Assembly: GCF_009663465.1 (NCBI RefSeq)
Contig: NZ_QXHU01000002.1
Coordinates: 62,001 to 126,000, forward strand
Origin: Riemerella anatipestifer
Lineage (GTDB): Bacteria; Bacteroidota; Bacteroidia; Flavobacteriales; Weeksellaceae
DNA: 64,000 bases
Reading direction: 5' to 3'
In this document: piece by piece, positions 1-64,000 of the stretch
Position numbering within the stretch: the first letter of the stretch is position 1
How the letters are laid out: each line of letters starts with the position of its first letter
The notes under the pieces: generated by a model
What the model was told of the DNA's origin: nothing
Seen by the model: only the letters and a program-made list of their open reading frames with translations
Databases searched by the model: none
Program-made: the position numbers and the translations under genes

Positions 1-538
1 TAAGAAGGCAAGTGGTGCAGATGCTGAGAACTATGAGGAGATTACTTACGAAGGTTACGGACAAGGTGGAGTTGCATTTTTTGTAGAATGTACAACTAAT
101 AATTCTACTAGAACCGTGGCTAATGTAAGAGCTATTTTTAACAAATTCGATGGTAATCTCGGAAAAAATGGGGAGCTTTCTTTTCTGTTTGATAGAAAGG
201 GGATATTTACTTTAGAAAAATCTTTGATAAAGATGGATTGGGAAGAGTTTGAAATGGAAATGATAGATGGAGGTGCAGAAGATATAGACTCTGATGATAC
301 AGAAGTTATGGTAACCACAGCATTTGAGGATTTTGGTCCATTATCACATAAGTTAGATGAGCTGGGGATAGAGGTTAAGAATGCAGAACTGCAAAGGATA
401 CCTAATATTAGCAAATCCGTATCAGAAGAGCAGTTTATTGCGAATATGAAAATGTTACAAAGGTTTGAGGAAGATGATGATATACAGAATGTATATCACA
501 ATATGGAAATTACAGACGAGCTGATGCAGAAACTATAA
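1..538 (+). CDS. yebC: YebC/PmpR family DNA-binding regulator or translation factor (5' truncated)
   Basis: The reading frame is open from base 2 and encodes the last 178 residues, so roughly the first 60 of the usual 240 are outside the window. The stretch NYEEITYEGYG followed by GVAFFVEC is the hallmark of the YebC family, and the acidic middle (GGAEDID, then EVMVTT) belongs to its second domain. YebC proteins are cytoplasmic; family members have been described as transcriptional regulators and more recently as factors that help ribosomes over difficult proline stretches. Which role applies here cannot be read from sequence. A hairpin terminator follows directly. The identity is secure; the missing start is a window-edge effect. 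Confidence 0.93.
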   Translation, partial: KKASGADAENYEEITYEGYGQGGVAFFVECTTNNSTRTVANVRAIFNKFDGNLGKNGELSFLFDRKGIFTLEKSLIKMDWEEFEMEMIDGGAEDIDSDDTEVMVTTAFEDFGPLSHKLDELGIEVKNAELQRIPNISKSVSEEQFIANMKMLQRFEEDDDIQNVYHNMEITDELMQKL

Positions 539-543
539 AATAG

Positions 544-572
544 AAGGCTACTTTGAATAAGTAGCCTTTTTG
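544..572 (+). terminator. Intrinsic terminator after yebC
   Basis: A 10-bp perfect stem (AAGGCTACTT pairing with AAGTAGCCTT) with a 5-nt loop is followed by a short T-rich tail, six bases after the yebC stop codon. It lies between convergent genes and may act in both directions. Confidence 0.75.
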
Positions 573-584
573 GTATTTCCTCAC

Positions 585-1007
585 TTATGAAAGGAGGAAA
601 CCATTGAGATAAACGTTATAATCAATATTGACATTGGGTTCTAAAGTTTTGGATACTGAACAATATTTTTCAAAAGAAAGTTGAGCTGCTTTCAAGGCTT
701 TCCTTTCGTCTATCTCTCCCTCCAATAAAAATTTTACAGAGATTGCTTTAAAAGGCTTAGCATCATCAATAGGTACCCTTGTGCCTTCCACCTCTGCTTT
801 AAAACTCGTTAGATTTTGTCTTTGTTTTTTTAGGATGGAAACCATATCTATTCCGCTACAACCCGCTACTGCCATCAGTATGGTTTCCATAGGAGAAACG
901 CCTTTGGGATTAGGTTGAGAGGTATTATCTAGAAGTATACTATTGCCTGCACTATTAGTACATTCAAATAAAAAATCGTCATTAATTCTGTTGAGTGTTA
1001 TTTTCAT
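585..1007 (-). CDS. OsmC/Ohr family protein (thiol peroxidase-like)
   Basis: The 140-residue length and layout fit the OsmC/YhfA subgroup. The first conserved redox cysteine is in AVAGCSGID (about residue 49) and the second in EKYCSVSKTLE (about residue 115). The N-terminal NPKGVSPMETILMA is the typical lead-in to the first cysteine. OsmC-family enzymes reduce organic hydroperoxides through this cysteine pair, but the YhfA subgroup is poorly characterised, so the substrate is unknown. The gene is monocistronic and convergent with yebC. A TATCTTTA sequence just upstream is one base off the Bacteroidota -7 box. Confidence 0.88.
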   Translation of the reverse strand: MKITLNRINDDFLFECTNSAGNSILLDNTSQPNPKGVSPMETILMAVAGCSGIDMVSILKKQRQNLTSFKAEVEGTRVPIDDAKPFKAISVKFLLEGEIDERKALKAAQLSFEKYCSVSKTLEPNVNIDYNVYLNGFLLS

Positions 1008-1126
1008 TTTTTTGTAATGATTAGTTCTGCTTGTAAAGATAGTTATTTTATCAGAAATATTGTCAATGGTATTCGGTATTTGAAAAAGAGAAATGCTTAG
1101 TATCTCTTACTACATAAAAAAATCCT

Positions 1127-1134
1127 TATCTTTG
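1127..1134 (+). promoter_or_regulatory. -7 box of the prfA promoter
   Basis: TATCTTTG matches the Bacteroidota -7 consensus TAnnTTTG and lies 22 bases before the prfA ATG. No clear -33 TTG is seen at the expected distance. Confidence 0.55.
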
Positions 1135-1156
1135 CTCACCAATAGTTTAGATAACA

Positions 1157-2245
1157 ATGTCAAAGAGTTTAATACCAAAATTAGAAGCCATAAAACAACG
1201 CTATAACGAAGTAGCGGATTTGATTATTCAACCTGATGTAATTTCTGACCAAAAAAGATATTCTTCACTTAACAAAGAATATAGTGATTTGGGAAAGATT
1301 GTAAGGGTTTTTGATGAGTATTCTACTGCACTCAATGCCATCAAAGAAGCAGATGAAATTATAGCTGATGGTTCTGATAAAGACTTGGTAGACCTTGCTA
1401 AAATGGAGAAGCAAGAGGCGATAGACCGTATTCCTTCGATAGAGGAAGAGTTAAAATATTTACTCATTCCAAAAGACCCTGCAGATGATAAAAATGTAAT
1501 GGTGGAACTTCGTGCGGGAACAGGAGGAGATGAGTCGGCTATTTTCGTTGAAGATGTTTACAGAATGTACACCATGTATTTTAAATCTAAGGGTTGGAAG
1601 CATGAAGTAACCGATTCTAACGAAGCATCAAAGGGATATAAAGAACTCATTATGCGAGTGGAGGGAGATGGTGTTTATGGGATTATGAAGTTTGAATCTG
1701 GAGTACACCGTGTGCAAAGAGTTCCAGAAACAGAATCTCAAGGACGAGTACATACTTCTGCAATTACGGTGGCGGTATTGCCTGAAGCTGAAGAGGTAGA
1801 TGTGGAAATCAATCCTGCTGATATAGAAATGCAAACTTCTCGTTCTGGAGGTGCTGGTGGGCAGAATGTAAACAAAGTAGAAACTAAGGTACAGCTTACG
1901 CATAAACCTACAGGTATTGTAGTCGTGTGTCAGCAAGCTCGTTCTCAGTTAGCTAACAGAGAGTTAGCAATGGAGATGCTTAGAACAAAACTTTACGATA
2001 TAGAGTTGCAAAAAGTACAAGGAGATATTGCGGCTCAAAGAAAAACGATGGTTTCCACGGGAGACCGTTCGGCTAAAATTAGAACTTACAATTATCCTCA
2101 AGGAAGAGTTACAGATCATAGAATTAACAAGTCTATTTACAATTTGGATAATTTTATGAATGGTGATATTCAAGAGATGCTAGATGCCTTAATTATGGCA
2201 GAAAATGCAGAGAAAATGAAAGGTGAGGAAGAAAATATAGGATAA
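1157..2245 (+). CDS. prfA: Peptide chain release factor 1
   Basis: RF1 recognises UAA and UAG stop codons and triggers peptide release on the ribosome. At 362 residues it has the normal length. The catalytic GGQ is at residues 234-236 (GGAGGQNVN). The codon-recognition PxT motif is present as PET in VPETESQG, which marks RF1 rather than RF2 (which has SPF). The start ATG follows the -7 box at 1127. The TAA stop shares its last A with the ATG of the next gene, so the two are probably translationally coupled. Confidence 0.97.
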
Positions 2246-2658
2246 TGGAACAGAACAAATTAAAGATAAAAGTATATAGCTTTTCCTATAAAAAAGGAGG
2301 TATTCCTAAAGATGATACAGACAATGGAGGCGGTTTTGTATTTGACTGTAGAGGCATCCTAAATCCAGGGAGGCAAGAGGAATATAAGTCCAAAACAGCA
2401 GCGGAGCATGAGGTACAACTCTATTTAGAAGAAAAAACCCAAATGCCTCAGTTTTTAGGCTTGGCACAGAAAATTATCTCTATAAATATAGAAGATTATT
2501 TAGCAAGAGGTTTTGAGAGTTTACAAGTTTCCTTTGGTTGTACGGGAGGTCAACATCGCTCTGTGTATGCGGCAATTAAAACTGCAGATTTCATTAGAGA
2601 AAAATATCCTCAAGCGGAAGTGTGTTTGAGGCATAATGAGCAATCTCACCTTAACTAA
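2245..2658 (+). CDS. Free-standing RapZ C-terminal-like domain protein
   Basis: This 137-residue protein matches only the C-terminal half of RapZ. It has the FDCRGILNPG segment (usually FDVRFLPNP) and the signature GCTGGQHRSVY near residue 95. The N-terminal P-loop kinase domain of full RapZ is absent. In Escherichia coli the C-terminal domain binds the sRNA GlmZ and RNase E and senses glucosamine-6-phosphate; a Bacteroidota protein need not do the same. The one-base overlap with the prfA stop (TAATG) suggests stoichiometric coupling to release factor 1, which is an odd partner. Family assignment is firm, function unknown. Confidence 0.85.
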   Translation: MEQNKLKIKVYSFSYKKGGIPKDDTDNGGGFVFDCRGILNPGRQEEYKSKTAAEHEVQLYLEEKTQMPQFLGLAQKIISINIEDYLARGFESLQVSFGCTGGQHRSVYAAIKTADFIREKYPQAEVCLRHNEQSHLN

Positions 2659-2712
2659 GAAAATATATTCTCTTTTTGAGCGTTAAAGACACTTGGTTTA
2701 TAAGTTTTTGAT

Positions 2713-3618
2713 ATGAAAAAAATTATCGCTTTTTTTGGAATTCTATTTGGAGCTTTGGCTTTTGGGCAAGAGTTTCAAGCTAATGTGCAGATTAATTTTG
2801 CACAGGTAGGAGGGAGCAATACACAAGTATTTAAGACGCTAGAAAGAAACTTAAGAGAATTTATAAACAATACCAGCTGGACAGGAAAAAAACTTCAAAA
2901 TTTTGAAAAAATAAAGTGCAATTTTGCCATCATTATATCGGAAAGAACGGGGAGTAATTCGTTTAGAGGTAGTTTAGTGGTGCAATCTACGCGTCCTGTG
3001 TTTAATACGCAATACGAAAGTCCACTTCTTAATATTAACGACACTAACTTTAGTTTTGAATATGCTGAAAACGAAAATTTAATTTTTAATGAAAGACAGT
3101 TTTCAGGCAAAAATTTAATAGATGTGATCAGTTTTTATATTTACCTTATTTTAGGTTACGATGCGGATTCTTTCCAAAATAAAGGTGGCGAACTTTGGTT
3201 TGAAAAATCACAAAAAATAGCCCAAAACTCTCAGAATCAAAATTATAAAGGGTGGTCGCAAATGGAAGGTCAAAGGACACGTGGGGCATTGATAGATAAT
3301 ATTCTGAAACCAGATTTTTCTACTTTTAGACAAGCGTTCTATCGATATCATCGTCAAGGGTTGGACAATATGTACAAACTAGATGCTAATAATAACTCTA
3401 AAACGGCTGTCGCTGATGCTTTATTAAGTCTTAAAACTTATGAAAATGGGTTTCAAATGAATTATCCTTTCAATATTTTTATTGATACAAAGAAAGACGA
3501 AATCTATAATATTTTCAATAGTGGTAACAACGTTTCCATAAATATGGTAGAACTTAAGAGTCTTATGTCTGTATTTGCTCCCAAAGATATAGATGGCAAG
3601 TGGGATAAGTGGAAGTAG
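2713..3618 (+). CDS. porD: DUF4835 family, PorD-like type IX secretion accessory protein
   Basis: A 301-residue exported protein. The first 18 residues (MKKIIAFFG...AFGQ) form a signal peptide. The body contains features I recognise from DUF4835: FAIIISERTG near residue 75, FYIYLILGYDAD near residue 145, and a C-terminal PFNIFIDTKKDEI. Members have been named PorD, a component needed for type IX secretion in gliding or proteolytic Bacteroidota; no enzymatic motif is visible. No other T9SS genes are in the window. The assignment rests on remembered family features. Confidence 0.75.
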   Translation: MKKIIAFFGILFGALAFGQEFQANVQINFAQVGGSNTQVFKTLERNLREFINNTSWTGKKLQNFEKIKCNFAIIISERTGSNSFRGSLVVQSTRPVFNTQYESPLLNINDTNFSFEYAENENLIFNERQFSGKNLIDVISFYIYLILGYDADSFQNKGGELWFEKSQKIAQNSQNQNYKGWSQMEGQRTRGALIDNILKPDFSTFRQAFYRYHRQGLDNMYKLDANNNSKTAVADALLSLKTYENGFQMNYPFNIFIDTKKDEIYNIFNSGNNVSINMVELKSLMSVFAPKDIDGKWDKWK

Positions 3619-3653
3619 AAAAAATACGTTAACTTTACAATAATTATAATGTT

Positions 3654-4856
3654 ATGATAACCAATCAGAATTTGCTAAGTGTAGCAGAAGAGTTCGGTAC
3701 ACCTGTATATGTGTATGATGCAGAATCTATCAAGCAGCAGTACGAAAAATTAACCTCTTCGTTTTCGGAAAAAACAAGGTTTTTCTACGCAGCTAAGGCA
3801 CTTACAAATATCAATATACTTAAATATGTAGAACAGTTAGGAGCTTCTTTGGACTGTGTGTCTATTAACGAGGTTAAGCTAGGGCTTAAGGCTGGTTTTT
3901 CTAAAGATAGAATTTTGTTTACACCTAATTCTGTGGATATTTTAGAGGTAGAGGAGGCAGTAAAGTTGGGAGTGCATATCAATATTGATAATATTTCTAT
4001 TTTAGAACAGTTTGGGACTAAATTTGGAGGTTCTTATCCGATTTTTGTAAGAGTAAATCCACATATTTTTGCAGGGGGTAATTACAAAATTTCCACAGGT
4101 CATATAGATTCTAAATTTGGTATTTCTATTCACCAAATGCGTCATATTGAGAGAGTAGCTAAGACTACCGGGCTTAATGTGGAGGGGCTTCATATGCATA
4201 CAGGAAGCGAGATTAAAGACCCAGATGTATTTTTACAAGGCTTAGAAATTATGTTTGAATTGGCAGAGCATTTCCCTAACCTTAAGTATATAGATATGGG
4301 GAGCGGCTTTAAAATTCCTTATCAAGAAGGAGATATGGAGACTGATGTTAAAAGTCTTGGTAAAAAAGTAGAAAAGGCTTTAGCTAAATTTAACGAAGAG
4401 CAAGGTAAAGAACTTCAACTTTGGTTTGAACCAGGTAAATTTTTAGTAGGGAAATGTGGGCATTTCTTAGTGAAATCTAATGTAATTAAACAAACCACAG
4501 CAACGGTGTTTGTTGGAGTTAATTCTGGATTCAACCATTTGATTCGTCCAATGTTTTATGATTCTTATCATAAAATAGAAAATTTGTCCAATCCTAATGG
4601 ACCAGAGCGAATTTATACTGTGGTAGGAAATATCTGCGAAACGGATACATTTGCTTGGGATAGGAAAATAAACGAAGTGAGAGAAGGTGATATTTTAGTA
4701 TTCAGAAATGCAGGAGCTTATGGTTTTGAGATGAGTTCTAATTTTAATTCTAGACTTAAGCCTGCAGAGGTATTTTGGTTAGATGGTAAGGCTCACTTGA
4801 TAAGAAAAAGAGATGAGTTTGAAGACTTATTAAGAAATCAAATAGAGGTGATTTAA
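3654..4856 (+). CDS. lysA: Diaminopimelate decarboxylase
   Basis: Converts meso-diaminopimelate to lysine, the last step of lysine synthesis. The 400-residue protein has the alanine-racemase-like barrel. The PLP-binding lysine is K48 in FFYAAKAL, HMHTGSEI stands where most homologues have HxHIGS, and the C-terminal active-site segment reads CETDTF where most have CESGD. WFEPGKF replaces the usual EPGR. I recall the same variants in other flavobacterial LysA proteins, so they look lineage-typical. A good hairpin terminator follows. The enzyme class is certain; specificity for DAP over related amino acids is inferred. Confidence 0.9.
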   Translation: MITNQNLLSVAEEFGTPVYVYDAESIKQQYEKLTSSFSEKTRFFYAAKALTNINILKYVEQLGASLDCVSINEVKLGLKAGFSKDRILFTPNSVDILEVEEAVKLGVHINIDNISILEQFGTKFGGSYPIFVRVNPHIFAGGNYKISTGHIDSKFGISIHQMRHIERVAKTTGLNVEGLHMHTGSEIKDPDVFLQGLEIMFELAEHFPNLKYIDMGSGFKIPYQEGDMETDVKSLGKKVEKALAKFNEEQGKELQLWFEPGKFLVGKCGHFLVKSNVIKQTTATVFVGVNSGFNHLIRPMFYDSYHKIENLSNPNGPERIYTVVGNICETDTFAWDRKINEVREGDILVFRNAGAYGFEMSSNFNSRLKPAEVFWLDGKAHLIRKRDEFEDLLRNQIEVI

Positions 4857-4861
4857 TAAGT

Positions 4862-4890
4862 AAAATGCCGTTTTTAGAGCGGCATTTTTT
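4862..4890 (+). terminator. Intrinsic terminator after lysA
   Basis: A 9-bp stem (AAAATGCCG with CGGCATTTT) and 9-nt loop are followed by T residues, five bases after the lysA stop. Confidence 0.8.
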
Positions 4891-4927
4891 GTACCTTTAC
4901 ATTAAGAATTTTGAAAAGAGAAGGAGT

Positions 4928-5422
4928 ATGAAAAAGTTAGTTCTATTATTATTTTATTTGATTTCAACTGCTGCATTTGGACAGGATATAGAGGATATGC
5001 AGGAAGGGTATAATTTCTTTGGAGGTACAGATACTCACATTCTTGTTAGAATAAGTAAACCAATATTTATAACGGATAATAAGTGTTCTTTAAATTATGA
5101 ACATTCTAGATTTGAAGGAGGAGATGCACTTTTTTCTAAAGACTTAGCGAAGTATTTGGTGGCTTATTTGGATAAAGATACTTACTATGCCAAAGGGCTG
5201 TTCTCTATCAATTTAGAAATAGATGAAAAAGGAAAAGTAGGCAAAATAGAGGTACTTCCAAGATTAAAGAATGACGATTATTTTCAAACCGATATAAAGT
5301 ATGCAATAAAGCGTGTTAAAAAAAATTGGAAGCCAGCAACCTGTAACGGTATTCCAGTTAAGTCTAATATAAAAATTAAGACTTTATTCAGTCCAGAATC
5401 TTACGATACTTATGGGTTATAG
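4928..5422 (+). CDS. Secreted protein with TonB-C-like C-terminal fold
   Basis: I start this at the ATG at 4928, preceded by AAGGAG, because a frame extended to 4865 would run through the lysA terminator. The protein is 164 residues: a signal peptide (MKKLVLLLF...AFGQ), a middle part with no recognised motif, and a C-terminal half (about residues 90-155) whose pattern GLFSINLEIDEKGKV ... AIKRVKKNWKPATCNG resembles TonB C-terminal domains. There is no N-terminal TonB membrane anchor or proline-rich spacer, so it is a periplasmic or surface protein rather than an energy transducer. Function unknown. Confidence 0.7.
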   Translation: MKKLVLLLFYLISTAAFGQDIEDMQEGYNFFGGTDTHILVRISKPIFITDNKCSLNYEHSRFEGGDALFSKDLAKYLVAYLDKDTYYAKGLFSINLEIDEKGKVGKIEVLPRLKNDDYFQTDIKYAIKRVKKNWKPATCNGIPVKSNIKIKTLFSPESYDTYGL

Positions 5423-5426
5423 ATAA

Positions 5427-5463
5427 AAAATGGGCGAAAACCTTCTAGATTTTGCCCATTTGT
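5427..5463. terminator. Bidirectional terminator between convergent genes
   Basis: AAATGGGC pairs with GCCCATTT, and the stem extends inward through GAAA/TTTT. A- and T-runs flank both sides, so it can serve both the TonB-C-like gene and ctlX. Confidence 0.7.
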
Positions 5464-5482
5464 GCTTATAGTTTCTTGTTTT

Positions 5483-6403
5483 TTATTTAGGTAAGAAAAC
5501 TTCTGCAAGCATACATCTTGCACTACCGCCGCCGTTGGTTTCTATAGTGCTGAGGTCAGAATAAATGATTTCTGAATATTTCTCTATATTTTCTACCTGA
5601 TTAGGGGAAAGAGATTGGTAGGCACTTTGGCTCATTACCAAAAATTTCTTTCCTTCGTTATTATGTACTTGAAGCATATTCCCAGCAAAATTTTGCATTT
5701 GTTCTTCGGATATTTCTATAATTTCTTTTCCAGATTTTTTTATTGTATCTACTACATATTGGCGTTCCTCAAGGTTGTCAATACAATCTAGACAGATGAC
5801 AACAAAGCGGTCTGCAACGCACATCATCACATTGGTGTGGTAGATAGGCAATCTCTCTGTACCAGCTGTTTGGTAAGAATGAAAAACTACAGGCGTATAA
5901 CCAAACTTCTCACAAAACTCACGGAAAAGCTTTTCGTCTAATCTTAACGAAACTGAGCCGTAAGCCAATTTGTTATCATGGTCAAAAATAATACTGCCTG
6001 TACCTTCTAGAAAAACACTGTCTTTTTCAGAAGAGGTTAAATCTACAACTTCACTTATTTTGAATCCTTGGTTTTTAAGATTGTCTAAAATATCCATACG
6101 GCGTTCGTCTCTTCTGTTAGGAGCGTACATAGGGTAGAGGATAACTCTCCCATCAGCACCAAAACTCACCCAGTTGTTTGGGAAAATAGAGTCAGGTGTG
6201 TGTGGCTCTAAAGTGTCTTGTATGCTTACAACAGCGATGCCTTTAGAACGAAGTTTTTCTACAAAATTTTTAAACTCTTGTAAAGCTTTAGATTGAGTAT
6301 CCTCATTTTCTGAATTAACTTGAAAATAATTATTTTCTGCGGTTTGTGCGTTGTAGCCAAATGCTACAGGTTCTATCATTAAAACGGTATTGGTGGTTTG
6401 CAT
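5483..6403 (-). CDS. ctlX: CtlX-type citrulline-utilisation hydrolase (guanidino-modifying enzyme superfamily)
   Basis: A 306-residue member of the amidinotransferase/arginine deiminase-like fold. Catalytic-type residues are visible: FPNNWVSF near residue 75, the histidine in PIYHTNVMM near residue 185, and the cysteine in GGGSARCMLAEV close to the C-terminus. The family is named for citrulline use and is related to dimethylarginine and peptidyl-arginine hydrolases; the exact substrate here is not certain. I place the start at the ATG at 6403 rather than an in-frame GTG 15 bases upstream, because that GTG overlaps the -7 box. It is divergent from the tetR efflux operon. The arginine-related gene rocD is 25 kb away. 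Confidence 0.82.
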   Translation of the reverse strand: MQTTNTVLMIEPVAFGYNAQTAENNYFQVNSENEDTQSKALQEFKNFVEKLRSKGIAVVSIQDTLEPHTPDSIFPNNWVSFGADGRVILYPMYAPNRRDERRMDILDNLKNQGFKISEVVDLTSSEKDSVFLEGTGSIIFDHDNKLAYGSVSLRLDEKLFREFCEKFGYTPVVFHSYQTAGTERLPIYHTNVMMCVADRFVVICLDCIDNLEERQYVVDTIKKSGKEIIEISEEQMQNFAGNMLQVHNNEGKKFLVMSQSAYQSLSPNQVENIEKYSEIIYSDLSTIETNGGGSARCMLAEVFLPK

Positions 6404-6417
6404 AAAAATATTTTTCA

Positions 6418-6425
6418 CAAAGATA
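6418..6425 (-). promoter_or_regulatory. -7 box of the ctlX promoter
   Basis: Reads TATCTTTG on the minus strand, about 15 bases before the chosen ctlX ATG, implying a leader of only about 10 nt. Confidence 0.5.
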
Positions 6426-6484
6426 ATGTTTTTTCGGGATTGAGAACCAAAGGCACTAAAAACAAAATAAACTTGGAAACTTTT

Positions 6485-6514
6485 TTTGTTTATTAGTTTT
6501 TTGTTCTATATTTG
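6485..6514 (+). promoter_or_regulatory. Promoter of the tetR-RND efflux operon
   Basis: TTTG at 6485-6488 and TATATTTG at 6507-6514 are separated by 18 bases, matching the Bacteroidota TTTG/TAnnTTTG arrangement. The ATG follows 14 bases later. No obvious palindromic operator was recognised beside it. Confidence 0.65.
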
Positions 6515-6527
6515 CAGCATTGAAATT

Positions 6528-7142
6528 ATGGAAGATAAAAATATTTTTTTGAAAAAAGTCTCGGATCTTTTTCTTCAGAATGGAGCTAAATCTCTCACTA
6601 TGGATGAGATAGCTAGGGCTTTTTCGATGTCTAAAAAAACGTTGTATCAAAACTATAAGAACAAAGAAATACTGCTAGAGGAAGTTTTAAATTTCTTATT
6701 GAAACAGCTTCTAGAACAGCTTAAAGCAGAGGAAGAGAAAAATCTAAACCCGGTAGAAAAAATGCTTTTGAGAGAGCCTAAAATAGAGCAGATTTCTAAA
6801 AATAACAAGACATTTTTTGTGCGTCAGCTCATCAAATATTATCCAGAGATTTACAATATGCACATTGTGAATGTCTATAAAGGTATTTACGAGATACTTA
6901 AGCATAATGTTATTAAAGGTAGAGAGCAGGGGCTTTATGAAAAAGACTTTGATATAGAAACCTATGCTAAGTATTTTTTAGAACTGATGTTTGCCTTTGA
7001 TAGTTCTCCTCTTTTTGAAGAAGAACAGAAAGAGGGCAGGAGTAATTACTGTCAAGGGGTGGTTAGGTTTTATCTCAATGCCATAGTAACACCTAAAGGA
7101 AAAGAAATTTTAAATCAACTAGAATATAACAATGAAAAATAG
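6528..7142 (+). CDS. TetR/AcrR family transcriptional regulator of the efflux operon
   Basis: A 204-residue protein with a classical TetR N-terminal helix-turn-helix at about residues 5-50: LFLQNGAKSLTMDEIARAF, then SMSKKTLYQNYKNKE. The C-terminal ligand-binding half is helical and not assignable. The ATG at 6528 follows the promoter; an in-frame extension to 6486 would cross the -7 box. The 3' end overlaps the next gene (tolC-like) by 11 bases, so the regulator is the first gene of the operon it presumably represses. The inducing ligand is unknown. Confidence 0.92.
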   Translation: MEDKNIFLKKVSDLFLQNGAKSLTMDEIARAFSMSKKTLYQNYKNKEILLEEVLNFLLKQLLEQLKAEEEKNLNPVEKMLLREPKIEQISKNNKTFFVRQLIKYYPEIYNMHIVNVYKGIYEILKHNVIKGREQGLYEKDFDIETYAKYFLELMFAFDSSPLFEEEQKEGRSNYCQGVVRFYLNAIVTPKGKEILNQLEYNNEK

Positions 7143-8478
7143 CATTAAAATTATAGGTCTTGTGGCTTTATTTTTTCAGGGTGCTTTTTCGGCTCAGGAT
7201 TCAAGAATGTTGTCCTTGTCCGAAGCTATAAATCACGCTATGGAGCATAAAGCAGATGCGGAGAAAGCAAGACTAAACATAAAAAAAGGTGATGCCGAAA
7301 TAGCAGAGGTTAAAGCTAATGCTTTCCCAAAGATAACCATCAATAATAATACTACTTATAACCCTTTGTTACAGGAAATTATTATGCCTAATTTTGTAAA
7401 CCCTACTCAAAATATGAGGCTTACATTGGGGCAAAGATGGCAGTCAACTCATATGGCGCAGCTCCAGCAGGTGCTTTTTAACCAAACAGTTTTTACTGGG
7501 TTGAAAGCAGCTAAATCTACTAAGGAGTTTTATCTCATCAATGCACAACTTACGGAGGAGCAGATTATAGAAAAGGTGGCTAATGCCTATTATCAAGTTT
7601 ATCAGACGGAGCAAATGTTGCAAAATCTGCAAGATAACCTAAAAATTGTAGAGCAAACAGTTAAGATTATTAAGGGATTATATGATGCTGGTTTAGCAAA
7701 GAAAATAGATTATGATAGGGCTTTGGTTTCGTTTAATAATGTAAAGGCAAATCAGCAACAGCTTATCAATGCTGTGCAGTTAAGTAAAAATGCACTTAAA
7801 TTTATGATAGGTATGCAGATGGAGCAAGAGATAGAGCTTCCAGAGCAGAGTTTTGAGCCGTCTGTACTTATTTCGGAAAGTTCTAACTCGGATTTTTCTG
7901 AAAGAACAGAGCTTAAGGTGTTGAAGAAACAGCTAGAACTACTTAACTGGAAGAAAAAAGCTTCGGAATCTGAATATTATCCAACCGCAACTCTAATTGC
8001 CAACTATGGTTGGCTAGGGCAAGGGGCTAAAATGCCTTGGTGGCACGGGGAAAAAGATAAGGTCTATTGGTCGGATATGGCCTCAATAGGTCTCAATATT
8101 AGTATTCCTGTTTTTAATGGATTTTCCACCAAATCAAAAATAGAAAAAGATAAAATAGATATTGAAAAGGCACAAGCTGACTTAAAGGAAGCACAATTGG
8201 GATTAGATTTAGCTTATAAGAATGCAAAAACTCAATTGGAAAATAGCAGTATTACCATTAAAAACCAAGAGAATAACGTAAAGTTGGCAGAAGAAGTTAT
8301 GGCGAATACAAGGGCAAATTATCAGTATGGCTTGGCTACGCTTAACGATATTTTGGGGGCGGAAAGAGATTTGGCTGATGCGAAAAATAACCTTACAAAA
8401 TCTAAGCTAGATTATAAATTAGCGGAAATAGAGCTCCTAAAATCACAAGGTAAACTAAGAACTTTAACAGAAAAATAA
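7132..8478 (+). CDS. TolC family outer membrane efflux protein
   Basis: A 448-residue protein with signal peptide (MKNSIKIIG...AFSAQD) and two long helical hairpin repeats typical of TolC-like channels. SLSEAINHAMEHKAD near residue 30 is the usual start of the first repeat, and GLAKKIDYDRALVSFNN and YGLATLNDILGAERDLADA are equivalent positions in the two halves. It should form the trimeric outer-membrane exit duct for the adaptor and pump encoded downstream. Its start lies inside the tetR 3' end, and the next gene begins 6 bases after its stop. Confidence 0.95.
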   Translation: MKNSIKIIGLVALFFQGAFSAQDSRMLSLSEAINHAMEHKADAEKARLNIKKGDAEIAEVKANAFPKITINNNTTYNPLLQEIIMPNFVNPTQNMRLTLGQRWQSTHMAQLQQVLFNQTVFTGLKAAKSTKEFYLINAQLTEEQIIEKVANAYYQVYQTEQMLQNLQDNLKIVEQTVKIIKGLYDAGLAKKIDYDRALVSFNNVKANQQQLINAVQLSKNALKFMIGMQMEQEIELPEQSFEPSVLISESSNSDFSERTELKVLKKQLELLNWKKKASESEYYPTATLIANYGWLGQGAKMPWWHGEKDKVYWSDMASIGLNISIPVFNGFSTKSKIEKDKIDIEKAQADLKEAQLGLDLAYKNAKTQLENSSITIKNQENNVKLAEEVMANTRANYQYGLATLNDILGAERDLADAKNNLTKSKLDYKLAEIELLKSQGKLRTLTEK

Positions 8479-8484
8479 ATTATC

Positions 8485-9540
8485 ATGAATAAAAAAACAT
8501 TATTATCTATTATAGCGGTAGTAGGCGTAGCTGTGGGCTTTTTCTTTATTCTTCAAAAAAATAAAGCCAAGAACCAAGAGCAGGTAAATATCGTAGCAGA
8601 AAAAAATAACGAAATAGCGGTAAAAGCCGAAGCTGTGAAAAGAGAGGAAATAGGAGGTGCTTTTAGTGTTAATGGTACTTTTTTGGCAAAAACACAGGCT
8701 AATATTTCGGCAGAGATGGGTGGACAGTTGGTAGCTCTTTATGTAAAGGAGGGCAGCTATGTGAGAGTGGGGCAAGTAATAGCCAAACTCAAAGGAGATA
8801 AAATAAATGTGAATGTAAGCAATGCTCAAGCTAATTTAGACCAAGCTATTTCGGCACTTAACCGTTTTGAAGCCGCTTATAAAACAGGTGGAGTAACAGC
8901 ACTACAACTAGATCAAGCGAGATTGCAGGTGAAAAATGCTAGAGCGCAGGTACAGTCGGCTCAACTTATGTCTGGCGATACTAACGTTGTGTCTAAAGTG
9001 AATGGTATCGTTAATCAAAAAATGGTAGAACTAGGTAGCGTTGTGGGGGTAGGAACACCTATTGTACAAGTGGTGGATATTTCATCACTTAAACTAAAAG
9101 TGGAGGTAGATGAGTCTCAAGTAACACAACTATCGGTTGGTAACACAGTAAAAGTAAAACCTAGTGTGGTGGATACCGAGATAGATGGGCAAGTATCCTT
9201 TATAGCACCCGCATCTAATGGAGCTCTTAAATTTCCTGTAGAAATTACAATCAATAATGCATCTAATATTTTAAAAGCAGGAATGTACGGAACGGCAACA
9301 TTTGACAGAACTGGAGCAAAAGAAATTTTGAGTATTCCTAGAAACGCTTTTGTGGGCGGTGTGAGTGATAATTTGGTTTTTGTAGTGAGAAACGGTGTAG
9401 TTCATCTTACCAAAATTCAAAGTGGTGCTAACTATGGTGATAAAGTAGAGGTTACAGGAGGACTTAATGCAGGAGATATGGTAGTAACTAGTGGGCAAAT
9501 CAACTTAGTAGATGGTGCTAAAGTTAAAGTATTAAAATAA
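8485..9540 (+). CDS. Efflux RND transporter periplasmic adaptor (membrane fusion protein)
   Basis: 351 residues with one N-terminal membrane anchor (about residues 5-23), then a biotinyl-lipoyl-like half (GGQLVALYVKEGSYVRVGQVIAKL), a short helical hairpin (residues about 110-155), the returning lipoyl half (VSKVNGIVNQKMVELGSVV), a beta-barrel segment and a membrane-proximal domain near the C-terminus. It links the RND pump to the TolC channel. It sits between those two genes with tight spacing upstream and a 64-base gap downstream. Confidence 0.95.
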   Translation: MNKKTLLSIIAVVGVAVGFFFILQKNKAKNQEQVNIVAEKNNEIAVKAEAVKREEIGGAFSVNGTFLAKTQANISAEMGGQLVALYVKEGSYVRVGQVIAKLKGDKINVNVSNAQANLDQAISALNRFEAAYKTGGVTALQLDQARLQVKNARAQVQSAQLMSGDTNVVSKVNGIVNQKMVELGSVVGVGTPIVQVVDISSLKLKVEVDESQVTQLSVGNTVKVKPSVVDTEIDGQVSFIAPASNGALKFPVEITINNASNILKAGMYGTATFDRTGAKEILSIPRNAFVGGVSDNLVFVVRNGVVHLTKIQSGANYGDKVEVTGGLNAGDMVVTSGQINLVDGAKVKVLK

Positions 9541-9604
9541 TCATTTGGATTTAAGAAATCAATGCGTTTTTTGATTTTTTAATGACTTAATAGAGGAATA
9601 TAAG

Positions 9605-12600
9605 ATGAAATTAGCAGAAGTATCCATAAAAAGACCCAGTCTAGTTATTGTAATCTTGTCATTACTTCTCATAGGAGGATTGTTTAGTTATAAACAACTT
9701 AATTATGAGTTAGTACCCAAGTTTGAAGTAAAGGTAGTTACTGTGGCTACCATATATCCAGGGGCATCTCCTACCGAGGTAGAGAATACAGTGTCTAAAA
9801 AAATAGAAGATGCTGTTTCTGCACTAGAAGGGGTGAAGAAAATACAAACTAAATCTTACGAAAGTCTTTCCATTGTTATCATTCAGTTTAATAATGATGT
9901 CAATACAGACTTCGCAATGAATGATACCCAAAGGAAAATCAATGCCATTAGATCAAACCTTCCTGATGGAGTTAAAGAGCCTTCGTTATCACAGTTTTCG
10001 CTTTCAGATTTACCTGTTGTAAGTATGGGGGTTACCGCCAACTTATCTGAAAATGAACTTTATGATTTGATAGACCAAAAAATTCAACCAGAATTTTCTA
10101 GAATCTCAGGTGTCGCTAAGGTAAATATTGTAGGAGGGCAAGAGCGAGAAATTCGTATCAATTTAGACCCTAGTAAATTACAAGGTTATGGGCTTAGCAT
10201 TCCGCAGGTGGTTCAGATAATTACAGCGTCTAACCTAGATTTCCCAACAGGAAATTTGCAGACTAGAGATAACTCTACACTTATCCGTCTTTCAGGGAAA
10301 ATAGCTTCGGTAGAAGAACTTAGAAACCTTACCATTGCTTCTATGAATGGTATTAATATTAAACTTTCTGATGTTGCCGAAGTACAAGATACTCAGAAAA
10401 AGGTAGATAAAATTGCTCGTATCAATCAACAGAACACCTTGTTACTTCAAGTTCAGAAACAAACTGATGCCAACGCCGTTACAATGAGTGAGTTGGTTCA
10501 GAAGAAAATGAAAGTTATAGAAGAACAATATAAAGACCAAGGGCTTAAAATCAATTTGGCTAATGATACTTCGGTATTCACACTTGCGGCGGCGGATTCG
10601 GTGCTGAAGGATTTACTTATTGCGGTGGCGTTGGTGGCGTTTGTGATGTTGTTTTTCTTGCATAGTTTTAGGAATGCTCTTATCGTAATGGTGGCTATTC
10701 CAACCTCTCTTATTGCAACATTTATAGGGATAGCGTTGTTTGGGTTCTCTCTCAACTTGATGAGTTTACTTGCGTTATCTTTGGTAGTAGGGATATTGGT
10801 GGATGATGCCATTGTGGTAATAGAGAATATCCACCGCCATATGGAGATGGGTAAGAATAAAGTTCGTGCCGCGTATGATGGAGCTAAAGAAATAGGCTTT
10901 ACCGTTACCGCTATTACTTTGGTAATTGTGGTGGTGTTTTTACCTATAGCCTTAAGTAGTGGTTTGGTATCCGATATTATTAGACAGTTTTGTGTAACGG
11001 TAGTTATCGCTACAATGTTGTCTTTATTAGTATCGTTCACCGTAGTACCTTGGTTGTTCTCTCGTTTTGGTAAACTTGAGCTGATTAGCAAAGATTCTAT
11101 CTTTGGTAAAGTGATTTACACTTTTGAAGATGGTTTAACTAAGTTCACTCATTTTGTAACAGATTTACTTAAATGGTGTCTAAATAATAAGATTAAAACC
11201 TTTGTTGTAACCTTTTTACTTTTCGTAAGTTCTATCGCCTTGCTCGTAATGGGCTATATTGGGTCAGACTTTTTCCCTAGAACTGATAAAGGAGAGTTTT
11301 TGGTTCAAATAGAAATGCCAAAAGATGTTTCTATAGAGCAAACCAACTTTATGACTCAAAAGGCAGAAAACTATCTTGCTAAAAACTCTAATGTAGCTAC
11401 GATGATTACCACGGTGGGGCAGTCTAGTGGTGGTATGGGAGCAGTACAGTCCACGCCGTATAAATCTGAAATTAATGTTAAACTTATAGATAAATCTAAA
11501 AGAAGTGAGCCGAGTAATGTTTTTGCTGCAAAAATAAAACGAGAACTAGAGCCTATTTTAGTTGGTGCAAAAGTAACTACTGTACCTATGGGGCTTATGG
11601 GAGCTGAACAAGCACCGTTGCAGATGACAGTAATGGGTACAACACTAGACGAAGCTCTAGGCTATGCTAAAGAAGCAGAAAAGGTACTGAAATCTATAGA
11701 AGGAGCTACGGAAGTAAAGTTGAGTGTAGAAGAAGGTAACCCAGAAATTTCGGTGAGTGTAGATAGAGATAAAATGACGGCTCTAGGTCTTAATGTGGCA
11801 ACCGTAGGGCAGACATTGAGAACGGCTTTTAGTGGAAATACCGATAATAAATTCCGTACAGGAAATAGTGAATACGACATCAATATCATCTTAGACGAAT
11901 CTAAAAGAGGTAGCATAGATGATGTGAGAAATATTGAGTTTACCAATGCTCAAGGACAGAGAATAAAACTATCACAATTTGCTATGGTTGATTTCTCTTC
12001 TGGTCCTGCCGTTTTGGAGAGATACGACCGTTCACCAGCTGTTACTATACAAGCCCAAACCATAGGTAAAAGTATGGGAGCTGTGGCTAATGAATGGCTT
12101 GCCAAGTTAGAAAATGTAAAGAAACCTGCCAGCGTAAAATGGGTATGGGGTGGTAATATGGAAAACCAAAGTGAAGGTTTTGGTTCTTTAGGATACGCAT
12201 TACTAGCGGCGATATTATTAGTGTATATGATTATGGTGGTGCTTTATGATGACTTTGTAAAACCGTTTATTGTCCTGTTTTCTATTCCTCTTTCCTTTAT
12301 TGGAGCACTGTGGGCATTGGCTCTTACCAATCAGAGTTTAAATATCTTTACCATTTTAGGGATTATTATGTTGATTGGTTTGGTGGCGAAGAATGCCATT
12401 CTCTTGGTAGATTTTGCGAATCATAGATTAGAGCAAGGTGAAACCATAGAAAATGCTTTAATACAAGCCAACCACGCTAGACTTCGTCCTATTTTGATGA
12501 CTACGATAGCGATGGTATTTGGTATGCTTCCTATTGCGATGGCTTCGGGAGCGGCGGCAGAGATGAATAACGGTTTGGCTATTGTGATTATTGGAGGATT

Positions 12601-12760
12601 GTTATCATCATTATTCCTTACATTAGTGATTGTTCCAGTGGTATATTTAATTGTAGTAAAACTGGAAAGAAAACTTGCTAAAGAAGACAAAGCAGATTAT
12701 GATGCTCTAATGAAAGCAGATTATAAACACCTTCATCCAGAAGATGAAATAGAATTTTAG
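9605..12760 (+). CDS. Efflux RND transporter permease (AcrB/MexB-like, HAE family)
   Basis: A 1051-residue inner-membrane proton/drug antiporter with the normal RND layout: first membrane helix at residues about 10-30, a large periplasmic loop, helices 2-6, a second large loop, and helices 8-12. The proton-relay aspartates are in VDDAIVVIEN (helix 4) and the matching lysine is in VAKNAILLVDF (helix 10). GMLPIAMASGAAAEM is a conserved helix 11 motif. Being of the hydrophobe/amphiphile type, it may export antibiotics, dyes or bile-like compounds; heavy-metal pumps have different helix 4 motifs. Last gene of the tetR operon, followed by a terminator. Confidence 0.95.
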   Translation: MKLAEVSIKRPSLVIVILSLLLIGGLFSYKQLNYELVPKFEVKVVTVATIYPGASPTEVENTVSKKIEDAVSALEGVKKIQTKSYESLSIVIIQFNNDVNTDFAMNDTQRKINAIRSNLPDGVKEPSLSQFSLSDLPVVSMGVTANLSENELYDLIDQKIQPEFSRISGVAKVNIVGGQEREIRINLDPSKLQGYGLSIPQVVQIITASNLDFPTGNLQTRDNSTLIRLSGKIASVEELRNLTIASMNGINIKLSDVAEVQDTQKKVDKIARINQQNTLLLQVQKQTDANAVTMSELVQKKMKVIEEQYKDQGLKINLANDTSVFTLAAADSVLKDLLIAVALVAFVMLFFLHSFRNALIVMVAIPTSLIATFIGIALFGFSLNLMSLLALSLVVGILVDDAIVVIENIHRHMEMGKNKVRAAYDGAKEIGFTVTAITLVIVVVFLPIALSSGLVSDIIRQFCVTVVIATMLSLLVSFTVVPWLFSRFGKLELISKDSIFGKVIYTFEDGLTKFTHFVTDLLKWCLNNKIKTFVVTFLLFVSSIALLVMGYIGSDFFPRTDKGEFLVQIEMPKDVSIEQTNFMTQKAENYLAKNSNVATMITTVGQSSGGMGAVQSTPYKSEINVKLIDKSKRSEPSNVFAAKIKRELEPILVGAKVTTVPMGLMGAEQAPLQMTVMGTTLDEALGYAKEAEKVLKSIEGATEVKLSVEEGNPEISVSVDRDKMTALGLNVATVGQTLRTAFSGNTDNKFRTGNSEYDINIILDESKRGSIDDVRNIEFTNAQGQRIKLSQFAMVDFSSGPAVLERYDRSPAVTIQAQTIGKSMGAVANEWLAKLENVKKPASVKWVWGGNMENQSEGFGSLGYALLAAILLVYMIMVVLYDDFVKPFIVLFSIPLSFIGALWALALTNQSLNIFTILGIIMLIGLVAKNAILLVDFANHRLEQGETIENALIQANHARLRPILMTTIAMVFGMLPIAMASGAAAEMNNGLAIVIIGGLLSSLFLTLVIVPVVYLIVVKLERKLAKEDKADYDALMKADYKHLHPEDEIEF

Positions 12761-12772
12761 AATAATAAAAAA

Positions 12773-12797
12773 AGAGGCTTCAAAAAATGGAGCCTCT
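12773..12797. terminator. Bidirectional terminator between the RND pump and the PhoD-like gene
   Basis: AGAGGCT pairs with AGCCTCT around an 11-nt loop, with an A-run on the left and a short T-run on the right, between convergent genes. Confidence 0.6.
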
Positions 12798-12825
12798 ACT
12801 TTTAGCCTAAAGAAAAAATAGTATT

Positions 12826-13845
12826 TTATTTAAATTTTAAAGTCTTTAAATCTAGTTGATAATTTAGCTTTAGAATATCTTTATGGTCATAGAGTTTAAA
12901 TGTGATTTGGTTTTCTCCATCGTACTCTATTATTCCGTAGTTGGGTTCTACAACAGCCTCTCCTATTCTAAATTTATTAGGCTCTAGGGACGGCCATTTT
13001 TCGGTTAAACCACTAGACGTTAAATCATAGATAGGATATTGGTTGGGTAGGCTGTACTTTGATAACTCTCCCCAATGTACATCTCCAGATATTACAAAAA
13101 GATTTTCGGCTTTAGTTTTCTTAATTAAATCCATCATTTTTTGTTGTTGGCTAGGAAGGTTTGTCCAAGATTCCCAACCATTGTATTCGTGTGAGAACTG
13201 GATACTAGAAACCAAAATCCTTAAATCTGCAGGAGTTTTTAGAATTTCCTCTAGCCAGTTCCATTGAGCTTCTCCTAGAAAACTTTTAGAAGTATCTCGG
13301 CACGGAACATAGTCGTTCTTTCCGAAAGGCATTGTACTTTCAAATTTACAAAGAGCATCACGATTAAATCTAGTGTCTAAAATAATGATTTGAATTTTTT
13401 TGTTTTTAAAAGTGAAATATTCTACTCCATAAATACCGTTAGCGTTGGTCTGTCTGAATTTATTATTAACCTCCCAATATTTTAAAAACAAGGCTTTAGA
13501 GGCTTCTTTGTGAGGGTATTCTTTCCCCGCATCATTCCAACCATAGTCGTGGTCGTCCCAAGTAGATAGCATCGGAACATTTTTCTTTAGGTTTTTAAAA
13601 TGAGGATTGTTGGTTAATTTTTGATACTTAGCTTCTAGAACCGTCATATCGTAGGTGTCTCCATAGATGTTATCTCCCATCCATATAAATAAGTTGGGTT
13701 TCTTTTCAACCACTTTATCTAATAGTGATAAGTCTTTATCTTGTTTAGAACAAGAGGCTATTCCTATGATAAATTTCTCTTGAGCATTAGCAATGAGTAG
13801 TCCAGAAAATATAGATATTGAAAGTAATTTTTTTAGTAATGTCAT
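12826..13845 (-). CDS. Secreted PhoD-like metallophosphoesterase
   Basis: 339 residues with signal peptide (MTLLKKLLSISIF...IANA). Metal-binding motifs of the PhoD-like phosphatase/phosphodiesterase group are visible: FIWMGDNIYGD near residue 55, STWDDHDYGWND near residue 95, and ISGDVHWGEL near residue 255. PhoD enzymes cleave phosphodiesters or phosphomonoesters outside the cytoplasm using iron and calcium. It is the last gene of a susC-susD-phoD operon (28 bases after susD), suggesting that the imported ligand is a phosphoester-bearing molecule. That link is inference. Confidence 0.88.
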   Translation of the reverse strand: MTLLKKLLSISIFSGLLIANAQEKFIIGIASCSKQDKDLSLLDKVVEKKPNLFIWMGDNIYGDTYDMTVLEAKYQKLTNNPHFKNLKKNVPMLSTWDDHDYGWNDAGKEYPHKEASKALFLKYWEVNNKFRQTNANGIYGVEYFTFKNKKIQIIILDTRFNRDALCKFESTMPFGKNDYVPCRDTSKSFLGEAQWNWLEEILKTPADLRILVSSIQFSHEYNGWESWTNLPSQQQKMMDLIKKTKAENLFVISGDVHWGELSKYSLPNQYPIYDLTSSGLTEKWPSLEPNKFRIGEAVVEPNYGIIEYDGENQITFKLYDHKDILKLNYQLDLKTLKFK

Positions 13846-13873
13846 TGTTTATTTTGGTTTAAAATTTAGAAGT

Positions 13874-15280
13874 TTAGTTTTGCCACCACATTTTAGAATT
13901 AATATTATCTCCACCTAGTAGATTAGAGGCTTTTTGATAATTATCTCTATTTACAGATTGTTCAATAGAAGGATATATTAGCCTTGATGGTATTTTATTA
14001 CCGTTAGTATTGCCTTCACTTGGTTTCAGTTGAGGTAATCCTGTTCTTTTAAAATCGTTCCACGCCTCAAAGCCATTCCAAAAGAAGGCTAACCATTTTT
14101 GTTCTGCTATCAATACAAGTTTGTCTCCTGTATAAGCAGCAGTTTCTGTAAGATAGTTTTGAGGCATTGCGGTATTCCAGAATTCAAAACTAGCTTTGAC
14201 TCCGTTTTCGTAATGTTGCTTTGCAGGAAGGTTAGCCCAACCTTTTTCTGCCATTTCTGCTAAAATGAACTCTAGCTCGGAGTAAGTCATTAAAATTCCT
14301 TTAATTAGAGTAGGATTGTAATGGAAATTTAGGTTAAGCATAGAGAGGTTTCTGTAGTCAGTGGAATAAGAACCTGGCTTGATGGCTTTGTGTTCTGTAT
14401 GGCTACTATTTTGAGGTTTGTTATACCAAGTGTCAATTCTAGGGTCGTTGTATTTTTTTGCTAAGTCTAACATTGTGGTAGATAAGGCTGTAAGTTGCTC
14501 AATTTCATAAACTCTGCCTCTACCAGCGGAGTAAGGAGAAACATCATTTCCAACGCCTGAATAATAATAGATTGCAGCATCTTGGTTGGATTTGAATATT
14601 GGATATTCGTTAGGATTGGAGAGGATTTCTCTAATTTCTGAACTTACGTCTTTTTTATTCATTGTTTTTATTAGAACCCTTAGACGTAAAGAATTGGCGA
14701 ATTTTCGCCATTTACTTATATCGCCTCCGTAGAGTTTATCACCCTCTATTGTTGCTCCTTTTGTTAGTATTTGGTTGGCTTCTTTGAGCATTTGGTTTGC
14801 ACCTTTGTAAACTTCTTCTTGAGAGTCATACTTTGGAGTAAGTATTCCTTGTTTGTACTGTCCTGCTTCGGACATAGGGATAGGACCATAGGCATCGGAC
14901 ATTTGAGTAAAAATAAAAGCTTTTAACACCTTGGCCACACCTATGTATTCTTCTTTATGAGATTTTTTGCCTATGTATTCTATATCGTTGAGGTTTTCTA
15001 TTTGTCCATAAAGTTTCCAATAACTATCATTGGCAGTCCATGTATAAGTATCTATTTGGTTATATTGTATGTAGCTAATCATTTGTGATACTTTATTGCC
15101 TAGACTAAAATTATTGTCTACATTGGTATCCGCTATGCGATAAAGAATATTGGGTAATAATAGATTTACACTTACCGTTTCTTCGGTAAAATTATCTTTA
15201 TCTTTGTTCATTTCCTCAAAACCTCTAGTGCAGGAATTGAAGACAAAAGTACTGGTTAAGATTAAAAATATTTTTTTCAT
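13874..15280 (-). CDS. SusD/RagB family nutrient-binding outer membrane lipoprotein
   Basis: 468 residues. A lipoprotein signal ends at the lipobox FNSC, making C17 the lipidated cysteine. GFEEMNKDKDNFTEE just after it is the usual opening of the SusD-like_2 group, and the C-terminal AFFWNGFEAWNDFKRTGLP is a strong SusD hallmark. SusD proteins lie on the cell surface as a lid over the SusC barrel and bind the ligand. It sits 12 bases after susC in the same operon. Confidence 0.93.
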   Translation of the reverse strand: MKKIFLILTSTFVFNSCTRGFEEMNKDKDNFTEETVSVNLLLPNILYRIADTNVDNNFSLGNKVSQMISYIQYNQIDTYTWTANDSYWKLYGQIENLNDIEYIGKKSHKEEYIGVAKVLKAFIFTQMSDAYGPIPMSEAGQYKQGILTPKYDSQEEVYKGANQMLKEANQILTKGATIEGDKLYGGDISKWRKFANSLRLRVLIKTMNKKDVSSEIREILSNPNEYPIFKSNQDAAIYYYSGVGNDVSPYSAGRGRVYEIEQLTALSTTMLDLAKKYNDPRIDTWYNKPQNSSHTEHKAIKPGSYSTDYRNLSMLNLNFHYNPTLIKGILMTYSELEFILAEMAEKGWANLPAKQHYENGVKASFEFWNTAMPQNYLTETAAYTGDKLVLIAEQKWLAFFWNGFEAWNDFKRTGLPQLKPSEGNTNGNKIPSRLIYPSIEQSVNRDNYQKASNLLGGDNINSKMWWQN

Positions 15281-15292
15281 TTTTTCCTTGAT

Positions 15293-18172
15293 TTAGAATT
15301 TAATATTAAAGTTTACGCCGTACCCTATAGCTACAGGATATTGCATTACCTCCATACCTGGTAGCAGAGTACCACCAGACATAGCCATAGATTCTGGGTC
15401 TATATGTTGAGGTGTTTTAGTCCATCTTAGGAGATTTCTACCAACTAAAGAGATATGTAACTCTTCCATTCCAGCAGATTTTATCCACTCTTTTGGCAAT
15501 GAGTATCCAAGGCTAACTTCTCTTAATTTAATGAACGAAGCATCAAACGAGTTAGACTCGGCGTTGTTTCTAGTGTAATAGCCTCCAAAATGATAATATT
15601 TTTCTGGATATACTCTGACATCGTTAGGCACATATGTGCCATTTTCTAGTTTAACTCCTTTTCCTATGATACCTGTTTCTCTCCCTTCTAGTGTATATGG
15701 TAGTACCCCAGACTCTCCGCCTATGGCATTGGTGTAAGAATAGATAACGCCTCCTTTTCTAATATCAAATAGCACTCCGAGTGAGAAGTTTTTATAATTG
15801 AATTGATTTCTAAAGCCTAGCATAAAATCAGGATTGTAGTTTCCTATGCGCTCTTTGGTGTCTGATAGTACAGGGAGTCCTTCATTAAAGATAATTTGAC
15901 CGTCATTAGTTCTTTTAAATACATAACCATATATATCGCCCATTCTTCCACCAGGTCTAGCTTCTATGGTTACATCTGCAGGACCTTCAGCGATAATATA
16001 AGATTGCAAATCTTTGTAAAGCTCTCTAACCCAGCCTCTGTTTCTAGTAAAGTTGAAACTCATATTCCACATAAAGTTTTTAGATTTTACGGCTGTCCAT
16101 CTTAGGAAGGCTTCTATACCTTGGTTTTCCACCAAACCAGCATTTACTAGGTTGGCATTATATCCTGTGGCGTCGGATATTCTTACAGGGATAATCTGGT
16201 TTTTGGTTGCGTTTTGGTAGAAAGAAGCATTAAACTCTAGTCTGTTTTTAAATCCAATAAACTCTAGTCCGACTTCTTTTGTGGTGGTAGTTTCAGGCTT
16301 TATGTCTGTATTTGGAGCTACTGTAGGATTGGTAACAGTACCTAGCAAACCTCCAGAAAGATATTTTTTTTGTAAAAATTCGGGAGAGGTTCCGTTGGCT
16401 ATAATGGCCCAGTTGGTTCTTATTTTGAGCAGATTGATGGCTCTACCCATATTTAAAGATTTATTGAGTAGCCAACTGAAAGAGGCTGATGGATAGAGAT
16501 AAGTGTTTTTATTTGTGGGCAGGGTAGAGAACCAATCGTTACGGGCGGTTACTTCTAAAAATGCATAATCTTTATATCCCAAATTGATGCTTCCTAAAAC
16601 AGAATTAATTCTTTCTTGGGTAAATTCGCTGTATCTAGATACAAAATTCTGTGTATTGTTTAGAGAGTAGATGCCGTGGGTCATTAAAGCGTTGGATTGC
16701 AGAAACTTTTCACTAAGTTTTCTATCCATTCTACTCAAGCCACCTAGTACATCTAGCTCAAAATCACCAAATTTATTTTGATATTTTAAGAGCATATCCA
16801 CATTTACTTCATTAAAGTTGAGGTCTTGCAGTCTTAGCATTCCCTTTCTATACCTATGAGATGCCATAGGTCTTCTAGAAGTTCTATCTTCATTTTGATA
16901 ATCTAGTCCAGTTCTTATGAGGGCAGAGAAGTTTTGATTAATTTTATAGTCTAGCTGAATGCTACCAAAAAATCGGTCTCTATTAAAGGCATTGATGTTC
17001 TCATTGGCGATTAAATAAGGGTTATCTGCCCACCCTAGAGAGTAGTTTTGTTTTACTCCAGGTTCTAGCCAATAGTTTTTTGCCCATTTTAAATCGTTAT
17101 TTAGATGATTCCAATACAGTACATACATAAGTCCTTGAGAACCATATCCTGTTACGGGGACATTATCACTTTTAGTATTCACAAAATTTAGGCTAGTGGA
17201 TAAGTCAAACTTAGGTGTTAGTTTAAAGGTACTGTGGGTTGAGAATGTATTTTTATGTAAATTAGTGTTTGGGATATAACCTTCGTTTTGATTATTAGTA
17301 TAAGATATACGATAAGAAATATCGTCGGTAGTTCCTTGTACGCTTATGTTGTTTACGATTTGAGTTCCTGTTTTGAAAATATCTCTTAAATCATATCTTC
17401 TAACAAAAGGTATTTTTACACCATCGGCATATTCTGGAGAGCCGTTTTGAAGAAGGTATAAATTAGGGTCAAACTTTGGTCCATAATTTTCTCCTAAACC
17501 ATTTAATAGTTGAAATCTTTCTCCTGCACTATTGGTGCCTCCTTGTCCATATACCGATTGGAACTCGGGAAGAATAGGACTTTGGAACATAAAAGAAGAA
17601 TTGTAGTTCACTGCAAATTTGCGTCCCTTTTGTCCCTTTTTGGTGGTAATCATAATAACTCCGTTTGCTGCTCTGGAGCCATATAGTGCGGCGGCACCAC
17701 CTTTTAATACGGACATATTTTCAATATCTTCAGGATTGATGTCCATAATGCCACTTCCATAGTCAGATGGAAGGTCTCCTTGATTGGTTGGTGAGCCTCC
17801 AACTCCAAAAATACGGTTAGAAATAGGTATTCCATCAATAATAAACATTGGCGAATTATTGTTGATGTTAAGAGAGTTATCACCTCTTATGACAATTCTT
17901 GATGAACTAGCAACGCCAGAAGTTCCTGCGGTAATTTGGACACCAGATACTTTTCCAGAAAGATTGTCTAAAGGATTTACCGTTTTAACCTCGGTAAGTT
18001 CCGAACCAGATAGAGCCTGTATAGCGTTTGCTGTTTTTTTCTTTTCCTTTTTAATTCCTAGAGAAGAAATTACTACTTCATTGATTTGATGCTCTTTTTC
18101 ATTTTGTTGGGCATCTATTTTTCCCATTATCATACAAATGAGCCCAATAATACATAAACGATTTTTTTTCAT
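15293..18172 (-). CDS. SusC/RagA family TonB-linked outer membrane protein
   Basis: 959 residues: signal peptide, TonB box region (INEVVISSLGIKKEKK), plug domain with VIRGDNSLN and SVLKGGAAALYGSRAANGVIMITTKKG (residues about 90-180), then a 22-strand barrel ending in the C-terminal aromatic/basic pattern. It pulls nutrients across the outer membrane using TonB energy together with its SusD partner. Most SusC proteins carry an N-terminal carboxypeptidase-regulatory-like domain; this one goes directly from signal peptide to TonB box. Length is accordingly at the short end. First gene of the operon with susD and the PhoD-like gene. Confidence 0.95.
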   Translation of the reverse strand: MKKNRLCIIGLICMIMGKIDAQQNEKEHQINEVVISSLGIKKEKKKTANAIQALSGSELTEVKTVNPLDNLSGKVSGVQITAGTSGVASSSRIVIRGDNSLNINNNSPMFIIDGIPISNRIFGVGGSPTNQGDLPSDYGSGIMDINPEDIENMSVLKGGAAALYGSRAANGVIMITTKKGQKGRKFAVNYNSSFMFQSPILPEFQSVYGQGGTNSAGERFQLLNGLGENYGPKFDPNLYLLQNGSPEYADGVKIPFVRRYDLRDIFKTGTQIVNNISVQGTTDDISYRISYTNNQNEGYIPNTNLHKNTFSTHSTFKLTPKFDLSTSLNFVNTKSDNVPVTGYGSQGLMYVLYWNHLNNDLKWAKNYWLEPGVKQNYSLGWADNPYLIANENINAFNRDRFFGSIQLDYKINQNFSALIRTGLDYQNEDRTSRRPMASHRYRKGMLRLQDLNFNEVNVDMLLKYQNKFGDFELDVLGGLSRMDRKLSEKFLQSNALMTHGIYSLNNTQNFVSRYSEFTQERINSVLGSINLGYKDYAFLEVTARNDWFSTLPTNKNTYLYPSASFSWLLNKSLNMGRAINLLKIRTNWAIIANGTSPEFLQKKYLSGGLLGTVTNPTVAPNTDIKPETTTTKEVGLEFIGFKNRLEFNASFYQNATKNQIIPVRISDATGYNANLVNAGLVENQGIEAFLRWTAVKSKNFMWNMSFNFTRNRGWVRELYKDLQSYIIAEGPADVTIEARPGGRMGDIYGYVFKRTNDGQIIFNEGLPVLSDTKERIGNYNPDFMLGFRNQFNYKNFSLGVLFDIRKGGVIYSYTNAIGGESGVLPYTLEGRETGIIGKGVKLENGTYVPNDVRVYPEKYYHFGGYYTRNNAESNSFDASFIKLREVSLGYSLPKEWIKSAGMEELHISLVGRNLLRWTKTPQHIDPESMAMSGGTLLPGMEVMQYPVAIGYGVNFNIKF

Positions 18173-18194
18173 AAATACCTGCTTGATTTTGGGC

Positions 18195-18202
18195 CAAAAC
18201 TA
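18195..18202 (-). promoter_or_regulatory. Possible -7 box of the susC operon
   Basis: Reads TAGTTTTG on the minus strand, 22 bases before the susC ATG. No -33 TTG is evident, so this is tentative. Confidence 0.35.
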
Positions 18203-18266
18203 TAAACTATGCTGTTAAAAGATATTAAGAGAGTTTTAACATAAGGTTAAGTTTTGTTAAAAAAGA

Positions 18267-18293
18267 AAAGCCTAAGCGTTACACTTAGGCTTT
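18267..18293 (-). terminator. Intrinsic terminator after the TonB-receptor-like gene
   Basis: A 10-bp perfect stem (AAAGCCTAAG with CTTAGGCTTT) has a 7-nt loop and, on the minus strand, a TCTTTTTT tail. Confidence 0.8.
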
Positions 18294-18329
18294 GTAAATT
18301 TTGTATGTATTTAAAGTAGATATTGAGCG

Positions 18330-20549
18330 TTATTTCCCAGTTCTATTTTGGATATCGTTATTAGAGTTTTCGTTTTTCTTTACTTTTTTAACCTTTTGGT
18401 TTCCGAAATTGTAAGTAACCGAAAAAGCATAAGTTTGGTTATATTGTCTTTGTGTAACATCACTGATATATCCATTCTCTTGTTGGTTTTTTACACGAAT
18501 GTATCCCATTGTATTAAAGACATCATTCGCTGTAAAACGGAAAGTCCAATTTTCCCAATTCTTTTTTATGGAGAGGTCTAGCTTTTGTAGAGAGTCGATA
18601 GTTCCTATTTCCATTTTTTGTTTAGAAACCCAAAAGTAATCTACATCTAACCAAAGATTTTTGGCTTTGTTAAGAGCAATTTGGTTGTTAGAACTTAACG
18701 CTAGATATTCGGTAGTTCTATCCACAACATAAGTAGGGAAAACTTCTTGAGTTAAAGGGTCTTTGCTTACACTACCACTAAAACGAGTATAAACTCCAGT
18801 AGCGTTAAAACTTCCCATCCATCTACCATTAAAGAAAGCTTTTTGCATACCTATACTTGCAGATAGCTGGTTTTTGTTACCATAGTTAGTTCTTATATAT
18901 CTCAGCTCCGTAATGTTGCCAGTGGTTTTTTGTAAAGGTATTTGAGTGGCTGCATCTTTAGTATAGTTTTGGCTAAGGCTTAGGAAATAAGTACTCTTAA
19001 ACATATACATTAGCTGTTGGTTGTAGCTAGTAGAGGCTTTCATAAAAGGGTTGTTTTGCCCAAAGTTCGTTTCTGTGGTGTACATTCTTACTGGATTGAG
19101 TTCCCAAAACGAAGGTCTTCGTACTCGGCTAGAAAAAGAGTAGCTAATAGAATGATTGTCATTAGCTTGATAGGCCAAATTAAGGAACGGAAGCAAATTA
19201 CTGTAATTATTTTTGAAATGATAATAAGGGTCATTTTTTCCTTCTACATCACCTTTTGTAGCGGTCATTTCGTATCGTAAGCCTACTTTTGTAGAAAGTT
19301 TTTCGCCAAAATTTCTCTCGTAGTTGGTATAGAAAGCACCTATCTTTTCTTGGTAGATAAAGTGGTTACTCAATGCATTATTTCTGTAAAATACTAAATC
19401 CGAAGCAGCAATATCAAAAATAGTATTGTTATCTGTTTTGGTAGTGCCAAAGTTTCCGCCTACGGATAGAGTAGAATTATCTTTGAGTTTCCAAATGTAG
19501 TCTAAAAATCCAGAAGTATTATTGATGTTTTGAGGCGCCTCTTGATTCATAGCCGAATTAAGAGAAACGGCATTATTGCCTATGCCAGAATAAAACAGCA
19601 AATTGCTACTATTTTCTCGGTTAAACTTGAGGTGAGATAGGTTGATTTTTAGAGTGCTCCCATTTTTATCTGTTTTTAAATCATAGTTAAGAGCGGTAGA
19701 GAAATTTTGAGTGTTTTCTTTCTCTAGGCCTTCCGATGGGCGTATTTGGAATAAATTTCCATTGATGAAGTCTTGGTTGTTAGAAGTAGTTTTGCCTTCT
19801 TTCTGAAAAGAAAGCCCAGAATTAAAACTGAAGTTTAAGTTACTCTTTTCAGTAAGTTCATAATCTGCGGTAATATTGAAATTAGTTCTTTGAGAAGGCA
19901 TATCAATATCCACAAGGCTAAGAGTTTTGGTTATAGAGGTTCCGTTCTCTATCGTAAACTTTTGTTTATAGTTGTCTTCGCCATACCCTAAGCTTGTGCT
20001 TATGCCGAGTTTATTTTTTCTGTAGTTTAAGCTGAGGTTAGACGAAGTATTATTATAAAATGCTTGTTCGTTTTCCATTCTTAGAACTCCATTAAAACCA
20101 TCGGTATTCTTCTTTTTCATAACGATGTTAATGATGCCTGTGTCGCCTTCCACATTGTACTCGCTACCAGGAAGGCTAATAACTTCTATCTTAGAAATGT
20201 TTTCAGAAGGAGTGTTTTTTAGTAGAGCTAGCAAAGCATCAGCATTCATATTTGCTTTTCTTCCGTTGATGAAGATGGTGGTGCTAGACTTTCCTAAAAT
20301 TTTAAACTCTTTCCCATCTGTAGTAGTAACGGTTGGTGTTTTTTGCAGAAGTTCCAAAACCGTATTCCCTTTGGCTGCAGGAGATGCTGCTACATTGTAC
20401 ACCATTCTATCAGATTTTTGCTGAATAAATTTCTTAGTGAGCGTAACTTCTTCTAGCTTTTTAGTTTTAGTAGAATCGGTTTTCGCAGTAGTTTGTGAAA
20501 ATACGGTTGTAGAAACCAAAATTCCGAGTAAAAAATAAGTCTTTTTCAT
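18330..20549 (-). CDS. TonB-receptor-like outer membrane beta-barrel protein (OMP_b-brl_3 type)
   Basis: 739 residues with signal peptide (MKKTYFLLGI...VFSQ). A plug-like region follows: VLELLQKTPTVTTTDG, TTIFINGRKANM, and IEVISLPGSEYNVEGDTGIINIVMKKK (residues about 60-170), then a barrel of alternating polar and hydrophobic strands to the end (TYAFSVTYNFG). This matches the outer-membrane beta-barrel family related to TonB-dependent receptors but without SusD partners; ligands are generally unknown. The usual N-terminal carboxypeptidase-regulatory domain is absent. It has its own promoter, an unusual leader hairpin and its own terminator. Confidence 0.88.
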   Translation of the reverse strand: MKKTYFLLGILVSTTVFSQTTAKTDSTKTKKLEEVTLTKKFIQQKSDRMVYNVAASPAAKGNTVLELLQKTPTVTTTDGKEFKILGKSSTTIFINGRKANMNADALLALLKNTPSENISKIEVISLPGSEYNVEGDTGIINIVMKKKNTDGFNGVLRMENEQAFYNNTSSNLSLNYRKNKLGISTSLGYGEDNYKQKFTIENGTSITKTLSLVDIDMPSQRTNFNITADYELTEKSNLNFSFNSGLSFQKEGKTTSNNQDFINGNLFQIRPSEGLEKENTQNFSTALNYDLKTDKNGSTLKINLSHLKFNRENSSNLLFYSGIGNNAVSLNSAMNQEAPQNINNTSGFLDYIWKLKDNSTLSVGGNFGTTKTDNNTIFDIAASDLVFYRNNALSNHFIYQEKIGAFYTNYERNFGEKLSTKVGLRYEMTATKGDVEGKNDPYYHFKNNYSNLLPFLNLAYQANDNHSISYSFSSRVRRPSFWELNPVRMYTTETNFGQNNPFMKASTSYNQQLMYMFKSTYFLSLSQNYTKDAATQIPLQKTTGNITELRYIRTNYGNKNQLSASIGMQKAFFNGRWMGSFNATGVYTRFSGSVSKDPLTQEVFPTYVVDRTTEYLALSSNNQIALNKAKNLWLDVDYFWVSKQKMEIGTIDSLQKLDLSIKKNWENWTFRFTANDVFNTMGYIRVKNQQENGYISDVTQRQYNQTYAFSVTYNFGNQKVKKVKKNENSNNDIQNRTGK

Positions 20550-20563
20550 AGCTTTTGTTTTTT

Positions 20564-20619
20564 AAAAAAGAGCCGAGTGGTGGTTATTAGTTTAAATGAA
20601 TGTAAAACTCGACTCTTTT
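20564..20619 (-). promoter_or_regulatory. Leader stem-loop with U-tract just before the receptor start codon
   Basis: On the minus-strand RNA, 20619-20607 pairs with 20578-20566 over 13 bp including one G-U pair, with a 28-nt loop. The 3' arm runs into six U residues ending 15 bases before the ATG at 20549. Structurally it resembles an intrinsic terminator, but a promoter is visible upstream of it and none fits downstream, so it may be an attenuator or a start-site structure. It could also be only the terminator of the gene at 20807. Confidence 0.45.
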
Positions 20620-20649
20620 GTTTAAGATTATTAGTTTTATTTTCTGGTA

Positions 20650-20680
20650 CAAAGATTATAAATAAATTACTATTATGCAA
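20650..20680 (-). promoter_or_regulatory. Possible promoter of the TonB-receptor-like gene
   Basis: On the minus strand TTG (20680-20678) precedes AATCTTTG (20657-20650) by 20 bases. The -7 box has one mismatch to TAnnTTTG. It would give a leader of about 95 nt. Confidence 0.4.
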
Positions 20681-20806
20681 TACAAAGTAGTATATATTTT
20701 GTATAATATGCTTTAACTATTTGATTATCTGTGTAAAAAAATAAATCTGTTTAGACTTTCTATAGAGTAAGACGCAAGAAATTATAAAAGGTTGTCTAGG
20801 GAATAC

Positions 20807-21547
20807 TTATTTTTTTTGAAAAAGAGGTCGTTTTTGTTCTGCTAAAATCATAAACTGAACTAGGTCGTTAGGGGTGAATCTCCCATATTTTAAAATATCT
20901 TTCGTGTCGAAATCTTTAAGCACAAAATAAATGAAGGCATCTTTTTCGTCATAGTTTATATTGAGTTCCTTAAAGTAGTCTTCTCCCAACTCTTTATTCA
21001 GAATTTGAAGCAAATCTAGTAGTGTCCATTTATTATTTACTTTCCCTAAAGAGAATCCTTCTCCTTTGGGTTGAGTAAAAAGCATAGGATTTTCTAGTTT
21101 TGATTTTCGGTAATAGCTGTAAGGTGTTTTCTTATAGTCAATAAATAAATCCGACTTTAGTTGCTCCAAATTTTTATTGGGTTTAAATTGTTTTAGGTCT
21201 TCTTTTATGTTGCCTGTGGTCTTTATACTTAGCTTCACTTCTTCTATTTCTTTGTAGGAGGGGAGTAGTGTTATGTTTAATTCGTTGTTAAAACTTTTGG
21301 GAGATACTTTATAAGCCACCCTTTCATAGCCGTATTTTACAAATCTTAGTTCTTCGTCTTCGGAAGCACGGATATTAAAGGCTCCATTGTTATCCGTAGT
21401 GCTTTGCTGATTGGTGGCTATATTGATGACAAGCGTATTGCCTAAAGGAATATGATTTTCATTAACGACTTTCCCAGTGATTATCTTTTGAGAAAACAAA
21501 GTCTGATTGAGCAATAAAGGAAGGATAACATATAGAGTTTTCATCAT
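20807..21547 (-). CDS. Secreted protein with carboxypeptidase-regulatory-like domain
   Basis: 246 residues. The signal peptide (MKTLYVILPLLLNQTLFSQ) is followed by a CarboxypepD_reg-like beta-sandwich at about residues 22-95: ITGKVVNENHIPLGNTLV, STTDNNGAFNI, and FVKYGYERVAYKV. The rest (residues 100-246) is hydrophilic and unrecognised, with no barrel strands. In Bacteroidota such domains usually sit at the N-terminus of TonB receptors; here it is free-standing, next to two receptors that lack it. Two adjacent ATGs (21547, 21544) are equally possible starts. Function unknown, likely periplasmic. Confidence 0.75.
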   Translation of the reverse strand: MMKTLYVILPLLLNQTLFSQKIITGKVVNENHIPLGNTLVINIATNQQSTTDNNGAFNIRASEDEELRFVKYGYERVAYKVSPKSFNNELNITLLPSYKEIEEVKLSIKTTGNIKEDLKQFKPNKNLEQLKSDLFIDYKKTPYSYYRKSKLENPMLFTQPKGEGFSLGKVNNKWTLLDLLQILNKELGEDYFKELNINYDEKDAFIYFVLKDFDTKDILKYGRFTPNDLVQFMILAEQKRPLFQKK

Positions 21548-21574
21548 CGTTTTAATATAAAGTTATGTAGTTTT

Positions 21575-21582
21575 CAAATGTA
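21575..21582 (-). promoter_or_regulatory. -7 box for the carboxypeptidase-regulatory-like gene
   Basis: Reads TACATTTG on the minus strand, 27 bases upstream of the first ATG; no clear -33 box. Confidence 0.4.
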
Positions 21583-21697
21583 CTTCAAAAAGTAATATAG
21601 AGTTGTTGGTTTAACAGCAGGTTAATAGACTTTAAGACTATTTAACGGTTATCATATAAACTTAGGTTAAAGATTATTCCTTAAACAGAAAAATTAC

Positions 21698-21705
21698 TAT
21701 CTTTG
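21698..21705 (+). promoter_or_regulatory. -7 box of the ssrA promoter
   Basis: TATCTTTG lies 16 bases before the mature tmRNA 5' end, consistent with a short 5' precursor. Confidence 0.55.
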
Positions 21706-21721
21706 CGGACTAAAGTTTACG

Positions 21722-22118
21722 GGGGCTGACTGGTTTCGACAGCAAGGTCAGTAGGTAAGTAAGCATGCAGAGAACCGTAGCGCGATCTCTTTAATCCCTT
21801 GCTACAAAGTTTAACTGGCAACGAAGAGTTTGCTCTTGCTGCTTAATCCGAAGCATTAGTAGGATAAGCCTTTTCCCGAAGTATAGTAAGGAAACAAGAT
21901 GTCTCACGGAAGCTCTGTTCTGCGGCGTCCGAGTATGAGGCATAGGAAATGCAGAAATAAGCCTTTAGAAGCTTTGGCTAAAGGACGAAAATCTTAAAAG
22001 ATAAGCATAAAGTTGGCGGTCTGTTGTCTGCTTTATGACGAAAACTAAAAACAGACTAAGCATGTAGAAAGCTTGCGTATTGCTTGTTTGGACGAGGGTT
22101 CGAATCCCTCCAGCTCCA
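21722..22118 (+). ncRNA. ssrA: Transfer-messenger RNA (tmRNA)
   Basis: Rescues ribosomes stalled on broken mRNAs and tags the nascent peptides. The 5' end GGGGCTGACTGGTTTCGACA is diagnostic; GGGGCTG pairs with CAGCTCC at 22111-22117 to form the acceptor stem, and the T-arm contains GGTTCGAATCC. The tag frame at 21817-21846 reads GGC AAC GAA GAG TTT GCT CTT GCT GCT TAA, giving GNEEFALAA with the usual hydrophobic ALAA end for protease recognition. The 3' CCA is not encoded. Length is about 397 nt, one piece rather than permuted. Confidence 0.97.
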
Positions 22119-22121
22119 CAA

Positions 22122-22157
22122 AAAACCACCAAAATCTAAAAATTTGGTGGTTTTATA
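22122..22157 (+). terminator. Intrinsic terminator after ssrA
   Basis: A 12-bp perfect stem (AAAACCACCAAA with TTTGGTGGTTTT) with a T-rich tail starts four bases after the tmRNA. Confidence 0.8.
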
Positions 22158-22184
22158 TTTTTGGTTATAATTATGGTAAAACTC

Positions 22185-23189
22185 TTAAATATCCCACTGT
22201 AAGGCAATTTCTTTAAAATCATGTATAGTTTCTTCTATACTTTTGTGGTATTTACCTCCCGCTGCATTGATGTGTCCACCTCCGTTAAAATATTGTCTAG
22301 CAAACTGGTTAACATCAGCAGTATCTTTACTTCTAAATGAAATTTTTATAAAATCCTCATAAAGGTCTTCCATAAAGAAAGCGGAAACTTTTACACCAAG
22401 TAAACTAAGTCCATAGTTTACAAAACCTTCGGTATCTCCCTTTTGGAAACCATACGTTTGTAGCTCAGAGCGTTTGAGCCAAAGAATGGCGATTTCTCCA
22501 TTTTTTATCAATTCTATTCTGCCTAATACAAGAGATAATAGGTTGAGTCTTGAAATAGTATTAGTATCCCAAGTGTTTGATGTAATATTGGCGGGGTCTG
22601 CTCCGTGTTCTATCAATTGAGCAATAATTCTATGAGTAGTAGCACTTGTAGATCTAAACCTAAATCCGCCTGTGTCAGTCATAATTCCTGTGTAGAGGCA
22701 TTCTGCAATAGATTGGTTGAGTTTTTGAGTGTTCTCTAAAGCCTCTATAAAATGAAATACCATTTGAGAAGTCGCAGGAATACTTGTGTCAGAATAGACG
22801 AAGTCAAAAGCATCTGGCTGTTGATGGTGATCTATTAAAATTTTAGTAGCAGGAGATTTACTCACCCATTCTCCTACAATACCAATACGAGAAAGTGTAT
22901 TGAAATCTAGACAAAAAATAACATCAGCATCTTTTATCAGTTCTAAAGCCTTTTTCTTTTTATACTCTGCGATGGTAATTTTTTTGGCTTCGGGCATCCA
23001 TTTGAGAAATTTTGGAAAATCGTTGGGGACGATAACTTCTGCCTCCACACTTAAAGTTCTTAGAAAATGTTTTAGTCCCAAACTAGAGCCTATAGCATCT
23101 CCGTCTGGGTTATAATGAGTGATGATAACAATTTTATTATCAGGCGTTATCAAGTTTTGTATATCTTTAATTTCTTGTGAATTAAACAT
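22185..23189 (-). CDS. nrnA: DHH family phosphoesterase (NrnA-like oligoribonuclease / PAP phosphatase)
   Basis: I choose the ATG at 23189 (334 residues) because an in-frame upstream start would include the -7 box at 23215-23222. The DHH domain has THYNPDGDAIGSS (residues about 25-37), FCLDFN, LIDHHQQPDAF (the DHH signature) and DTGGFRFRST. The C-terminal DHHA1 domain ends with GGGHINAAGGK. Such enzymes degrade 2-5 nt RNA fragments and often dephosphorylate pAp; they do the work of Orn where Orn is lacking. The two activities cannot be separated from sequence. Convergent with ssrA. Confidence 0.9.
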   Translation of the reverse strand: MFNSQEIKDIQNLITPDNKIVIITHYNPDGDAIGSSLGLKHFLRTLSVEAEVIVPNDFPKFLKWMPEAKKITIAEYKKKKALELIKDADVIFCLDFNTLSRIGIVGEWVSKSPATKILIDHHQQPDAFDFVYSDTSIPATSQMVFHFIEALENTQKLNQSIAECLYTGIMTDTGGFRFRSTSATTHRIIAQLIEHGADPANITSNTWDTNTISRLNLLSLVLGRIELIKNGEIAILWLKRSELQTYGFQKGDTEGFVNYGLSLLGVKVSAFFMEDLYEDFIKISFRSKDTADVNQFARQYFNGGGHINAAGGKYHKSIEETIHDFKEIALQWDI

Positions 23190-23214
23190 TTTTTGTTCTT
23201 TTTTGATGAGATTG

Positions 23215-23222
23215 CAAAGATA
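23215..23222 (-). promoter_or_regulatory. -7 box of the nrnA-like gene
   Basis: Reads TATCTTTG on the minus strand, 26 bases before the chosen ATG; it decides the start choice. Confidence 0.5.
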
Positions 23223-23282
23223 GATAAGCCAAATTAAAATGAGATGTAAATACAAGAATAAAAAAATATTTTTGTGTTGAGG

Positions 23283-23313
23283 TTTGTATATTTTAAAAAA
23301 ATATTTATCTTTG
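23283..23313 (+). promoter_or_regulatory. Promoter of rpmH
   Basis: TTTG (23283-23286), 19-base spacer, TATCTTTG (23306-23313): one of the best matches to the Bacteroidota promoter in the window. Confidence 0.75.
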
Positions 23314-23360
23314 CAGTCTCAAAAAAGAAAGAATATTACTGACCTATAATAAAGACTGTA

Positions 23361-23516
23361 ATGAAAAGAACATTTCAACCATCAGAAAGAAAAAAGAGAA
23401 ATAAGCACGGATTCCGTGAGAGAATGTCAACGCCTAACGGTAGACGCGTATTAGCGGCTAGAAGAGCTAAAGGGAGAAAAAGATTAACAGTGAGTGTATC
23501 TCGTGCTAAAAGATAG
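23361..23516 (+). CDS. rpmH: 50S ribosomal protein L34
   Basis: A 51-residue, strongly basic protein beginning [20 protein letters not shown] and containing [20 protein letters not shown], the unmistakable L34 signature. L34 is part of the large ribosomal subunit. It is read directly from the DNA, being shorter than most gene-calling cut-offs. It has a strong promoter and a strong terminator and stands alone. The usual bacterial neighbours rnpA and dnaA are not next to it. Confidence 0.97.
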
Positions 23517-23571
23517 TAGTATGTATGATATCTGTTGATACAGATGTCTGTGCTATTTTACTTTACTGTAT

Positions 23572-23606
23572 AAAAAGTGCTTGAAAACTTTTTTCAAGCA
23601 CTTTTT
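23572..23606 (+). terminator. Strong intrinsic terminator after rpmH
   Basis: A 16-bp perfect stem (starting AAAAAGTGCTTGAAAA) with a 3-nt loop ends in a T-run. A smaller perfect 6-bp hairpin (ATCTGT/ACAGAT) lies just upstream at about 23530-23545. Confidence 0.85.
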
Positions 23607-23630
23607 ATTGTTAAAATTTCCTAAAATTGG

Positions 23631-23660
23631 TTTGAACCTCAAAAGTTTTATTTATTTTTG
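23631..23660 (+). promoter_or_regulatory. Promoter of ftsE
   Basis: TTTG (23631-23634) and TATTTTTG (23653-23660) with an 18-base spacer. This places the transcription start after the in-frame TTG at 23658 and supports the ATG at 23685. Confidence 0.6.
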
Positions 23661-23684
23661 AGATTCAAATTAAAAATATCCAAA

Positions 23685-24395
23685 ATGCCACATAGAAACG
23701 AAGAAGGAGGTAGTATCATAAGTCTTAAGAATGCTAAAATAGTCCAAAAAAACTTTACAGTTTTAGACGGTGTTGACCTTGAAATTAAAAAAGGTGGTTT
23801 TTGTTATCTTATAGGTAAAACGGGTTCAGGTAAAAGTTCCTTACTTAAGGTTCTTTATGGGCATCTTCCGCTAAAAGAAGGTAAGGGTACTGTGGCAGGG
23901 TTTGATTTGGCAAGTCTTAAAACATCGGATATTCCTAATCTTAGGAGAAAATTGGGGATTGTATTTCAGGATTTCCAGCTTCTTACGGATAGGAGCGTAG
24001 AGAAAAACCTTCGTTTTGTACTTCAAGCAACAGGTTGGAGCGATAAGGCAAAGATGGAGGTGAGAATAGATGAGGTATTGGCGAGTGTGGGTATGAAAAC
24101 CAAAAAGCATAAAATGCCACACGAATTATCTGGTGGAGAGCAACAGAGGGTAGCGATAGCGAGAGCTTTGCTTAATCATCCGCAGCTTATTTTGGCTGAT
24201 GAACCTACGGGGAATTTGGATCCAGAAACCTCTAACGATATTATGACTTTACTGAAGCAAGTAGCTCAAGAGAATGGGGCGGCGGTACTTATGGCAACAC
24301 ATGATTATCATATGATACAAAATTTCCCTGGAGAGGCTATTAAATGTAGTGCAGGTAAGGTTTCAGTAATGGCTACAGAGGAACTGTTTGAGTAA
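23685..24395 (+). CDS. ftsE: FtsE-like ABC transporter ATP-binding protein
   Basis: 236 residues with all ABC ATPase motifs: Walker A GKTGSGKSS (about residue 45), signature LSGGEQQRVAIARA (about 145), Walker B LILADEPTGNLDP and the switch histidine in ATHDYHM. The overall match is to FtsE, which with the membrane protein FtsX controls periplasmic peptidoglycan hydrolases during division. No ftsX is adjacent, which differs from the proteobacterial ftsEX operon but is not unusual in Bacteroidota as I recall. A LolD- or MacB-type role cannot be fully excluded. Confidence 0.82.
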   Translation: MPHRNEEGGSIISLKNAKIVQKNFTVLDGVDLEIKKGGFCYLIGKTGSGKSSLLKVLYGHLPLKEGKGTVAGFDLASLKTSDIPNLRRKLGIVFQDFQLLTDRSVEKNLRFVLQATGWSDKAKMEVRIDEVLASVGMKTKKHKMPHELSGGEQQRVAIARALLNHPQLILADEPTGNLDPETSNDIMTLLKQVAQENGAAVLMATHDYHMIQNFPGEAIKCSAGKVSVMATEELFE

Positions 24396-24414
24396 TATAT
24401 AATCATATAATCTT

Positions 24415-25122
24415 TTAGGAATTGAAAATATGAAAGTCTTTTGTGGCTTCTAAATATTGGTCCGAGTATTGTCTCGGACTTTTTTCTATAATAAAATCCT
24501 CGTCTTTTATTTCTTTTTTAGAAAAAGAAAATTCTAATATTACTCGTTTTTTGGGGTTATGTTCAATCCCTTTTATGTTAATTTTTTTTTGTGGGAAAAG
24601 TGAATGTATTTTACAGATTTGGGTAAAAGATTTTTCGTATTCAGCGGGGATGATGACGCTAAATATCCCATTTTTTGATAGAAGTTGAGTGCTTCTCTCA
24701 ATTAAACATTCAAAATCTAGAGTGAGCCTTTGTCTTGCTATTTTGTCTTTATCAGAAGGGTTGGTTTCAAAATAAGGAGGGTTAGAGAAAATAAGGTCAA
24801 ACTTTTGCTTGGGTTGATATTCTTTAAAATTGATATTGATGGCTTTAAGTCGCTTATGGTAGATAGAGTTATCAAAGTTTTCTTGTGCTAGATTGGAAGC
24901 ATTCTCATCAATGTCAATCGCTATAATAGAGCAACTGGGATTTCTTTGAGCGACCATTAGACTGATGATGCCAGTGCCACAGCCCACCTCAAGTGCAGTT
25001 TCAATATTTTCTACTGTTGTTAACGCTCCTAATAGAACGGCATCTGTACCAACTCTAAAAACGCTGGAATTTTGTTTTATAGAGAAATTCTTAAAACAAA
25101 AAGGTTTTAAATCTTTTGACAT
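24415..25122 (-). CDS. trmN: tRNA1(Val) adenine(37)-N6-methyltransferase (TrmN6/YfiC-like)
   Basis: 235 residues with a class I SAM-binding fold: VGCGTGIISLMVAQ (motif I, about residue 42), IAIDIDENA (motif II) and the adenine-N6 catalytic NPPYFETNP (motif IV, about residue 120). The N-terminal FRVGTDAVLLGAL is characteristic of the YfiC group, which methylates A37 of tRNA1(Val). It is the last gene of a minus-strand run with the histidine kinase and ribE, 5 bases after the kinase stop. Confidence 0.85.
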   Translation of the reverse strand: MSKDLKPFCFKNFSIKQNSSVFRVGTDAVLLGALTTVENIETALEVGCGTGIISLMVAQRNPSCSIIAIDIDENASNLAQENFDNSIYHKRLKAININFKEYQPKQKFDLIFSNPPYFETNPSDKDKIARQRLTLDFECLIERSTQLLSKNGIFSVIIPAEYEKSFTQICKIHSLFPQKKINIKGIEHNPKKRVILEFSFSKKEIKDEDFIIEKSPRQYSDQYLEATKDFHIFNS

Positions 25123-25127
25123 TAGGT

Positions 25128-26582
25128 TTAAATGTTTTTGGGAATGGTAATGATGAACTTAGTCCCTTTATCTAGAACAGACTCTACATTGATACTTCCT
25201 TTATACTCTTCAATCATTTTCTTAACCATAGTAAGCCCTAGTCCCATTCCACTAGATTTAGAAGTAAAATTAGGTTCGAATATTTTTGTCATTTTATCTT
25301 CACTCATACCTTCTCCGTTGTCTTCTATGGTGATTCTTATAAGGTTGTAACGTTCCTCTAAATCTATGTTGATGATGAGCTTTCTGTTTTCAGATTCAGC
25401 TTGTATGGCGTTGGTGATAAGGTTATTGAGGATTCTTGTGAAATAACTTTTGTCTAATGGGAAAATAATATTAGCCTGATTAGAGTGAAAGAAGATATTT
25501 TTATTATTAAAAATAGTAATGATGTTTTTAATCTCTTCGTTTAAATTAAGAGGATGGTCTTCTTTTTCGGGTAATTTAGCAAATTCAGAGAAAGCGGTGG
25601 CTACTTTAGAAATAATGTCTATTTGAGTAATCATAGAATCGCTGAGTTTTTTTACCTTTTGTTCCACATCTGGAGCATTGGCGTCAAACCTCCGTTCAAA
25701 ACTTTGCATAAGTAGTTTCATAGGGGTCAAGGGGTTTTTAACTTCGTGGGCTACTTGTTTAGCCATTTCTCTCCAAGCGGTTTCTTTTTCAATGTGTGTA
25801 AGTCGCTCTTTTTGAGCATCTATCTGATAAATCATACTATTGTAAGATTTTACTAAGATGCTTAGCTCATCATTCCTGTTGTATCTAATTGGCTTTAATT
25901 CTTTATTAAATAGATTGATTTTAGATAAAAATTCGGATATTTTAGTAAGGTTTCTGGTAACTCTTCTAGAGATAAACCAGCTTAGGATAATACTTGTTAG
26001 AATGAGTAGCAAATTGATGATAAAAATATTGTAAATGTATTTATCTATTAAATCAGAATAAGAAATATCGCTATGGTAAGATGGGTAGTAAACAATACCA
26101 ATAGGTTCAAAAATATTGTTTTTTAAAACTAAATAAGATGAAGTAACTTTATTGTTAGTGGTGCTATCGTGGGTTTGTATATCCATTCTAGCATCGGATG
26201 AGATGATTTTTTTTAGAAGTTCATTTGGGATTTTTTTCTCTTTTATTAAAGAACTATTTTTATTTGATAAAAGGAATTGTCCTTCTAAATCATAGATGAT
26301 AATATCGTGTTTATTGATGTCAGCAATTTCCTTAATTTTGTTATTTAGAACTTTTTTAATATTCTTTGGGGTTACAGTTTCTCTACTTATAGCATAATCT
26401 AGAGAAGCAGTAAGGACTTCTGCGGTTTGTTGTACTTTTATTTTGTTTTGAGTGATAGCACTTTGTCTCAACATCATATAAGATATAAAGGTAGAACCTA
26501 CTATACTTAGAATACAGATGAGTAGAAAACCAAAGAAAATCCTATTTCTTATACTGAAACCACGGTAGTTTTTTTGTAGCAT
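25128..26582 (-). CDS. Membrane sensor histidine kinase (NtrY-like)
   Basis: 484 residues: membrane helix near residues 12-35, an extracytoplasmic sensor region to about 185, second helix about 190-210, a HAMP-like linker ending near residue 260, a HisKA domain with the phospho-acceptor in QVAHEVKNPLTPMK (about residue 283), and a C-terminal ATPase domain with N box (NNLITNAIQA), DNGEGMS and GLGLTMVKK. The domain order is that of NtrY-like kinases. No response regulator is nearby. It abuts ribE with no gap (ribE stop 26583, kinase start 26582), so it is probably co-translated with riboflavin synthase. Stimulus unknown. Confidence 0.9.
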   Translation of the reverse strand: MLQKNYRGFSIRNRIFFGFLLICILSIVGSTFISYMMLRQSAITQNKIKVQQTAEVLTASLDYAISRETVTPKNIKKVLNNKIKEIADINKHDIIIYDLEGQFLLSNKNSSLIKEKKIPNELLKKIISSDARMDIQTHDSTTNNKVTSSYLVLKNNIFEPIGIVYYPSYHSDISYSDLIDKYIYNIFIINLLLILTSIILSWFISRRVTRNLTKISEFLSKINLFNKELKPIRYNRNDELSILVKSYNSMIYQIDAQKERLTHIEKETAWREMAKQVAHEVKNPLTPMKLLMQSFERRFDANAPDVEQKVKKLSDSMITQIDIISKVATAFSEFAKLPEKEDHPLNLNEEIKNIITIFNNKNIFFHSNQANIIFPLDKSYFTRILNNLITNAIQAESENRKLIINIDLEERYNLIRITIEDNGEGMSEDKMTKIFEPNFTSKSSGMGLGLTMVKKMIEEYKGSINVESVLDKGTKFIITIPKNI

Positions 26583-27164
26583 TTATTTTAAATTCATTAG
26601 TTTAGCAACATATTTACCAATGATATCAAACTCAAGATTAACGAGGTCTCCCGTTTTAATCTGTTTTAGATTGGTATGTTCCCAAGTGTACGGAATGATA
26701 GCAACGGAGAATTTTTTATCCATACTTTTGGCCACTGTTAGGCTAATACCATTGATGGTGATAGAGCCTTGTGGAACAGTTACAAAATCCGAAGTATAGG
26801 CTATTGTGATAAGGTGGCTTCCGTTAGCATCTTCTATGGCCTCTACGGTTCCTATGCTATCTACATGACCTTGGACGATATGTCCGTCTAGCCTTCCGTT
26901 CATTATAGTACACCGTTCAAGATTGATGAGGCTGCCTTCTTGCCACTGGGAAAGGTTGGTTTTTTCTAAAGTTTCATTGATGGCGGTTACGGTATAGAGA
27001 TTTTCATTGATGTCCACTACGGTTAAGCAGCAACCATTGTGGGCGAGGCTTTGGTCTATTTTGAGTTCTTGTGTAAAAGGGCAAGACAGAGTAAAGTGAA
27101 TATTATTACCTTCTTTACTAATTTTTTTGACAATTCCTGTGGCCTCTATAATTCCTGTGAACAT
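26583..27164 (-). CDS. ribE: Riboflavin synthase, alpha subunit
   Basis: Forms riboflavin by dismutation of two 6,7-dimethyl-8-ribityllumazine molecules. The 193 residues contain the two tandem lumazine-binding repeats: the first starts MFTGIIEATGIV and the second follows GRLDGHIVQGHVDSIG (about residue 95), with the active-site segment NGCCLTVV near residue 45. GSITINGISLTV is the equivalent segment of repeat two. No other rib genes are adjacent. It is divergent from pdxA, with overlapping promoters, and leads the kinase-methyltransferase operon. Confidence 0.95.
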   Translation of the reverse strand: MFTGIIEATGIVKKISKEGNNIHFTLSCPFTQELKIDQSLAHNGCCLTVVDINENLYTVTAINETLEKTNLSQWQEGSLINLERCTIMNGRLDGHIVQGHVDSIGTVEAIEDANGSHLITIAYTSDFVTVPQGSITINGISLTVAKSMDKKFSVAIIPYTWEHTNLKQIKTGDLVNLEFDIIGKYVAKLMNLK

Positions 27165-27186
27165 ATTAAATAATTTACTAAATTTG

Positions 27187-27194
27187 TAACTTTG
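27187..27194 (+). promoter_or_regulatory. -7 box for pdxA
   Basis: TAACTTTG lies 19 bases before the pdxA ATG; no clear -33. Confidence 0.45.
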
Positions 27195-27199
27195 GAAAA

Positions 27200-27207
27200 C
27201 AAAGATA
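27200..27207 (-). promoter_or_regulatory. -7 box for ribE
   Basis: Reads TATCTTTG on the minus strand, 36 bases before the ribE ATG. It is 5 bases from the oppositely oriented pdxA box, so the two core promoters overlap. Confidence 0.5.
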
Positions 27208-27213
27208 AGTAAA

Positions 27214-28299
27214 ATGAGTGTAAAACATCACAGACCTAGAGTAGGAATTTCCATAGGAGATTTTAATGGTATAGGCCCTGAAATTATTCTAAAAACATTA
27301 AAGAATAAGTCTATTACAGAATTTTTCACTCCTGTGATATTTGGTTCAGGGAAGCTTTTTTCTTATCAAAAAAATATATTTAAGATTCAGGCTAACTTTA
27401 ATTATGTCAATAAAGCAACAGAAGCTTCTGTTGGCAAGATTAATATTGTTAATCTTTGGAAAGATAATATTAATGTAAATTTAGGAGTGCCTACGGAGGA
27501 GTCCACAAAAATGGCGATAGATTCTTTGGAGGCAGCTACAGAGGCTTTGAGACAGGGAGAAATAGATGTTTTAGTAACTGCACCTATCAACAAAGATGAA
27601 ATGCTAAAGCATGGGTTTAAATATGCAGGACATACAGGGTTTCTAGAAGCGAAATTTGAAAAAAAAGGATTGATGTTTTTGGTAACCGAAGATTTAAAAG
27701 TGGCCGTGGTAACGCATCATATCCCAATTTCGGAGGTGGCTCAAAATATCAGTAAAGAAAGGATAAAAACTCATTTGAATATACTAAATACAGCTTTAGT
27801 AGAAGATTTTTGTATTGCTAAACCTAAAATAGCAGTTTTAGGACTTAATCCACATGCTGGTGATGGTGGTGCAATAGGTAGAGAGGAGCAGGAAATCATT
27901 ATTCCGGCGATAGAAGAGTCTTTTAATAATGGTATTTTAGCGTTTGGACCTTATCCAGCAGATAGTTTCTTTCAACCGCAAAAATACAAAGCGTTTGATG
28001 CGGTTTTAGCAATGTACCATGATCAAGGTTTGGCGCCGTTTAAAACTTTGGCGTACGAGGAAGGAGTCAATTATACAGCGGGGTTACCTTTTATACGAAC
28101 TTCTCCAGACCATGGTACGGCTTACGATATAGCAGGAAAAAATATGGCAGACCATAGGTCTTTTGAGGAAGCTGTGTTTACTGGAATAAAGATTTTTCAA
28201 AATAGGAGTGAGTATCACAGCTTGATGGAAGGTAGATTGAGGGTTAAAAGGAGTGGAAATAATGGTATAGATGAAGATTTGCCAGATGAAGAGTCTTAA
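27214..28299 (+). CDS. pdxA: 4-hydroxythreonine-4-phosphate dehydrogenase
   Basis: Vitamin B6 synthesis enzyme of the DXP-dependent branch, NAD(P)-dependent, cytoplasmic. 361 residues. Typical PdxA motifs are GISIGDFNGIGPEI at the N-terminus, TAPINKDEM and GHTGFLE (about residue 145), GLNPHAGDGGAIG (about 215) and YHDQGLAPFK ... RTSPDHGTAYDIAG (about 275-310), which supply the metal-binding histidines and aspartate. PdxJ, its partner, is not in the window. Followed closely by the DUF177 gene, which has its own promoter. Confidence 0.96.
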   Translation: MSVKHHRPRVGISIGDFNGIGPEIILKTLKNKSITEFFTPVIFGSGKLFSYQKNIFKIQANFNYVNKATEASVGKINIVNLWKDNINVNLGVPTEESTKMAIDSLEAATEALRQGEIDVLVTAPINKDEMLKHGFKYAGHTGFLEAKFEKKGLMFLVTEDLKVAVVTHHIPISEVAQNISKERIKTHLNILNTALVEDFCIAKPKIAVLGLNPHAGDGGAIGREEQEIIIPAIEESFNNGILAFGPYPADSFFQPQKYKAFDAVLAMYHDQGLAPFKTLAYEEGVNYTAGLPFIRTSPDHGTAYDIAGKNMADHRSFEEAVFTGIKIFQNRSEYHSLMEGRLRVKRSGNNGIDEDLPDEES

Positions 28300-28334
28300 A
28301 AATAGAAGGTGTTTATTTAATTTGTAGTGTAGAT

Positions 28335-28365
28335 TTTGTTATATAAAAAAAAACGCTTATTTTTG
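28335..28365 (+). promoter_or_regulatory. Promoter of the DUF177-rpmF operon
   Basis: TTTG (28335-28338), 19-base spacer, TATTTTTG (28358-28365). The ATG at 28378 follows 12 bases later. Confidence 0.65.
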
Positions 28366-28377
28366 CAGACCATTTTT

Positions 28378-28917
28378 ATGGATAAATTTAGAAAATATGA
28401 TATTGTTTTCTCGGGCTTGAAAAATGGGAAACACCAGTTTGAGTTTGAGATAGATAAAGAGTTCTTTAACTTGTTTAATGCAGATATAGACTTTAGTGAA
28501 CCTAAGGTTCTATCGAGTGTTTTGCTAGAAAAACACACTACTTTCTTGGAGTTTTGTGTAAAGGTGTCGGGAGAGGTGTGTTTGATTTGTGATGTAAGTG
28601 GAGACGATTTTCCTTATGAAATAGAACATGAACTCAATGTTTTGGTGAAGTTTGGAGAAAGTTATGATGATAGTAACGAGGAGGTGATTACCATTCCATC
28701 AAATGATTGTCATTTTAATGTGGCTCAATTGATTTACGAAGCAGTGATTTTATCTATTCCAATGAAGAAAATTTCACCAAAGGTAGAAGGTAATGAAGAG
28801 TATGAGGCTTTATTAGAGAAGTATAGTCCTAAAGTCTTAGATGAGTTGGAAGAAGATAAATCTAAGGAAGATATAGACCCTAGATGGCAGGCATTAAGCA
28901 AGTTGAAAAATAAATAG
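28378..28917 (+). CDS. DUF177 (YceD-like) family protein
   Basis: 179 residues from the ATG at 28378; an in-frame extension to 28336 would precede the promoter. The central segment FCVKVSGEVCLICDVSGDDF resembles the DUF177 core, and the C-terminus DPRWQALSKLKNK is the conserved DUF177 ending. Homologues called YceD or Duf177 are linked to 23S rRNA processing and almost always precede rpmF, as here (42 bases upstream). This position strongly supports the call, though a precise biochemical role is not known. Confidence 0.88.
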   Translation: MDKFRKYDIVFSGLKNGKHQFEFEIDKEFFNLFNADIDFSEPKVLSSVLLEKHTTFLEFCVKVSGEVCLICDVSGDDFPYEIEHELNVLVKFGESYDDSNEEVITIPSNDCHFNVAQLIYEAVILSIPMKKISPKVEGNEEYEALLEKYSPKVLDELEEDKSKEDIDPRWQALSKLKNK

Positions 28918-28959
28918 AGAAGAGTTTAACGTAATATAGAAAAATAAAAAACAGTAATA

Positions 28960-29163
28960 ATGGCACATCCTAAGAGAAGACAGTCGTCAACCAGAAGAGA
29001 TAAAAGAAGAACTCACTACAAAGCAGTAGTTCCTCAGTTAGCTAAAGATGCTACTACGGGAGAGTTGCATCTTTATCATAGAGCTCACTGGCACGAAGGA
29101 AAACTTTACTACAGAGGAAAGGTAGTAATGGAGAAAAATGTAGAAACTACAGAAGAGAACTAA
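28960..29163 (+). CDS. rpmF: 50S ribosomal protein L32
   Basis: 67 residues beginning [19 protein letters not shown], the standard L32 start (usually MAVPKR). The C4 zinc motif of many L32 proteins is absent; [11 protein letters not shown] and LYHRAHW stand where the cysteine pairs would be, so this is a zinc-independent form. It is part of the large ribosomal subunit. It lies between DUF177 and accB, a common arrangement tying ribosome and fatty-acid synthesis genes. Confidence 0.96.
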
Positions 29164-29192
29164 ACTACTGTAGTAGAAATTATTTTATGCAT

Positions 29193-29228
29193 AAAACCGC
29201 TCTTTTTTTTGGATTGAGTGGTTTTTGT
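29193..29228 (+). terminator. Terminator between rpmF and accB
   Basis: AAAACCGCTC pairs with GAGTGGTTTT (one G-U) around a 13-nt T-rich loop, ending in a T-run. It overlaps the accB promoter region. Confidence 0.6.
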
Positions 29229-29239
29229 TGTTATATTTG
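29208..29239 (+). promoter_or_regulatory. Promoter of accB-accC
   Basis: TTTG (29208-29211) and TATATTTG (29232-29239), 20-base spacer, 18 bases before the accB ATG. The -33 element lies in the loop of the upstream terminator. Confidence 0.6.
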
Positions 29240-29257
29240 GGTGTTAAAAATTATTTT

Positions 29258-29746
29258 ATGGATTTAAAAGATTTACAAAACCTCATTAAGTTTGTTTCTA
29301 AATCGGAAGTAGCTGAGGTTAAATACAAAACGAAGGATTACGAAATAAATATTAAAAATCCTGGCTCTAATGACAATATAACTTACGTTCAGCAATCTTT
29401 ACCACAATCTCCTGCAGTTTCGCCTGTGGCATCGCCAGTAGCTCCTGTAGCAGTATCATCATCTGCTCCTGTAGCTCAAGAGCTTAAAACGGATGATGAT
29501 AGTAAGTATATTACCATCAAATCTCCAATGATAGGAACTTTCTATAGAAAGCCATCTCCAGACAAAGAGGCTTTTGTAAATGTAGGAGACTCTGTATCTG
29601 AAGGTAAAGTAGTTTGTGTGATAGAAGCGATGAAACTATTTAACCAAATAGAAAGTGAAGTAAGTGGTAAGATAGTTAAAATATTGGTAGATGATGCTAC
29701 CCCTGTGGAGTATGATCAGCCATTATTCCTTGTTGATCCGTCTTAA
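29258..29746 (+). CDS. accB: Biotin carboxyl carrier protein of acetyl-CoA carboxylase
   Basis: 162 residues starting at the ATG at 29258, after the promoter; an in-frame start at 29225 would lie upstream of the -7 box. The N-terminal helix DLQNLIKFVSKSEVAEV is typical, followed by a Pro/Ala/Val-rich linker (residues about 45-75) and the biotinyl domain with EAMKLFNQIE, biotin on K126. BCCP carries carboxybiotin between the biotin carboxylase AccC (next gene) and the carboxyltransferase, whose AccD subunit is at 59-60 kb. AccA is not in the window. Confidence 0.96.
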   Translation: MDLKDLQNLIKFVSKSEVAEVKYKTKDYEINIKNPGSNDNITYVQQSLPQSPAVSPVASPVAPVAVSSSAPVAQELKTDDDSKYITIKSPMIGTFYRKPSPDKEAFVNVGDSVSEGKVVCVIEAMKLFNQIESEVSGKIVKILVDDATPVEYDQPLFLVDPS

Positions 29747-29831
29747 GTAGAGAAATTTTAAGTCAAAAAAGTGTTACAGTTTGCTCTGTTGATATGGAGT
29801 GATTTATTTTTAATTTAAAGTTTCTTATAAA

Positions 29832-31187
29832 ATGTTTAAAAAAATATTAATAGCCAATCGTGGAGAGATTGCAATGAGGATTCTCCGTACTTGTAGAGAG
29901 ATGGGAATCAAGACTGTTGCGGTTTATTCTACGGCAGATAAAGATAGTTTGCATGTAAGATTTGCAGACGAAGCAGTTTGTATAGGACCTCCAACGAGTA
30001 AAGACTCTTATTTGAGTATTCCCAATATACTTGCAGCTGCTGAAATTACCAATGCTGATGCTATTCACCCAGGATATGGATTTTTGTCAGAGAATGCTAA
30101 TTTTTCTAGAATTTGTCAGAAGAATAACATCAAATTCATAGGAGCTAGCCCAGAACAAATAGAAAAAATGGGGGACAAGGCGACAGCGAAAGCAACTATG
30201 AAAGCGGCAGGTATACCTTGTGTACCAGGTTCAGATGGATTGATAGACTCTTATGATGAAGCAGCAAAAATAGCAGAAGGAATTGGTTATCCAGTGATGA
30301 TAAAAGCAACAGCAGGAGGTGGAGGAAAGGGTATGCGTGCTGTTTGGAAAGCGGAGGATCTTAGAGATCACTGGGATTCTGCGGTGCAAGAGGCTGTCGC
30401 TGCTTTCGGTAATGGCGGTATGTATATGGAAAAACTTATAGAGGAGCCTAGACATATTGAAATACAGATAGCTGGCGACCAATATGGTAAGGCTTGCCAT
30501 CTTTCTGAAAGGGATTGTTCTATACAGAGGAGAAATCAAAAGCTAACAGAGGAAACTCCTTCTCCTTTTATGACTGAAGAACTTCGTGAAAAAATGGGAG
30601 AGGCTGCGGTAAAGGCTGCAGAATATATAGGCTATGAAGGTGTGGGTACGATAGAGTTCTTAGTAGATAAGCACAGGAATTTCTACTTTATGGAAATGAA
30701 CACTCGTATTCAAGTAGAGCACCCAATTACAGAGCAGGTTATAGATTATGATCTTATTAGAGAACAAATTCTTCTAGCAGCAGGAACACCTATATCTGGT
30801 GTAAATCATTATCCTAAATTACACTCTATTGAATGTAGAATTAATGCGGAAGATCCTTATCAAGATTTTAGGCCATCCCCAGGGAAGATTACAAGTTTAA
30901 ATATTCCAGGAGGGCATGGAGTGAGGGTGGATACTCATGTTTATTCTGGTTATACGATACCATCTAACTATGATTCTATGATAGCTAAACTTATCACTAC
31001 AGCTCAAACTAGAGAGGAGGCTATTGCTAAGATGAAGAGAGCTTTGGAGGAGTTCTATATAGAAGGAGTTAAAACCACAGTGCCGTTCCATAGACAGTTG
31101 ATGGATGATCCAGATTTTGTAGAGGGTAATTATACTACTAAGTTTATGGAAAATTTTAAAATGAATAAAGATTACGAAAATATGTAA
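29832..31187 (+). CDS. accC: Acetyl-CoA carboxylase biotin carboxylase subunit
   Basis: ATP-dependent carboxylation of biotin on AccB, the first half-reaction of fatty-acid synthesis. 451 residues with the ATP-grasp layout: N-terminal [16 protein letters not shown], glycine-rich ATP loop [12 protein letters not shown] (about residue 160), [25 protein letters not shown] (active site, about 290) and the C-terminal [14 protein letters not shown]. It lies 85 bases after accB and probably shares its transcript. A terminator follows. Confidence 0.97.
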
Positions 31188-31195
31188 TTGTTTAG

Positions 31196-31226
31196 CCCCT
31201 AGAAATTAAACTTTTTAGGGGTTCTT
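31196..31226 (+). terminator. Intrinsic terminator after accC
   Basis: A 10-bp stem (CCCCTAGAAA with TTTTTAGGGG, one G-U) and a 6-nt loop are followed by TTCTTTAT. Confidence 0.7.
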
Positions 31227-31275
31227 TATAAAAATAAGTAAAGGATTAAATGTTTAAACTTAATTTAAAAATCAC

Positions 31276-31283
31276 TAAATTTG
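31276..31283 (+). promoter_or_regulatory. -7 box of rocD
   Basis: TAAATTTG lies 37 bases before the rocD ATG; no clear TTG at -33. Confidence 0.45.
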
Positions 31284-31320
31284 CCACTAGTCTTATTCTA
31301 TTTGTAAATAAATAAAAAAT

Positions 31321-32571
31321 ATGTTAAATAAAAAGAATGTAAAAAGCTCTCAATATTTTATAGATTTAGAAGAGCATCATGGAGCTCACAACTATCATCC
31401 ACTACCAGTGGTTTTAGATAGGGGGGAAGGTGTCTTGGTATGGGATGTAGAAGGGAAGCAGTATTATGATTTTCTCTCTGCTTATTCGGCGGTTAATCAA
31501 GGACATTCTCACCCTAAAATTGTAAATGCTTTAGTAGAACAAGCTAAGGTGTTGTCATTAACTTCTCGTGCATTCTATAATTCTAAATTAGGAGTTTATG
31601 AAGAGAAGATAACTAAACTTTTAGGTTTTGATAAAGTGCTTCCTATGAACTCTGGGGCAGAGGCTGTAGAAACAGCTATAAAACTAGCTAGAAAATGGGC
31701 TTATGAAGTAAAAGGGGTTCAAGGTAATAATGCTAAAATTATTGTTTGCGAGAATAATTTCCACGGAAGAACGACGACGATAGTTTCTTTTTCTAACGAC
31801 CCTGATGCTCACAGTAATTATGGTCCATTTACGCCGGGTTTTATAAGAATACCTTATGATGATTTAGATGCTTTACAAAAGGTATTAGAAGAAGAAGCTG
31901 AAAATGTAGCTGGATTTTTGGTAGAGCCTATACAGGGTGAAGCTGGAGTATATGTACCTACAGAAGGTTTCTTGAAGAAAGCACAAGAACTTTGTAAAAA
32001 GCATAATGTTTTGTTTATTGCAGATGAAGTACAGACTGGTATTGCTAGAACGGGTAAACTAATAGCGTGTCATCACGAAGAGGTGCAACCAGATATTTTA
32101 ATTTTGGGTAAGGCGTTGTCTGGAGGAATGTATCCAGTATCTGCTGTTTTAGCGAATGATAGTATTATGAAGGTAATACACCCAGGGCAACATGGTTCTA
32201 CCTTCGGAGGTAACCCTTTGGCGTGTGCTGTGGCAATAGCTGCTTTAGATGTGGTTCAGGAGGAGAAATTATCTGAAAGAGCAGAAAGGTTAGGTAAAAT
32301 ATTCCGTGCAGAAATAGAGAAAATTATAGCAAAAACAGATTTAATCTATAAAGTAAGAGGAAAAGGTTTGTTGAATGCTATTCTTATCAATGACAGCCAA
32401 GACAGCCCAACGGCGTGGAATCTTTGCTTAGATTTAGCTAAAAATGGACTACTAGCGAAGCCTACACATGGTAATATTATCCGTTTAGCTCCACCTTTGG
32501 TAATTACAGAGGAACAGTTAATGGAATGTATAGCTATCATAGAAAAAACGGTTTTGGACTTTGAGAAATAG
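31321..32571 (+). CDS. rocD: Ornithine aminotransferase
   Basis: Transfers the delta-amino group of ornithine to 2-oxoglutarate, giving glutamate semialdehyde. 416 residues, class III PLP aminotransferase. Visible motifs: [14 protein letters not shown] (residues about 48-61, a hallmark of ornithine aminotransferases), [44 protein letters not shown] and the PLP lysine in [12 protein letters not shown] (about residue 263). Stands alone with its own promoter. It could work with ctlX in arginine/citrulline breakdown, but the two are not linked. Confidence 0.95.
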
Positions 32572-32636
32572 ATATATTAACATAGCTCTCAATGCTATAT
32601 TTGAATAGTAGATACTTTAATTAGTAAAATTTAATT

Positions 32637-33431
32637 TTGAAAATAACTCTAATAATCGCAACTTATAATTGGGTAGAGGCGCTAGACTTAGTACTGGAGA
32701 GCGTTCAGAAGCAGTCGGTTCTGCCTGATGAAATTTTAATCGCAGACGATGGCTCTAAAGAATCAACACGGGAGCTTATCAGCACTTGGAAAATAAAATC
32801 AAAAGTACCAATCACTCATGTGTGGCAAGAAGACAAAGGTTTTCGCTTGGCTGAAATAAGAAATAAAGCTATAGCGAAAGCTCAATATGAGTATATAATT
32901 CAGATAGATGGTGATATAGTTTTACATAAGGATTTTGTAAAAGACCATAAAAGATTTGCGGAGAAAAATTGCTTTATTACAGGCTCTCGTGTATTACTTA
33001 TGGAAAAAACAACTCTGAGAGTGTTTGAAGACAGAAAAATTAATTTCGGATTTTTTACAAAAGGTGTAAGAAATCGTTTTAATGCTTTACGATTTCCTTT
33101 GTTTAATACCTTTTTTAAGCCACAAAACTCTCCTATTGAGAAAATGGGTTATCGTATAAGAGGGTGTAATATGAGCTTTTGGAAACAAGATTTACTAGAT
33201 ATAAATGGTTATGATGAAGGTTTTGTGGGGTGGGGAAGAGAGGATACAGATGTTGTATTTCGTTTAATAAAAAAAGGTTGTTATAGAAAAAAAATAAAAT
33301 TAGCTTTAATACAATTTCATTTGTATCACAAAGAACACTCTAAAGAAAATTTGGAGGCTAATCATAAACTAATGGAAAGAACATTATCTAACGAATCTTA
33401 TCGTATAAAAAATGGGATTGTAAAGTCATAA
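32637..33431 (+). CDS. Glycosyltransferase family 2 with galactosyltransferase-like C-terminal domain
   Basis: 264 residues, TTG start: the frame opens at 32637 and KITLIIATYN, the first beta strand of the GT-A fold, follows at once, so little upstream could be missing. The nucleotide-sugar site is seen in LIADDGSKEST and the DxD-type motif in IQIDGDIVL (about residue 90). GYDEGFVGWGREDTDVVFRL is the C-terminal acceptor/GT7C-like motif. Probably builds lipopolysaccharide or capsule; sugar specificity unknown. Followed after 4 bases by a second GT2 gene. Confidence 0.88.
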   Translation: MKITLIIATYNWVEALDLVLESVQKQSVLPDEILIADDGSKESTRELISTWKIKSKVPITHVWQEDKGFRLAEIRNKAIAKAQYEYIIQIDGDIVLHKDFVKDHKRFAEKNCFITGSRVLLMEKTTLRVFEDRKINFGFFTKGVRNRFNALRFPLFNTFFKPQNSPIEKMGYRIRGCNMSFWKQDLLDINGYDEGFVGWGREDTDVVFRLIKKGCYRKKIKLALIQFHLYHKEHSKENLEANHKLMERTLSNESYRIKNGIVKS

Positions 33432-33435
33432 ATAT

Positions 33436-34443
33436 ATGGATAACTATAACGAAAAAGTAACGGTAATTATTCCTGTATACAATGTTGAAAAATATGTAAG
33501 GAAATGTTTGGATTCAGTAATAAAACAAACTTATGAGAATCTTGATATTATCATTGTAAATGATGGCTCTACGGATAATTCAGCTAGAATCTTAGAAGAA
33601 TACGCCCAGAAAGATAAACGAATTAGAGTCTTTCATCAAAAAAATAAAGGGCTTTCAAGTGCAAGAAATAAAGGTATTTTTGAAACAAGAACAGAGCTAT
33701 TAACTTTTGTGGATAGTGATGATTGGCTTGATGAAAGATTGATAGAGGTATTATATCAAGATATAAAAGAATATGATGCGGATATCAGTGCTACAACATT
33801 TTTTTACGAATATCAGGATAAAACTAAATGTAAAGGGAGGGATAAAGATGGAAAAATAAAGGTTTATTATCGTAACGAAGCTTTAAATTCTATTTTTTTT
33901 GATGAAGACTTACAGAGCTATGCATGGGCTAAACTTTATAAAACAAAATTGTTTGATAATTTAGAGTTTCCAGTAGGTAGGATTTATGAAGATTACGCTT
34001 TTACCTATAAATTAATTGCAAGGTCAGAAAAATTTGTAAAAAGGAATGAGCCTCTTTATCACTATTTACAGCTACACTCAAGTTTATCTAAAACAGATAG
34101 TGTAAAGCATAATTATCATTTTTTATTAGGTCTTTTTGAACGCTATGATTTTGTTTTGTCTCATCCAGATGCTATTTTAAATCACGAAAGATATCGAAAT
34201 TTAGTGGCAAAGAATATGTTTTTCTGTTTAAAAAAAATGATAAGACTTTCAAGGGGTAATGAAAATAAACAAGAAATACAATATGTAATTAACAAAATGG
34301 ATGAATTCTTAAAAGGAAATATAAGAGGGGTGAAAATCTCTATTTTGTTAAAACTTAAAACAATGATTATTTTCCCTCGATTGTATTCAAAGTTTTTAAG
34401 ACTTACAAAGAAAAAGAAAAAGGAAAAGGAAAAAATGTTTTAA
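33436..34443 (+). CDS. Glycosyltransferase family 2 (EpsJ/WfgS-like)
   Basis: 335 residues. N-terminal GT-A domain with VTVIIPVYNVEKYVRKCLDSV, IIVNDGSTDNS, NKGLSSARNKG and the metal-binding FVDSDDWL (about residue 97). The C-terminal third is helical and ends in a lysine-rich tail (KKKKKEKEK). The DNA is noticeably AT-rich with A-runs, more so than nearby housekeeping genes, as often seen in glycan clusters. Its stop overlaps by 4 bases the stop of the convergent GT90-type gene. Acceptor and donor unknown. Confidence 0.88.
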   Translation: MDNYNEKVTVIIPVYNVEKYVRKCLDSVIKQTYENLDIIIVNDGSTDNSARILEEYAQKDKRIRVFHQKNKGLSSARNKGIFETRTELLTFVDSDDWLDERLIEVLYQDIKEYDADISATTFFYEYQDKTKCKGRDKDGKIKVYYRNEALNSIFFDEDLQSYAWAKLYKTKLFDNLEFPVGRIYEDYAFTYKLIARSEKFVKRNEPLYHYLQLHSSLSKTDSVKHNYHFLLGLFERYDFVLSHPDAILNHERYRNLVAKNMFFCLKKMIRLSRGNENKQEIQYVINKMDEFLKGNIRGVKISILLKLKTMIIFPRLYSKFLRLTKKKKKEKEKMF

Positions 34444-35378
34444 TTTGTAAAAACATTCTCAAAATATTTTTTTAGTACCCATAGGCTACATAAGTCTTCT
34501 ATGTCTGGATTCCAAAATTGCTGACAATGTTGATGGGCATTGTGGATGATTTCCAGGCAAATATCAGTATTTTCACTATAAAAATTAAGTTGTTCTTCCA
34601 AATCCGAATAGTCGGGTTTTACTTCAATGTAGTGCTTTCCACCAACTAGAGTTCCTTCCATAAACCAAGATTCTATAGTAGGTTTAGGCATTACAGCGAT
34701 AGAATTGGAAGACATAATCCATTTAAGATTGGTAGCTACATCATTGCCCTGTAAACTCAAAATGAATTTGTATTTTAAATGTTCTTTTAGGGTGATTTTG
34801 GGTTTTATCCATTCAGGATTTCCACCCTGTTGGTTGGTTTGCCCCAAATTACATAACGGATGTTTAAAATATTTTTGGTAAAAATCTATCCGATGGTTTT
34901 GTACCACCGCACCTCTTCCTATTAAGAGTGTTTCTTTTTCTGAAAACGGAATATCATGTTTTACCCAAACAAAATGACGTACTTTATCTAGATTCAGCAG
35001 AATACTATTTGTATTATTAGGTGTTATAGGTCTACTTTTTACAATACTCGGAGTGTTGGGAATATGTGCCACATCGCCAAAAACACAATCAAAAAAGTGA
35101 TGACTGTCAAAGAAACGAGCGTACTCATAAGTATCAAAATAATAAGCTTTAGGATTTTTAGGCTTTTTTAAATCTTTGATTTGTAAGTTTTTATTTATCT
35201 GTGTGGTTGTATTTATTTTATTGTAGTAATCTACACGACGCCTCACTCTTTCCAACGTTATATCAGAAAGGGGAGCAGTCAGTTTTGCAATTTTTTTGTC
35301 AAAATCAAGTGACGGGTGGAGAAATCGGGCGTAGCTCTCAAGGTAGTAAAGAAGTTTATTTTTTTTGATTATTTTCAT
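34440..35378 (-). CDS. Glycosyltransferase family 90 / CAP10-like, lipopolysaccharide-modifying
   Basis: 312 residues. The C-terminal half matches the GT90 (LpsA, CAP10) group: KYKFILSLQGNDVATNLKWIM (about residues 205-225) is the conserved nucleotide-sugar-binding core, followed by NSIAVMPKPTIESWF and HYIEVKPDYSDL. GT90 enzymes include bacterial LpsA proteins that add sugars to lipooligosaccharide. A cupin gene lies 12 bases upstream on the same strand, likely co-transcribed. Substrate unknown. Confidence 0.82.
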   Translation of the reverse strand: MKIIKKNKLLYYLESYARFLHPSLDFDKKIAKLTAPLSDITLERVRRRVDYYNKINTTTQINKNLQIKDLKKPKNPKAYYFDTYEYARFFDSHHFFDCVFGDVAHIPNTPSIVKSRPITPNNTNSILLNLDKVRHFVWVKHDIPFSEKETLLIGRGAVVQNHRIDFYQKYFKHPLCNLGQTNQQGGNPEWIKPKITLKEHLKYKFILSLQGNDVATNLKWIMSSNSIAVMPKPTIESWFMEGTLVGGKHYIEVKPDYSDLEEQLNFYSENTDICLEIIHNAHQHCQQFWNPDIEDLCSLWVLKKYFENVFTN

Positions 35379-35390
35379 GAAAACTTTGAG

Positions 35391-35732
35391 CTATTCTCTT
35401 GCGTAATCATCTTGTAGCCTCACAATATCGTCTTCGCCGAAGTAAGTTCCCGTTTGGACTTCAATGAAAACAAGTAAATCCTCACCTATATTTTCTATCC
35501 TATGCTTCGCACCCAAGGGTATAAGTACAGTTTCTCCATACTTATAGATGGTTTCTACATCATCCAAAGTTACTTTAGCAGTGCCTTGTATAATGGTCCA
35601 CGCTTCTTGTCTCTTGTTGTGGTATTGGTAAGAGAGGCGCTGCCCAGATAATACTTCCACACGTTTTAGTTTGTAATGTGGCATATCAGCCAATACAAAG
35701 TACTTCCCCCAAGGTCTTTCTCCTATTTCCAT
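35391..35732 (-). CDS. Cupin, C-terminal domain of type II mannose-6-phosphate isomerase (stand-alone)
   Basis: 113 residues matching the cupin half of bifunctional ManC/AlgA enzymes: ERPWGKYFVL at the start, LKRVEVLSGQRLSYQYHNKRQEAW with the metal-binding histidine, LIPLGAKHRIEN and EVQTGTYFGEDDIVRLQDDY at the end. The GDP-mannose pyrophosphorylase half is missing, so this is a naturally separate isomerase-like cupin. It probably supplies or interconverts a hexose phosphate for the adjacent glycosyltransferases. Activity on mannose-6-phosphate is inferred from family only. Confidence 0.85.
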   Translation of the reverse strand: MEIGERPWGKYFVLADMPHYKLKRVEVLSGQRLSYQYHNKRQEAWTIIQGTAKVTLDDVETIYKYGETVLIPLGAKHRIENIGEDLLVFIEVQTGTYFGEDDIVRLQDDYARE

Positions 35733-35841
35733 ACAGTTCTCTTTATTATTGAGGACACAAAAGTAAATAAATTTGTTTATTTCCTAAAGTTTTGGGAGAA
35801 AAATAAAAGAAAATAATGTTTTATATTATTCTAAAAATGTG

Positions 35842-35849
35842 TATTTTCG
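35842..35849 (+). promoter_or_regulatory. Possible -7 box of the ppiD-like gene
   Basis: TATTTTCG, one mismatch to TAnnTTTG, 30 bases before the ATG. Confidence 0.35.
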
Positions 35850-35879
35850 CAAATTGATTTTAAAAATTAAATATTAGAA

Positions 35880-38006
35880 ATGGCAGTTTTAGGAGAAATT
35901 AGAAAAAGACCTTGGATATTGATAGGTTTTATTGCTATTGCACTACTAGCGTTTTTGGTAAATCCAGATAGTTTAGATAAGGTTTTTGGTAAAGATCCTA
36001 ACATTCTTGGTAAAGTAAATGGGGAGGAGATTACTAGGGACGAATACAACGAGCAGTTGTTGCTTATGCGTAATCAAGCAGAAAGCCAAGGGCAGCCTTT
36101 GGTGGGATTAGAAGAGCAGGCGTGGCAGACCTTGGTGCAGTCTAAACTTATCAAGCAACAGTTTGAAAAGATGGGATTGGAGCTTACCGAAGATTTCTTT
36201 TGGAATCAGCTACAGTATGACCCAATGTTTTCACAGAATCCTCAAAATTTTGATGCTAAAGGAAATTTTAAATTAACTGAAATTAAAAAGGAGATAGAAG
36301 GTCTTAGAGAAAGTGGTAGAGTACAGGAGTACAATCAGTGGCTGAATGTCAGAAAAACAATAGAGTACAGAATGATGGCTCGTCAGCTTTTTGCTAATGT
36401 AACTAATGGTATTACGGTGGGTAAAAAGGAAGCAGAGCTTATTATGAAAAATAGAGATCAGGTGGCCGATATAGACTTTGTGAAGATAGACTATAATACT
36501 TTTGCACAGAAGAATCCTGTTAAGGTAACATCTGAGGATTTGGCTGATTTTATAAAGAAACACCCGGTTGCTTTTAAGGTAGAGACGAGCAGGAACTTAG
36601 GTGTGGTTTTGTTTCCAGCTAAGCCTAGCATTGCAGATGATAGTTTAGCACTTAAGGAGTTAAGAAAACTCTATAATGGTGAAGGAGAAAACTTCTTAAA
36701 TTCGCCGAGCGATTCTATGTTTGTAGAAATCAATTCAGAAGCTCCTGTTAAATATGGTTTTGTTTCAGAGCAAGAAGTGCCACAAGAAGCACAGTCTTTT
36801 GTGAAGACAGCTACGGTGGGGCAGGTTTATGGACCATATAAATCAGGAGATAAGTATTATGTAACTAAATTGGTAGGTAAGAGTGAGGCTACTTTACCTA
36901 AACATATTTTGATTGCTTTTGCAGGTACAGATGTTGCTAAACAAGACCCATCGATAAAAAGAACGAAAGAAGAAGCTAAAAAATTAGCAGATAGTATAGC
37001 GGCTCAAATTAAGGCAGACCCTGCTAAGTTTGTTCAGTTTGTTTCGTTGTCAGCAGATACTGGTTCAGCACAGCAAGGAGGAATGTTGCAATGGGTGCTT
37101 CCTGGTAGAAGTGGTTTTGTAAAGCCTTTTGCAGATTGGGTAGAATCTAACCCTAAAGGTGCGGTAGGAGTTGTTGAAACTCAATTTGGATACCATGTTA
37201 TGGTGAACGAAAATAAGATGCCTGTTTATAAAATAGCCAACTTAGCTAAAGATGTTAGAGCATCTAAGGAAACACAAAATAAAGTGTATGCTCAAGCAAA
37301 TACTTTTATACAGCAGATTCAAGGTAAGTCATTTAATGAGTTTGCTAATTTAGCTAAGAAAAGCAACTATCAGTTCGCTAATCCTAAAATGGTAAGTCGT
37401 TTTCAAGGACAGATACAAGGTTTAGGTACAGATAAAGACGAAGAAGTTTTGGCTTGGGCTTTCAATAAAGACACGAATAAGGGAGATACAAATATCTTTA
37501 CTACAAGTAACGGAGATTATGTAGTAGCTTATCTTAATGGAAAACAAGAAGCGGGATTGGCAGATCCAGAGTCAGTAAGAGAGCAAATAGAACCAATAGT
37601 TAAAAATCAGCTTTTAGCTAAGAAGATTGTTGAAAAACTAGATGCTTCTAAAGCATCATCATTGGATCAGATAGCTAAGTTGTTTGGAGCAGTTAAGGAA
37701 AGCGGGCAAATAAATATGCTAACTCCTAGTTTAGGAATGGCAATGGAACCTAAGGTTGCAGGTGCAGCTTTTGGGGTAGCTCCTAACAAAATTTCTAAAC
37801 CAATCGAGGGTAATACAGGGGTTTATGTCGTGGTTAAGAAAAAGGTATCAGAGAATAAACAACCAGGAGATGCTAAGCAGTTTGTACAAATGTTGGAGCA
37901 ACAGAATATTCAAATATTTACACAGAGTTTGTTAAAGAGTCTTCAGGATAATGCAGATATAAAAGACTATAGAATTGAGGTTTTTAATAAAACTCAAGAA
38001 CAGTAG
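35880..38006 (+). CDS. Peptidylprolyl isomerase, PpiD/SurA-like membrane-anchored periplasmic chaperone
   Basis: 708 residues. One N-terminal membrane helix (about residues 12-28, ILIGFIAIALLAFLV) anchors it, as in PpiD. A SurA_N-type chaperone region follows, with VNGEEITRDEYNEQL. A parvulin domain is seen around residues 340-445: LPKHILIAFAG, then GGMLQWVLPGRSGFVKPFADWV and FGYHVMVNENK. A second degenerate PPIase-like part may lie near 500-600. It helps fold newly exported envelope proteins. Its terminator overlaps the promoter of the next gene. Confidence 0.9.
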   Translation: MAVLGEIRKRPWILIGFIAIALLAFLVNPDSLDKVFGKDPNILGKVNGEEITRDEYNEQLLLMRNQAESQGQPLVGLEEQAWQTLVQSKLIKQQFEKMGLELTEDFFWNQLQYDPMFSQNPQNFDAKGNFKLTEIKKEIEGLRESGRVQEYNQWLNVRKTIEYRMMARQLFANVTNGITVGKKEAELIMKNRDQVADIDFVKIDYNTFAQKNPVKVTSEDLADFIKKHPVAFKVETSRNLGVVLFPAKPSIADDSLALKELRKLYNGEGENFLNSPSDSMFVEINSEAPVKYGFVSEQEVPQEAQSFVKTATVGQVYGPYKSGDKYYVTKLVGKSEATLPKHILIAFAGTDVAKQDPSIKRTKEEAKKLADSIAAQIKADPAKFVQFVSLSADTGSAQQGGMLQWVLPGRSGFVKPFADWVESNPKGAVGVVETQFGYHVMVNENKMPVYKIANLAKDVRASKETQNKVYAQANTFIQQIQGKSFNEFANLAKKSNYQFANPKMVSRFQGQIQGLGTDKDEEVLAWAFNKDTNKGDTNIFTTSNGDYVVAYLNGKQEAGLADPESVREQIEPIVKNQLLAKKIVEKLDASKASSLDQIAKLFGAVKESGQINMLTPSLGMAMEPKVAGAAFGVAPNKISKPIEGNTGVYVVVKKKVSENKQPGDAKQFVQMLEQQNIQIFTQSLLKSLQDNADIKDYRIEVFNKTQEQ

Positions 38007-38030
38007 TTTAGATTTAATATAAATATGATT

Positions 38031-38056
38031 AAAAAGCGACTTTAAAGTCGCTTTTT
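38031..38056 (+). terminator. Intrinsic terminator after the ppiD-like gene
   Basis: AAAAAGCGACTTT is directly followed by its reverse complement, giving a stem of about 11 bp and a T-run. Its right end carries the first bases of the mlaD-like promoter's TTTG. Confidence 0.8.
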
Positions 38057-38086
38057 TGATGTTAAAAATTAAAAATCTTATCTTTG
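38055..38086 (+). promoter_or_regulatory. Promoter of the mlaD-like gene
   Basis: TTTG (38055-38058), 20-base spacer, TATCTTTG (38079-38086); ATG 24 bases later. Confidence 0.65.
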
Positions 38087-38110
38087 CTCGGTTGAACCTA
38101 ATATAATAAA

Positions 38111-39049
38111 ATGAAATTTTCTAAAGAATTAAAAGCAGGGCTTATTGCAATATTGGCTATTGTAGGTTTTGTACTCCTGTATCAGTTTATGAAAGGGGGG
38201 AATGTGTTTTCTACAGACGATGTATATTATGTGAAATACGACAATGTACAGGGGCTTTCTGCATCTAATGCGGTATCCATAAATGGGCTGAAGGTTGGAC
38301 AAGTAAAAGAGATAAAGCCTGTTAAAGCAGCTGACGGACATATTTACTTTGTAGTTAAAATTACGGTAGATAATAAGTTTGATTTCTCTAAAAAATCTAC
38401 GGTAGAGATATTTGAACCAGGACTGATGTCTGGTAAGGAGGTTAGGGTTAATTTGGTATATGATGGTGAGCAAGCTAAGAATGGAGATACTCTGATGGGA
38501 GTGCTTCAGCAGTCGGTATTTAATAGTCTATCTTCTGAGGTTAAACCTGTTAAAGACCAGTTGTCTCATGTCCTAACCAACTTAGACTCTACTCTTGCGA
38601 GTACCAATAAAATTATGGACGAGCAAAATAGGAGAGAAATCAAGCAGTTGTTACAAAGTCTTAACCGTACAGTAGAATCATTTAGGCAAACCTCTCTTCA
38701 GACCAACCAAATGCTTTCTAGCACAGACCCTAAGATACAAAAAATGTTAGATAATGCAAATTTGGCAACAGTGAGTGCAAAGACAACATTAGACAAATAC
38801 GGCAATGTAGCGGAGAAATTAGATGTTAATAAGTTGAATGATGCCATAAGTAAGTTAAGCCTTACTTCTGATAAGTTAAATACGTTAATTTCTGGAATAC
38901 AAAACGGAGAGGGGTCTTTAGGTAAGATAGCTAAAGATGAACAGCTCTATAATAATCTTAATCAGACTTCAAAAAACCTTAATGGGTTGATAGAGGATAT
39001 CAAAAATAACCCGAAACGTTACATCAACATCTCTGTGTTTGGGAAATAG
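38111..39049 (+). CDS. MlaD family (MCE domain) lipid-transport protein
   Basis: 312 residues: an N-terminal membrane anchor (ELKAGLIAILAIVGFVLLYQF, residues about 5-25), an MCE domain at about 38-118 (VYYVKYDNVQGLSASNAVSINGLKVGQVKEI and FEPGLMSGKEVRVNL), then a long helical/coiled-coil region. MCE proteins form hexameric rings in the periplasm that shuttle phospholipids between membranes. The MlaE permease and MlaF ATPase are not adjacent. It is followed after 14 bases by the Fe-S protein gene, a coupling with no obvious functional sense. Confidence 0.9.
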   Translation: MKFSKELKAGLIAILAIVGFVLLYQFMKGGNVFSTDDVYYVKYDNVQGLSASNAVSINGLKVGQVKEIKPVKAADGHIYFVVKITVDNKFDFSKKSTVEIFEPGLMSGKEVRVNLVYDGEQAKNGDTLMGVLQQSVFNSLSSEVKPVKDQLSHVLTNLDSTLASTNKIMDEQNRREIKQLLQSLNRTVESFRQTSLQTNQMLSSTDPKIQKMLDNANLATVSAKTTLDKYGNVAEKLDVNKLNDAISKLSLTSDKLNTLISGIQNGEGSLGKIAKDEQLYNNLNQTSKNLNGLIEDIKNNPKRYINISVFGK

Positions 39050-39063
39050 AAAAAACAGTTACA

Positions 39064-40401
39064 ATGCAGTACATAGATAATATATTGTTCCTTATTTGTT
39101 TGGTGGTAGGCTTTGGTCTATTTATTAAGAGTTTAAAAGAGATTTATCGTAATATCAAACTTGGTAAAGCCATTGATAGAACTGATAATAGGCCTAAAAG
39201 ATGGCGTACTATGGCAAATGTAGCCTTAGGTCAAAGTAAAATGGGAGCAAGACCAGTGGCTGGGGCTCTGCACGTTTTGGTATATGTTGGCTTCTTGGTC
39301 ATCAATATGGAAATGTTAGAAATAATAGTTGATGGACTTTTGGGGACACACAGATTTCTAGCGAGTGTAATGGGAGAAACGCTATATGCTCTGTTTACTG
39401 CTACATTAGAAATTATGGCTCTGCTGGTCTTAGTTGCAGTAGCTGTATTTTTTGTAAGAAGGAATGTGTTGTCTGTAAAGCGTTTCAATATGAAAGAAAT
39501 GTTCGGTTGGCCTAAGAATGACGCCAACTGGATTTTAGTAATTGAGTTTGTGCTTATGATGGCATTTCTTAAAATGAATGCAGCAGACTCTATTTTACAG
39601 ACTCGTGGAGTAGAAGGTTATCATCATTTAGGAGCTTTCCCCGTTAGTGGAACATTTTTAGTGCCTATTATGGAGGTATTTCGTTTTGATAGCCCCTTTC
39701 TTATCTTCGTTGAAAGAAGTGCTTGGTGGCTACATATATTAGGTATTTTATTCTTTATGAACTACCTTTACTATTCCAAACATTTACACATTATTTTTGC
39801 ATTTCCTAATACTTGGTTTGCTAATCTTAATCCTAAGGGAGCATTTAATAATTTGGATTCTGTTACAAAGGAAATTAAGCTAATGATGGATCCTAATGCA
39901 GACCCTTATGCGGCTTCGCCAGATGGGGCTGAACCACCAGCGAAGTTTGGGGCAGAAGATGTTTTTGATTTAAACCAAGTACAGTTGCTAAATGCTTATA
40001 CTTGCACCGAGTGTGGAAGGTGTACTGCGGTTTGTCCAGCTAATTTGACAGGAAAAAAATTATCTCCTAGAAAAATAATGATGTCTACAAGAGATCGTTT
40101 GGAAGAAGTAGGGCAAAACATCAACAAGAATGGCAAATTTGTAGATGATGGTAAAAAGCTACTAGATGACTACATTACTCGTGAAGAACTTTGGGCGTGT
40201 ACCTCTTGCAATGCTTGTGTAGAGGCTTGTCCTGTACTTATAGACCCATTATCTATTATTTTTGAGATGAGAAGATTTTTGGTAATGGAGCAGTCGGCGG
40301 CACCACAAGAGCTTAATTTGATGATGACCAATGTAGAGAACAATGCTGCACCTTGGCAATACAATCAGGCAGATAGACTTGATTGGGCTGATGAAAATTA
40401 A
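39064..40401 (+). CDS. Membrane (Fe-S)-binding protein with two 4Fe-4S clusters
   Basis: 445 residues. The N-terminal half has about five membrane helices (about residues 5-25, 65-85, 105-130, 155-175, 220-240), resembling the membrane half of HdrE- or nitrate-reductase-gamma-like proteins. The C-terminal half has two ferredoxin motifs, CTECGRCTAVCP (about residue 315) and CTSCNACVEACP (about 380). The CCG-domain protein at 41042 is its usual partner. Together they look like a quinone- or electron-bifurcation-linked reductase of the HdrDE/GlpC/LldE kind; electron donor and acceptor are unknown. Confidence 0.87.
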   Translation: MQYIDNILFLICLVVGFGLFIKSLKEIYRNIKLGKAIDRTDNRPKRWRTMANVALGQSKMGARPVAGALHVLVYVGFLVINMEMLEIIVDGLLGTHRFLASVMGETLYALFTATLEIMALLVLVAVAVFFVRRNVLSVKRFNMKEMFGWPKNDANWILVIEFVLMMAFLKMNAADSILQTRGVEGYHHLGAFPVSGTFLVPIMEVFRFDSPFLIFVERSAWWLHILGILFFMNYLYYSKHLHIIFAFPNTWFANLNPKGAFNNLDSVTKEIKLMMDPNADPYAASPDGAEPPAKFGAEDVFDLNQVQLLNAYTCTECGRCTAVCPANLTGKKLSPRKIMMSTRDRLEEVGQNINKNGKFVDDGKKLLDDYITREELWACTSCNACVEACPVLIDPLSIIFEMRRFLVMEQSAAPQELNLMMTNVENNAAPWQYNQADRLDWADEN

Positions 40402-40441
40402 GCGTTTATTTTTTAATTATCTGTAACTTGTAACATTTGTA

Positions 40442-40984
40442 ATGGAAGAGATTTTACCCAAAATTGAGACTGAAAGACTAATATTAAGTCTTCCTAAAAA
40501 TGTTGATTTAGATAGAATCACTGAAATATTGAATAACGAAGTTTATTCAAAAAACACCATCAATATTCCCTATCCCTATACTAGAAAAAATGCTGAGTTT
40601 TGGTTACAACTTGCTAAAGATGGAATTAACAATCAAAATCAATATATTTTTGCCATTCGCTTGAAAGAAAATAACGAAATTATTGGAGGAATTGATTTGG
40701 GATTAAACAAACGCTTTAATAATGCAGAGTTAGGCTATTGGTTAGATGAAAAATATTGGAATAAAGGCTATATTACCGAAGCTGTGAAGTCAATTATACA
40801 ATTTGGATTTGAAACTTTAAAATTGAAAAGAATTTTTGCGTCACATTTTGATTTTAATATTTCTTCGGGTAGAGTTTTAGAAAAATCAGGAATGAAAAAA
40901 GAAGGGGTTCTTAAGTGCCGTACATGTAAAAATGGTCAATATCAGAATCATATTTTATACGCAATAATAAATGAACAGATGTAG
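40442..40984 (+). CDS. GNAT family N-acetyltransferase (RimJ/RimL-like)
   Basis: 180 residues of the Acetyltransf_3 type: IETERLILSLPKNVD at the start, AELGYWLDEKYWNKGYITEAV (acetyl-CoA-binding motif A region, about residues 100-120) and RVLEKSGMKKEGVLKCR at the C-terminus. RimJ/RimL-like enzymes acetylate protein N-termini or small amines; substrate unknown. It interrupts the pair of Fe-S genes, with 40- and 57-base gaps on its sides, and its codons look more AT-rich than its neighbours, so it may be a later insertion. Confidence 0.9.
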   Translation: MEEILPKIETERLILSLPKNVDLDRITEILNNEVYSKNTINIPYPYTRKNAEFWLQLAKDGINNQNQYIFAIRLKENNEIIGGIDLGLNKRFNNAELGYWLDEKYWNKGYITEAVKSIIQFGFETLKLKRIFASHFDFNISSGRVLEKSGMKKEGVLKCRTCKNGQYQNHILYAIINEQM

Positions 40985-41041
40985 CCATACAAGTATAGTA
41001 TACAACCAAAGTGAAGTAAAATAATTTAAGATTACAAATAA

Positions 41042-41827
41042 ATGGAATTCAAAATAAAAACAATGGCGGAATACGCTGCCGAAGGTAAAGCTCCCGAGGT
41101 TTTGTTTTGGGTAGGTTGTGCAGGAAGTTTTGATGATAGAGCTAAAAAAATCACCAAAGCCTTTTGTAAAATCCTCAACAAAATAGAGGTAGAATTTGCG
41201 GTATTGGGACAAGAGGAAAGTTGCACTGGGGACCCAGCTAAGAGAGCAGGGAACGAGTTTGTTTTCCAAATGATGGCTCTTACCAATATAGAAATCCTTA
41301 ATGCTTATGAAGTCAAGAAAATAGTAACGGCTTGTCCACATTGTTTTAATACATTAAAGAATGAGTATCCTAGTCTTGGTGGGAATTACCAAGTGCTACA
41401 TCATACACAGTTTTTAAAGCAACTTATGGAGGAGGGAAGACTGAAGATAGAAGGCGGTAAGTTTGAAGGTAAGAAAATCACTTTCCACGACCCTTGTTAC
41501 CTCGGTAGAGCCAATAACGAGTATGAAGCACCTAGAGAACTACTCAAAAAATTAGATGCAGAGCTGGTTGAAATGAAGCGTTGCAAACAAAACGGATTGT
41601 GTTGTGGTGCAGGAGGGGCACAGATGTTTAAAGAGCCAGAAAAAGGAAAAAAAGATATAAACATAGAAAGAACAGAAGAGGCTTTAGCAAAAACACCTAA
41701 TGTTATCGCGACGGGTTGTCCTTTCTGTAATACGATGATGACGGACGGTGTGAAGCATTTTAATAAAAACACAGAAGTAGAGGTTAAAGATATTGTAGAA
41801 CTTTTGGCAGAAGCAGAGGATTTATAG
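41042..41827 (+). CDS. CCG-domain (HdrB-like) Fe-S binding protein
   Basis: 261 residues of the heterodisulfide-reductase B / LutA / GlpC type. The second cysteine-rich domain is complete: DPCYLG (about residue 153), KQNGLCCGAGGAQM (about 185) and TGCPFCNTMM (about 224). The first is degenerate: WVGCAGSF, then ESCTGDPAKRAGN where CCGD would be expected, then TACPHCFNTL. Such domains bind non-cubane or 4Fe-4S clusters and act with a ferredoxin-type membrane partner, here the 39064 gene. The ATG at 41063 is an alternative start. Confidence 0.88.
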   Translation: MEFKIKTMAEYAAEGKAPEVLFWVGCAGSFDDRAKKITKAFCKILNKIEVEFAVLGQEESCTGDPAKRAGNEFVFQMMALTNIEILNAYEVKKIVTACPHCFNTLKNEYPSLGGNYQVLHHTQFLKQLMEEGRLKIEGGKFEGKKITFHDPCYLGRANNEYEAPRELLKKLDAELVEMKRCKQNGLCCGAGGAQMFKEPEKGKKDINIERTEEALAKTPNVIATGCPFCNTMMTDGVKHFNKNTEVEVKDIVELLAEAEDL

Positions 41828-41852
41828 TTGAGTTATCTTATAAACTTGTTAT

Positions 41853-42347
41853 ATGAAAATAGAAGAATCTAATATAGTAGAAACCAACGATTATAGAGTG
41901 CTTATTTATCCAGCCTCTAGACCTTTTTTACCTAAGGAAAGTAAAGAAATTACAGAAAAACTTTTTGACTTTCTTTCCGTTTGGGCGGCGCACGGCAAAC
42001 CATTGTCATCGTCTTTTAAGATTGAAAAAAATCAATTTATCATCATTAGTATAGATGAGGAGCAAGAGGTGGCTTCGGGGTGTTCTATAGATGCTCTTAA
42101 TGGTGTGATGAGGGAAATAGATACCACTTATCAACTAGGATTATTTGACCGAATGAAGGCCTGTTTCGTAGAAAATGGCGAAGTGAAAACTATGAAATTA
42201 CAAGAGTTTCGCTCGGCATTAAGGGAGGGGAAACTCTCTCAAGAGATAGAAGTGTTTGATTTTTCTAAATCTACCTATGTGGCTTTTTTATCGGATTTTC
42301 TTCTGCCGCTTAAGAGAAGTTGGGCAGGTATTTATGTAGAATCTTAG
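41853..42347 (+). CDS. Conserved Bacteroidota protein of unknown function
   Basis: 164 residues, soluble, no signal peptide. I recall very similar proteins in Flavobacteriia following the Fe-S gene pair; some databases call them ABC transporter ATPase, but no Walker A or B motif is present, so that name is unsupported. Visible features are YRVLIYPASRPFLPKE near the start, LFDFLSVWAAHGKPL around residue 45, and the C-terminal LLPLKRSWAGIYVES. It starts 25 bases after the CCG protein, so it is probably in the same operon. The last 38 bases overlap an antisense open frame discussed separately. Confidence 0.75.
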   Translation: MKIEESNIVETNDYRVLIYPASRPFLPKESKEITEKLFDFLSVWAAHGKPLSSSFKIEKNQFIIISIDEEQEVASGCSIDALNGVMREIDTTYQLGLFDRMKACFVENGEVKTMKLQEFRSALREGKLSQEIEVFDFSKSTYVAFLSDFLLPLKRSWAGIYVES

Positions 42348-42528
42348 GGAGCTGAGAGATATTGCTCCACTGCGACTTTGAAATAAAGAGCAATCCTAAA
42401 ACCCATATTTCCACAAAAAGCGTATTGCTGAAAAAGTACAAAAATAAATGAAGTCCTACGATGCCCCAACCTAAAAAGGTATCGTATTTTATTTTTGGTA
42501 GGCTATATTTAGGAAAGTCATCTGTAAG
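42310..42528 (-). pseudogene. Possible remnant of a polytopic membrane protein (glycan polymerase/ligase-like tail)
   Basis: On the minus strand a 72-codon open frame without an initiating methionine runs from a stop at 42529-42531 to a TAA at 42310-42312. Its middle reads GWGIVGLHLFLYFF then VEIWVLGLLFIS, two membrane-helix-like stretches, followed by a polar tail. About half lies in the gap between the two plus-strand genes, so it is not simply the shadow of another coding sequence. It resembles the C-terminal end of a sugar polymerase or O-antigen ligase, fitting the flippase next door. Chance cannot be excluded in AT-rich DNA. Confidence 0.3.
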
Positions 42529-43816
42529 TTATTATTTTTACCGAAACAAAATTACAGCTATTTTGTCAGTATTAAAAGTCTTAAAATCAAATATACTTTT
42601 TCTAAAATCTTTTTTCAAGAACGACGGTTTTTGGACGGCTTCGGCAATGCTGATTTCCAAATTAGCCTTGCTCCTCGTTAATATTTATGTCGCTAGAGTA
42701 TTACTAAAAGAAGATTTGGGAATGGTGTTTAAGGCTCAAAATTTTATTTCTTTTTTTATTCCTTTTGTGGGGTTGGGTACTTATCAAGGATTGCTAAAAT
42801 ACGGCAGTCAGCTGGACCACTCAACCGATTTTAAAAACCTAGAGGCTTATTCATTACACTACGGTTTGTTGGGGCAGTTGGTTATAAATGCGTTGGTCTT
42901 CATACTTGCATTGGTAATGTTTGGGCAACAATTAGAAGTCTTTTTTTTGGTGTTGTGGTTCTTGGTAAGGCTTGTGGGATTATTCTTTTTGGAAGTCTAT
43001 AAAGCCTCTTGTAGAGCCGCTTTCCGTAATAGGAAATTTGCTCTTTTGGAGATTGTCAGTAGTGTTGCCTTGTTGGCGTTGGCATTGGGGCTTACACCGT
43101 TGTTAGGGCTTAGGGGTTATGTCTTAGCCTTGTGTTTGTCGCCTTACTTTATCTTCTTTTTGGGGTTTAGGAAGTTCAGAAAAGTAGAACTGAAACCACT
43201 CTCGGTAAAATCACTTTGGCGATTTAACCTTTCTACCGCCGCTGCGAGCCTTATGCAAGAGTTGTTTTTGCTTACGGATATATTTATGATTGGGGTGTTG
43301 TTTAGTGAGGGGGTCTTGGCGGAATACAAAACGGCTTCGCTCATACCGTTAAATTTAATTTTCTTATCACGAGTGTTCATTCATAACGATTACCCTAAAC
43401 TGTGCAAACACCATCAAGATAAAGCATTTATCAAAAGGTACATTACTCAATATTTAGTCTTATTCTCGGCGCTATCAGTATTGATTTTGGGCTTGGGAAC
43501 AGCTTATGCCAATGAAATTATGAGTCTTTTTGGAACTCAATATTTAGGGCAAACTCACTTATTTAATATTTTCTTAGGAGCGTCGGTGATAGGTATGATG
43601 CTTAGGACGCCGTTTAGTAATTTGGTCTTTGCGATTGAAAAGACGAGGTTGCATCTTATCATTTCCACGCTGTCGGTAGTATTGCTCGTCCTCCTCATCT
43701 TTGCCTTACAACCCTATTTTGGGATTTTAGGGGTAGGGTACGCCCATCTATTAGCCGTTTTTTTTTCAGGAGTTCTTTATAGTGGAGTGGTTGTAAAATA
43801 TCTAATAAAACGCTAA
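42461..43816 (+). CDS. Oligosaccharide flippase family (Wzx/MATE-like) membrane protein
   Basis: Up to 451 residues with about 12 membrane helices. The conserved start of the Wzx core is seen at FFKNDGFWTASAMLISKLALLLVNIYVARVL. Later parts (LLTDIFMIGVLFSEGVLAEYKTA, LGASVIGMMLRTPFSN) fit polysaccharide biosynthesis flippases, which move lipid-linked sugar units across the inner membrane. The first 34 residues look foreign to the family and overlap a possible antisense remnant; a TTG at 42563 (MSVLKVLKSN...) is a more natural start, giving 417 residues. I keep the ATG but doubt it. No polymerase or other glycan gene is adjacent. Confidence 0.85.
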   Translation: MPQPKKVSYFIFGRLYLGKSSVSYYFYRNKITAILSVLKVLKSNILFLKSFFKNDGFWTASAMLISKLALLLVNIYVARVLLKEDLGMVFKAQNFISFFIPFVGLGTYQGLLKYGSQLDHSTDFKNLEAYSLHYGLLGQLVINALVFILALVMFGQQLEVFFLVLWFLVRLVGLFFLEVYKASCRAAFRNRKFALLEIVSSVALLALALGLTPLLGLRGYVLALCLSPYFIFFLGFRKFRKVELKPLSVKSLWRFNLSTAAASLMQELFLLTDIFMIGVLFSEGVLAEYKTASLIPLNLIFLSRVFIHNDYPKLCKHHQDKAFIKRYITQYLVLFSALSVLILGLGTAYANEIMSLFGTQYLGQTHLFNIFLGASVIGMMLRTPFSNLVFAIEKTRLHLIISTLSVVLLVLLIFALQPYFGILGVGYAHLLAVFFSGVLYSGVVVKYLIKR

Positions 43817-43996
43817 AAAGTCTTAGTTTTTGTTCAATTTATTGCTTTTTTTTATCGTTTAGTTTAATGTCTAAGCGGTTTGGAGTGCTTAATATTAAAA
43901 AAAATACGGCGAGGTATTGCGTATATAAATGCAAGTATGTAAATTTGGTTCACACTCAACGATAGAAATGCAATGATTTTGGCTTATTGTTATTTT

Positions 43997-44004
43997 TATA
44001 TTTG
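43997..44004 (+). promoter_or_regulatory. -7 box upstream of the 44052 gene
   Basis: TATATTTG, 47 bases before the ATG; a TTTG at 43978 is slightly closer than the usual spacing. Confidence 0.45.
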
Positions 44005-44051
44005 AGAAATAGTGTAATTCGTATATTTTTAACACCAAAAAAACAAAAGAA

Positions 44052-44555
44052 ATGGCAATTGACAATTTAATTTCAGTAGAATTTTCGGCACAAGAACTCA
44101 AAACGATAGATGATGCCATCGGAGCGATACTCGGCGTTATCCAGTCCAAGGCAATCAACCTCTCTCCAGAAGAAAGAAGGCAATATGGGCGTATAGCAGA
44201 CAAAAACAAGGTGCTGGTAGACAAATGCAAACTCTATATGGAGCAAGACCCTAGCACAGTGCCGCCTACCATAGACAAGGCAGAATTTGATAAAGACTAT
44301 CTCGCAAGAACCCAGCTAGAAGCCCCTCTGAAGAAACTAGACCGAGTGATAGAAATGATGACAGACACTAAAACACTTTTGGATTACGACAACTACACCG
44401 CTGCAGTATCTTACTACCGTTATGTAAAATTCTTAGCCACCCAAAACCAAGCAGGGACTACCAGTATTTACAAAGATCTTAGCACCCATTATCAGACCAG
44501 AGCAGCCGCCACTAGCGGTACTACCAATACCAAAGACGAAGAAAATAAAGCCTAG
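44052..44555 (+). CDS. Hypothetical protein, helical, Bacteroidota-type
   Basis: 167 residues, soluble, mostly helical, no signal peptide. Not assigned to a named family, though similar small proteins starting with an NLISVEF-like segment seem familiar from other Bacteroidota. Features: SAQELKTIDDAIGAIL (helix), NLSPEERRQYGRIADKNKVLVD near residue 55, a central acidic helix and a Thr/Ala-rich, disordered C-terminus (TRAAATSGTTNTKDE). More GC-rich codon choice than its neighbours (many C-ending codons). It is followed by the 21-bp tandem repeat, which may have been part of the same locus. Function unknown. Confidence 0.7.
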   Translation: MAIDNLISVEFSAQELKTIDDAIGAILGVIQSKAINLSPEERRQYGRIADKNKVLVDKCKLYMEQDPSTVPPTIDKAEFDKDYLARTQLEAPLKKLDRVIEMMTDTKTLLDYDNYTAAVSYYRYVKFLATQNQAGTTSIYKDLSTHYQTRAAATSGTTNTKDEENKA

Positions 44556-44566
44556 ATAATAGTATA

Positions 44567-44671
44567 ATGAAGGCTAAAGGGGCAAACGAAGACCTTACAA
44601 GGCTAAAAATAGAGTTGGGAGGCTTTAATTTAGACCTTACCACCACTAGATTTACCTCTGTAAGGTCTTAA
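44567..44671 (+). other. Short open frame running into the heptad repeat
   Basis: 34 codons from an ATG 11 bases after the previous stop. From codon 9 it is in phase with the 21-bp repeat and encodes DLTRLKI, ELGGFNL, DLTTTRF before a TAA in unit 4. The same frame is open again after this stop until a TGA overlapping the start of the next gene (44780-44782). It may be a repeat-protein gene broken by one nonsense change, or non-coding. Confidence 0.3.
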
Positions 44672-44758
44672 CTGAACCCCGTAGGCTCTATTTTAGACCC
44701 TGCAACCTCCAAAACAGACCCTATAGGGTGTAAATTAGACCTTGTGGAGATTAAAATA
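44591..44758 (+). repeat. Degenerate 21-bp tandem repeat, eight units, heptad-coding
   Basis: Eight consecutive 21-base units begin at 44591, 44612, 44633, 44654, 44675, 44696, 44717 and 44738. Most start GACCT or GACCC and end in TTA, ATA or similar. In the plus frame they encode heptads DLTRLKI, ELGGFNL, DLTTTRF, TSVRS-stop-L, NPVGSIL, DPATSKT, DPIGCKL, DLVEIKI, so the pattern is D-[LP]-x-x-x-[K]-[LI]. The exact 21-base phase over 168 bases was counted by hand. Confidence 0.75.
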
Positions 44759-44778
44759 ACATTAACTAAAATAAATTT

Positions 44779-45168
44779 ATGAGAAGATTTGTATATATGA
44801 TGGGGGTATTTACTGCCCAATTTATGTTTTATTTATTAACCATAATGGGGGTAATGCTATTAGAAGATGAAGATTTTAAAAGTGAAAATGCATACTGTAT
44901 AGCTAACATAGTGTCATTAGCTTTTGTAATTGTGTCTTATGTACTATTAGATAAGGCATTGTTAAATAGGCCTCATATATTTGAAGGACTGGATACCGTT
45001 ATATATTTTTTGATTTTATTCGTATTAACTGGAATTCAGATAGCTATGATCAAAGAATATTATGAATATGAGTATTATATGTCATTAATTATAGAAATAT
45101 TTAATTTATTATGCATATCTGGAGGTATGTTACAGATTAGGCTAACTAGTAACAATAAAGTTAAATAA
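44779..45168 (+). CDS. Hypothetical four-helix membrane protein
   Basis: 129 residues with four predicted membrane helices (about 5-27, 40-60, 73-93, 100-118) separated by short charged loops (LLEDEDFKSEN, KEYYEYEYY). No recognised family motif. The DNA is clearly more AT-rich than the genes on either side. It starts right after the 21-bp repeat. Likely an accessory inner-membrane protein; function unknown. Confidence 0.65.
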   Translation: MRRFVYMMGVFTAQFMFYLLTIMGVMLLEDEDFKSENAYCIANIVSLAFVIVSYVLLDKALLNRPHIFEGLDTVIYFLILFVLTGIQIAMIKEYYEYEYYMSLIIEIFNLLCISGGMLQIRLTSNNKVK

Positions 45169-45225
45169 TGCTTTAGATATACAAGAGTCTATGAGATTAG
45201 GGAATTGATAACAAATTACTAAGTA

Positions 45226-45741
45226 ATGAAAAAATTAACACTTTTAATAGGATTAGCCTCCACTCTTTGCTTTGGGCAAGAAGGAGGGAAAGTAGAACCC
45301 ACCGCCTACAATGTGCAGGTAGGATTTGTGGGAGCGTGGGTGAATACCGAAGTAGGTCTGGCAGACCAACTCGCACTACGCACCGAATTAGGAACAATGC
45401 CCAAATGGTATGTAGGCACAGGCACGGCTTGGTTTCTAGATGCATCTGTAGAACCGAGATACTACTACAATATCAAAAAAAGAGCAGAGAAAGGGCGAGA
45501 TACTTCGTCTAATGCGGCCAATTTCTTAACCGTAGGCATATCTTACAGACCCGAAAAGTCTTTTAGTTCAAATTATACCGATTACAGCAGTATTTCCATT
45601 GTTCCCAAATGGGGGATTAGACGTAATTTGGGCAACAACTTGCATTATGAGGTAGGAGCAGGGCTAGGCTTCCGACACGAGTTTAATAATCGTAACTATG
45701 GCGAGATAGACCTCCATCTAAGGTTGGGCTACAGTTTCTAA
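45226..45741 (+). CDS. Small outer membrane beta-barrel protein
   Basis: 171 residues. Signal peptide MKKLTLLIGLASTLCFGQ, then alternating beta-strand patterns throughout (YNVQVGFVGAWVNTEVGL, FLTVGISYRPEK, LHYEVGAGLGFRH) and the C-terminal EIDLHLRLGYSF, a classic outer-membrane ending in phenylalanine. Probably an 8-stranded OmpA- or OprF-like barrel without a peptidoglycan domain. Codons are GC-richer than in the preceding gene. Function unknown. Confidence 0.75.
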   Translation: MKKLTLLIGLASTLCFGQEGGKVEPTAYNVQVGFVGAWVNTEVGLADQLALRTELGTMPKWYVGTGTAWFLDASVEPRYYYNIKKRAEKGRDTSSNAANFLTVGISYRPEKSFSSNYTDYSSISIVPKWGIRRNLGNNLHYEVGAGLGFRHEFNNRNYGEIDLHLRLGYSF

Positions 45742-45746
45742 ATCAC

Positions 45747-45780
45747 AGCCTCTATATTCTCCATCAAGGGTATAGAGGCT
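45747..45780 (+). terminator. Probable terminator after the small barrel gene
   Basis: AGCCTCTATA pairs perfectly with TATAGAGGCT around a 14-nt loop; the T-tail (TTTCTAT) is weak. Confidence 0.55.
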
Positions 45781-45855
45781 TTCTATCCACCCACCTACTC
45801 TACCTAAACTACCTTAAATTTTTTCAAAAAGAATATAATTTGATATGAAATTTCA

Positions 45856-45863
45856 TATATTTG
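45856..45863 (+). promoter_or_regulatory. -7 box of the acpP operon
   Basis: TATATTTG, 32 bases before the acpP ATG. Confidence 0.5.
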
Positions 45864-45895
45864 CACCGAATAATAATTTTTAAAAACGTAATATT

Positions 45896-46135
45896 ATGTC
45901 AGACATTGCATCAAGAGTAAAAGCGATTATCGCAGATAAGTTAGATGTGGAGGAAACAGAAGTAACTCCAGAAGCTAGTTTCACTAATGATTTAGGAGCA
46001 GATTCGCTAGATACTGTGGAGCTTATTATGGAATTTGAAAAAGAATTCAATATCCAAATCCCTGATGATCAAGCGGAGAAAATCACTACAGTAGGGCACG
46101 CAATTGCTTATGTAGAAGAAGTGGTAAATAAATAA
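45896..46135 (+). CDS. acpP: Acyl carrier protein
   Basis: 79 residues, acidic and helical. The phosphopantetheine-bearing serine is S37 in the DSL motif ([13 protein letters not shown]). It carries growing acyl chains in fatty-acid synthesis. It sits 28 bases before fabF, whose product uses it as substrate, in the universal acpP-fabF-rnc order. Confidence 0.98.
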
Positions 46136-46163
46136 TTAGTATTTTTATCAAAAACTTAAATTT

Positions 46164-47408
46164 ATGGAATTGAAAAGAGTAGTTGTTACCGGATTTGGTG
46201 CTATTACACCTATTGGAAATAATGCTAAAGAATATTGGGAAAACCTTGTAAAAGGTGAGAGCGGTGCTGCTCCAATTACTCTTTTCGATGCCACTAATTT
46301 TAAAACTAAATTTGCTTGCGAGGTTAAAAACTTCAATCCATTAGATTTTTTTGACAGAAAAGAGTCAAAGAAAATGGATAGAAATACTCAATTGGGAATT
46401 GTAGCCGCTAGAGAAGCCATAGAACACTCTGGTATAACTAGTACAGAGGTTGATAAAAACAGAGTAGGGGTTGTATGGGGGTCTGGTATTGGTGGACTAG
46501 AAACCTTTGAGAAGGAAGTTTTAGACTGGGCAAAGTCGGATATTCCTAGATTTAATCCGTTTTTTATTCCTAAAATGATAGCGGATATTACACCAGGGCA
46601 TATTTCTATTGAATATGGTTTCCACGGACCTAACTATACTACGGTATCGGCTTGTGCGTCTTCGGCAAATGCAATCATAGACTCTAAAATGTTAATCCAG
46701 CTTGGTAAAGCTGATGTTATTGTTTGTGGAGGTTCCGAGGCTGCAGTAACGGCAAGTGGAGTGGGCGGCTTTAATGCGATGATGGCACTTTCTACAAGAA
46801 ATGACGACCCTAAAACAGCTTCTAGACCTTTTGATAAAGATAGAGATGGTTTTGTTCTAGGAGAAGGTGCGGGGTGTATTATCTTAGAAGAGTATGAACA
46901 CGCTAAGAGAAGAGGGGCTACCATCTATGCAGAGCTTAAAGGTGGGGGTATGAGTGCAGATGCACATCATATGACGGCACCACACCCAGAAGGATTGGGA
47001 GCTTATTTGGTAATGAAGAACTGTTTAGAAGATGCAGGCGTAACTGCTGATGAGGTAGATCACATCAATATGCATGGGACATCTACGCCATTAGGAGATA
47101 TTGCAGAATCTAACGCAATTTCTAGATTACTTGGCGACCACGCCTTTGATATACAAATCAATTCTACAAAGTCTATGACGGGGCATTTGCTAGGAGCTGC
47201 GGGTGTTGTAGAAGCTATTGCTGCCATAGGAACTATTATTCACGATGTTGTTCCACCTACAATTAACCATTTTACAGACGATGAAAAAATAGATAGTCGT
47301 CTTGATTTTACTTTTAATAAAGCAGTAGAAAAAAAGGTTGATGTTGCAATGAGTAATACTTTTGGCTTTGGTGGACACAATGCGTGTGTGCTATTCAAGA
47401 AAGTCTAA
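46164..47408 (+). CDS. fabF: 3-oxoacyl-[acyl-carrier-protein] synthase II
   Basis: Condenses malonyl-ACP with acyl-ACP to lengthen fatty acids. 414 residues, thiolase fold. The Cys-His-His triad is visible: TVSACASSANA (nucleophile, about residue 165), INMHGTSTPLGD (about 305) and KSMTGHLLGAAG (about 340). Start LKRVVVTGFGAITPIG and end SNTFGFGGHNACVLFK are typical KAS II. Same operon as acpP and rnc (rnc starts 4 bases after the stop). Confidence 0.98.
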   Translation: MELKRVVVTGFGAITPIGNNAKEYWENLVKGESGAAPITLFDATNFKTKFACEVKNFNPLDFFDRKESKKMDRNTQLGIVAAREAIEHSGITSTEVDKNRVGVVWGSGIGGLETFEKEVLDWAKSDIPRFNPFFIPKMIADITPGHISIEYGFHGPNYTTVSACASSANAIIDSKMLIQLGKADVIVCGGSEAAVTASGVGGFNAMMALSTRNDDPKTASRPFDKDRDGFVLGEGAGCIILEEYEHAKRRGATIYAELKGGGMSADAHHMTAPHPEGLGAYLVMKNCLEDAGVTADEVDHINMHGTSTPLGDIAESNAISRLLGDHAFDIQINSTKSMTGHLLGAAGVVEAIAAIGTIIHDVVPPTINHFTDDEKIDSRLDFTFNKAVEKKVDVAMSNTFGFGGHNACVLFKKV

Positions 47409-47411
47409 AGA

Positions 47412-48155
47412 ATGAAAATCGGACGCTATTTCAACAGGATTTTAGCTAGACGAAAGAAGCCAAAATATACACAAAGAGAGACTTTTATAGTAAAAGAATT
47501 GAAAAAAATATTAGGTATACAGCCTAAAGAAGTCTCTTGGTATCAGGAGGCTTTTTCTCTCAAAAGCCCTTCTAGTCAGCTCAATTATGATAGATTGGAG
47601 TTCTTAGGAGATGCCGTTCTAGGGAGTATAGTTTCTTATTATCTTTACAGGCAGTATCCACAGGAGAGCGAGGGGTTTCTAACCCAGATGAAATCTAAGA
47701 TTGTTAATAGGAAGAACCTTAATCAGATAGGAGAAAAGTTAAATTTGACTTCTCTAGTTTTGAAAAATGGTTCTAAGTTTGGAGCAGACCTGTCGGGAAA
47801 TCTCTTAGAGGCTTTGGTTGGAGCTATTTATATGGATTTTGGCTACGAAAAATGTCAAAAAGTGGTGTTATCTAAGATTCTTACTCATTCGGAAATGCTT
47901 AAACTTGAAAATAAAATTATAAGTTATAAGAGTTTGTTGTTAGAGTGGAGTCAAAAGAATAAAATTAAGATAGACTACAAAACCGAGGAAGAGTTTTTAC
48001 CAAGTAAAGTAAAGATGTTTAAAACCTATATTTTTGTAGGTGGTAGTAAAGTGGCTAGTGCTACGGAAACTTCTAAGAAAAAATCGGAAGAAAAGGCTGC
48101 ACAAAGAGCATTTTATACATTAAACAAAAAAGAAAAGATAATTGAAAGACAATAA
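47412..48155 (+). CDS. rnc: Ribonuclease III
   Basis: Cuts double-stranded RNA in rRNA precursors and mRNAs. 247 residues: N-terminal extension of about 45 residues, endonuclease domain with the signature RLEFLGDAVLGSIVS (about residue 60) and second metal-site helix LLEALVGAIYMDFG (about 135), then a C-terminal dsRNA-binding domain ending in SKKKSEEKAAQRAF. Its 3' end overlaps the next gene by 14 bases. Confidence 0.96.
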   Translation: MKIGRYFNRILARRKKPKYTQRETFIVKELKKILGIQPKEVSWYQEAFSLKSPSSQLNYDRLEFLGDAVLGSIVSYYLYRQYPQESEGFLTQMKSKIVNRKNLNQIGEKLNLTSLVLKNGSKFGADLSGNLLEALVGAIYMDFGYEKCQKVVLSKILTHSEMLKLENKIISYKSLLLEWSQKNKIKIDYKTEEEFLPSKVKMFKTYIFVGGSKVASATETSKKKSEEKAAQRAFYTLNKKEKIIERQ

Positions 48156-48612
48156 AATATTTCTTGATCTAGAGGAAGAAGAAATCTCAATAGGATTATT
48201 AAGACTTTCTCGAAAAATACAAGATTATGAATTGTTTTTTAATATCAACCTCCTAAATAGCTTTAAGTTTAGCAGAGAGAAGGATTTTATTTTAAAAAAA
48301 GGAGAGCGCTTGTATTTGTTTGTACAGTATCAAACTTATGATGAAATTACTAAATGTACATACACTTTTATAGCGAATAAATATTATGATACTAGACTAG
48401 AGGACAGAGGTCATTATGATTTGTTTTCAAATCTAGTGGAGGAGGTCTATTTGTTGCCAGAGTATAGAGATGTAGATTATATTCTGTTAACAAAGGATTT
48501 TTTATATGATTTTTCTGTAATTTTGTTGCCTAGTAGCTTGGTATTTCCAATACAAGAAATATCATTAAGCCCAGAGCAAGAACTCTATCAAACCATTCAG
48601 TACTATGAATAA
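48142..48612 (+). CDS. IPExxxVDY family protein
   Basis: 156 residues, TTG start overlapping the rnc end by 14 bases. The family name comes from a conserved IPExxxVDY segment, here LPEYRDVDYILL (about residue 112). The rest is a beta-rich soluble domain with no catalytic motif. In Bacteroidota it is found mostly between rnc and pyk, as here; function is unknown. Its stop overlaps the pyk start by 8 bases, so rnc, this gene and pyk look translationally coupled. Confidence 0.85.
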   Translation: MKDNKIFLDLEEEEISIGLLRLSRKIQDYELFFNINLLNSFKFSREKDFILKKGERLYLFVQYQTYDEITKCTYTFIANKYYDTRLEDRGHYDLFSNLVEEVYLLPEYRDVDYILLTKDFLYDFSVILLPSSLVFPIQEISLSPEQELYQTIQYYE

Positions 48613-50050
48613 GAAATTAAAGAAAACGAAAATAATAGCAACATTAGGACCGGCATCATCTTCCAAAGAAACGATGTTGGAGTTGGTTAAAGCAGGTGTA
48701 GATGTTTTTAGAATAAATTTTTCTCACGCAGATTATGATTTGGTGAGAAGAAATGTGGAGCTGATAAGAGAAATCAATCAGGAATATGGTTACTCAGTTT
48801 CGATATTAGGAGATTTACAAGGTCCTAAACTAAGGGTAGGGATTGTAAAAGAAGGCTCTTATCTTAATCCTGGGGATATTCTTACTTTTACTAACGAAAA
48901 TGTAGAGGGAGATTCAACTAGGGTATATATGACTTATCAGCAGTTCCCTCAAGATGTAAAAGTAGGGGAAAGAATCTTAATAGATGATGGTAAGCTGGTG
49001 TTGGAGGTTATCGAGACCAACTTAAAAGACACCGTTCGTGCTAAAACGATACAAGGAGGACCATTAAGTTCTAAAAAAGGGGTTAATCTTCCTAATACCA
49101 ATGTGTCGCTTCCTGCACTTACAGAGAAAGATATTAAAGATGCTAATTTTATTTTAGACTTAGAGTTAGACTGGATTGCATTGTCGTTTGTTCGTCATGC
49201 ACAAGATATAAAAGATTTAAAGGAACTTATTAAAAATCACCCAACGAATAGCTTTAAAACACCTATCATCGCCAAAATAGAGAAGCCTGAAGGAGTGAAA
49301 AATATAGACGAAATTCTCATGGAATGTGATGGGATTATGGTGGCTCGAGGAGATTTAGGAGTGGAAGTGCCTATGGAGGAAGTTCCTGTAATTCAAAAAA
49401 CTTTGGTTAAAAAAGCTAGAGCTTACGCTAAGCCAGTAATTATTGCTACCCAAATGATGGAAACAATGATTACAAGCCTTACACCTACTAGAGCAGAGGT
49501 AAACGATGTGGCAAACTCGGTGTTAGATGGTGCTGATGCGGTGATGTTGTCGGGAGAAACCTCTGTAGGGCGTTATCCTGTAGATGTAGTGAAGAATATG
49601 TCTAAGATCGTAAAGAGTATAGAAACGACCAACTACTACTACGACAGAAATAGTATTTTGGATAATCAGATAAGTTGTGTGGACGAAAGGTTTATTACGG
49701 ATAAGATTTGTTTATCAGCAGTTAATATAGCCAAGAGTTCAGGGGCGGAGGCTATTGTTACACTGACTCATTCTGGCTATACAGCGTTCCAAATTTCTGC
49801 ACATAGACCAAACTCTCACATTATTGTTTATAGTGCTAATAGAAGGGTACTTACGATGCTTAACTTGCTTTGGGGCGTTAGAGCGTTCTACTATGATATG
49901 GAGAAAACTACGGACGAAACCGTGATACAAGTTAATATGCTTACTTGCAACTATGGCTTTGTAGAAAAAGGAGATTTTGTGGTTAATCTTAATGCAATGC
50001 CAGTACATAATGGTGGAAAAACCAATACACTAAGGCTATCTACAATATAG
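48605..50050 (+). CDS. pyk: Pyruvate kinase
   Basis: Final step of glycolysis, phosphoenolpyruvate plus ADP to pyruvate plus ATP. 481 residues: barrel start KKTKIIATLGPASSSKE, INFSHADYD, the active-site segment IIAKIEKPEGVKNIDEI (about residue 222), MVARGDLGVEVP and PVIIATQMMETMI, then the C-terminal allosteric domain (EAIVTLTHSGYTAFQIS). Last gene of the acpP operon; terminator follows. Confidence 0.98.
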   Translation: MNKKLKKTKIIATLGPASSSKETMLELVKAGVDVFRINFSHADYDLVRRNVELIREINQEYGYSVSILGDLQGPKLRVGIVKEGSYLNPGDILTFTNENVEGDSTRVYMTYQQFPQDVKVGERILIDDGKLVLEVIETNLKDTVRAKTIQGGPLSSKKGVNLPNTNVSLPALTEKDIKDANFILDLELDWIALSFVRHAQDIKDLKELIKNHPTNSFKTPIIAKIEKPEGVKNIDEILMECDGIMVARGDLGVEVPMEEVPVIQKTLVKKARAYAKPVIIATQMMETMITSLTPTRAEVNDVANSVLDGADAVMLSGETSVGRYPVDVVKNMSKIVKSIETTNYYYDRNSILDNQISCVDERFITDKICLSAVNIAKSSGAEAIVTLTHSGYTAFQISAHRPNSHIIVYSANRRVLTMLNLLWGVRAFYYDMEKTTDETVIQVNMLTCNYGFVEKGDFVVNLNAMPVHNGGKTNTLRLSTI

Positions 50051-50077
50051 AGAATTATACTATTAAAGATAAAAAAG

Positions 50078-50108
50078 AAAACATCAGATTTTATGTCTGA
50101 TGTTTTTT
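50078..50108. terminator. Terminator between pyk and the aldehyde dehydrogenase gene
   Basis: AAACATCAGA pairs with TCTGATGTTT around an 8-nt loop, with a T-run of seven on the plus side and A-runs on the other, between convergent genes. Confidence 0.8.
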
Positions 50109-50131
50109 TATTTAGGTGATGAAATTTGATT

Positions 50132-51415
50132 CTAATTTCCTACGACGGTTTTAGGATAAGTAAACTCTTTAAGTGCTAAAGTAGATAATTCTGTCCCATA
50201 GCCTGATTTTTTAGCTCCACCAAACGGAAGTCTTGGGTCAGATTTGGTCATAGAGTTGATAGCCACAGTGCCAGAATTTAGTTTTAGAGCAAAATCAAGG
50301 GCTTTGTTTTGGTCTTTAGTCCAGACGGAGTTTCCTAATCCAAATGGAATATCATTGGCTAAGTCTAGAACTTCATCATCGGTTTGAACTATCATTACCA
50401 TACCGAGAGGTCCAAATAATTCTTCGGCTAAAATAGGATTTCCTTTTTTTACTAAGATAAGCCCTGGTTTAAATTCTTTATCAGACAATCGTTCTAAGGG
50501 AATGATGATTTCTGCTCCGTTAGTAATTGCTTTTTGATATTGTTGTTCTAGTTCATCAGCGAGGTCTTTTCTTGCCATACCCGACAATATGGTGTTGGGA
50601 TTTAGAGGGTCTGATGGTTGATACTTTTGATAGGCTTTAGTAAACAATTCTAGGAAAGTATTGGCTACATTATGGTGAATGATAAACCTTTTGGCAGCGA
50701 CACAAGTTTGTCCACAGTTTTGTAATCTTGCTAAAGCACCTACTTCTGCCGCTTGTTCTAAATCAGCATCTTCTAAAACAATAAACGCATCACTACCACC
50801 AAGTTCTAAAACTGATTTTTTGATTTCTCTTCCCGCTATGGAAGCTACACTACTTCCTGCTAAATCACTGCCTGTAAGGCTTACACCTTGTACAGCGGGG
50901 TGCTTTAGTATAGTTTCGATGTCTTGATGCCCTACTTTTAAATGTTGGAATACACCTTTAGAAAAACCTGCTTTTAGAAAAGCCTCCTCTATGGCATCTC
51001 CACTTTGGGTACAAATGGACGCGTGTTTTACGATAATGGTATTTCCTGCTAAAATAGTAGGTACTGCAAAACGAAGTACCTGCCAAAAAGGAAAATTCCA
51101 AGGCATTACACCTAAAATTACCCCTAGAGGCGTATGGTGAACTTGGCTAATATTAAAGTCTGTTTCGATATGTTCTGGAGCTAGTACATCAGCGTCTATA
51201 TTGGCGTAGAAACGAGTCATCATTGCTGATTTTTCTATCTCCGATAAGGCTTGAGAAATGGGTTTATTCATTTCTGTGGTAATGATATTAGCATAAGTGT
51301 TTTTCTGCTCGTCTAATATATCTGCTAAGTTTTTGAACAATAGTTGTCTCTCTTGAAAAGAGCGGTTTTTCCATTGGTTAAATTCGGTGTTAGCAAGGTC
51401 AATTTTATCAATCAT
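50132..51415 (-). CDS. NAD(P)-dependent aldehyde dehydrogenase (succinate-semialdehyde dehydrogenase-like)
   Basis: 427 residues of the aldehyde dehydrogenase superfamily. Visible motifs: PWNFPFWQVLRFAVPTILAGN (about residue 105), the general-base glutamate in VLELGGSDAFIV (about 205) and the catalytic cysteine in NCGQTCVAAKRF (about 240), EELFGPLGMV (about 335), and LPFGGAKKSGYG near the end. The best fit is the GabD/SSADH group. It is a few tens of residues shorter at the N-terminus than GabD, as in other short flavobacterial and proteobacterial SSADH-like enzymes. Substrate is inferred, not proven. Confidence 0.87.
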   Translation of the reverse strand: MIDKIDLANTEFNQWKNRSFQERQLLFKNLADILDEQKNTYANIITTEMNKPISQALSEIEKSAMMTRFYANIDADVLAPEHIETDFNISQVHHTPLGVILGVMPWNFPFWQVLRFAVPTILAGNTIIVKHASICTQSGDAIEEAFLKAGFSKGVFQHLKVGHQDIETILKHPAVQGVSLTGSDLAGSSVASIAGREIKKSVLELGGSDAFIVLEDADLEQAAEVGALARLQNCGQTCVAAKRFIIHHNVANTFLELFTKAYQKYQPSDPLNPNTILSGMARKDLADELEQQYQKAITNGAEIIIPLERLSDKEFKPGLILVKKGNPILAEELFGPLGMVMIVQTDDEVLDLANDIPFGLGNSVWTKDQNKALDFALKLNSGTVAINSMTKSDPRLPFGGAKKSGYGTELSTLALKEFTYPKTVVGN

Positions 51416-51861
51416 TCTTGTTTATTTTTAAATTGAAGCCCCTATTTAAGGGGAGAAAGCTACAAATTTAAGTATAAAATGTTGGATTTTGTTAAGTTTA
51501 TACTCTTAATATTGATGGGATTTGTCATTTTGGCAGTCTTTTTTTACAGGGTATCGCTTCGGGGTAGGTTCGAGAGGTGTTCGAGAGAACTTCGACTAAA
51601 CCCCAAAATCTGACTTTGCTTTTTGTGTCAGTTTGACAGTATTTTTTTTTCTAATTCTAATATATAAAGTCCTAAATTTTAACTTAGAGGTTAAAAAGGT
51701 CTTCTTTATTTTATAAAGTAATGAGTTTTTTTGAGATGAAAAAAAATTAAATATTTATTTAATAATTTTCTTATTTAGAAAATAAATTTGATAAAAGCAA
51801 AGGATAGGGGGCTAATGGAACTTCCTATTTTCACTTTAATTAATTTTTGACTAGTATTTTT
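51416..51861. other. 446-bp intergenic region with small hairpins
   Basis: No gene recognised. It contains a short hairpin (CCCCT/AGGGG, 51439-51453), a G-rich segment at about 51555-51605 with GGGGT...ACCCC ends and a repeated TTCGAGAG, and TGTCA/TGACA at 51626-51638 followed by a T-run at about 51642-51650. The right part (51651-51861) is AT-rich with nothing visible. The G-rich part may be a decayed copy of an intergenic repeat. Confidence 0.5.
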
Positions 51862-52629
51862 TTAACAAATCAATTCTTTATTGATAATTTCTGCACAATT
51901 TTTAGGGAGTTCCCAATGTCCGTTGTGTCCACAATCTAGGAGATAGTGCTTTATAGAGGCTCTTTGTGGCAAAAGATTAAGCAATGCTTCGTGGTTTATA
52001 GCGGCATCGTATCGCCCTGCCAATACCAGTACTTTGGTTTCTATCTGTTCAAGTAGATTTCGTTTATTTGTTCGTTCAATCATACCTTTTACGGCGGCTA
52101 GAGCCCCTTGTGTAGGTGTGCTTAGTGCGATTTTCTTGGCTTGTTCTATTTTAGAATCCAGCTGTTCTCTCTCGTTTGGATTGAACAAAAGCGGAACGCC
52201 AGCTCCCACATAAGTAGAAAAACTTTCTTGTATGATTCTAAAACTTTTTCTTCTCAGTTCCTTTTTAGCGTCGTCATCAGCTTGGAAGGTAGAGAAAAAA
52301 AGCGTGAGGCTTTTAAGTTGCGTATGCCATTTTTCTGCAAAAGCAAGACTTACATAACCGCCCATAGAATGCCCCAAAATATGAAATCTAGACAGATTGA
52401 GGTGGTCTGTTACCTTTTTCACTTCTTCCGCCATTAGTTCCATCGTATGGACTTTGCCCATCACCTCCGATTTTCCGTGTCCTGGTAAATCTATTTTGAT
52501 TAGGCTAAAATGCTCGGATAAATACGGCTCCAAATCGTTCCAAATACTATTGTTTTCCAAAAAACCGTGCAACAAGACCAAAGGTTCTTGTCCCTCACCA
52601 GAAATTTCGTAATTAAGCATATTCAGCAA
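51862..52629 (-). CDS. Alpha/beta hydrolase
   Basis: 255 residues. The catalytic triad is visible: nucleophile serine in LGHSMGGYVSLAF (about residue 88), aspartate in LAGRYDAAIN (about 213) and histidine in CGHNGHWELP (about 240); the oxyanion segment is LLHGFLENNSIW (residues about 19-30). The overall look is of small esterases or MenH/BioH-like enzymes; substrate unknown. ATGs at 52629 and 52620 are both possible starts. Confidence 0.88.
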   Translation of the reverse strand: MLNMLNYEISGEGQEPLVLLHGFLENNSIWNDLEPYLSEHFSLIKIDLPGHGKSEVMGKVHTMELMAEEVKKVTDHLNLSRFHILGHSMGGYVSLAFAEKWHTQLKSLTLFFSTFQADDDAKKELRRKSFRIIQESFSTYVGAGVPLLFNPNEREQLDSKIEQAKKIALSTPTQGALAAVKGMIERTNKRNLLEQIETKVLVLAGRYDAAINHEALLNLLPQRASIKHYLLDCGHNGHWELPKNCAEIINKELIC

Positions 52630-52654
52630 AAAGTTATTTTTTTATAATACTAAG

Positions 52655-52800
52655 ATAAGGGCGTATCCCTTTGCCTAGGTTATTCCCACGGCTAGGGTCG
52701 GGCTATCGCTTCTACTCCTCGGTCATTGCCGCTCCGCTTCGCTCCGCGGCTTCTTCCCTGTGGGGTATCCGCTCTATCCCTTACGCAGTAGGCGTTTATA
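52655..52800. repeat. GC-rich intergenic element with nested palindromes
   Basis: A patch far richer in G+C than its surroundings. It contains the palindrome-rich core GCCGCTCCGCTTCGCTCCGC (52728 onward, closing with GGC), GGGTCGGGCTATCGCT and, at the right end, CTATCCCTTACGC, which mirrors TAAGGGCG at the left end. No open frame. It resembles GC-rich intergenic repeats I remember from other Flavobacteriia, but only this one full copy is in the window, so repetition is not shown here. Confidence 0.45.
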
Positions 52801-52802
52801 CA

Positions 52803-52843
52803 AACAAAACCCCTCCGCTAGACTTTAAGGAAGGGATTTTGTA
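52803..52843 (-). terminator. Possible terminator after dsbD
   Basis: CAAAACCCCTCC can pair imperfectly with GGAAGGGATTTTG (two bulges). It lies just after the dsbD stop on the minus strand, with a modest T-rich tail. Confidence 0.4.
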
Positions 52844-52851
52844 TTTTTAAA

Positions 52852-54924
52852 TTACTTTTTATTTTTTTTGAACCAATTTACACCACATTCTAAGAATTGT
52901 TTAAACTCTTCTTTTGGCATATATCCAGAGACAGGTTTATTGATGACTTTTCCGTCAGGCGTTACCAATACATAATGGGGTTGAGAATTATTATTGAAAT
53001 TCACTTGTTGGAAAAGGCTCCAGCGGTCTCCTATTGTTTTCACTTTTTTCTTCTGACCGCCCCCCATATCTATTTTTATTTGTTCGTTTTCAGGAAGTTC
53101 TTCTTTATCATCTACATATAAGGACGCTAGGACAACTTCATTTTGTAAGATAGGCAAGATGTCAGGTTCAGACCATACGAACTCTTCCATTTTTCTACAG
53201 TTTTCACAACCATAGCCTGTAAAATCTATCAGTATAGGTTTGTTTACCTTTTTAGCTTGTTCCAGAGCTACGAAAAAGTCGTGTTCTGGGTGCATACCTA
53301 AGATGCCTTCTTGTTCGTTGTGTAAGTAGCTTACATTGATAGGAGGTAAAATGCCACTTAGTAGTTGTAATTTAGGTCTGTCCGAAGGTACAAGACCTTG
53401 AATTAGATAAATAACAAACCCAATCCCAAGTACTCCGAAAACCTTACGAGTGGTGGATATTTTGGCGTTTTTATCATCGTGCGGAAATCTTATTTTTCCA
53501 AATAGATATAATACAAGTCCTATGGTAATGATAATCCACAATACAATGAAAAGTTCTCGTTTTAATAAAAAAGTTTTGGATACAAGGTCGGCTTTAGAAA
53601 GGAATTTAAGAGCTAAGGCTAACTCTATAAAACCTAGTATTACTTTTACGGTATTCATCCAGCCACCAGACTTTGGCAAAGATTGTAACGCTTGAGGGAA
53701 CAATGCCAATGTACCGAATACAATGGCCCAAGACAGCCCGAAACCTGCTAAGGCAAAGGTGAGAAGCATTGGTACATCGCTAGAACCAGTAACGGCGCTA
53801 CCGAGTAAGCTACCAAGTATAGGTCCCGTACAAGAGAACGATACAATTACTAAAGTAAGAGCCATAAAGAAAATACCAATCAGTCCACCAGCTTCTTCTG
53901 CTTTGGAAGATTTGTTGGCAATCCAGCTTGGGAGTGTAATATCGTAATATCCAAAGAAGCTCAACGCAAAGAATAAGAATATCCCAAAGAAGAACAAGTT
54001 AAGCCAAACATTGGTAGAAATATCATTGAAGATATTCCCAGAAATGCCGTCTATAATATGGAAAGGGATACTTAATAAAATAAAAATTACTAAGATAAAT
54101 ATTCCATAAATAATGGCATCTCGTTTACCTTTAGCCTTATTGGTAGCTCCTTTGGTAAAGAATGAAACCGTGAGCGGAATCATAGGGAAAACGCAAGGCG
54201 TTAATAATGCAATAAGTCCTCCAATAAAGCCTAAAATAAGAATCCACCAGTTGCTAGAGCTTTCCTCTTCCGTAGCTATGCCACAGTCGGTAAGTGGTGC
54301 TTTAGGATTTAAAGATTCTACCTTTAGAGAATTTTCTCCTTGTAGTGCTTGTGTGGACGATGTTATATTTTCTGCCGAGGTTAGATTTGTATTTTGGTTT
54401 ACCGTGTCCTTAATAACCTCTTGTAATGGTGTTTGTTCATTTTCTTTAGAGTTGGTTTCTGTAAGATTAGCCTTAATTTTTTCCTCAAATTCTAAAGTGT
54501 TAGGAGCTAAACATACACGGTCATTACAAGTTTGATAAGTAATTTCTACGTTTACATTGGCAGGTTTGGAAGCGTCTTTTAGCTTAAATTTCTGTTTGAA
54601 TGTGGCTGTATTAGAGAAGTAAACAATCCTAGCACCAAAGGCTTCTGAAAATTCGTCGTGTTTTTTACCAATTTCTACAATTTTACCCACAGGAACTATA
54701 TTCGTCCCTGAAACTTTCATTTCAGTAGGAATACCACTGTCTTCGGGTAAATCTTTGGAGTAGATATGCCAACCATTTTCTAGGGTGGCGGTAAGGACAG
54801 CCTCATATTCTTGGTTGCCCAATTCATTAACTTTTAGTTTGAATTTTACGGGGTCTTTTATTTGGGCCGAGAAGCTTACGGCTAGCATAGTCCACCATAA
54901 AAGTAATAAGTGTCTCAGTTTCAT
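52852..54924 (-). CDS. dsbD: Thiol:disulfide interchange protein DsbD
   Basis: 690 residues. Signal peptide; periplasmic N-terminal domain with the cysteine pair in ITYQTCNDRVCLAPN (about residues 130-137); a transmembrane domain of about eight helices with the redox cysteines in LLTPCVFPMIPLTV (about 240) and SFSCTGPILGSLLG (about 365); and a C-terminal thioredoxin-like domain with GYGCENCRKMEEF (about 577). DsbD carries reducing power from cytoplasmic thioredoxin to periplasmic proteins. It starts 9 bases after tilS in the same direction, so they probably form an operon. Confidence 0.92.
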   Translation of the reverse strand: MKLRHLLLLWWTMLAVSFSAQIKDPVKFKLKVNELGNQEYEAVLTATLENGWHIYSKDLPEDSGIPTEMKVSGTNIVPVGKIVEIGKKHDEFSEAFGARIVYFSNTATFKQKFKLKDASKPANVNVEITYQTCNDRVCLAPNTLEFEEKIKANLTETNSKENEQTPLQEVIKDTVNQNTNLTSAENITSSTQALQGENSLKVESLNPKAPLTDCGIATEEESSSNWWILILGFIGGLIALLTPCVFPMIPLTVSFFTKGATNKAKGKRDAIIYGIFILVIFILLSIPFHIIDGISGNIFNDISTNVWLNLFFFGIFLFFALSFFGYYDITLPSWIANKSSKAEEAGGLIGIFFMALTLVIVSFSCTGPILGSLLGSAVTGSSDVPMLLTFALAGFGLSWAIVFGTLALFPQALQSLPKSGGWMNTVKVILGFIELALALKFLSKADLVSKTFLLKRELFIVLWIIITIGLVLYLFGKIRFPHDDKNAKISTTRKVFGVLGIGFVIYLIQGLVPSDRPKLQLLSGILPPINVSYLHNEQEGILGMHPEHDFFVALEQAKKVNKPILIDFTGYGCENCRKMEEFVWSEPDILPILQNEVVLASLYVDDKEELPENEQIKIDMGGGQKKKVKTIGDRWSLFQQVNFNNNSQPHYVLVTPDGKVINKPVSGYMPKEEFKQFLECGVNWFKKNKK

Positions 54925-54933
54925 AACTTTTTA

Positions 54934-56217
54934 TTATAAAATAATTTTGATGTTTTTTTCTGTTTTGTCGTTAGAGGCAAATCTGCCGTCTTGTCTCAAA
55001 GGTATAATGCCTAAAACACGATTTTCGTTATCACACAGCAACCAAATTTTTGATTTTGCTAAAATAGACAATTTTTCGTCTTTAAAAAATTTAGAAACCT
55101 TTTTTCTCCCTATCATTCCTTTTGGATAAAAGAAGTCGCCAGACTCTTTATGCCTTAATTTTAGAGGTAAAGAAATTTGTTCTGCATCAAAGTTCCATTC
55201 TAAAATCTCTTTTTTTTTGTAGGTTATCCATTGGTTTAAGTTTATTTCCTTGTTGTTAGGGAGCGTGATTTCTTCATCATTATTTGAAAGAGACTCCTTT
55301 TTACTAATAATAAGTTGTTCTCTATTGATGAGGCATCGGTATTCGTTGGAATAAAACGATTTCCCAGTTTCAGCCGTAAACATCTTACTAATTTCCGCTT
55401 TATTGCTAAATCCAAATTTATTGAGTATCTCAAACTGAATAAAGTCAGATTCCTTTTCTAAAGCGTGTCGGTCTATAATAGTTTCACTTTCAGTGCTTAT
55501 TGAAATTTCTTTTATTTTGTCTTTGATTTGTTGATTTATAAAGGATTTAGCTTTAGATAAAAAATCAATACTCTTTCTAAAATTATCCAAAAAATTAGGA
55601 TTGATTTCTTCTAGATTTGGAACTACGGAATGTCTTATCTTGTTTCTAAGATAATCTTGTTTTTGGTTAGATTTATCTTCTCTAAACGCTATTGAATGTG
55701 CTTCTGCAAAATGATAGATTTCCTCTTTGCTAAAATCTAGTAGAGGGCGTAAAATTTCGTTTTCGTTATTAGGAATACCCGCTAATCCTTTGATACCACT
55801 ACCTCTAGAAAGATTGATGATAAAGGTTTCTAGCTGGTCGTTTAAGTGGTGAGCAGTTACGAGGTAGCTCAGATTTCTAGTTTTCATAATATTTCTAAAG
55901 AACTGATACCTAAGCTCTCTTGCCCATAGCTGAATAGACCCCGAAGGTTTTTGGTCTTTTTCCGAAACAATGTAACAATGAAACGGAATATAATGCTTCT
56001 CGCAGAACTCTTGGACTAATGCAGCGTCTTTATCCGAATCTTCACCTCGCAACTTATAGTTGATGTGAGCAATTTCTATTTTAGCATCTATTTGAGTCAT
56101 CAGATGAGCCAATGCCATAGAATCTGCTCCGCCACTTACCGCTAATAGAAATTGATGTTTATCGTAGCTAGGTAGTAGCTCCTTTAGTTTGGTTTTAAAT
56201 AAATCCACAGAAATCAT
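54934..56217 (-). CDS. tilS: tRNA(Ile)-lysidine synthase
   Basis: Modifies the wobble C of the tRNA(Ile) CAU anticodon to lysidine so that it reads AUA. 427 residues from the ATG at 56217. An in-frame TTG at 56232 would overlap the -7 box, so I reject it. The PP-loop motif SGGADS is at residues 28-33 (LLAVSGGADSMALAHL), with HHLNDQLETFI (about 110) and the C-terminal TilS domain with KGMIGRKKVSKFF. Its predicted transcription start falls at or within a base or two of the ATG, suggesting a leaderless mRNA. Confidence 0.95.
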   Translation of the reverse strand: MISVDLFKTKLKELLPSYDKHQFLLAVSGGADSMALAHLMTQIDAKIEIAHINYKLRGEDSDKDAALVQEFCEKHYIPFHCYIVSEKDQKPSGSIQLWARELRYQFFRNIMKTRNLSYLVTAHHLNDQLETFIINLSRGSGIKGLAGIPNNENEILRPLLDFSKEEIYHFAEAHSIAFREDKSNQKQDYLRNKIRHSVVPNLEEINPNFLDNFRKSIDFLSKAKSFINQQIKDKIKEISISTESETIIDRHALEKESDFIQFEILNKFGFSNKAEISKMFTAETGKSFYSNEYRCLINREQLIISKKESLSNNDEEITLPNNKEINLNQWITYKKKEILEWNFDAEQISLPLKLRHKESGDFFYPKGMIGRKKVSKFFKDEKLSILAKSKIWLLCDNENRVLGIIPLRQDGRFASNDKTEKNIKIIL

Positions 56218-56221
56218 AGTC

Positions 56222-56229
56222 CAAAGATA
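56222..56229 (-). promoter_or_regulatory. -7 box of tilS
   Basis: Reads TATCTTTG on the minus strand, ending 4 bases before the ATG; implies a transcript starting at the ATG. Confidence 0.5.
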
Positions 56230-56278
56230 CAAGAAAATTAGGTAGTGAAGAAGTAAGTCTAAATCCGCTAAAACTTAG

Positions 56279-56286
56279 TATATTTG
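56279..56286 (+). promoter_or_regulatory. -7 box of the small lipoprotein gene
   Basis: TATATTTG ends 5 bases before the ATG at 56292, again implying little or no leader. Confidence 0.5.
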
Positions 56287-56291
56287 TGAGG

Positions 56292-56795
56292 ATGAAAAGA
56301 TACACCATTTTAATAACTTTACTGTTGGTATTTTCTTGTAGGAAGGAAGATGCTGAGGTACAGTATATAGACCAAACGATAGATATTTTTGTAAAAGATA
56401 CTTCGGGTAGAGATTTGCTTAATACCAATACTTCTCAAAATAGAGCTAGTTTCACTTTGAGTGATTTGGGAGGTGCGTATAGTTCGGTTAATCTATCCTC
56501 TGGTTTTTCTAGGAAGATGGGTGTAGATTCTATTTACTATATTCAATACATTTCTGGAGCAACTAGAAATTTGAAGGATTCGGTGTCTTCTAGTTTAAAG
56601 TACTATCAATCGGATATTGCGTTTAATTGGCAGAGAAAACTAACGGATTCAACTTCATCTTTAGAAATAGATACGATGAGAGTTATTTACTCTTGGCAGC
56701 CAAGTCTTTTTCAAGTAAAGGAAATTTTTTGGAATAATAATCAAGTTTTTTCTAAGCAAAGTCAGACGAGTAATGTTATTACAATCGTAAAATAA
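56292..56795 (+). CDS. Small lipoprotein of unknown function
   Basis: 167 residues from the ATG at 56292; an in-frame GTG at 56286 overlaps the -7 box. The signal MKRYTILITLLLVFSC ends in a lipobox, with C16 as the lipidated residue, followed by charged RKEDAEVQ. The rest is beta-rich (IDIFVKDTSGRDLLNTN, MRVIYSWQPSLFQVKEIFWNNNQ) without recognised motifs. Divergent from tilS and 48 bases before serS, which has its own promoter. Function unknown. Confidence 0.75.
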   Translation: MKRYTILITLLLVFSCRKEDAEVQYIDQTIDIFVKDTSGRDLLNTNTSQNRASFTLSDLGGAYSSVNLSSGFSRKMGVDSIYYIQYISGATRNLKDSVSSSLKYYQSDIAFNWQRKLTDSTSSLEIDTMRVIYSWQPSLFQVKEIFWNNNQVFSKQSQTSNVITIVK

Positions 56796-56799
56796 TGCT

Positions 56800-56807
56800 T
56801 ACTTTTG
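56800..56807 (+). promoter_or_regulatory. -7 box of serS
   Basis: TACTTTTG, 36 bases before the serS ATG. Confidence 0.45.
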
Positions 56808-56843
56808 TGGAATATATAAACTCCTTATTTTAAATAAATATCA

Positions 56844-58112
56844 ATGTTACAAGTTCAGTTTTTAAGAGAGCAAAAAAGCCGTGTTTTAGAAGGGCTTAAA
56901 AAGAGAAATTTTAAGGGGCTAGACCTTGTAGATGAGGCAATAGCGACTGATGACGAAAGAAAGAAAATACAGTATGAGTTAGATGAAAATCTAGCTCAAA
57001 TGAATAAAATATCCAAAGAGATAGGTCTTCTAATGAAGGAAGGGAAGAAGCAAGAAGCAGAGGAGGCTAAAACTAAAACAGGAGAGTTTAAGCAGAAATC
57101 ACAGGATTTGCAACAGTTGTTAAAAGAAAAAGAGGAGTCTCTACTGAATATTCTTTATCAAATCCCAAATATACCAGCAGATATTGTAAAAGCGGGTAGT
57201 TCGGCAGACGATAATGAGGTGGTGTATCAGTCTTGTGATACTTTTGAGATGGGAACAGAGGCTTTGCCACACTGGGAACTTGCTAAAAAATACAATCTAA
57301 TTGATTTTGAATTGGGTGTAAAGATAGCAGGGGCAGGTTTTCCTGTTTATTTAGGTAAAGGAGCTAGGCTACAAAGAGCATTAGTGCAGTTTTTTCTTGA
57401 TAAAAATACCGATGCAGGTTACCTAGAAGTAAACCCACCACATGTAGTAAATGAAGCATCGGGTTATGGCACAGGGCAACTTCCTGATAAAGAAGGACAA
57501 ATGTATTTTGTAAATGAGGATAATTTATACCTTATTCCTACAGCGGAAGTGCCTGTAACCAATATTTATAGAGATGTGATTTTGGAGGAGAAAAAACTTC
57601 CTATAAAGAATACCGCATTCTCTCAATGCTATAGAAGAGAAGCAGGAAGCTATGGTGCTGATGTGAGAGGACTTAACCGACTTCATCAGTTTGAAAAGGT
57701 AGAGGTAGTAAGACTAGAAAAGCCAGAAAACTCTTACGCAGCACTAGATGAGATGGTGTCTCATGTAAAGTCTATTTTAGAAGATTTGGGATTGCCATTT
57801 AGAATTTTGCGTTTATGCGGTGGTGATATGGGCTTTACTTCTGCGCTTACTTACGATTTTGAGGTTTGGAGTGCGGCTCAGCAGAGATGGTTGGAGGTAT
57901 CTTCGGTATCTAATTTTGAGAATTTCCAAGCTAATAGATTAAAATGTAGATATAAATCAGGAGATGATAAACCTCAGTTAGTACATACATTAAATGGTTC
58001 TGCGATGGCCTTACCTAGAGTAATGGCGGCTCTTTTAGAGAACAACCAAACGGAAGAAGGTATTAAAATTCCAGAAAAACTAAGAGCATATACAAGATTT
58101 GAGAGTATATAA
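56844..58112 (+). CDS. serS: Seryl-tRNA synthetase
   Basis: Charges tRNA(Ser). 422 residues: N-terminal coiled-coil arm (about residues 30-110, rich in K/E) that grips the long variable arm of tRNA(Ser), then the class II catalytic domain with motif 1 around residues 185-205 (GYLEVNPPHVVNE), motif 2 FSQCYRREAGSYGADVRGL (about 257) and motif 3 near the end (NGSAMALPRVMAALLEN). Ends with an intrinsic terminator. A standard housekeeping gene with no anomaly. Confidence 0.98.
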   Translation: MLQVQFLREQKSRVLEGLKKRNFKGLDLVDEAIATDDERKKIQYELDENLAQMNKISKEIGLLMKEGKKQEAEEAKTKTGEFKQKSQDLQQLLKEKEESLLNILYQIPNIPADIVKAGSSADDNEVVYQSCDTFEMGTEALPHWELAKKYNLIDFELGVKIAGAGFPVYLGKGARLQRALVQFFLDKNTDAGYLEVNPPHVVNEASGYGTGQLPDKEGQMYFVNEDNLYLIPTAEVPVTNIYRDVILEEKKLPIKNTAFSQCYRREAGSYGADVRGLNRLHQFEKVEVVRLEKPENSYAALDEMVSHVKSILEDLGLPFRILRLCGGDMGFTSALTYDFEVWSAAQQRWLEVSSVSNFENFQANRLKCRYKSGDDKPQLVHTLNGSAMALPRVMAALLENNQTEEGIKIPEKLRAYTRFESI

Positions 58113-58135
58113 ATATTAGCAGATTAGAAATTAAG

Positions 58136-58171
58136 CTAGGTTATTTTTATTAAAGGGTAACCTAGTTTTTT
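58136..58171 (+). terminator. Intrinsic terminator after serS
   Basis: CTAGGTTA pairs with TAACCTAG around a 14-nt loop, followed by TTTTTT. Confidence 0.75.
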
Positions 58172-58509
58172 AATGAGTTAAATAAATACATAAATAGTGT
58201 TTTAGTGTTGTCAGGCTTAAGGTATATAGATTATTGCTTAAGGCGATATACTTCTCTAAATTGTATAAGTTGAAAAATTTCAAAGTTTTTTATTTTTGGT
58301 AGAGGTGGGTTCACACAAGAAATATAGAATCACCTAAATTAAAAAGCTCTGTTACAATTTCAAAATATTTCTCCATTTTTCATCCTATTATTTTTTTAGT
58401 GTGAAGGCGATATTTGGGTAATATTTTTAATGAAAATCCTTATAAACGCACAGCTTATCACCTTTTGCGGAAGTATGCAAGTTTTTTGGGAAAATTTATT
58501 TTCAGAGGT
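58172..58509. other. Non-coding region between serS and the DUF6973-like gene
   Basis: No gene is recognised in about 340 bases. An imperfect direct repeat is visible: GGCTTAAGGTATATAG (from 58214) and TGCTTAAGGCGATATA (from 58235), with a third AAGGCGATAT near 58404. The region is otherwise AT-rich. It may hold decayed coding sequence or regulatory sites; I cannot tell. Confidence 0.4.
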
Positions 58510-59019
58510 CTATTCCTCCAAATAGACCAACCCTTCTCCAAAGTCCTCATCTAATTTCGTTATTAGCTTTGCATTATTAGCTTTAACTTTCAATTCTTCT
58601 ACAAAAAAAGAAGTTTCAAAAAACTGACGATGAATGCCCTGCAGTAAACTCATAAAATAATTTCTACCCACTTCATTATTGTGCAAATCCATTGCTTTTT
58701 CTAGTGGCTGGTTAGGGAAGAGTTCTTCGTGCAGATTGGTAAAAGTTTCACAAAACGCCAAAGCCTTCTGTGGAGAAGATACTTTACAACAATACATTAG
58801 CACCAAACAATTCCAAAAGGCGTGGCGAAAGGCATTCCCTTTACCATTAGTACCTGCGGTGGTAGGATATTTCTTTTGGGCAATTCTGTATGCCTTAAAA
58901 CTGGCATAGACAGCCAAAACAAAAAACACCGGTTGCCTTATAAACAGCCCTAATACCTGTAACATTTTTTGTAAAGACAATTGCTTAAAAGTATTAAAAA
59001 ATACTAATGTTGTTTTCAT
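58510..59019 (-). CDS. DUF6973-like membrane-associated protein
   Basis: 169 residues from the ATG at 59019 (MKTTLVFFNTFK...); a longer frame to 59076 would include the accD terminator. One hydrophobic helix lies near residues 20-42. The conserved-looking core is GNAFRHAFWNCLVLMYC (about residue 62), then FTNLHEELFPNQPLEKAMDLHNNEVGRNYF (about 93-122, given here as a continuous segment in two parts by function: the TNLHE helix and the MDLHNNEVGR motif). The repeated histidines and acidic residues suggest metal binding, but no activity is known to me. Confidence 0.65.
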   Translation of the reverse strand: MKTTLVFFNTFKQLSLQKMLQVLGLFIRQPVFFVLAVYASFKAYRIAQKKYPTTAGTNGKGNAFRHAFWNCLVLMYCCKVSSPQKALAFCETFTNLHEELFPNQPLEKAMDLHNNEVGRNYFMSLLQGIHRQFFETSFFVEELKVKANNAKLITKLDEDFGEGLVYLEE

Positions 59020-59035
59020 AAAATCTTTAAATATA

Positions 59036-59070
59036 AAAACCCCGTTAATTTTTGAAAAGTTAACGAGGTT
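59036..59070 (-). terminator. Intrinsic terminator after accD
   Basis: AACCCCGTTAA pairs with TTAACGAGGTT (one G-U on the minus-strand RNA) around an 11-nt loop, followed on the minus strand by a T-run. Confidence 0.75.
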
Positions 59071-59093
59071 TATCAAAAATATAAAATCTAATT

Positions 59094-59945
59094 CTATTTA
59101 TTCATTAGGAGATTCACGGTTTTAGAAATTAGCACTTTTGCTTCCTTTCTATTTACTATGAAATCTACAAAACCTTTTTCTTTCAAAAATTCCGAAGTTT
59201 GGAACCCCTCTGGCAAATCTCTCCCTATGGTTTCTCTGATAACTCTAGGTCCAGCAAAACCAATTAGCGCTCCTGGTTCTGCCATAATCACATCTGCCGT
59301 CATCGCAAACGAAGCTGTAATCCCACCAAAAGTAGGGTCGGTAAGATAAGCAATGTAAGGCAATCCTGCTTCCGAAAGATGCACAAGTTTGGCTTGTACC
59401 TTCGCCATTTGCATCAGAGAGTGTGCTGCCTCTTGCATTCTTGCACCTCCCGACTGGCAAATAAGCACGTATGGAAGTTTGTTCTTGATAGCATAATCTA
59501 TCGCTCGGGTAATTTTCTCCCCCATTACAGAACCTAAAGACCCTCCAATAAAGGCGAAATCCATACAAGAAACCACCATTTCTGTAGCGTTTACTTTACC
59601 TACTGCGTTTCGGATAGAGTCGTTAAGTTTAGTTTTAGCTTTGGCTTCTTTAAGGCGGTCGGTATAAGGTTTGGTGTCTTTAAATTTAAGAATATCCACA
59701 CTTTCTACCTTAGCGTCTAACTCTTTAAATTTACCTTCATCAAAAAGAATATCGTAATACTCTTTACTTCCTATCCTTACGTGGAAACCATCTTCTGGAG
59801 ATACAAACTGATTGGCTTTAAGCTCATCATATTCTATAATTTTTCCTGTGGGTGTTTTGTGCCAAAGCCCTTTAGGAATGTCCTTTTTTTCCTCTGTAGA
59901 AGTTGTAATATTTTTAGCTTTTCTTCTGAACCAATCAAATGCCAT
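59094..59945 (-). CDS. accD: Acetyl-CoA carboxylase carboxyltransferase subunit beta, zinc-finger-less
   Basis: Transfers the carboxyl group from carboxybiotin to acetyl-CoA, together with AccA. 283 residues, crotonase-like fold: [21 protein letters not shown] (about residues 125-145), [19 protein letters not shown], and [15 protein letters not shown] (about 225). The N-terminal zinc ribbon of most AccD proteins (two CxxC pairs) has lost all four cysteines: WHKTPTGK and FVSPEDGFH stand in their places. I recall the same in other Flavobacteriia. A hairpin leader precedes the gene. Confidence 0.95.
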
Positions 59946-59980
59946 AAGCGTTTTGTTTAAATTAAGTTTAATTTCATAGC

Positions 59981-60029
59981 ACCGTGTAGAAATGTGTATT
60001 TAACTATATCATTTGCACCTCTACACGGT
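59981..60029 (-). promoter_or_regulatory. Stem-loop in the accD leader
   Basis: ACCGTGTAGA (59981-59990) is a perfect 10-bp inverted repeat of TCTACACGGT (60020-60029), with a 29-nt loop that can add a GTG/CAC pairing. It lies between the -7 box at 60043-60050 and the accD ATG, starting about 9 bases after the predicted transcript start. No U-tract follows on the minus strand, so it is not a typical terminator. Confidence 0.55.
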
Positions 60030-60042
60030 AAAACTGATGTTG

Positions 60043-60050
60043 CAAAAATA
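60043..60050 (-). promoter_or_regulatory. -7 box of accD
   Basis: Reads TATTTTTG on the minus strand, just after the fbaA stop; implies a leader of about 90 nt. Confidence 0.5.
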
Positions 60051-60060
60051 CAAGATTTTT

Positions 60061-61131
60061 TTATTTCAATGTATTAACATTGTTTAAATCTTCGAATGCC
60101 TGTTCTAGACGGCTTCTGAAAGTTTCTTCTCCTTTTCTTAGCCAAACTCTAGGGTCGTAGAATTTCTTGTTAGGAGCATCATCGCCCTCTGGGTTTCCTA
60201 TTTGAGTTCTTAGATACTCCACTTTGTTTAGCATATAATCTCTAATACCTTCGGTGTAAGCGAACTGAAGGTCTGTATCAATATTCATTTTGATAACCCC
60301 ATAGTCTATCGCCTCTCTTATTTCTTCTAAGGAAGACCCAGACCCTCCGTGGAATACGAAGTTGATTGGCTTTTCTACTGTACCGAATTTCTCTTGTACA
60401 TATTTCTGTGAGTTCAATAAAATCTCTGGGGTTAATTTCACATTACCTGGCTTATACACACCGTGTACGTTACCAAATGCTGCTGCGATAGTGAACTTGT
60501 CAGAAATTTGCTTTAAGATTTCATAAGTATAAGCCACATCTTCTGGCTGAGTGTATAGTTTAGAGTTATCTACATCAGTATTATCTACCCCATCTTCTTC
60601 TCCTCCTGTAACGCCTATTTCTACCTCTAGTGTCATATCCATTTTAGCCATTCTTTCGAAATACTTAGCTGATATTTCTAAGTTTTCCTCTAATGTTTCT
60701 TCAGAAAGGTCTAACATATGAGAAGAGTAAAGCGACTTACCATTGGCTTTATAAAACGCCTCTCCTGCATCTAATAGACCATCTATCCAAGGTAATAACT
60801 TCTTAGCACAGTGGTCTGTATGAAGAATAACTGTAGCACCGTAAGCCTCTGCCAAAGTATGGATATGTTTAGCACCTGCTACTGCCCCTAAGATAGCCGC
60901 TTTTTGTCCGTCATTACTAAGACCTTTACCTGCGTTATACACCGCACCACCATTAGAAAACTGAATGATTACGGGTGCATTAAGCTTAGCCGCTGTCTCC
61001 ATAGTGGCGTTGATGTTACTAGAACCAATAACATTAACCGCTGGTAAAGCAAATTTATTTTCTTTAGCGTACTGAAAAATCTCGCTAACCATTGAACCTG
61101 TGGCAACTCCTGCCGGAAAAAGTTTACTCAT
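60061..61131 (-). CDS. fbaA: Class II fructose-bisphosphate aldolase
   Basis: Glycolytic/gluconeogenic aldolase using zinc instead of a Schiff base. 356 residues. Zinc and active-site motifs: ILHTDHCAKKLLPW (about residue 105), SSHMLDLSEETLEEN (about 145), VEIGVTGGEEDGVD (about 175), FGNVHGVYKPGNV (about 225) and FHGGSGSSLEEI (about 265). The length and the insert match the FbaA (class IIA) type. It stands between nadK and accD on the minus strand, with separate promoters likely for accD. Confidence 0.97.
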   Translation of the reverse strand: MSKLFPAGVATGSMVSEIFQYAKENKFALPAVNVIGSSNINATMETAAKLNAPVIIQFSNGGAVYNAGKGLSNDGQKAAILGAVAGAKHIHTLAEAYGATVILHTDHCAKKLLPWIDGLLDAGEAFYKANGKSLYSSHMLDLSEETLEENLEISAKYFERMAKMDMTLEVEIGVTGGEEDGVDNTDVDNSKLYTQPEDVAYTYEILKQISDKFTIAAAFGNVHGVYKPGNVKLTPEILLNSQKYVQEKFGTVEKPINFVFHGGSGSSLEEIREAIDYGVIKMNIDTDLQFAYTEGIRDYMLNKVEYLRTQIGNPEGDDAPNKKFYDPRVWLRKGEETFRSRLEQAFEDLNNVNTLK

Positions 61132-61186
61132 AGTGTAATGTTTTTACTTTTAATTACTGATTTATTTTTAATTACTTTTTAACTTG

Positions 61187-62053
61187 TTAGTTTCTTTTAT
61201 CTTTTCCCCACAATAGCTTCTGGCGAAGTGTTTCATAGAAATTGATGCTTTTCGTCATCATTAGTGACACTTCAAAATTGGCTTTCTTCACTATAATTTC
61301 ATCATCTATACCTACATTATAAAGCCTAGAATCTAAAGAAAACAAAAACTCTGGCACTCTACTTTCCACTGTGAGCTTTATTTCCACATCATCTTTAAGG
61401 ATAATAGGTCGCACATTGAGGTTATGCGGTGCAATAGGTGTAAGTACAAAATTATCTGCCCTTGGTGAAATAATAGGTCCACCACAACTCAAATTATAAG
61501 CCGTAGAACCTGTAGGCGTAGAAACCACTAACCCATCACCCCAAAATACAGTAAGAAACTCATCATTGATATGAGTATCTATCGTAATCATAGAGGTAGT
61601 TTCTTTCCTTGTGATACTCAAATCGTTTAGAGCATAAGGGAAATCTATAGCCGTGCCTTTAGTAGAAACTTCTATCACAGACCTGCGACTGATTAACATT
61701 TCTCCTTTTAGGATTTTATCTATATTGAGGAAAATCTCCTCTTTTGAGAAACAAGCTAGAAAGCCCAAACGCCCTGTATTTACACCAATCACGGGAATTT
61801 CTAGGTCTTGTATAAAGATAAGAGCATTAAGAATGGTACCATCGCCACCAAAACTGAAGAATAAATCTACTCCTGCATTCTTCAGGCTTTCCTTATCATT
61901 AAAAGTTCTAAAGTTTTTAGAAAAAGCCAAATCTATTGATAAACCTTCGTGCAACACAGACTCTACTCCTCGTTTTTCTAACTCTGAAATAAACTTACTC
62001 AAATAAAGAAATGTATCTAAATCTTTCTTTTGGGAGTAAATGGCCGCTTTCAT
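61187..62053 (-). CDS. nadK: NAD kinase
   Basis: Phosphorylates NAD to NADP. 288 residues. Family motifs: FSFGGDGTILNAL (GGDGT, about residue 68), VNTGRLGFLACF (about 92), YALNDLSITR (conserved NE/D site, about 140) and GDGLVVSTPTGSTAYNLSCGGPI (about 170-190, cited as its GDGLVVSTPTG and STAYNLS parts). Upstream neighbour of fbaA, 55 bases apart. Cytoplasmic; no anomaly. Confidence 0.96.
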   Translation of the reverse strand: MKAAIYSQKKDLDTFLYLSKFISELEKRGVESVLHEGLSIDLAFSKNFRTFNDKESLKNAGVDLFFSFGGDGTILNALIFIQDLEIPVIGVNTGRLGFLACFSKEEIFLNIDKILKGEMLISRRSVIEVSTKGTAIDFPYALNDLSITRKETTSMITIDTHINDEFLTVFWGDGLVVSTPTGSTAYNLSCGGPIISPRADNFVLTPIAPHNLNVRPIILKDDVEIKLTVESRVPEFLFSLDSRLYNVGIDDEIIVKKANFEVSLMMTKSINFYETLRQKLLWGKDKRN

Positions 62054-62088
62054 AGATGATTTTCTAGATTAAACTAAATTTGACCCTC

Positions 62089-62096
62089 CAAAAATA
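62089..62096 (-). promoter_or_regulatory. -7 box of nadK
   Basis: Reads TATTTTTG on the minus strand, 35 bases before the ATG. Confidence 0.45.
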
Positions 62097-62226
62097 CAAT
62101 TATTTTTTTAATGATTCCTATAAAAATAAGGCGTTTTGGTTACAGTTTAAACTTTTTATCTTATACTTGTAACAAAATTTAGATAATTACAACTTATTAG
62201 GTTAACAATTTATAAACTATATACCA

Positions 62227-64000
62227 ATGATTAGAGTTCATTCATTATTCCTATTCCTGTTTTTCAGTGCCGTACTTTGGGCTCAAACCAGTATCTCTGG
62301 TAAAATTACCAATACAGAAGGGCAGCCGGTTCCTAGTGCCAGTGTTACTGTAGAAGAAATAGGCAAAAATGCCATTCTTACCTATGCGTTATCGGATAGC
62401 AAAGGAGGTTATAAAGTAACTATAAATTCTACCACAGACAAGGTAAAGCTTACTGTAAAGGCATTTAATCATCAAACTCAAGTCAAAGAAATTGCTAATA
62501 AAAGCCAGACGCTCAATTTCAGTCTTTCTCCACAAGCTACGGAAATAAAGGAGGTAAAACTAAAAACGAGAATGATTACCAAAAAAGGCGACACTATTTC
62601 TTACGATTTAAAAGCCTTTGAAAGTAAAAACGACCGTACTCTAGCCGATGTTCTTAAAAAGATACCAGGCATAGAAGTTAATAAAGATGGTACTGTACTC
62701 TACCAAGGCGAAGCCATCAATAAGTTTTATGTAAACGGTAAAGACCTTATGGAAGGTGGCTACGGAACTATAAACAACGCCCTCCCAAAAGACGCCGTAC
62801 AAAAGGTAGAAGTAATGGAAAACCACCAACCTGTCAAGATTCTACAAGACAAAGTACCTTCGGAGAAAGCTGCCATCAACATCAAACTTAAAAATAAAGT
62901 TACCATGACTGGTAGAGGCGAGGTAGGCGGTGGGACTTCCCCTTTATTATGGAATACCAAACTTACGCCTATGTTTTTTGGACAAAAGAACCAGTGGGTG
63001 GTTAATTACAAAGCCAACAACACAGGCGAAAGTGTAGAAAAAGAAGGGCGAATACTCTCCTTCGGGAATCGTTGGGAAGGGGTAAGACGCAATGTAGACC
63101 AAGAAAGTTGGATTGGGGTAGAAACCGCTGCAACTCCTAATGTTCCTGAAAGACGCTACCTCTTTAACAATGTGCATTTCTTCTCCGCTAACTTACTTAC
63201 CAACCCTTTCAAAAATAAAGAATGGGAACTAAAGGCTAACGCCAGCTATACTAATAACGCTGTAGAAAGAGAAGACTTACAAGAGGTAACTTACGGCACC
63301 GAAACTTTTAGTGCTAGAAGGCTTAACCATTTCTACACCAATCAAGCGAAGGGAGAACTCATCTTCACTAAAAATGCCAAGAAAGGATTCTTTAAGAATG
63401 TAACGACTTGGAACAGCTTCTGGAGCGAAAGCAATGCCGATGTAAACAAAAAAGAAATCACAGGGAGTAGAGCCGCTATGCAAAATATCTATGCTCCTAC
63501 CAACTCATTCCAAAACTCTTTAAGTTCTATTATTCCAGTCGGTGAAAAGTTGGTGAATGTGATGTCTTATATTAGTGTTAAAAATGATAGACAAACATTA
63601 GAATCTAGCCCTAGCAGCTACTCTCAAAAACTTTTCAATAGCCAAAATTATCAAAGGCTACAACAAAACCTAAACATCAAAAGTACCGAAATCAACCACA
63701 GTGCTTCCGTAGGATTTAGTGCAGGAAGATGGACTTTAACCCCAGAGGTAGGTTTAGACATCAATTTCAACCAAATGGAGTCGGAGCTTTATGGCATCAA
63801 TGGTAGTACGCTGTTCCCTTACAACATCAATTACCAAAACAATATGCAGTGGAACGAGCTAAGACCTTCCACCAAACTTTCGGCAAACTATAAAGGCGAA
63901 CGCTTGAATATTTACTTTAATGCTCCTGTGAATTTCTATGGCATTTTCTACAAAGATTTCCTAAGAAATGGCAGAAACAGAGAAATTAGCCGAACAGTAT
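62227..64000 (+). CDS. Large outer membrane beta-barrel protein with N-terminal carboxypeptidase-regulatory domain (3' truncated by window end)
   Basis: Open from the ATG at 62227 to the window end, 591 codons seen. Signal peptide MIRVHSLFLFLFFSAVLWAQ; CarboxypepD_reg-like domain at about 22-105 (ISGKITNTEGQPVPSASVTV, LSDSKGGYKV); plug-like region at about 115-225 with LADVLKKIPGIEVNKDG, KFYVNGKDLMEGG and VEVMENHQPVKIL; then barrel strands. It belongs with the TonB-receptor-like outer-membrane proteins, of the type without SusD. Unlike the receptors at 15-20 kb, it keeps the regulatory domain. C-terminus and neighbours lie outside the window. Confidence 0.88.
   Translation, partial: MIRVHSLFLFLFFSAVLWAQTSISGKITNTEGQPVPSASVTVEEIGKNAILTYALSDSKGGYKVTINSTTDKVKLTVKAFNHQTQVKEIANKSQTLNFSLSPQATEIKEVKLKTRMITKKGDTISYDLKAFESKNDRTLADVLKKIPGIEVNKDGTVLYQGEAINKFYVNGKDLMEGGYGTINNALPKDAVQKVEVMENHQPVKILQDKVPSEKAAINIKLKNKVTMTGRGEVGGGTSPLLWNTKLTPMFFGQKNQWVVNYKANNTGESVEKEGRILSFGNRWEGVRRNVDQESWIGVETAATPNVPERRYLFNNVHFFSANLLTNPFKNKEWELKANASYTNNAVEREDLQEVTYGTETFSARRLNHFYTNQAKGELIFTKNAKKGFFKNVTTWNSFWSESNADVNKKEITGSRAAMQNIYAPTNSFQNSLSSIIPVGEKLVNVMSYISVKNDRQTLESSPSSYSQKLFNSQNYQRLQQNLNIKSTEINHSASVGFSAGRWTLTPEVGLDINFNQMESELYGINGSTLFPYNINYQNNMQWNELRPSTKLSANYKGERLNIYFNAPVNFYGIFYKDFLRNGRNREISRTV

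Follow-up and report, generated by a model that had tools for sequence, protein, structure and literature searches.

Across the Bacteroidota phylum, a short gene of one protein family is followed by an array of tandem units, which repeats every two turns of DNA and is dyad-symmetric though its sequence is free. The genes beyond the array, referred to here as cargo, differ between loci with common flanking genes, and at such swap sites they are often of the restriction type. We consider it probable, on balance, that the array is a non-coding DNA element acting in cis and tied to the gene upstream of it, and that gene and array jointly mark the left border of a slot for the exchange of accessory genes. 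The pair of protein family and 21–22 bp array would then be a searchable marker by which such slots can be located throughout a major bacterial phylum, and therefore a way to seek new defence systems in their cargo. It also raises the question of what reads array DNA whose pitch and symmetry are conserved although its sequence changes freely. In the open-licence literature we found no description of the gene–array pair.

A diverged 21-bp array behind a family gene in Riemerella anatipestifer

The window, that is, the whole 64-kb stretch of DNA that was analysed, belongs to a genome of 2.3 Mb (G000, of the same genus as G002). An initial annotation had described eight contiguous, strongly diverged units of 21 bp at 44591–44758, and on both points it proved right. 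Self-identity at lag 21 was 0.478 over 44570–44776, i.e. the units are ∼48% identical, with lags 42 and 63 next best; of 2000 dinucleotide shuffles, none attained this value at lags between 3 and 89. Across the window, the highest-scoring lag-21 stretches all fell within this locus. The tandem-repeat search that had been proposed as a check gave a divided answer: the 21-bp periodicity was borne out by the shuffle test, which is our support for the array, while Tandem Repeats Finder did not report it even at score 30, because its units are no more than about half identical. The annotation placed the array correctly but left out the partner gene at 44052–44555. Elsewhere in the window, the stretch 24339–24510 has a lag-26 self-identity of 0.50, equal in strength to the array by the same measure, and a tmRNA gene with the tag GNEEFALAA lies at 21722–22121.

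The partner gene, hereafter the family gene (Table 1), has no match near cut-off in Pfam, NCBIfam or PHROGs, and remote matches of the family protein to PDB sequences, PADLOC, Pfam and NCBIfam were at noise or far below cut-offs. No relative was retrieved from a phage collection with the window DNA, from plasmids with two family proteins or from viral contigs with two proteins. Family proteins are ∼160–170 aa long and for the most part acidic, with a median pI of 5.2 and a net positive charge in 4 of 109. They are probably mostly helical, as hinted by a poor structure model from two sequences (mean pLDDT 40). Upstream of the gene lies TATATTTG, which we take to resemble the Bacteroidota-type −7 promoter consensus.

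Table 1. Features of the gene–array locus, in window coordinates
Feature	Position	Strand	Basis or remark
TATATTTG, −7 promoter-like element 5′ of the family gene	43997..44004	+	sequence; G003 homology breaks just beyond, at 44006
Family gene, 167 aa, acidic, probably mostly helical, followed by the array	44052..44555	+	profile and homolog searches
Possible extra degenerate unit	44570–44590	+	may extend the array 5′
Array, eight diverged units of 21 bp whose profile is dyad-symmetric	44591..44758	+	shuffle, periodicity and symmetry tests
Array 3′ end	44741..44779	+	G003 homology ends at 44741, inside the last unit
Cargo gene, 129 aa, membrane protein-like by sequence	44779..45168	+	absent along with the family gene in G004
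Right-flank gene, 171 aa	45226..45741	+	matched in 5 of 6 genomes of the genus, weakly (36% identity) in one

Two relatives differ from the window at this locus. In G003, homology breaks off just past TATATTTG and resumes from the same window position after ∼1.4 kb carrying two ORFs; the second homologous stretch then stops within the last unit, 17 bp before the array end, and the 3′ end of the array is therefore the left border of the differing segment. Beyond it, G003 carries a transposase-like ORF in triplicate and one further ORF before homology returns at 45816, so the cargo behind the array differs at the window locus. In G004, ∼55 bp separate the end of homology at 43950 from its return at 45225; hence, at this locus, the family gene, the array and the cargo gene come and go as one. 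The transposase-like ORF of G003 encodes 292 aa, and its three copies stand directly behind the array (L235:9032-13602).

The array is tied to the family gene across the Bacteroidota

Family homologs were found in 13 of 40 relatives, in 97 of 246 genomes of the same taxonomic family, in 37 of 295 of the class and, with a wider profile, in 26 of 296 of the phylum. The 140 loci collected represent 109 distinct family genes, of which 108 were tested after L012, at a contig end, had been dropped. The 600 bp behind each stop codon were scored for periodicity, a pass being a value above all 60 shuffles with z > 4. Periodic DNA was detected downstream of 90 of the 108 genes, with best lags of 21 (48 genes), 22 (13), 42 (13), 43 (14), 14 (1) and 24 (1); the lag was thus 21, 22, 42 or 43 in 88. 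By comparison, 10 of the 108 upstream regions used as controls passed, at lags of 12, 14, 16, 17, 21 (twice), 22, 36, 42 and 60. When 51 window genes were put to the same test, the family gene was the sole pass. The window genome carries five copies of the family gene, and each has a significant array (L001, L015, L125, L127 and L231).

Five of the 18 failures have a 22-bp array farther downstream (L043, L044, L045, L086 and L090), and another is the first of two tandem family genes in L054, the second of which bears the array. Twelve of the 108 genes have no significant array within ∼1450 bp. These twelve speak against the reading of the array as an element tied to the gene upstream, as do the four of the ten periodic upstream regions with a lag of 21, 22 or 42 (L117, L136, L129 and L048). 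A search of the phylum returned an array of lag 21, 42 or 43 at 14 of 22 loci, one of which, L232, repeats L020; at loci outside the class, i.e. in other classes of the phylum, 10 of 12 had an array. Two minor features were seen among the copies: several Riemerella copies (L002, L003, L124 and L125) have a short stem, e.g. CCTCTATCCGAAGAGG, behind the array 3′ end, and G417 has tandem or possibly fused family-gene copies with open frames of 324 and 329 aa.

Pitch and symmetry are kept while the unit sequence turns over

The pitch of the arrays is constant at 21, 21.5 or 22 bp, which corresponds to two DNA turns, and the unit sequences differ between loci. Array 6-mer similarity was at about background below ∼60% identity of the family proteins, and averaged 0.30 at 80–90%. 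Dyad symmetry was pronounced: in 57 of the 88 arrays of 21–22 bp pitch, no more than 2 of 300 column permutations were as symmetric or more so, and in 75 of the 88 no more than 15 were. The 74 arrays that remain when those of 43 bp are excluded have a common unit plan, with a GC-rich pair 4–5 bp to each side of the dyad and an AT-rich linker.

Different genes lie beyond the array

Neighbouring genes were compared at 58 long loci, three of the original 61 (L154, L158 and L189) having been dropped because a simple ORF caller found no family gene in them. The first downstream ORF of at least 90 aa was on the same strand in 49 of the 58, versus 31 of 58 for the upstream neighbour. At L160, L165 and L169 this first ORF is found 13–70 bp behind the gene, either within the array or ahead of it; if the next ORF is taken there instead, the count becomes 47 of 58.

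Twenty-eight pairs of loci had common flanking genes. In 21 of them, from seven sites, no cargo gene was shared (at ≥ 35% identity, between the array and the common right flank), although pairs within one site are non-independent and ORF calling was crude. The first ORF behind the gene was shared in 7 of 28 pairs, versus 15 of 28 for control junctions in the right flank and 12 of 28 in the left; the flank order is itself imperfect, and the contrast between cargo and flanks is therefore moderate. One pair, L156/L160, is invalid in that it shares its right side only via an ORF read from the array (c31), and leaving it out gives 21 of 27 pairs with different cargo and 6 of 27 with a shared first ORF. 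Different cargo may still be of the same kind, e.g. L150 and L193 both have McrBC-type pairs.

The end of homology was located in 16 pairs hand-picked from the 28. It fell within ∼40 bp of the array end in four (L148/L193, L190/L203, L163/L186 and L177/L181). Against the reading as a slot, homology of the gene–array block ended inside the array in three pairs, faded already within the 3′ part of the gene in eight and continued for ∼100 bp past the array in L150/L151. Right borders were inspected by eye at c18, c85, c17 and c38: a terminator-like hairpin of the next gene was present at c85 and c38, and no shared repeat or attC-like site was seen at the four. The right border of the cargo slot in L193 carries ∼12.8 copies of a 164-bp tandem repeat (L193:9561-11660), related copies of which occupy the same place in L148, L150 and L151; L193, L150 and L151 gave no Rfam match.

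Cargo often comprises restriction–modification systems

The cargo is often a complete restriction–modification or other anti-phage system. Thirty cargo proteins at swap sites were hand-picked, in most cases one or two from the start of the cargo at each locus, and 21 of them had restriction or defence-type Pfam domains by our own classing; of the other nine, six had no Pfam match and three had other domains. Site c18 holds four different restriction–modification systems in four genomes (L166, L179, L182 and L183), namely a methylase–specificity pair, and BglII, EcoO109I and EcoRV, each with a methylase. At site c1 the cargo was GmrSD, McrBC (twice, with AAA_5 partners) and PD-(D/E)XK with a FokI-type protein, and elsewhere we found AAA_21 with RloB, GmrSD-Schlafen and Schlafen. 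Among ten further hand-picked cargo genes, some of whose starts had been seen beforehand, five were of the defence type, among them an EcoRI endonuclease gene behind another array copy in the window genome (Pfam PF02963; L205:6031-6867). In the Riemerella copies, the gene behind the array is often secreted-looking or lipoprotein-like, as judged from N-termini.

Neighbours on both sides were then set against each other. Among the first 25 families listed for each side, the 115 downstream proteins, from which L176:3137-7789 had been left out, matched GmrSD_N (7) and McrBC (4), and the 115 upstream proteins matched pyruvate kinase (4), DNA polymerase I (3) and RNase III (3), as well as Methylase_S (3), ResIII (3) and N6_Mtase (2). 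PADLOC families matched numbered 198 downstream and 248 upstream, figures that count models, many per type I subunit, and not proteins. Restriction genes also among the upstream neighbours argue against a slot on one side of the gene; defence genes are prominent in the hand-picked cargo of swap sites, yet not exclusive to it.

Coding, RNA, satellite and operator explanations

The initial annotation took the window array for a decaying gene of a heptad-repeat peptide, with heptads of the form D-[LP]-x-x-x-K-[LI]. Its frame is real: from the ATG at 44567 there is one TAA, at the sixth codon of unit 4, and the frame is otherwise open to 44782. The heptad is exact in three of the eight units (1, 7 and 8), from which the remaining units deviate, and Lys occupies the sixth codon in four of the seven units other than unit 4. 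Riemerella columbina L003 likewise has a frame with similar heptads that stays open for tens of codons. However, any 21-bp period yields heptads automatically, which explains their appearance, and among the 88 arrays the lag is 22 in 13 and 43 in 14, neither a multiple of three; heptad coding is therefore impossible where the period is 22, 21.5 or 43 bp. For the 60 arrays whose period is 21 bp, stops in the best forward frame numbered 2.15 versus 2.35 after column permutation, and 25 of the 60 had a fully open frame among the six, with 19.2 expected. Unit sequences are, furthermore, unrelated across loci. The 22- and 43-bp periods together with stop counts near those of permuted arrays largely refute a heptad-repeat protein gene, and a decaying one in the window is highly improbable. 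Phase that is kept despite divergence does speak for selection, as had been argued, but not for selection on a heptad peptide; nor is decay of the locus supported, since the array is widespread and no decaying relic.

If transcribed, the array could be a folded leader or a chain of hairpins, a role that we regard as unlikely. Folding energies do lie below those of column-permuted versions (88 arrays; mean z of −3.2 for the gene strand and −2.9 for the opposite strand, with z below −2 in 67 and 57 of the 88 respectively), which counts against a purely DNA-level role, for which such folding is not needed. Nevertheless, the signal is nearly equal on both strands, the window and five loci gave no Rfam match, and terminator-like hairpins are visible by eye between gene and array at several loci. 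The arms within a unit are also less complementary than after column shuffling (6002 versus 6250, s.d. 43.5, in the 74 arrays), a deficit to which register slips inside arrays may add. This low complementarity is fitted better by interchangeable half-sites than by hairpins, and within-unit co-variation disfavours one hairpin per unit, though the arrays outfold permuted ones. The fast turnover of array sequence, together with unit numbers that vary between relatives as the annotation had suggested (e.g. L179 versus L182), would suit a satellite, selfish or neutral, whose growth by slippage may have started at the gene's terminator hairpin and which has stayed there by chance. We think this improbable, because slippage alone fixes neither pitch nor dyad, and the 21–22 bp pitch is constant across classes though the sequence is free. 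Slightly less than an even chance is given to an operator function, in which a regulator, possibly assisted by the family protein, reads the array as the regulatory region of the cargo behind it; the role of the array would then be the control of potentially toxic restriction or effector genes and not exchange. The same-strand excess of the first downstream ORF agrees with this, as do the array at c18, which runs into a promoter-like end, TTTG...TATCTTTG, common to L166, L179 and L182 and followed by different cargo, and the conserved leader that precedes different cargo at c1. On the other hand, the next gene is on the opposite strand in at least 9 of the 58 loci, including swap-site cargo (L183 and L161), and a promoter motif past the array end occurs in 6 of 88 on the forward strand and 2 on the reverse, with 2.9 expected, a weak enrichment.

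A possible mechanism of exchange

Under the favoured reading, in which gene and array border an exchange slot, a symmetric (dimeric) DNA-binding protein would bind the array in helical register. Once bound, the array would constitute a nucleoprotein block that keeps the cargo apart from the gene upstream, and this block may leave a tolerant landing site for accessory genes. Exchange itself could proceed by ordinary homologous recombination between the shared flanks after DNA uptake; R. columbina is described as naturally competent (PMC7965970). The acidity of the family protein stands against this reading in that it makes direct DNA binding doubtful, and the protein may work with a partner rather than contact DNA itself.

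More tentatively, and with considerable doubt, one may envisage a phylum-wide Bacteroidota platform. The protein and its own sequence-free, two-turn palindromic array would here act jointly as a site of landing and expression, one that actively captures incoming cassettes, restriction systems among them, and determines how they are expressed, as a counterpart of the integron that lacks a recombinase; the two might recognize each other via pitch and symmetry or via co-evolving sequence.

Relation to known systems

Plasmid iterons and helically phased operator arrays consist of units of ∼17–22 bp that are repeated every two DNA turns. The array is like them in its unit length and two-turn pitch; it differs in that it is chromosomal, lies behind a gene and has units that are diverged within the array and unrelated between loci. 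Integrons are made up of an integrase, attI, a promoter and cassettes. They resemble our loci in having a platform gene and a site with exchangeable cargo on one side, mostly in one orientation, whereas the cargo here forms no row of piled cassettes; the family protein had no recombinase match, of the integron tyrosine type (IntI), in Pfam, NCBIfam or PHROGs.

The definition of a defence hotspot rests on flanking core genes or on mobile elements; the slot described here is instead marked by the family gene and its periodic array, at many chromosomal sites across the phylum. At c18 and c1, related genomes have the same flanking genes but differ in the defence system enclosed by them, as is described for core-genome defence hotspots and defence islands of Escherichia coli (PMC10121019). 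Among Bacteroidota, the BrickBuilt minisatellite MITE of Porphyromonas gingivalis is likewise intergenic and built of head-to-tail units of similar length, 23 nt (PMC4596501). It is described as one repeating sequence in all copies, with a leader and a tail that have inverted ends, and its abstract describes no family gene (PMC4596501). The unit sequences of our arrays are unrelated between most loci and not one shared unit, and a BrickBuilt element was rejected on this ground. A CRISPR array was likewise dismissed, the units being contiguous, ∼48% identical at lag 21 and without spacers, as was a REP/BIME element with a RAYT, the family protein having no transposase match, of the HUH (Y1) type or otherwise. 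One family member, L010, had a match to the MobP3 relaxase that was far below threshold, at 18 bits versus a cut-off of 150.
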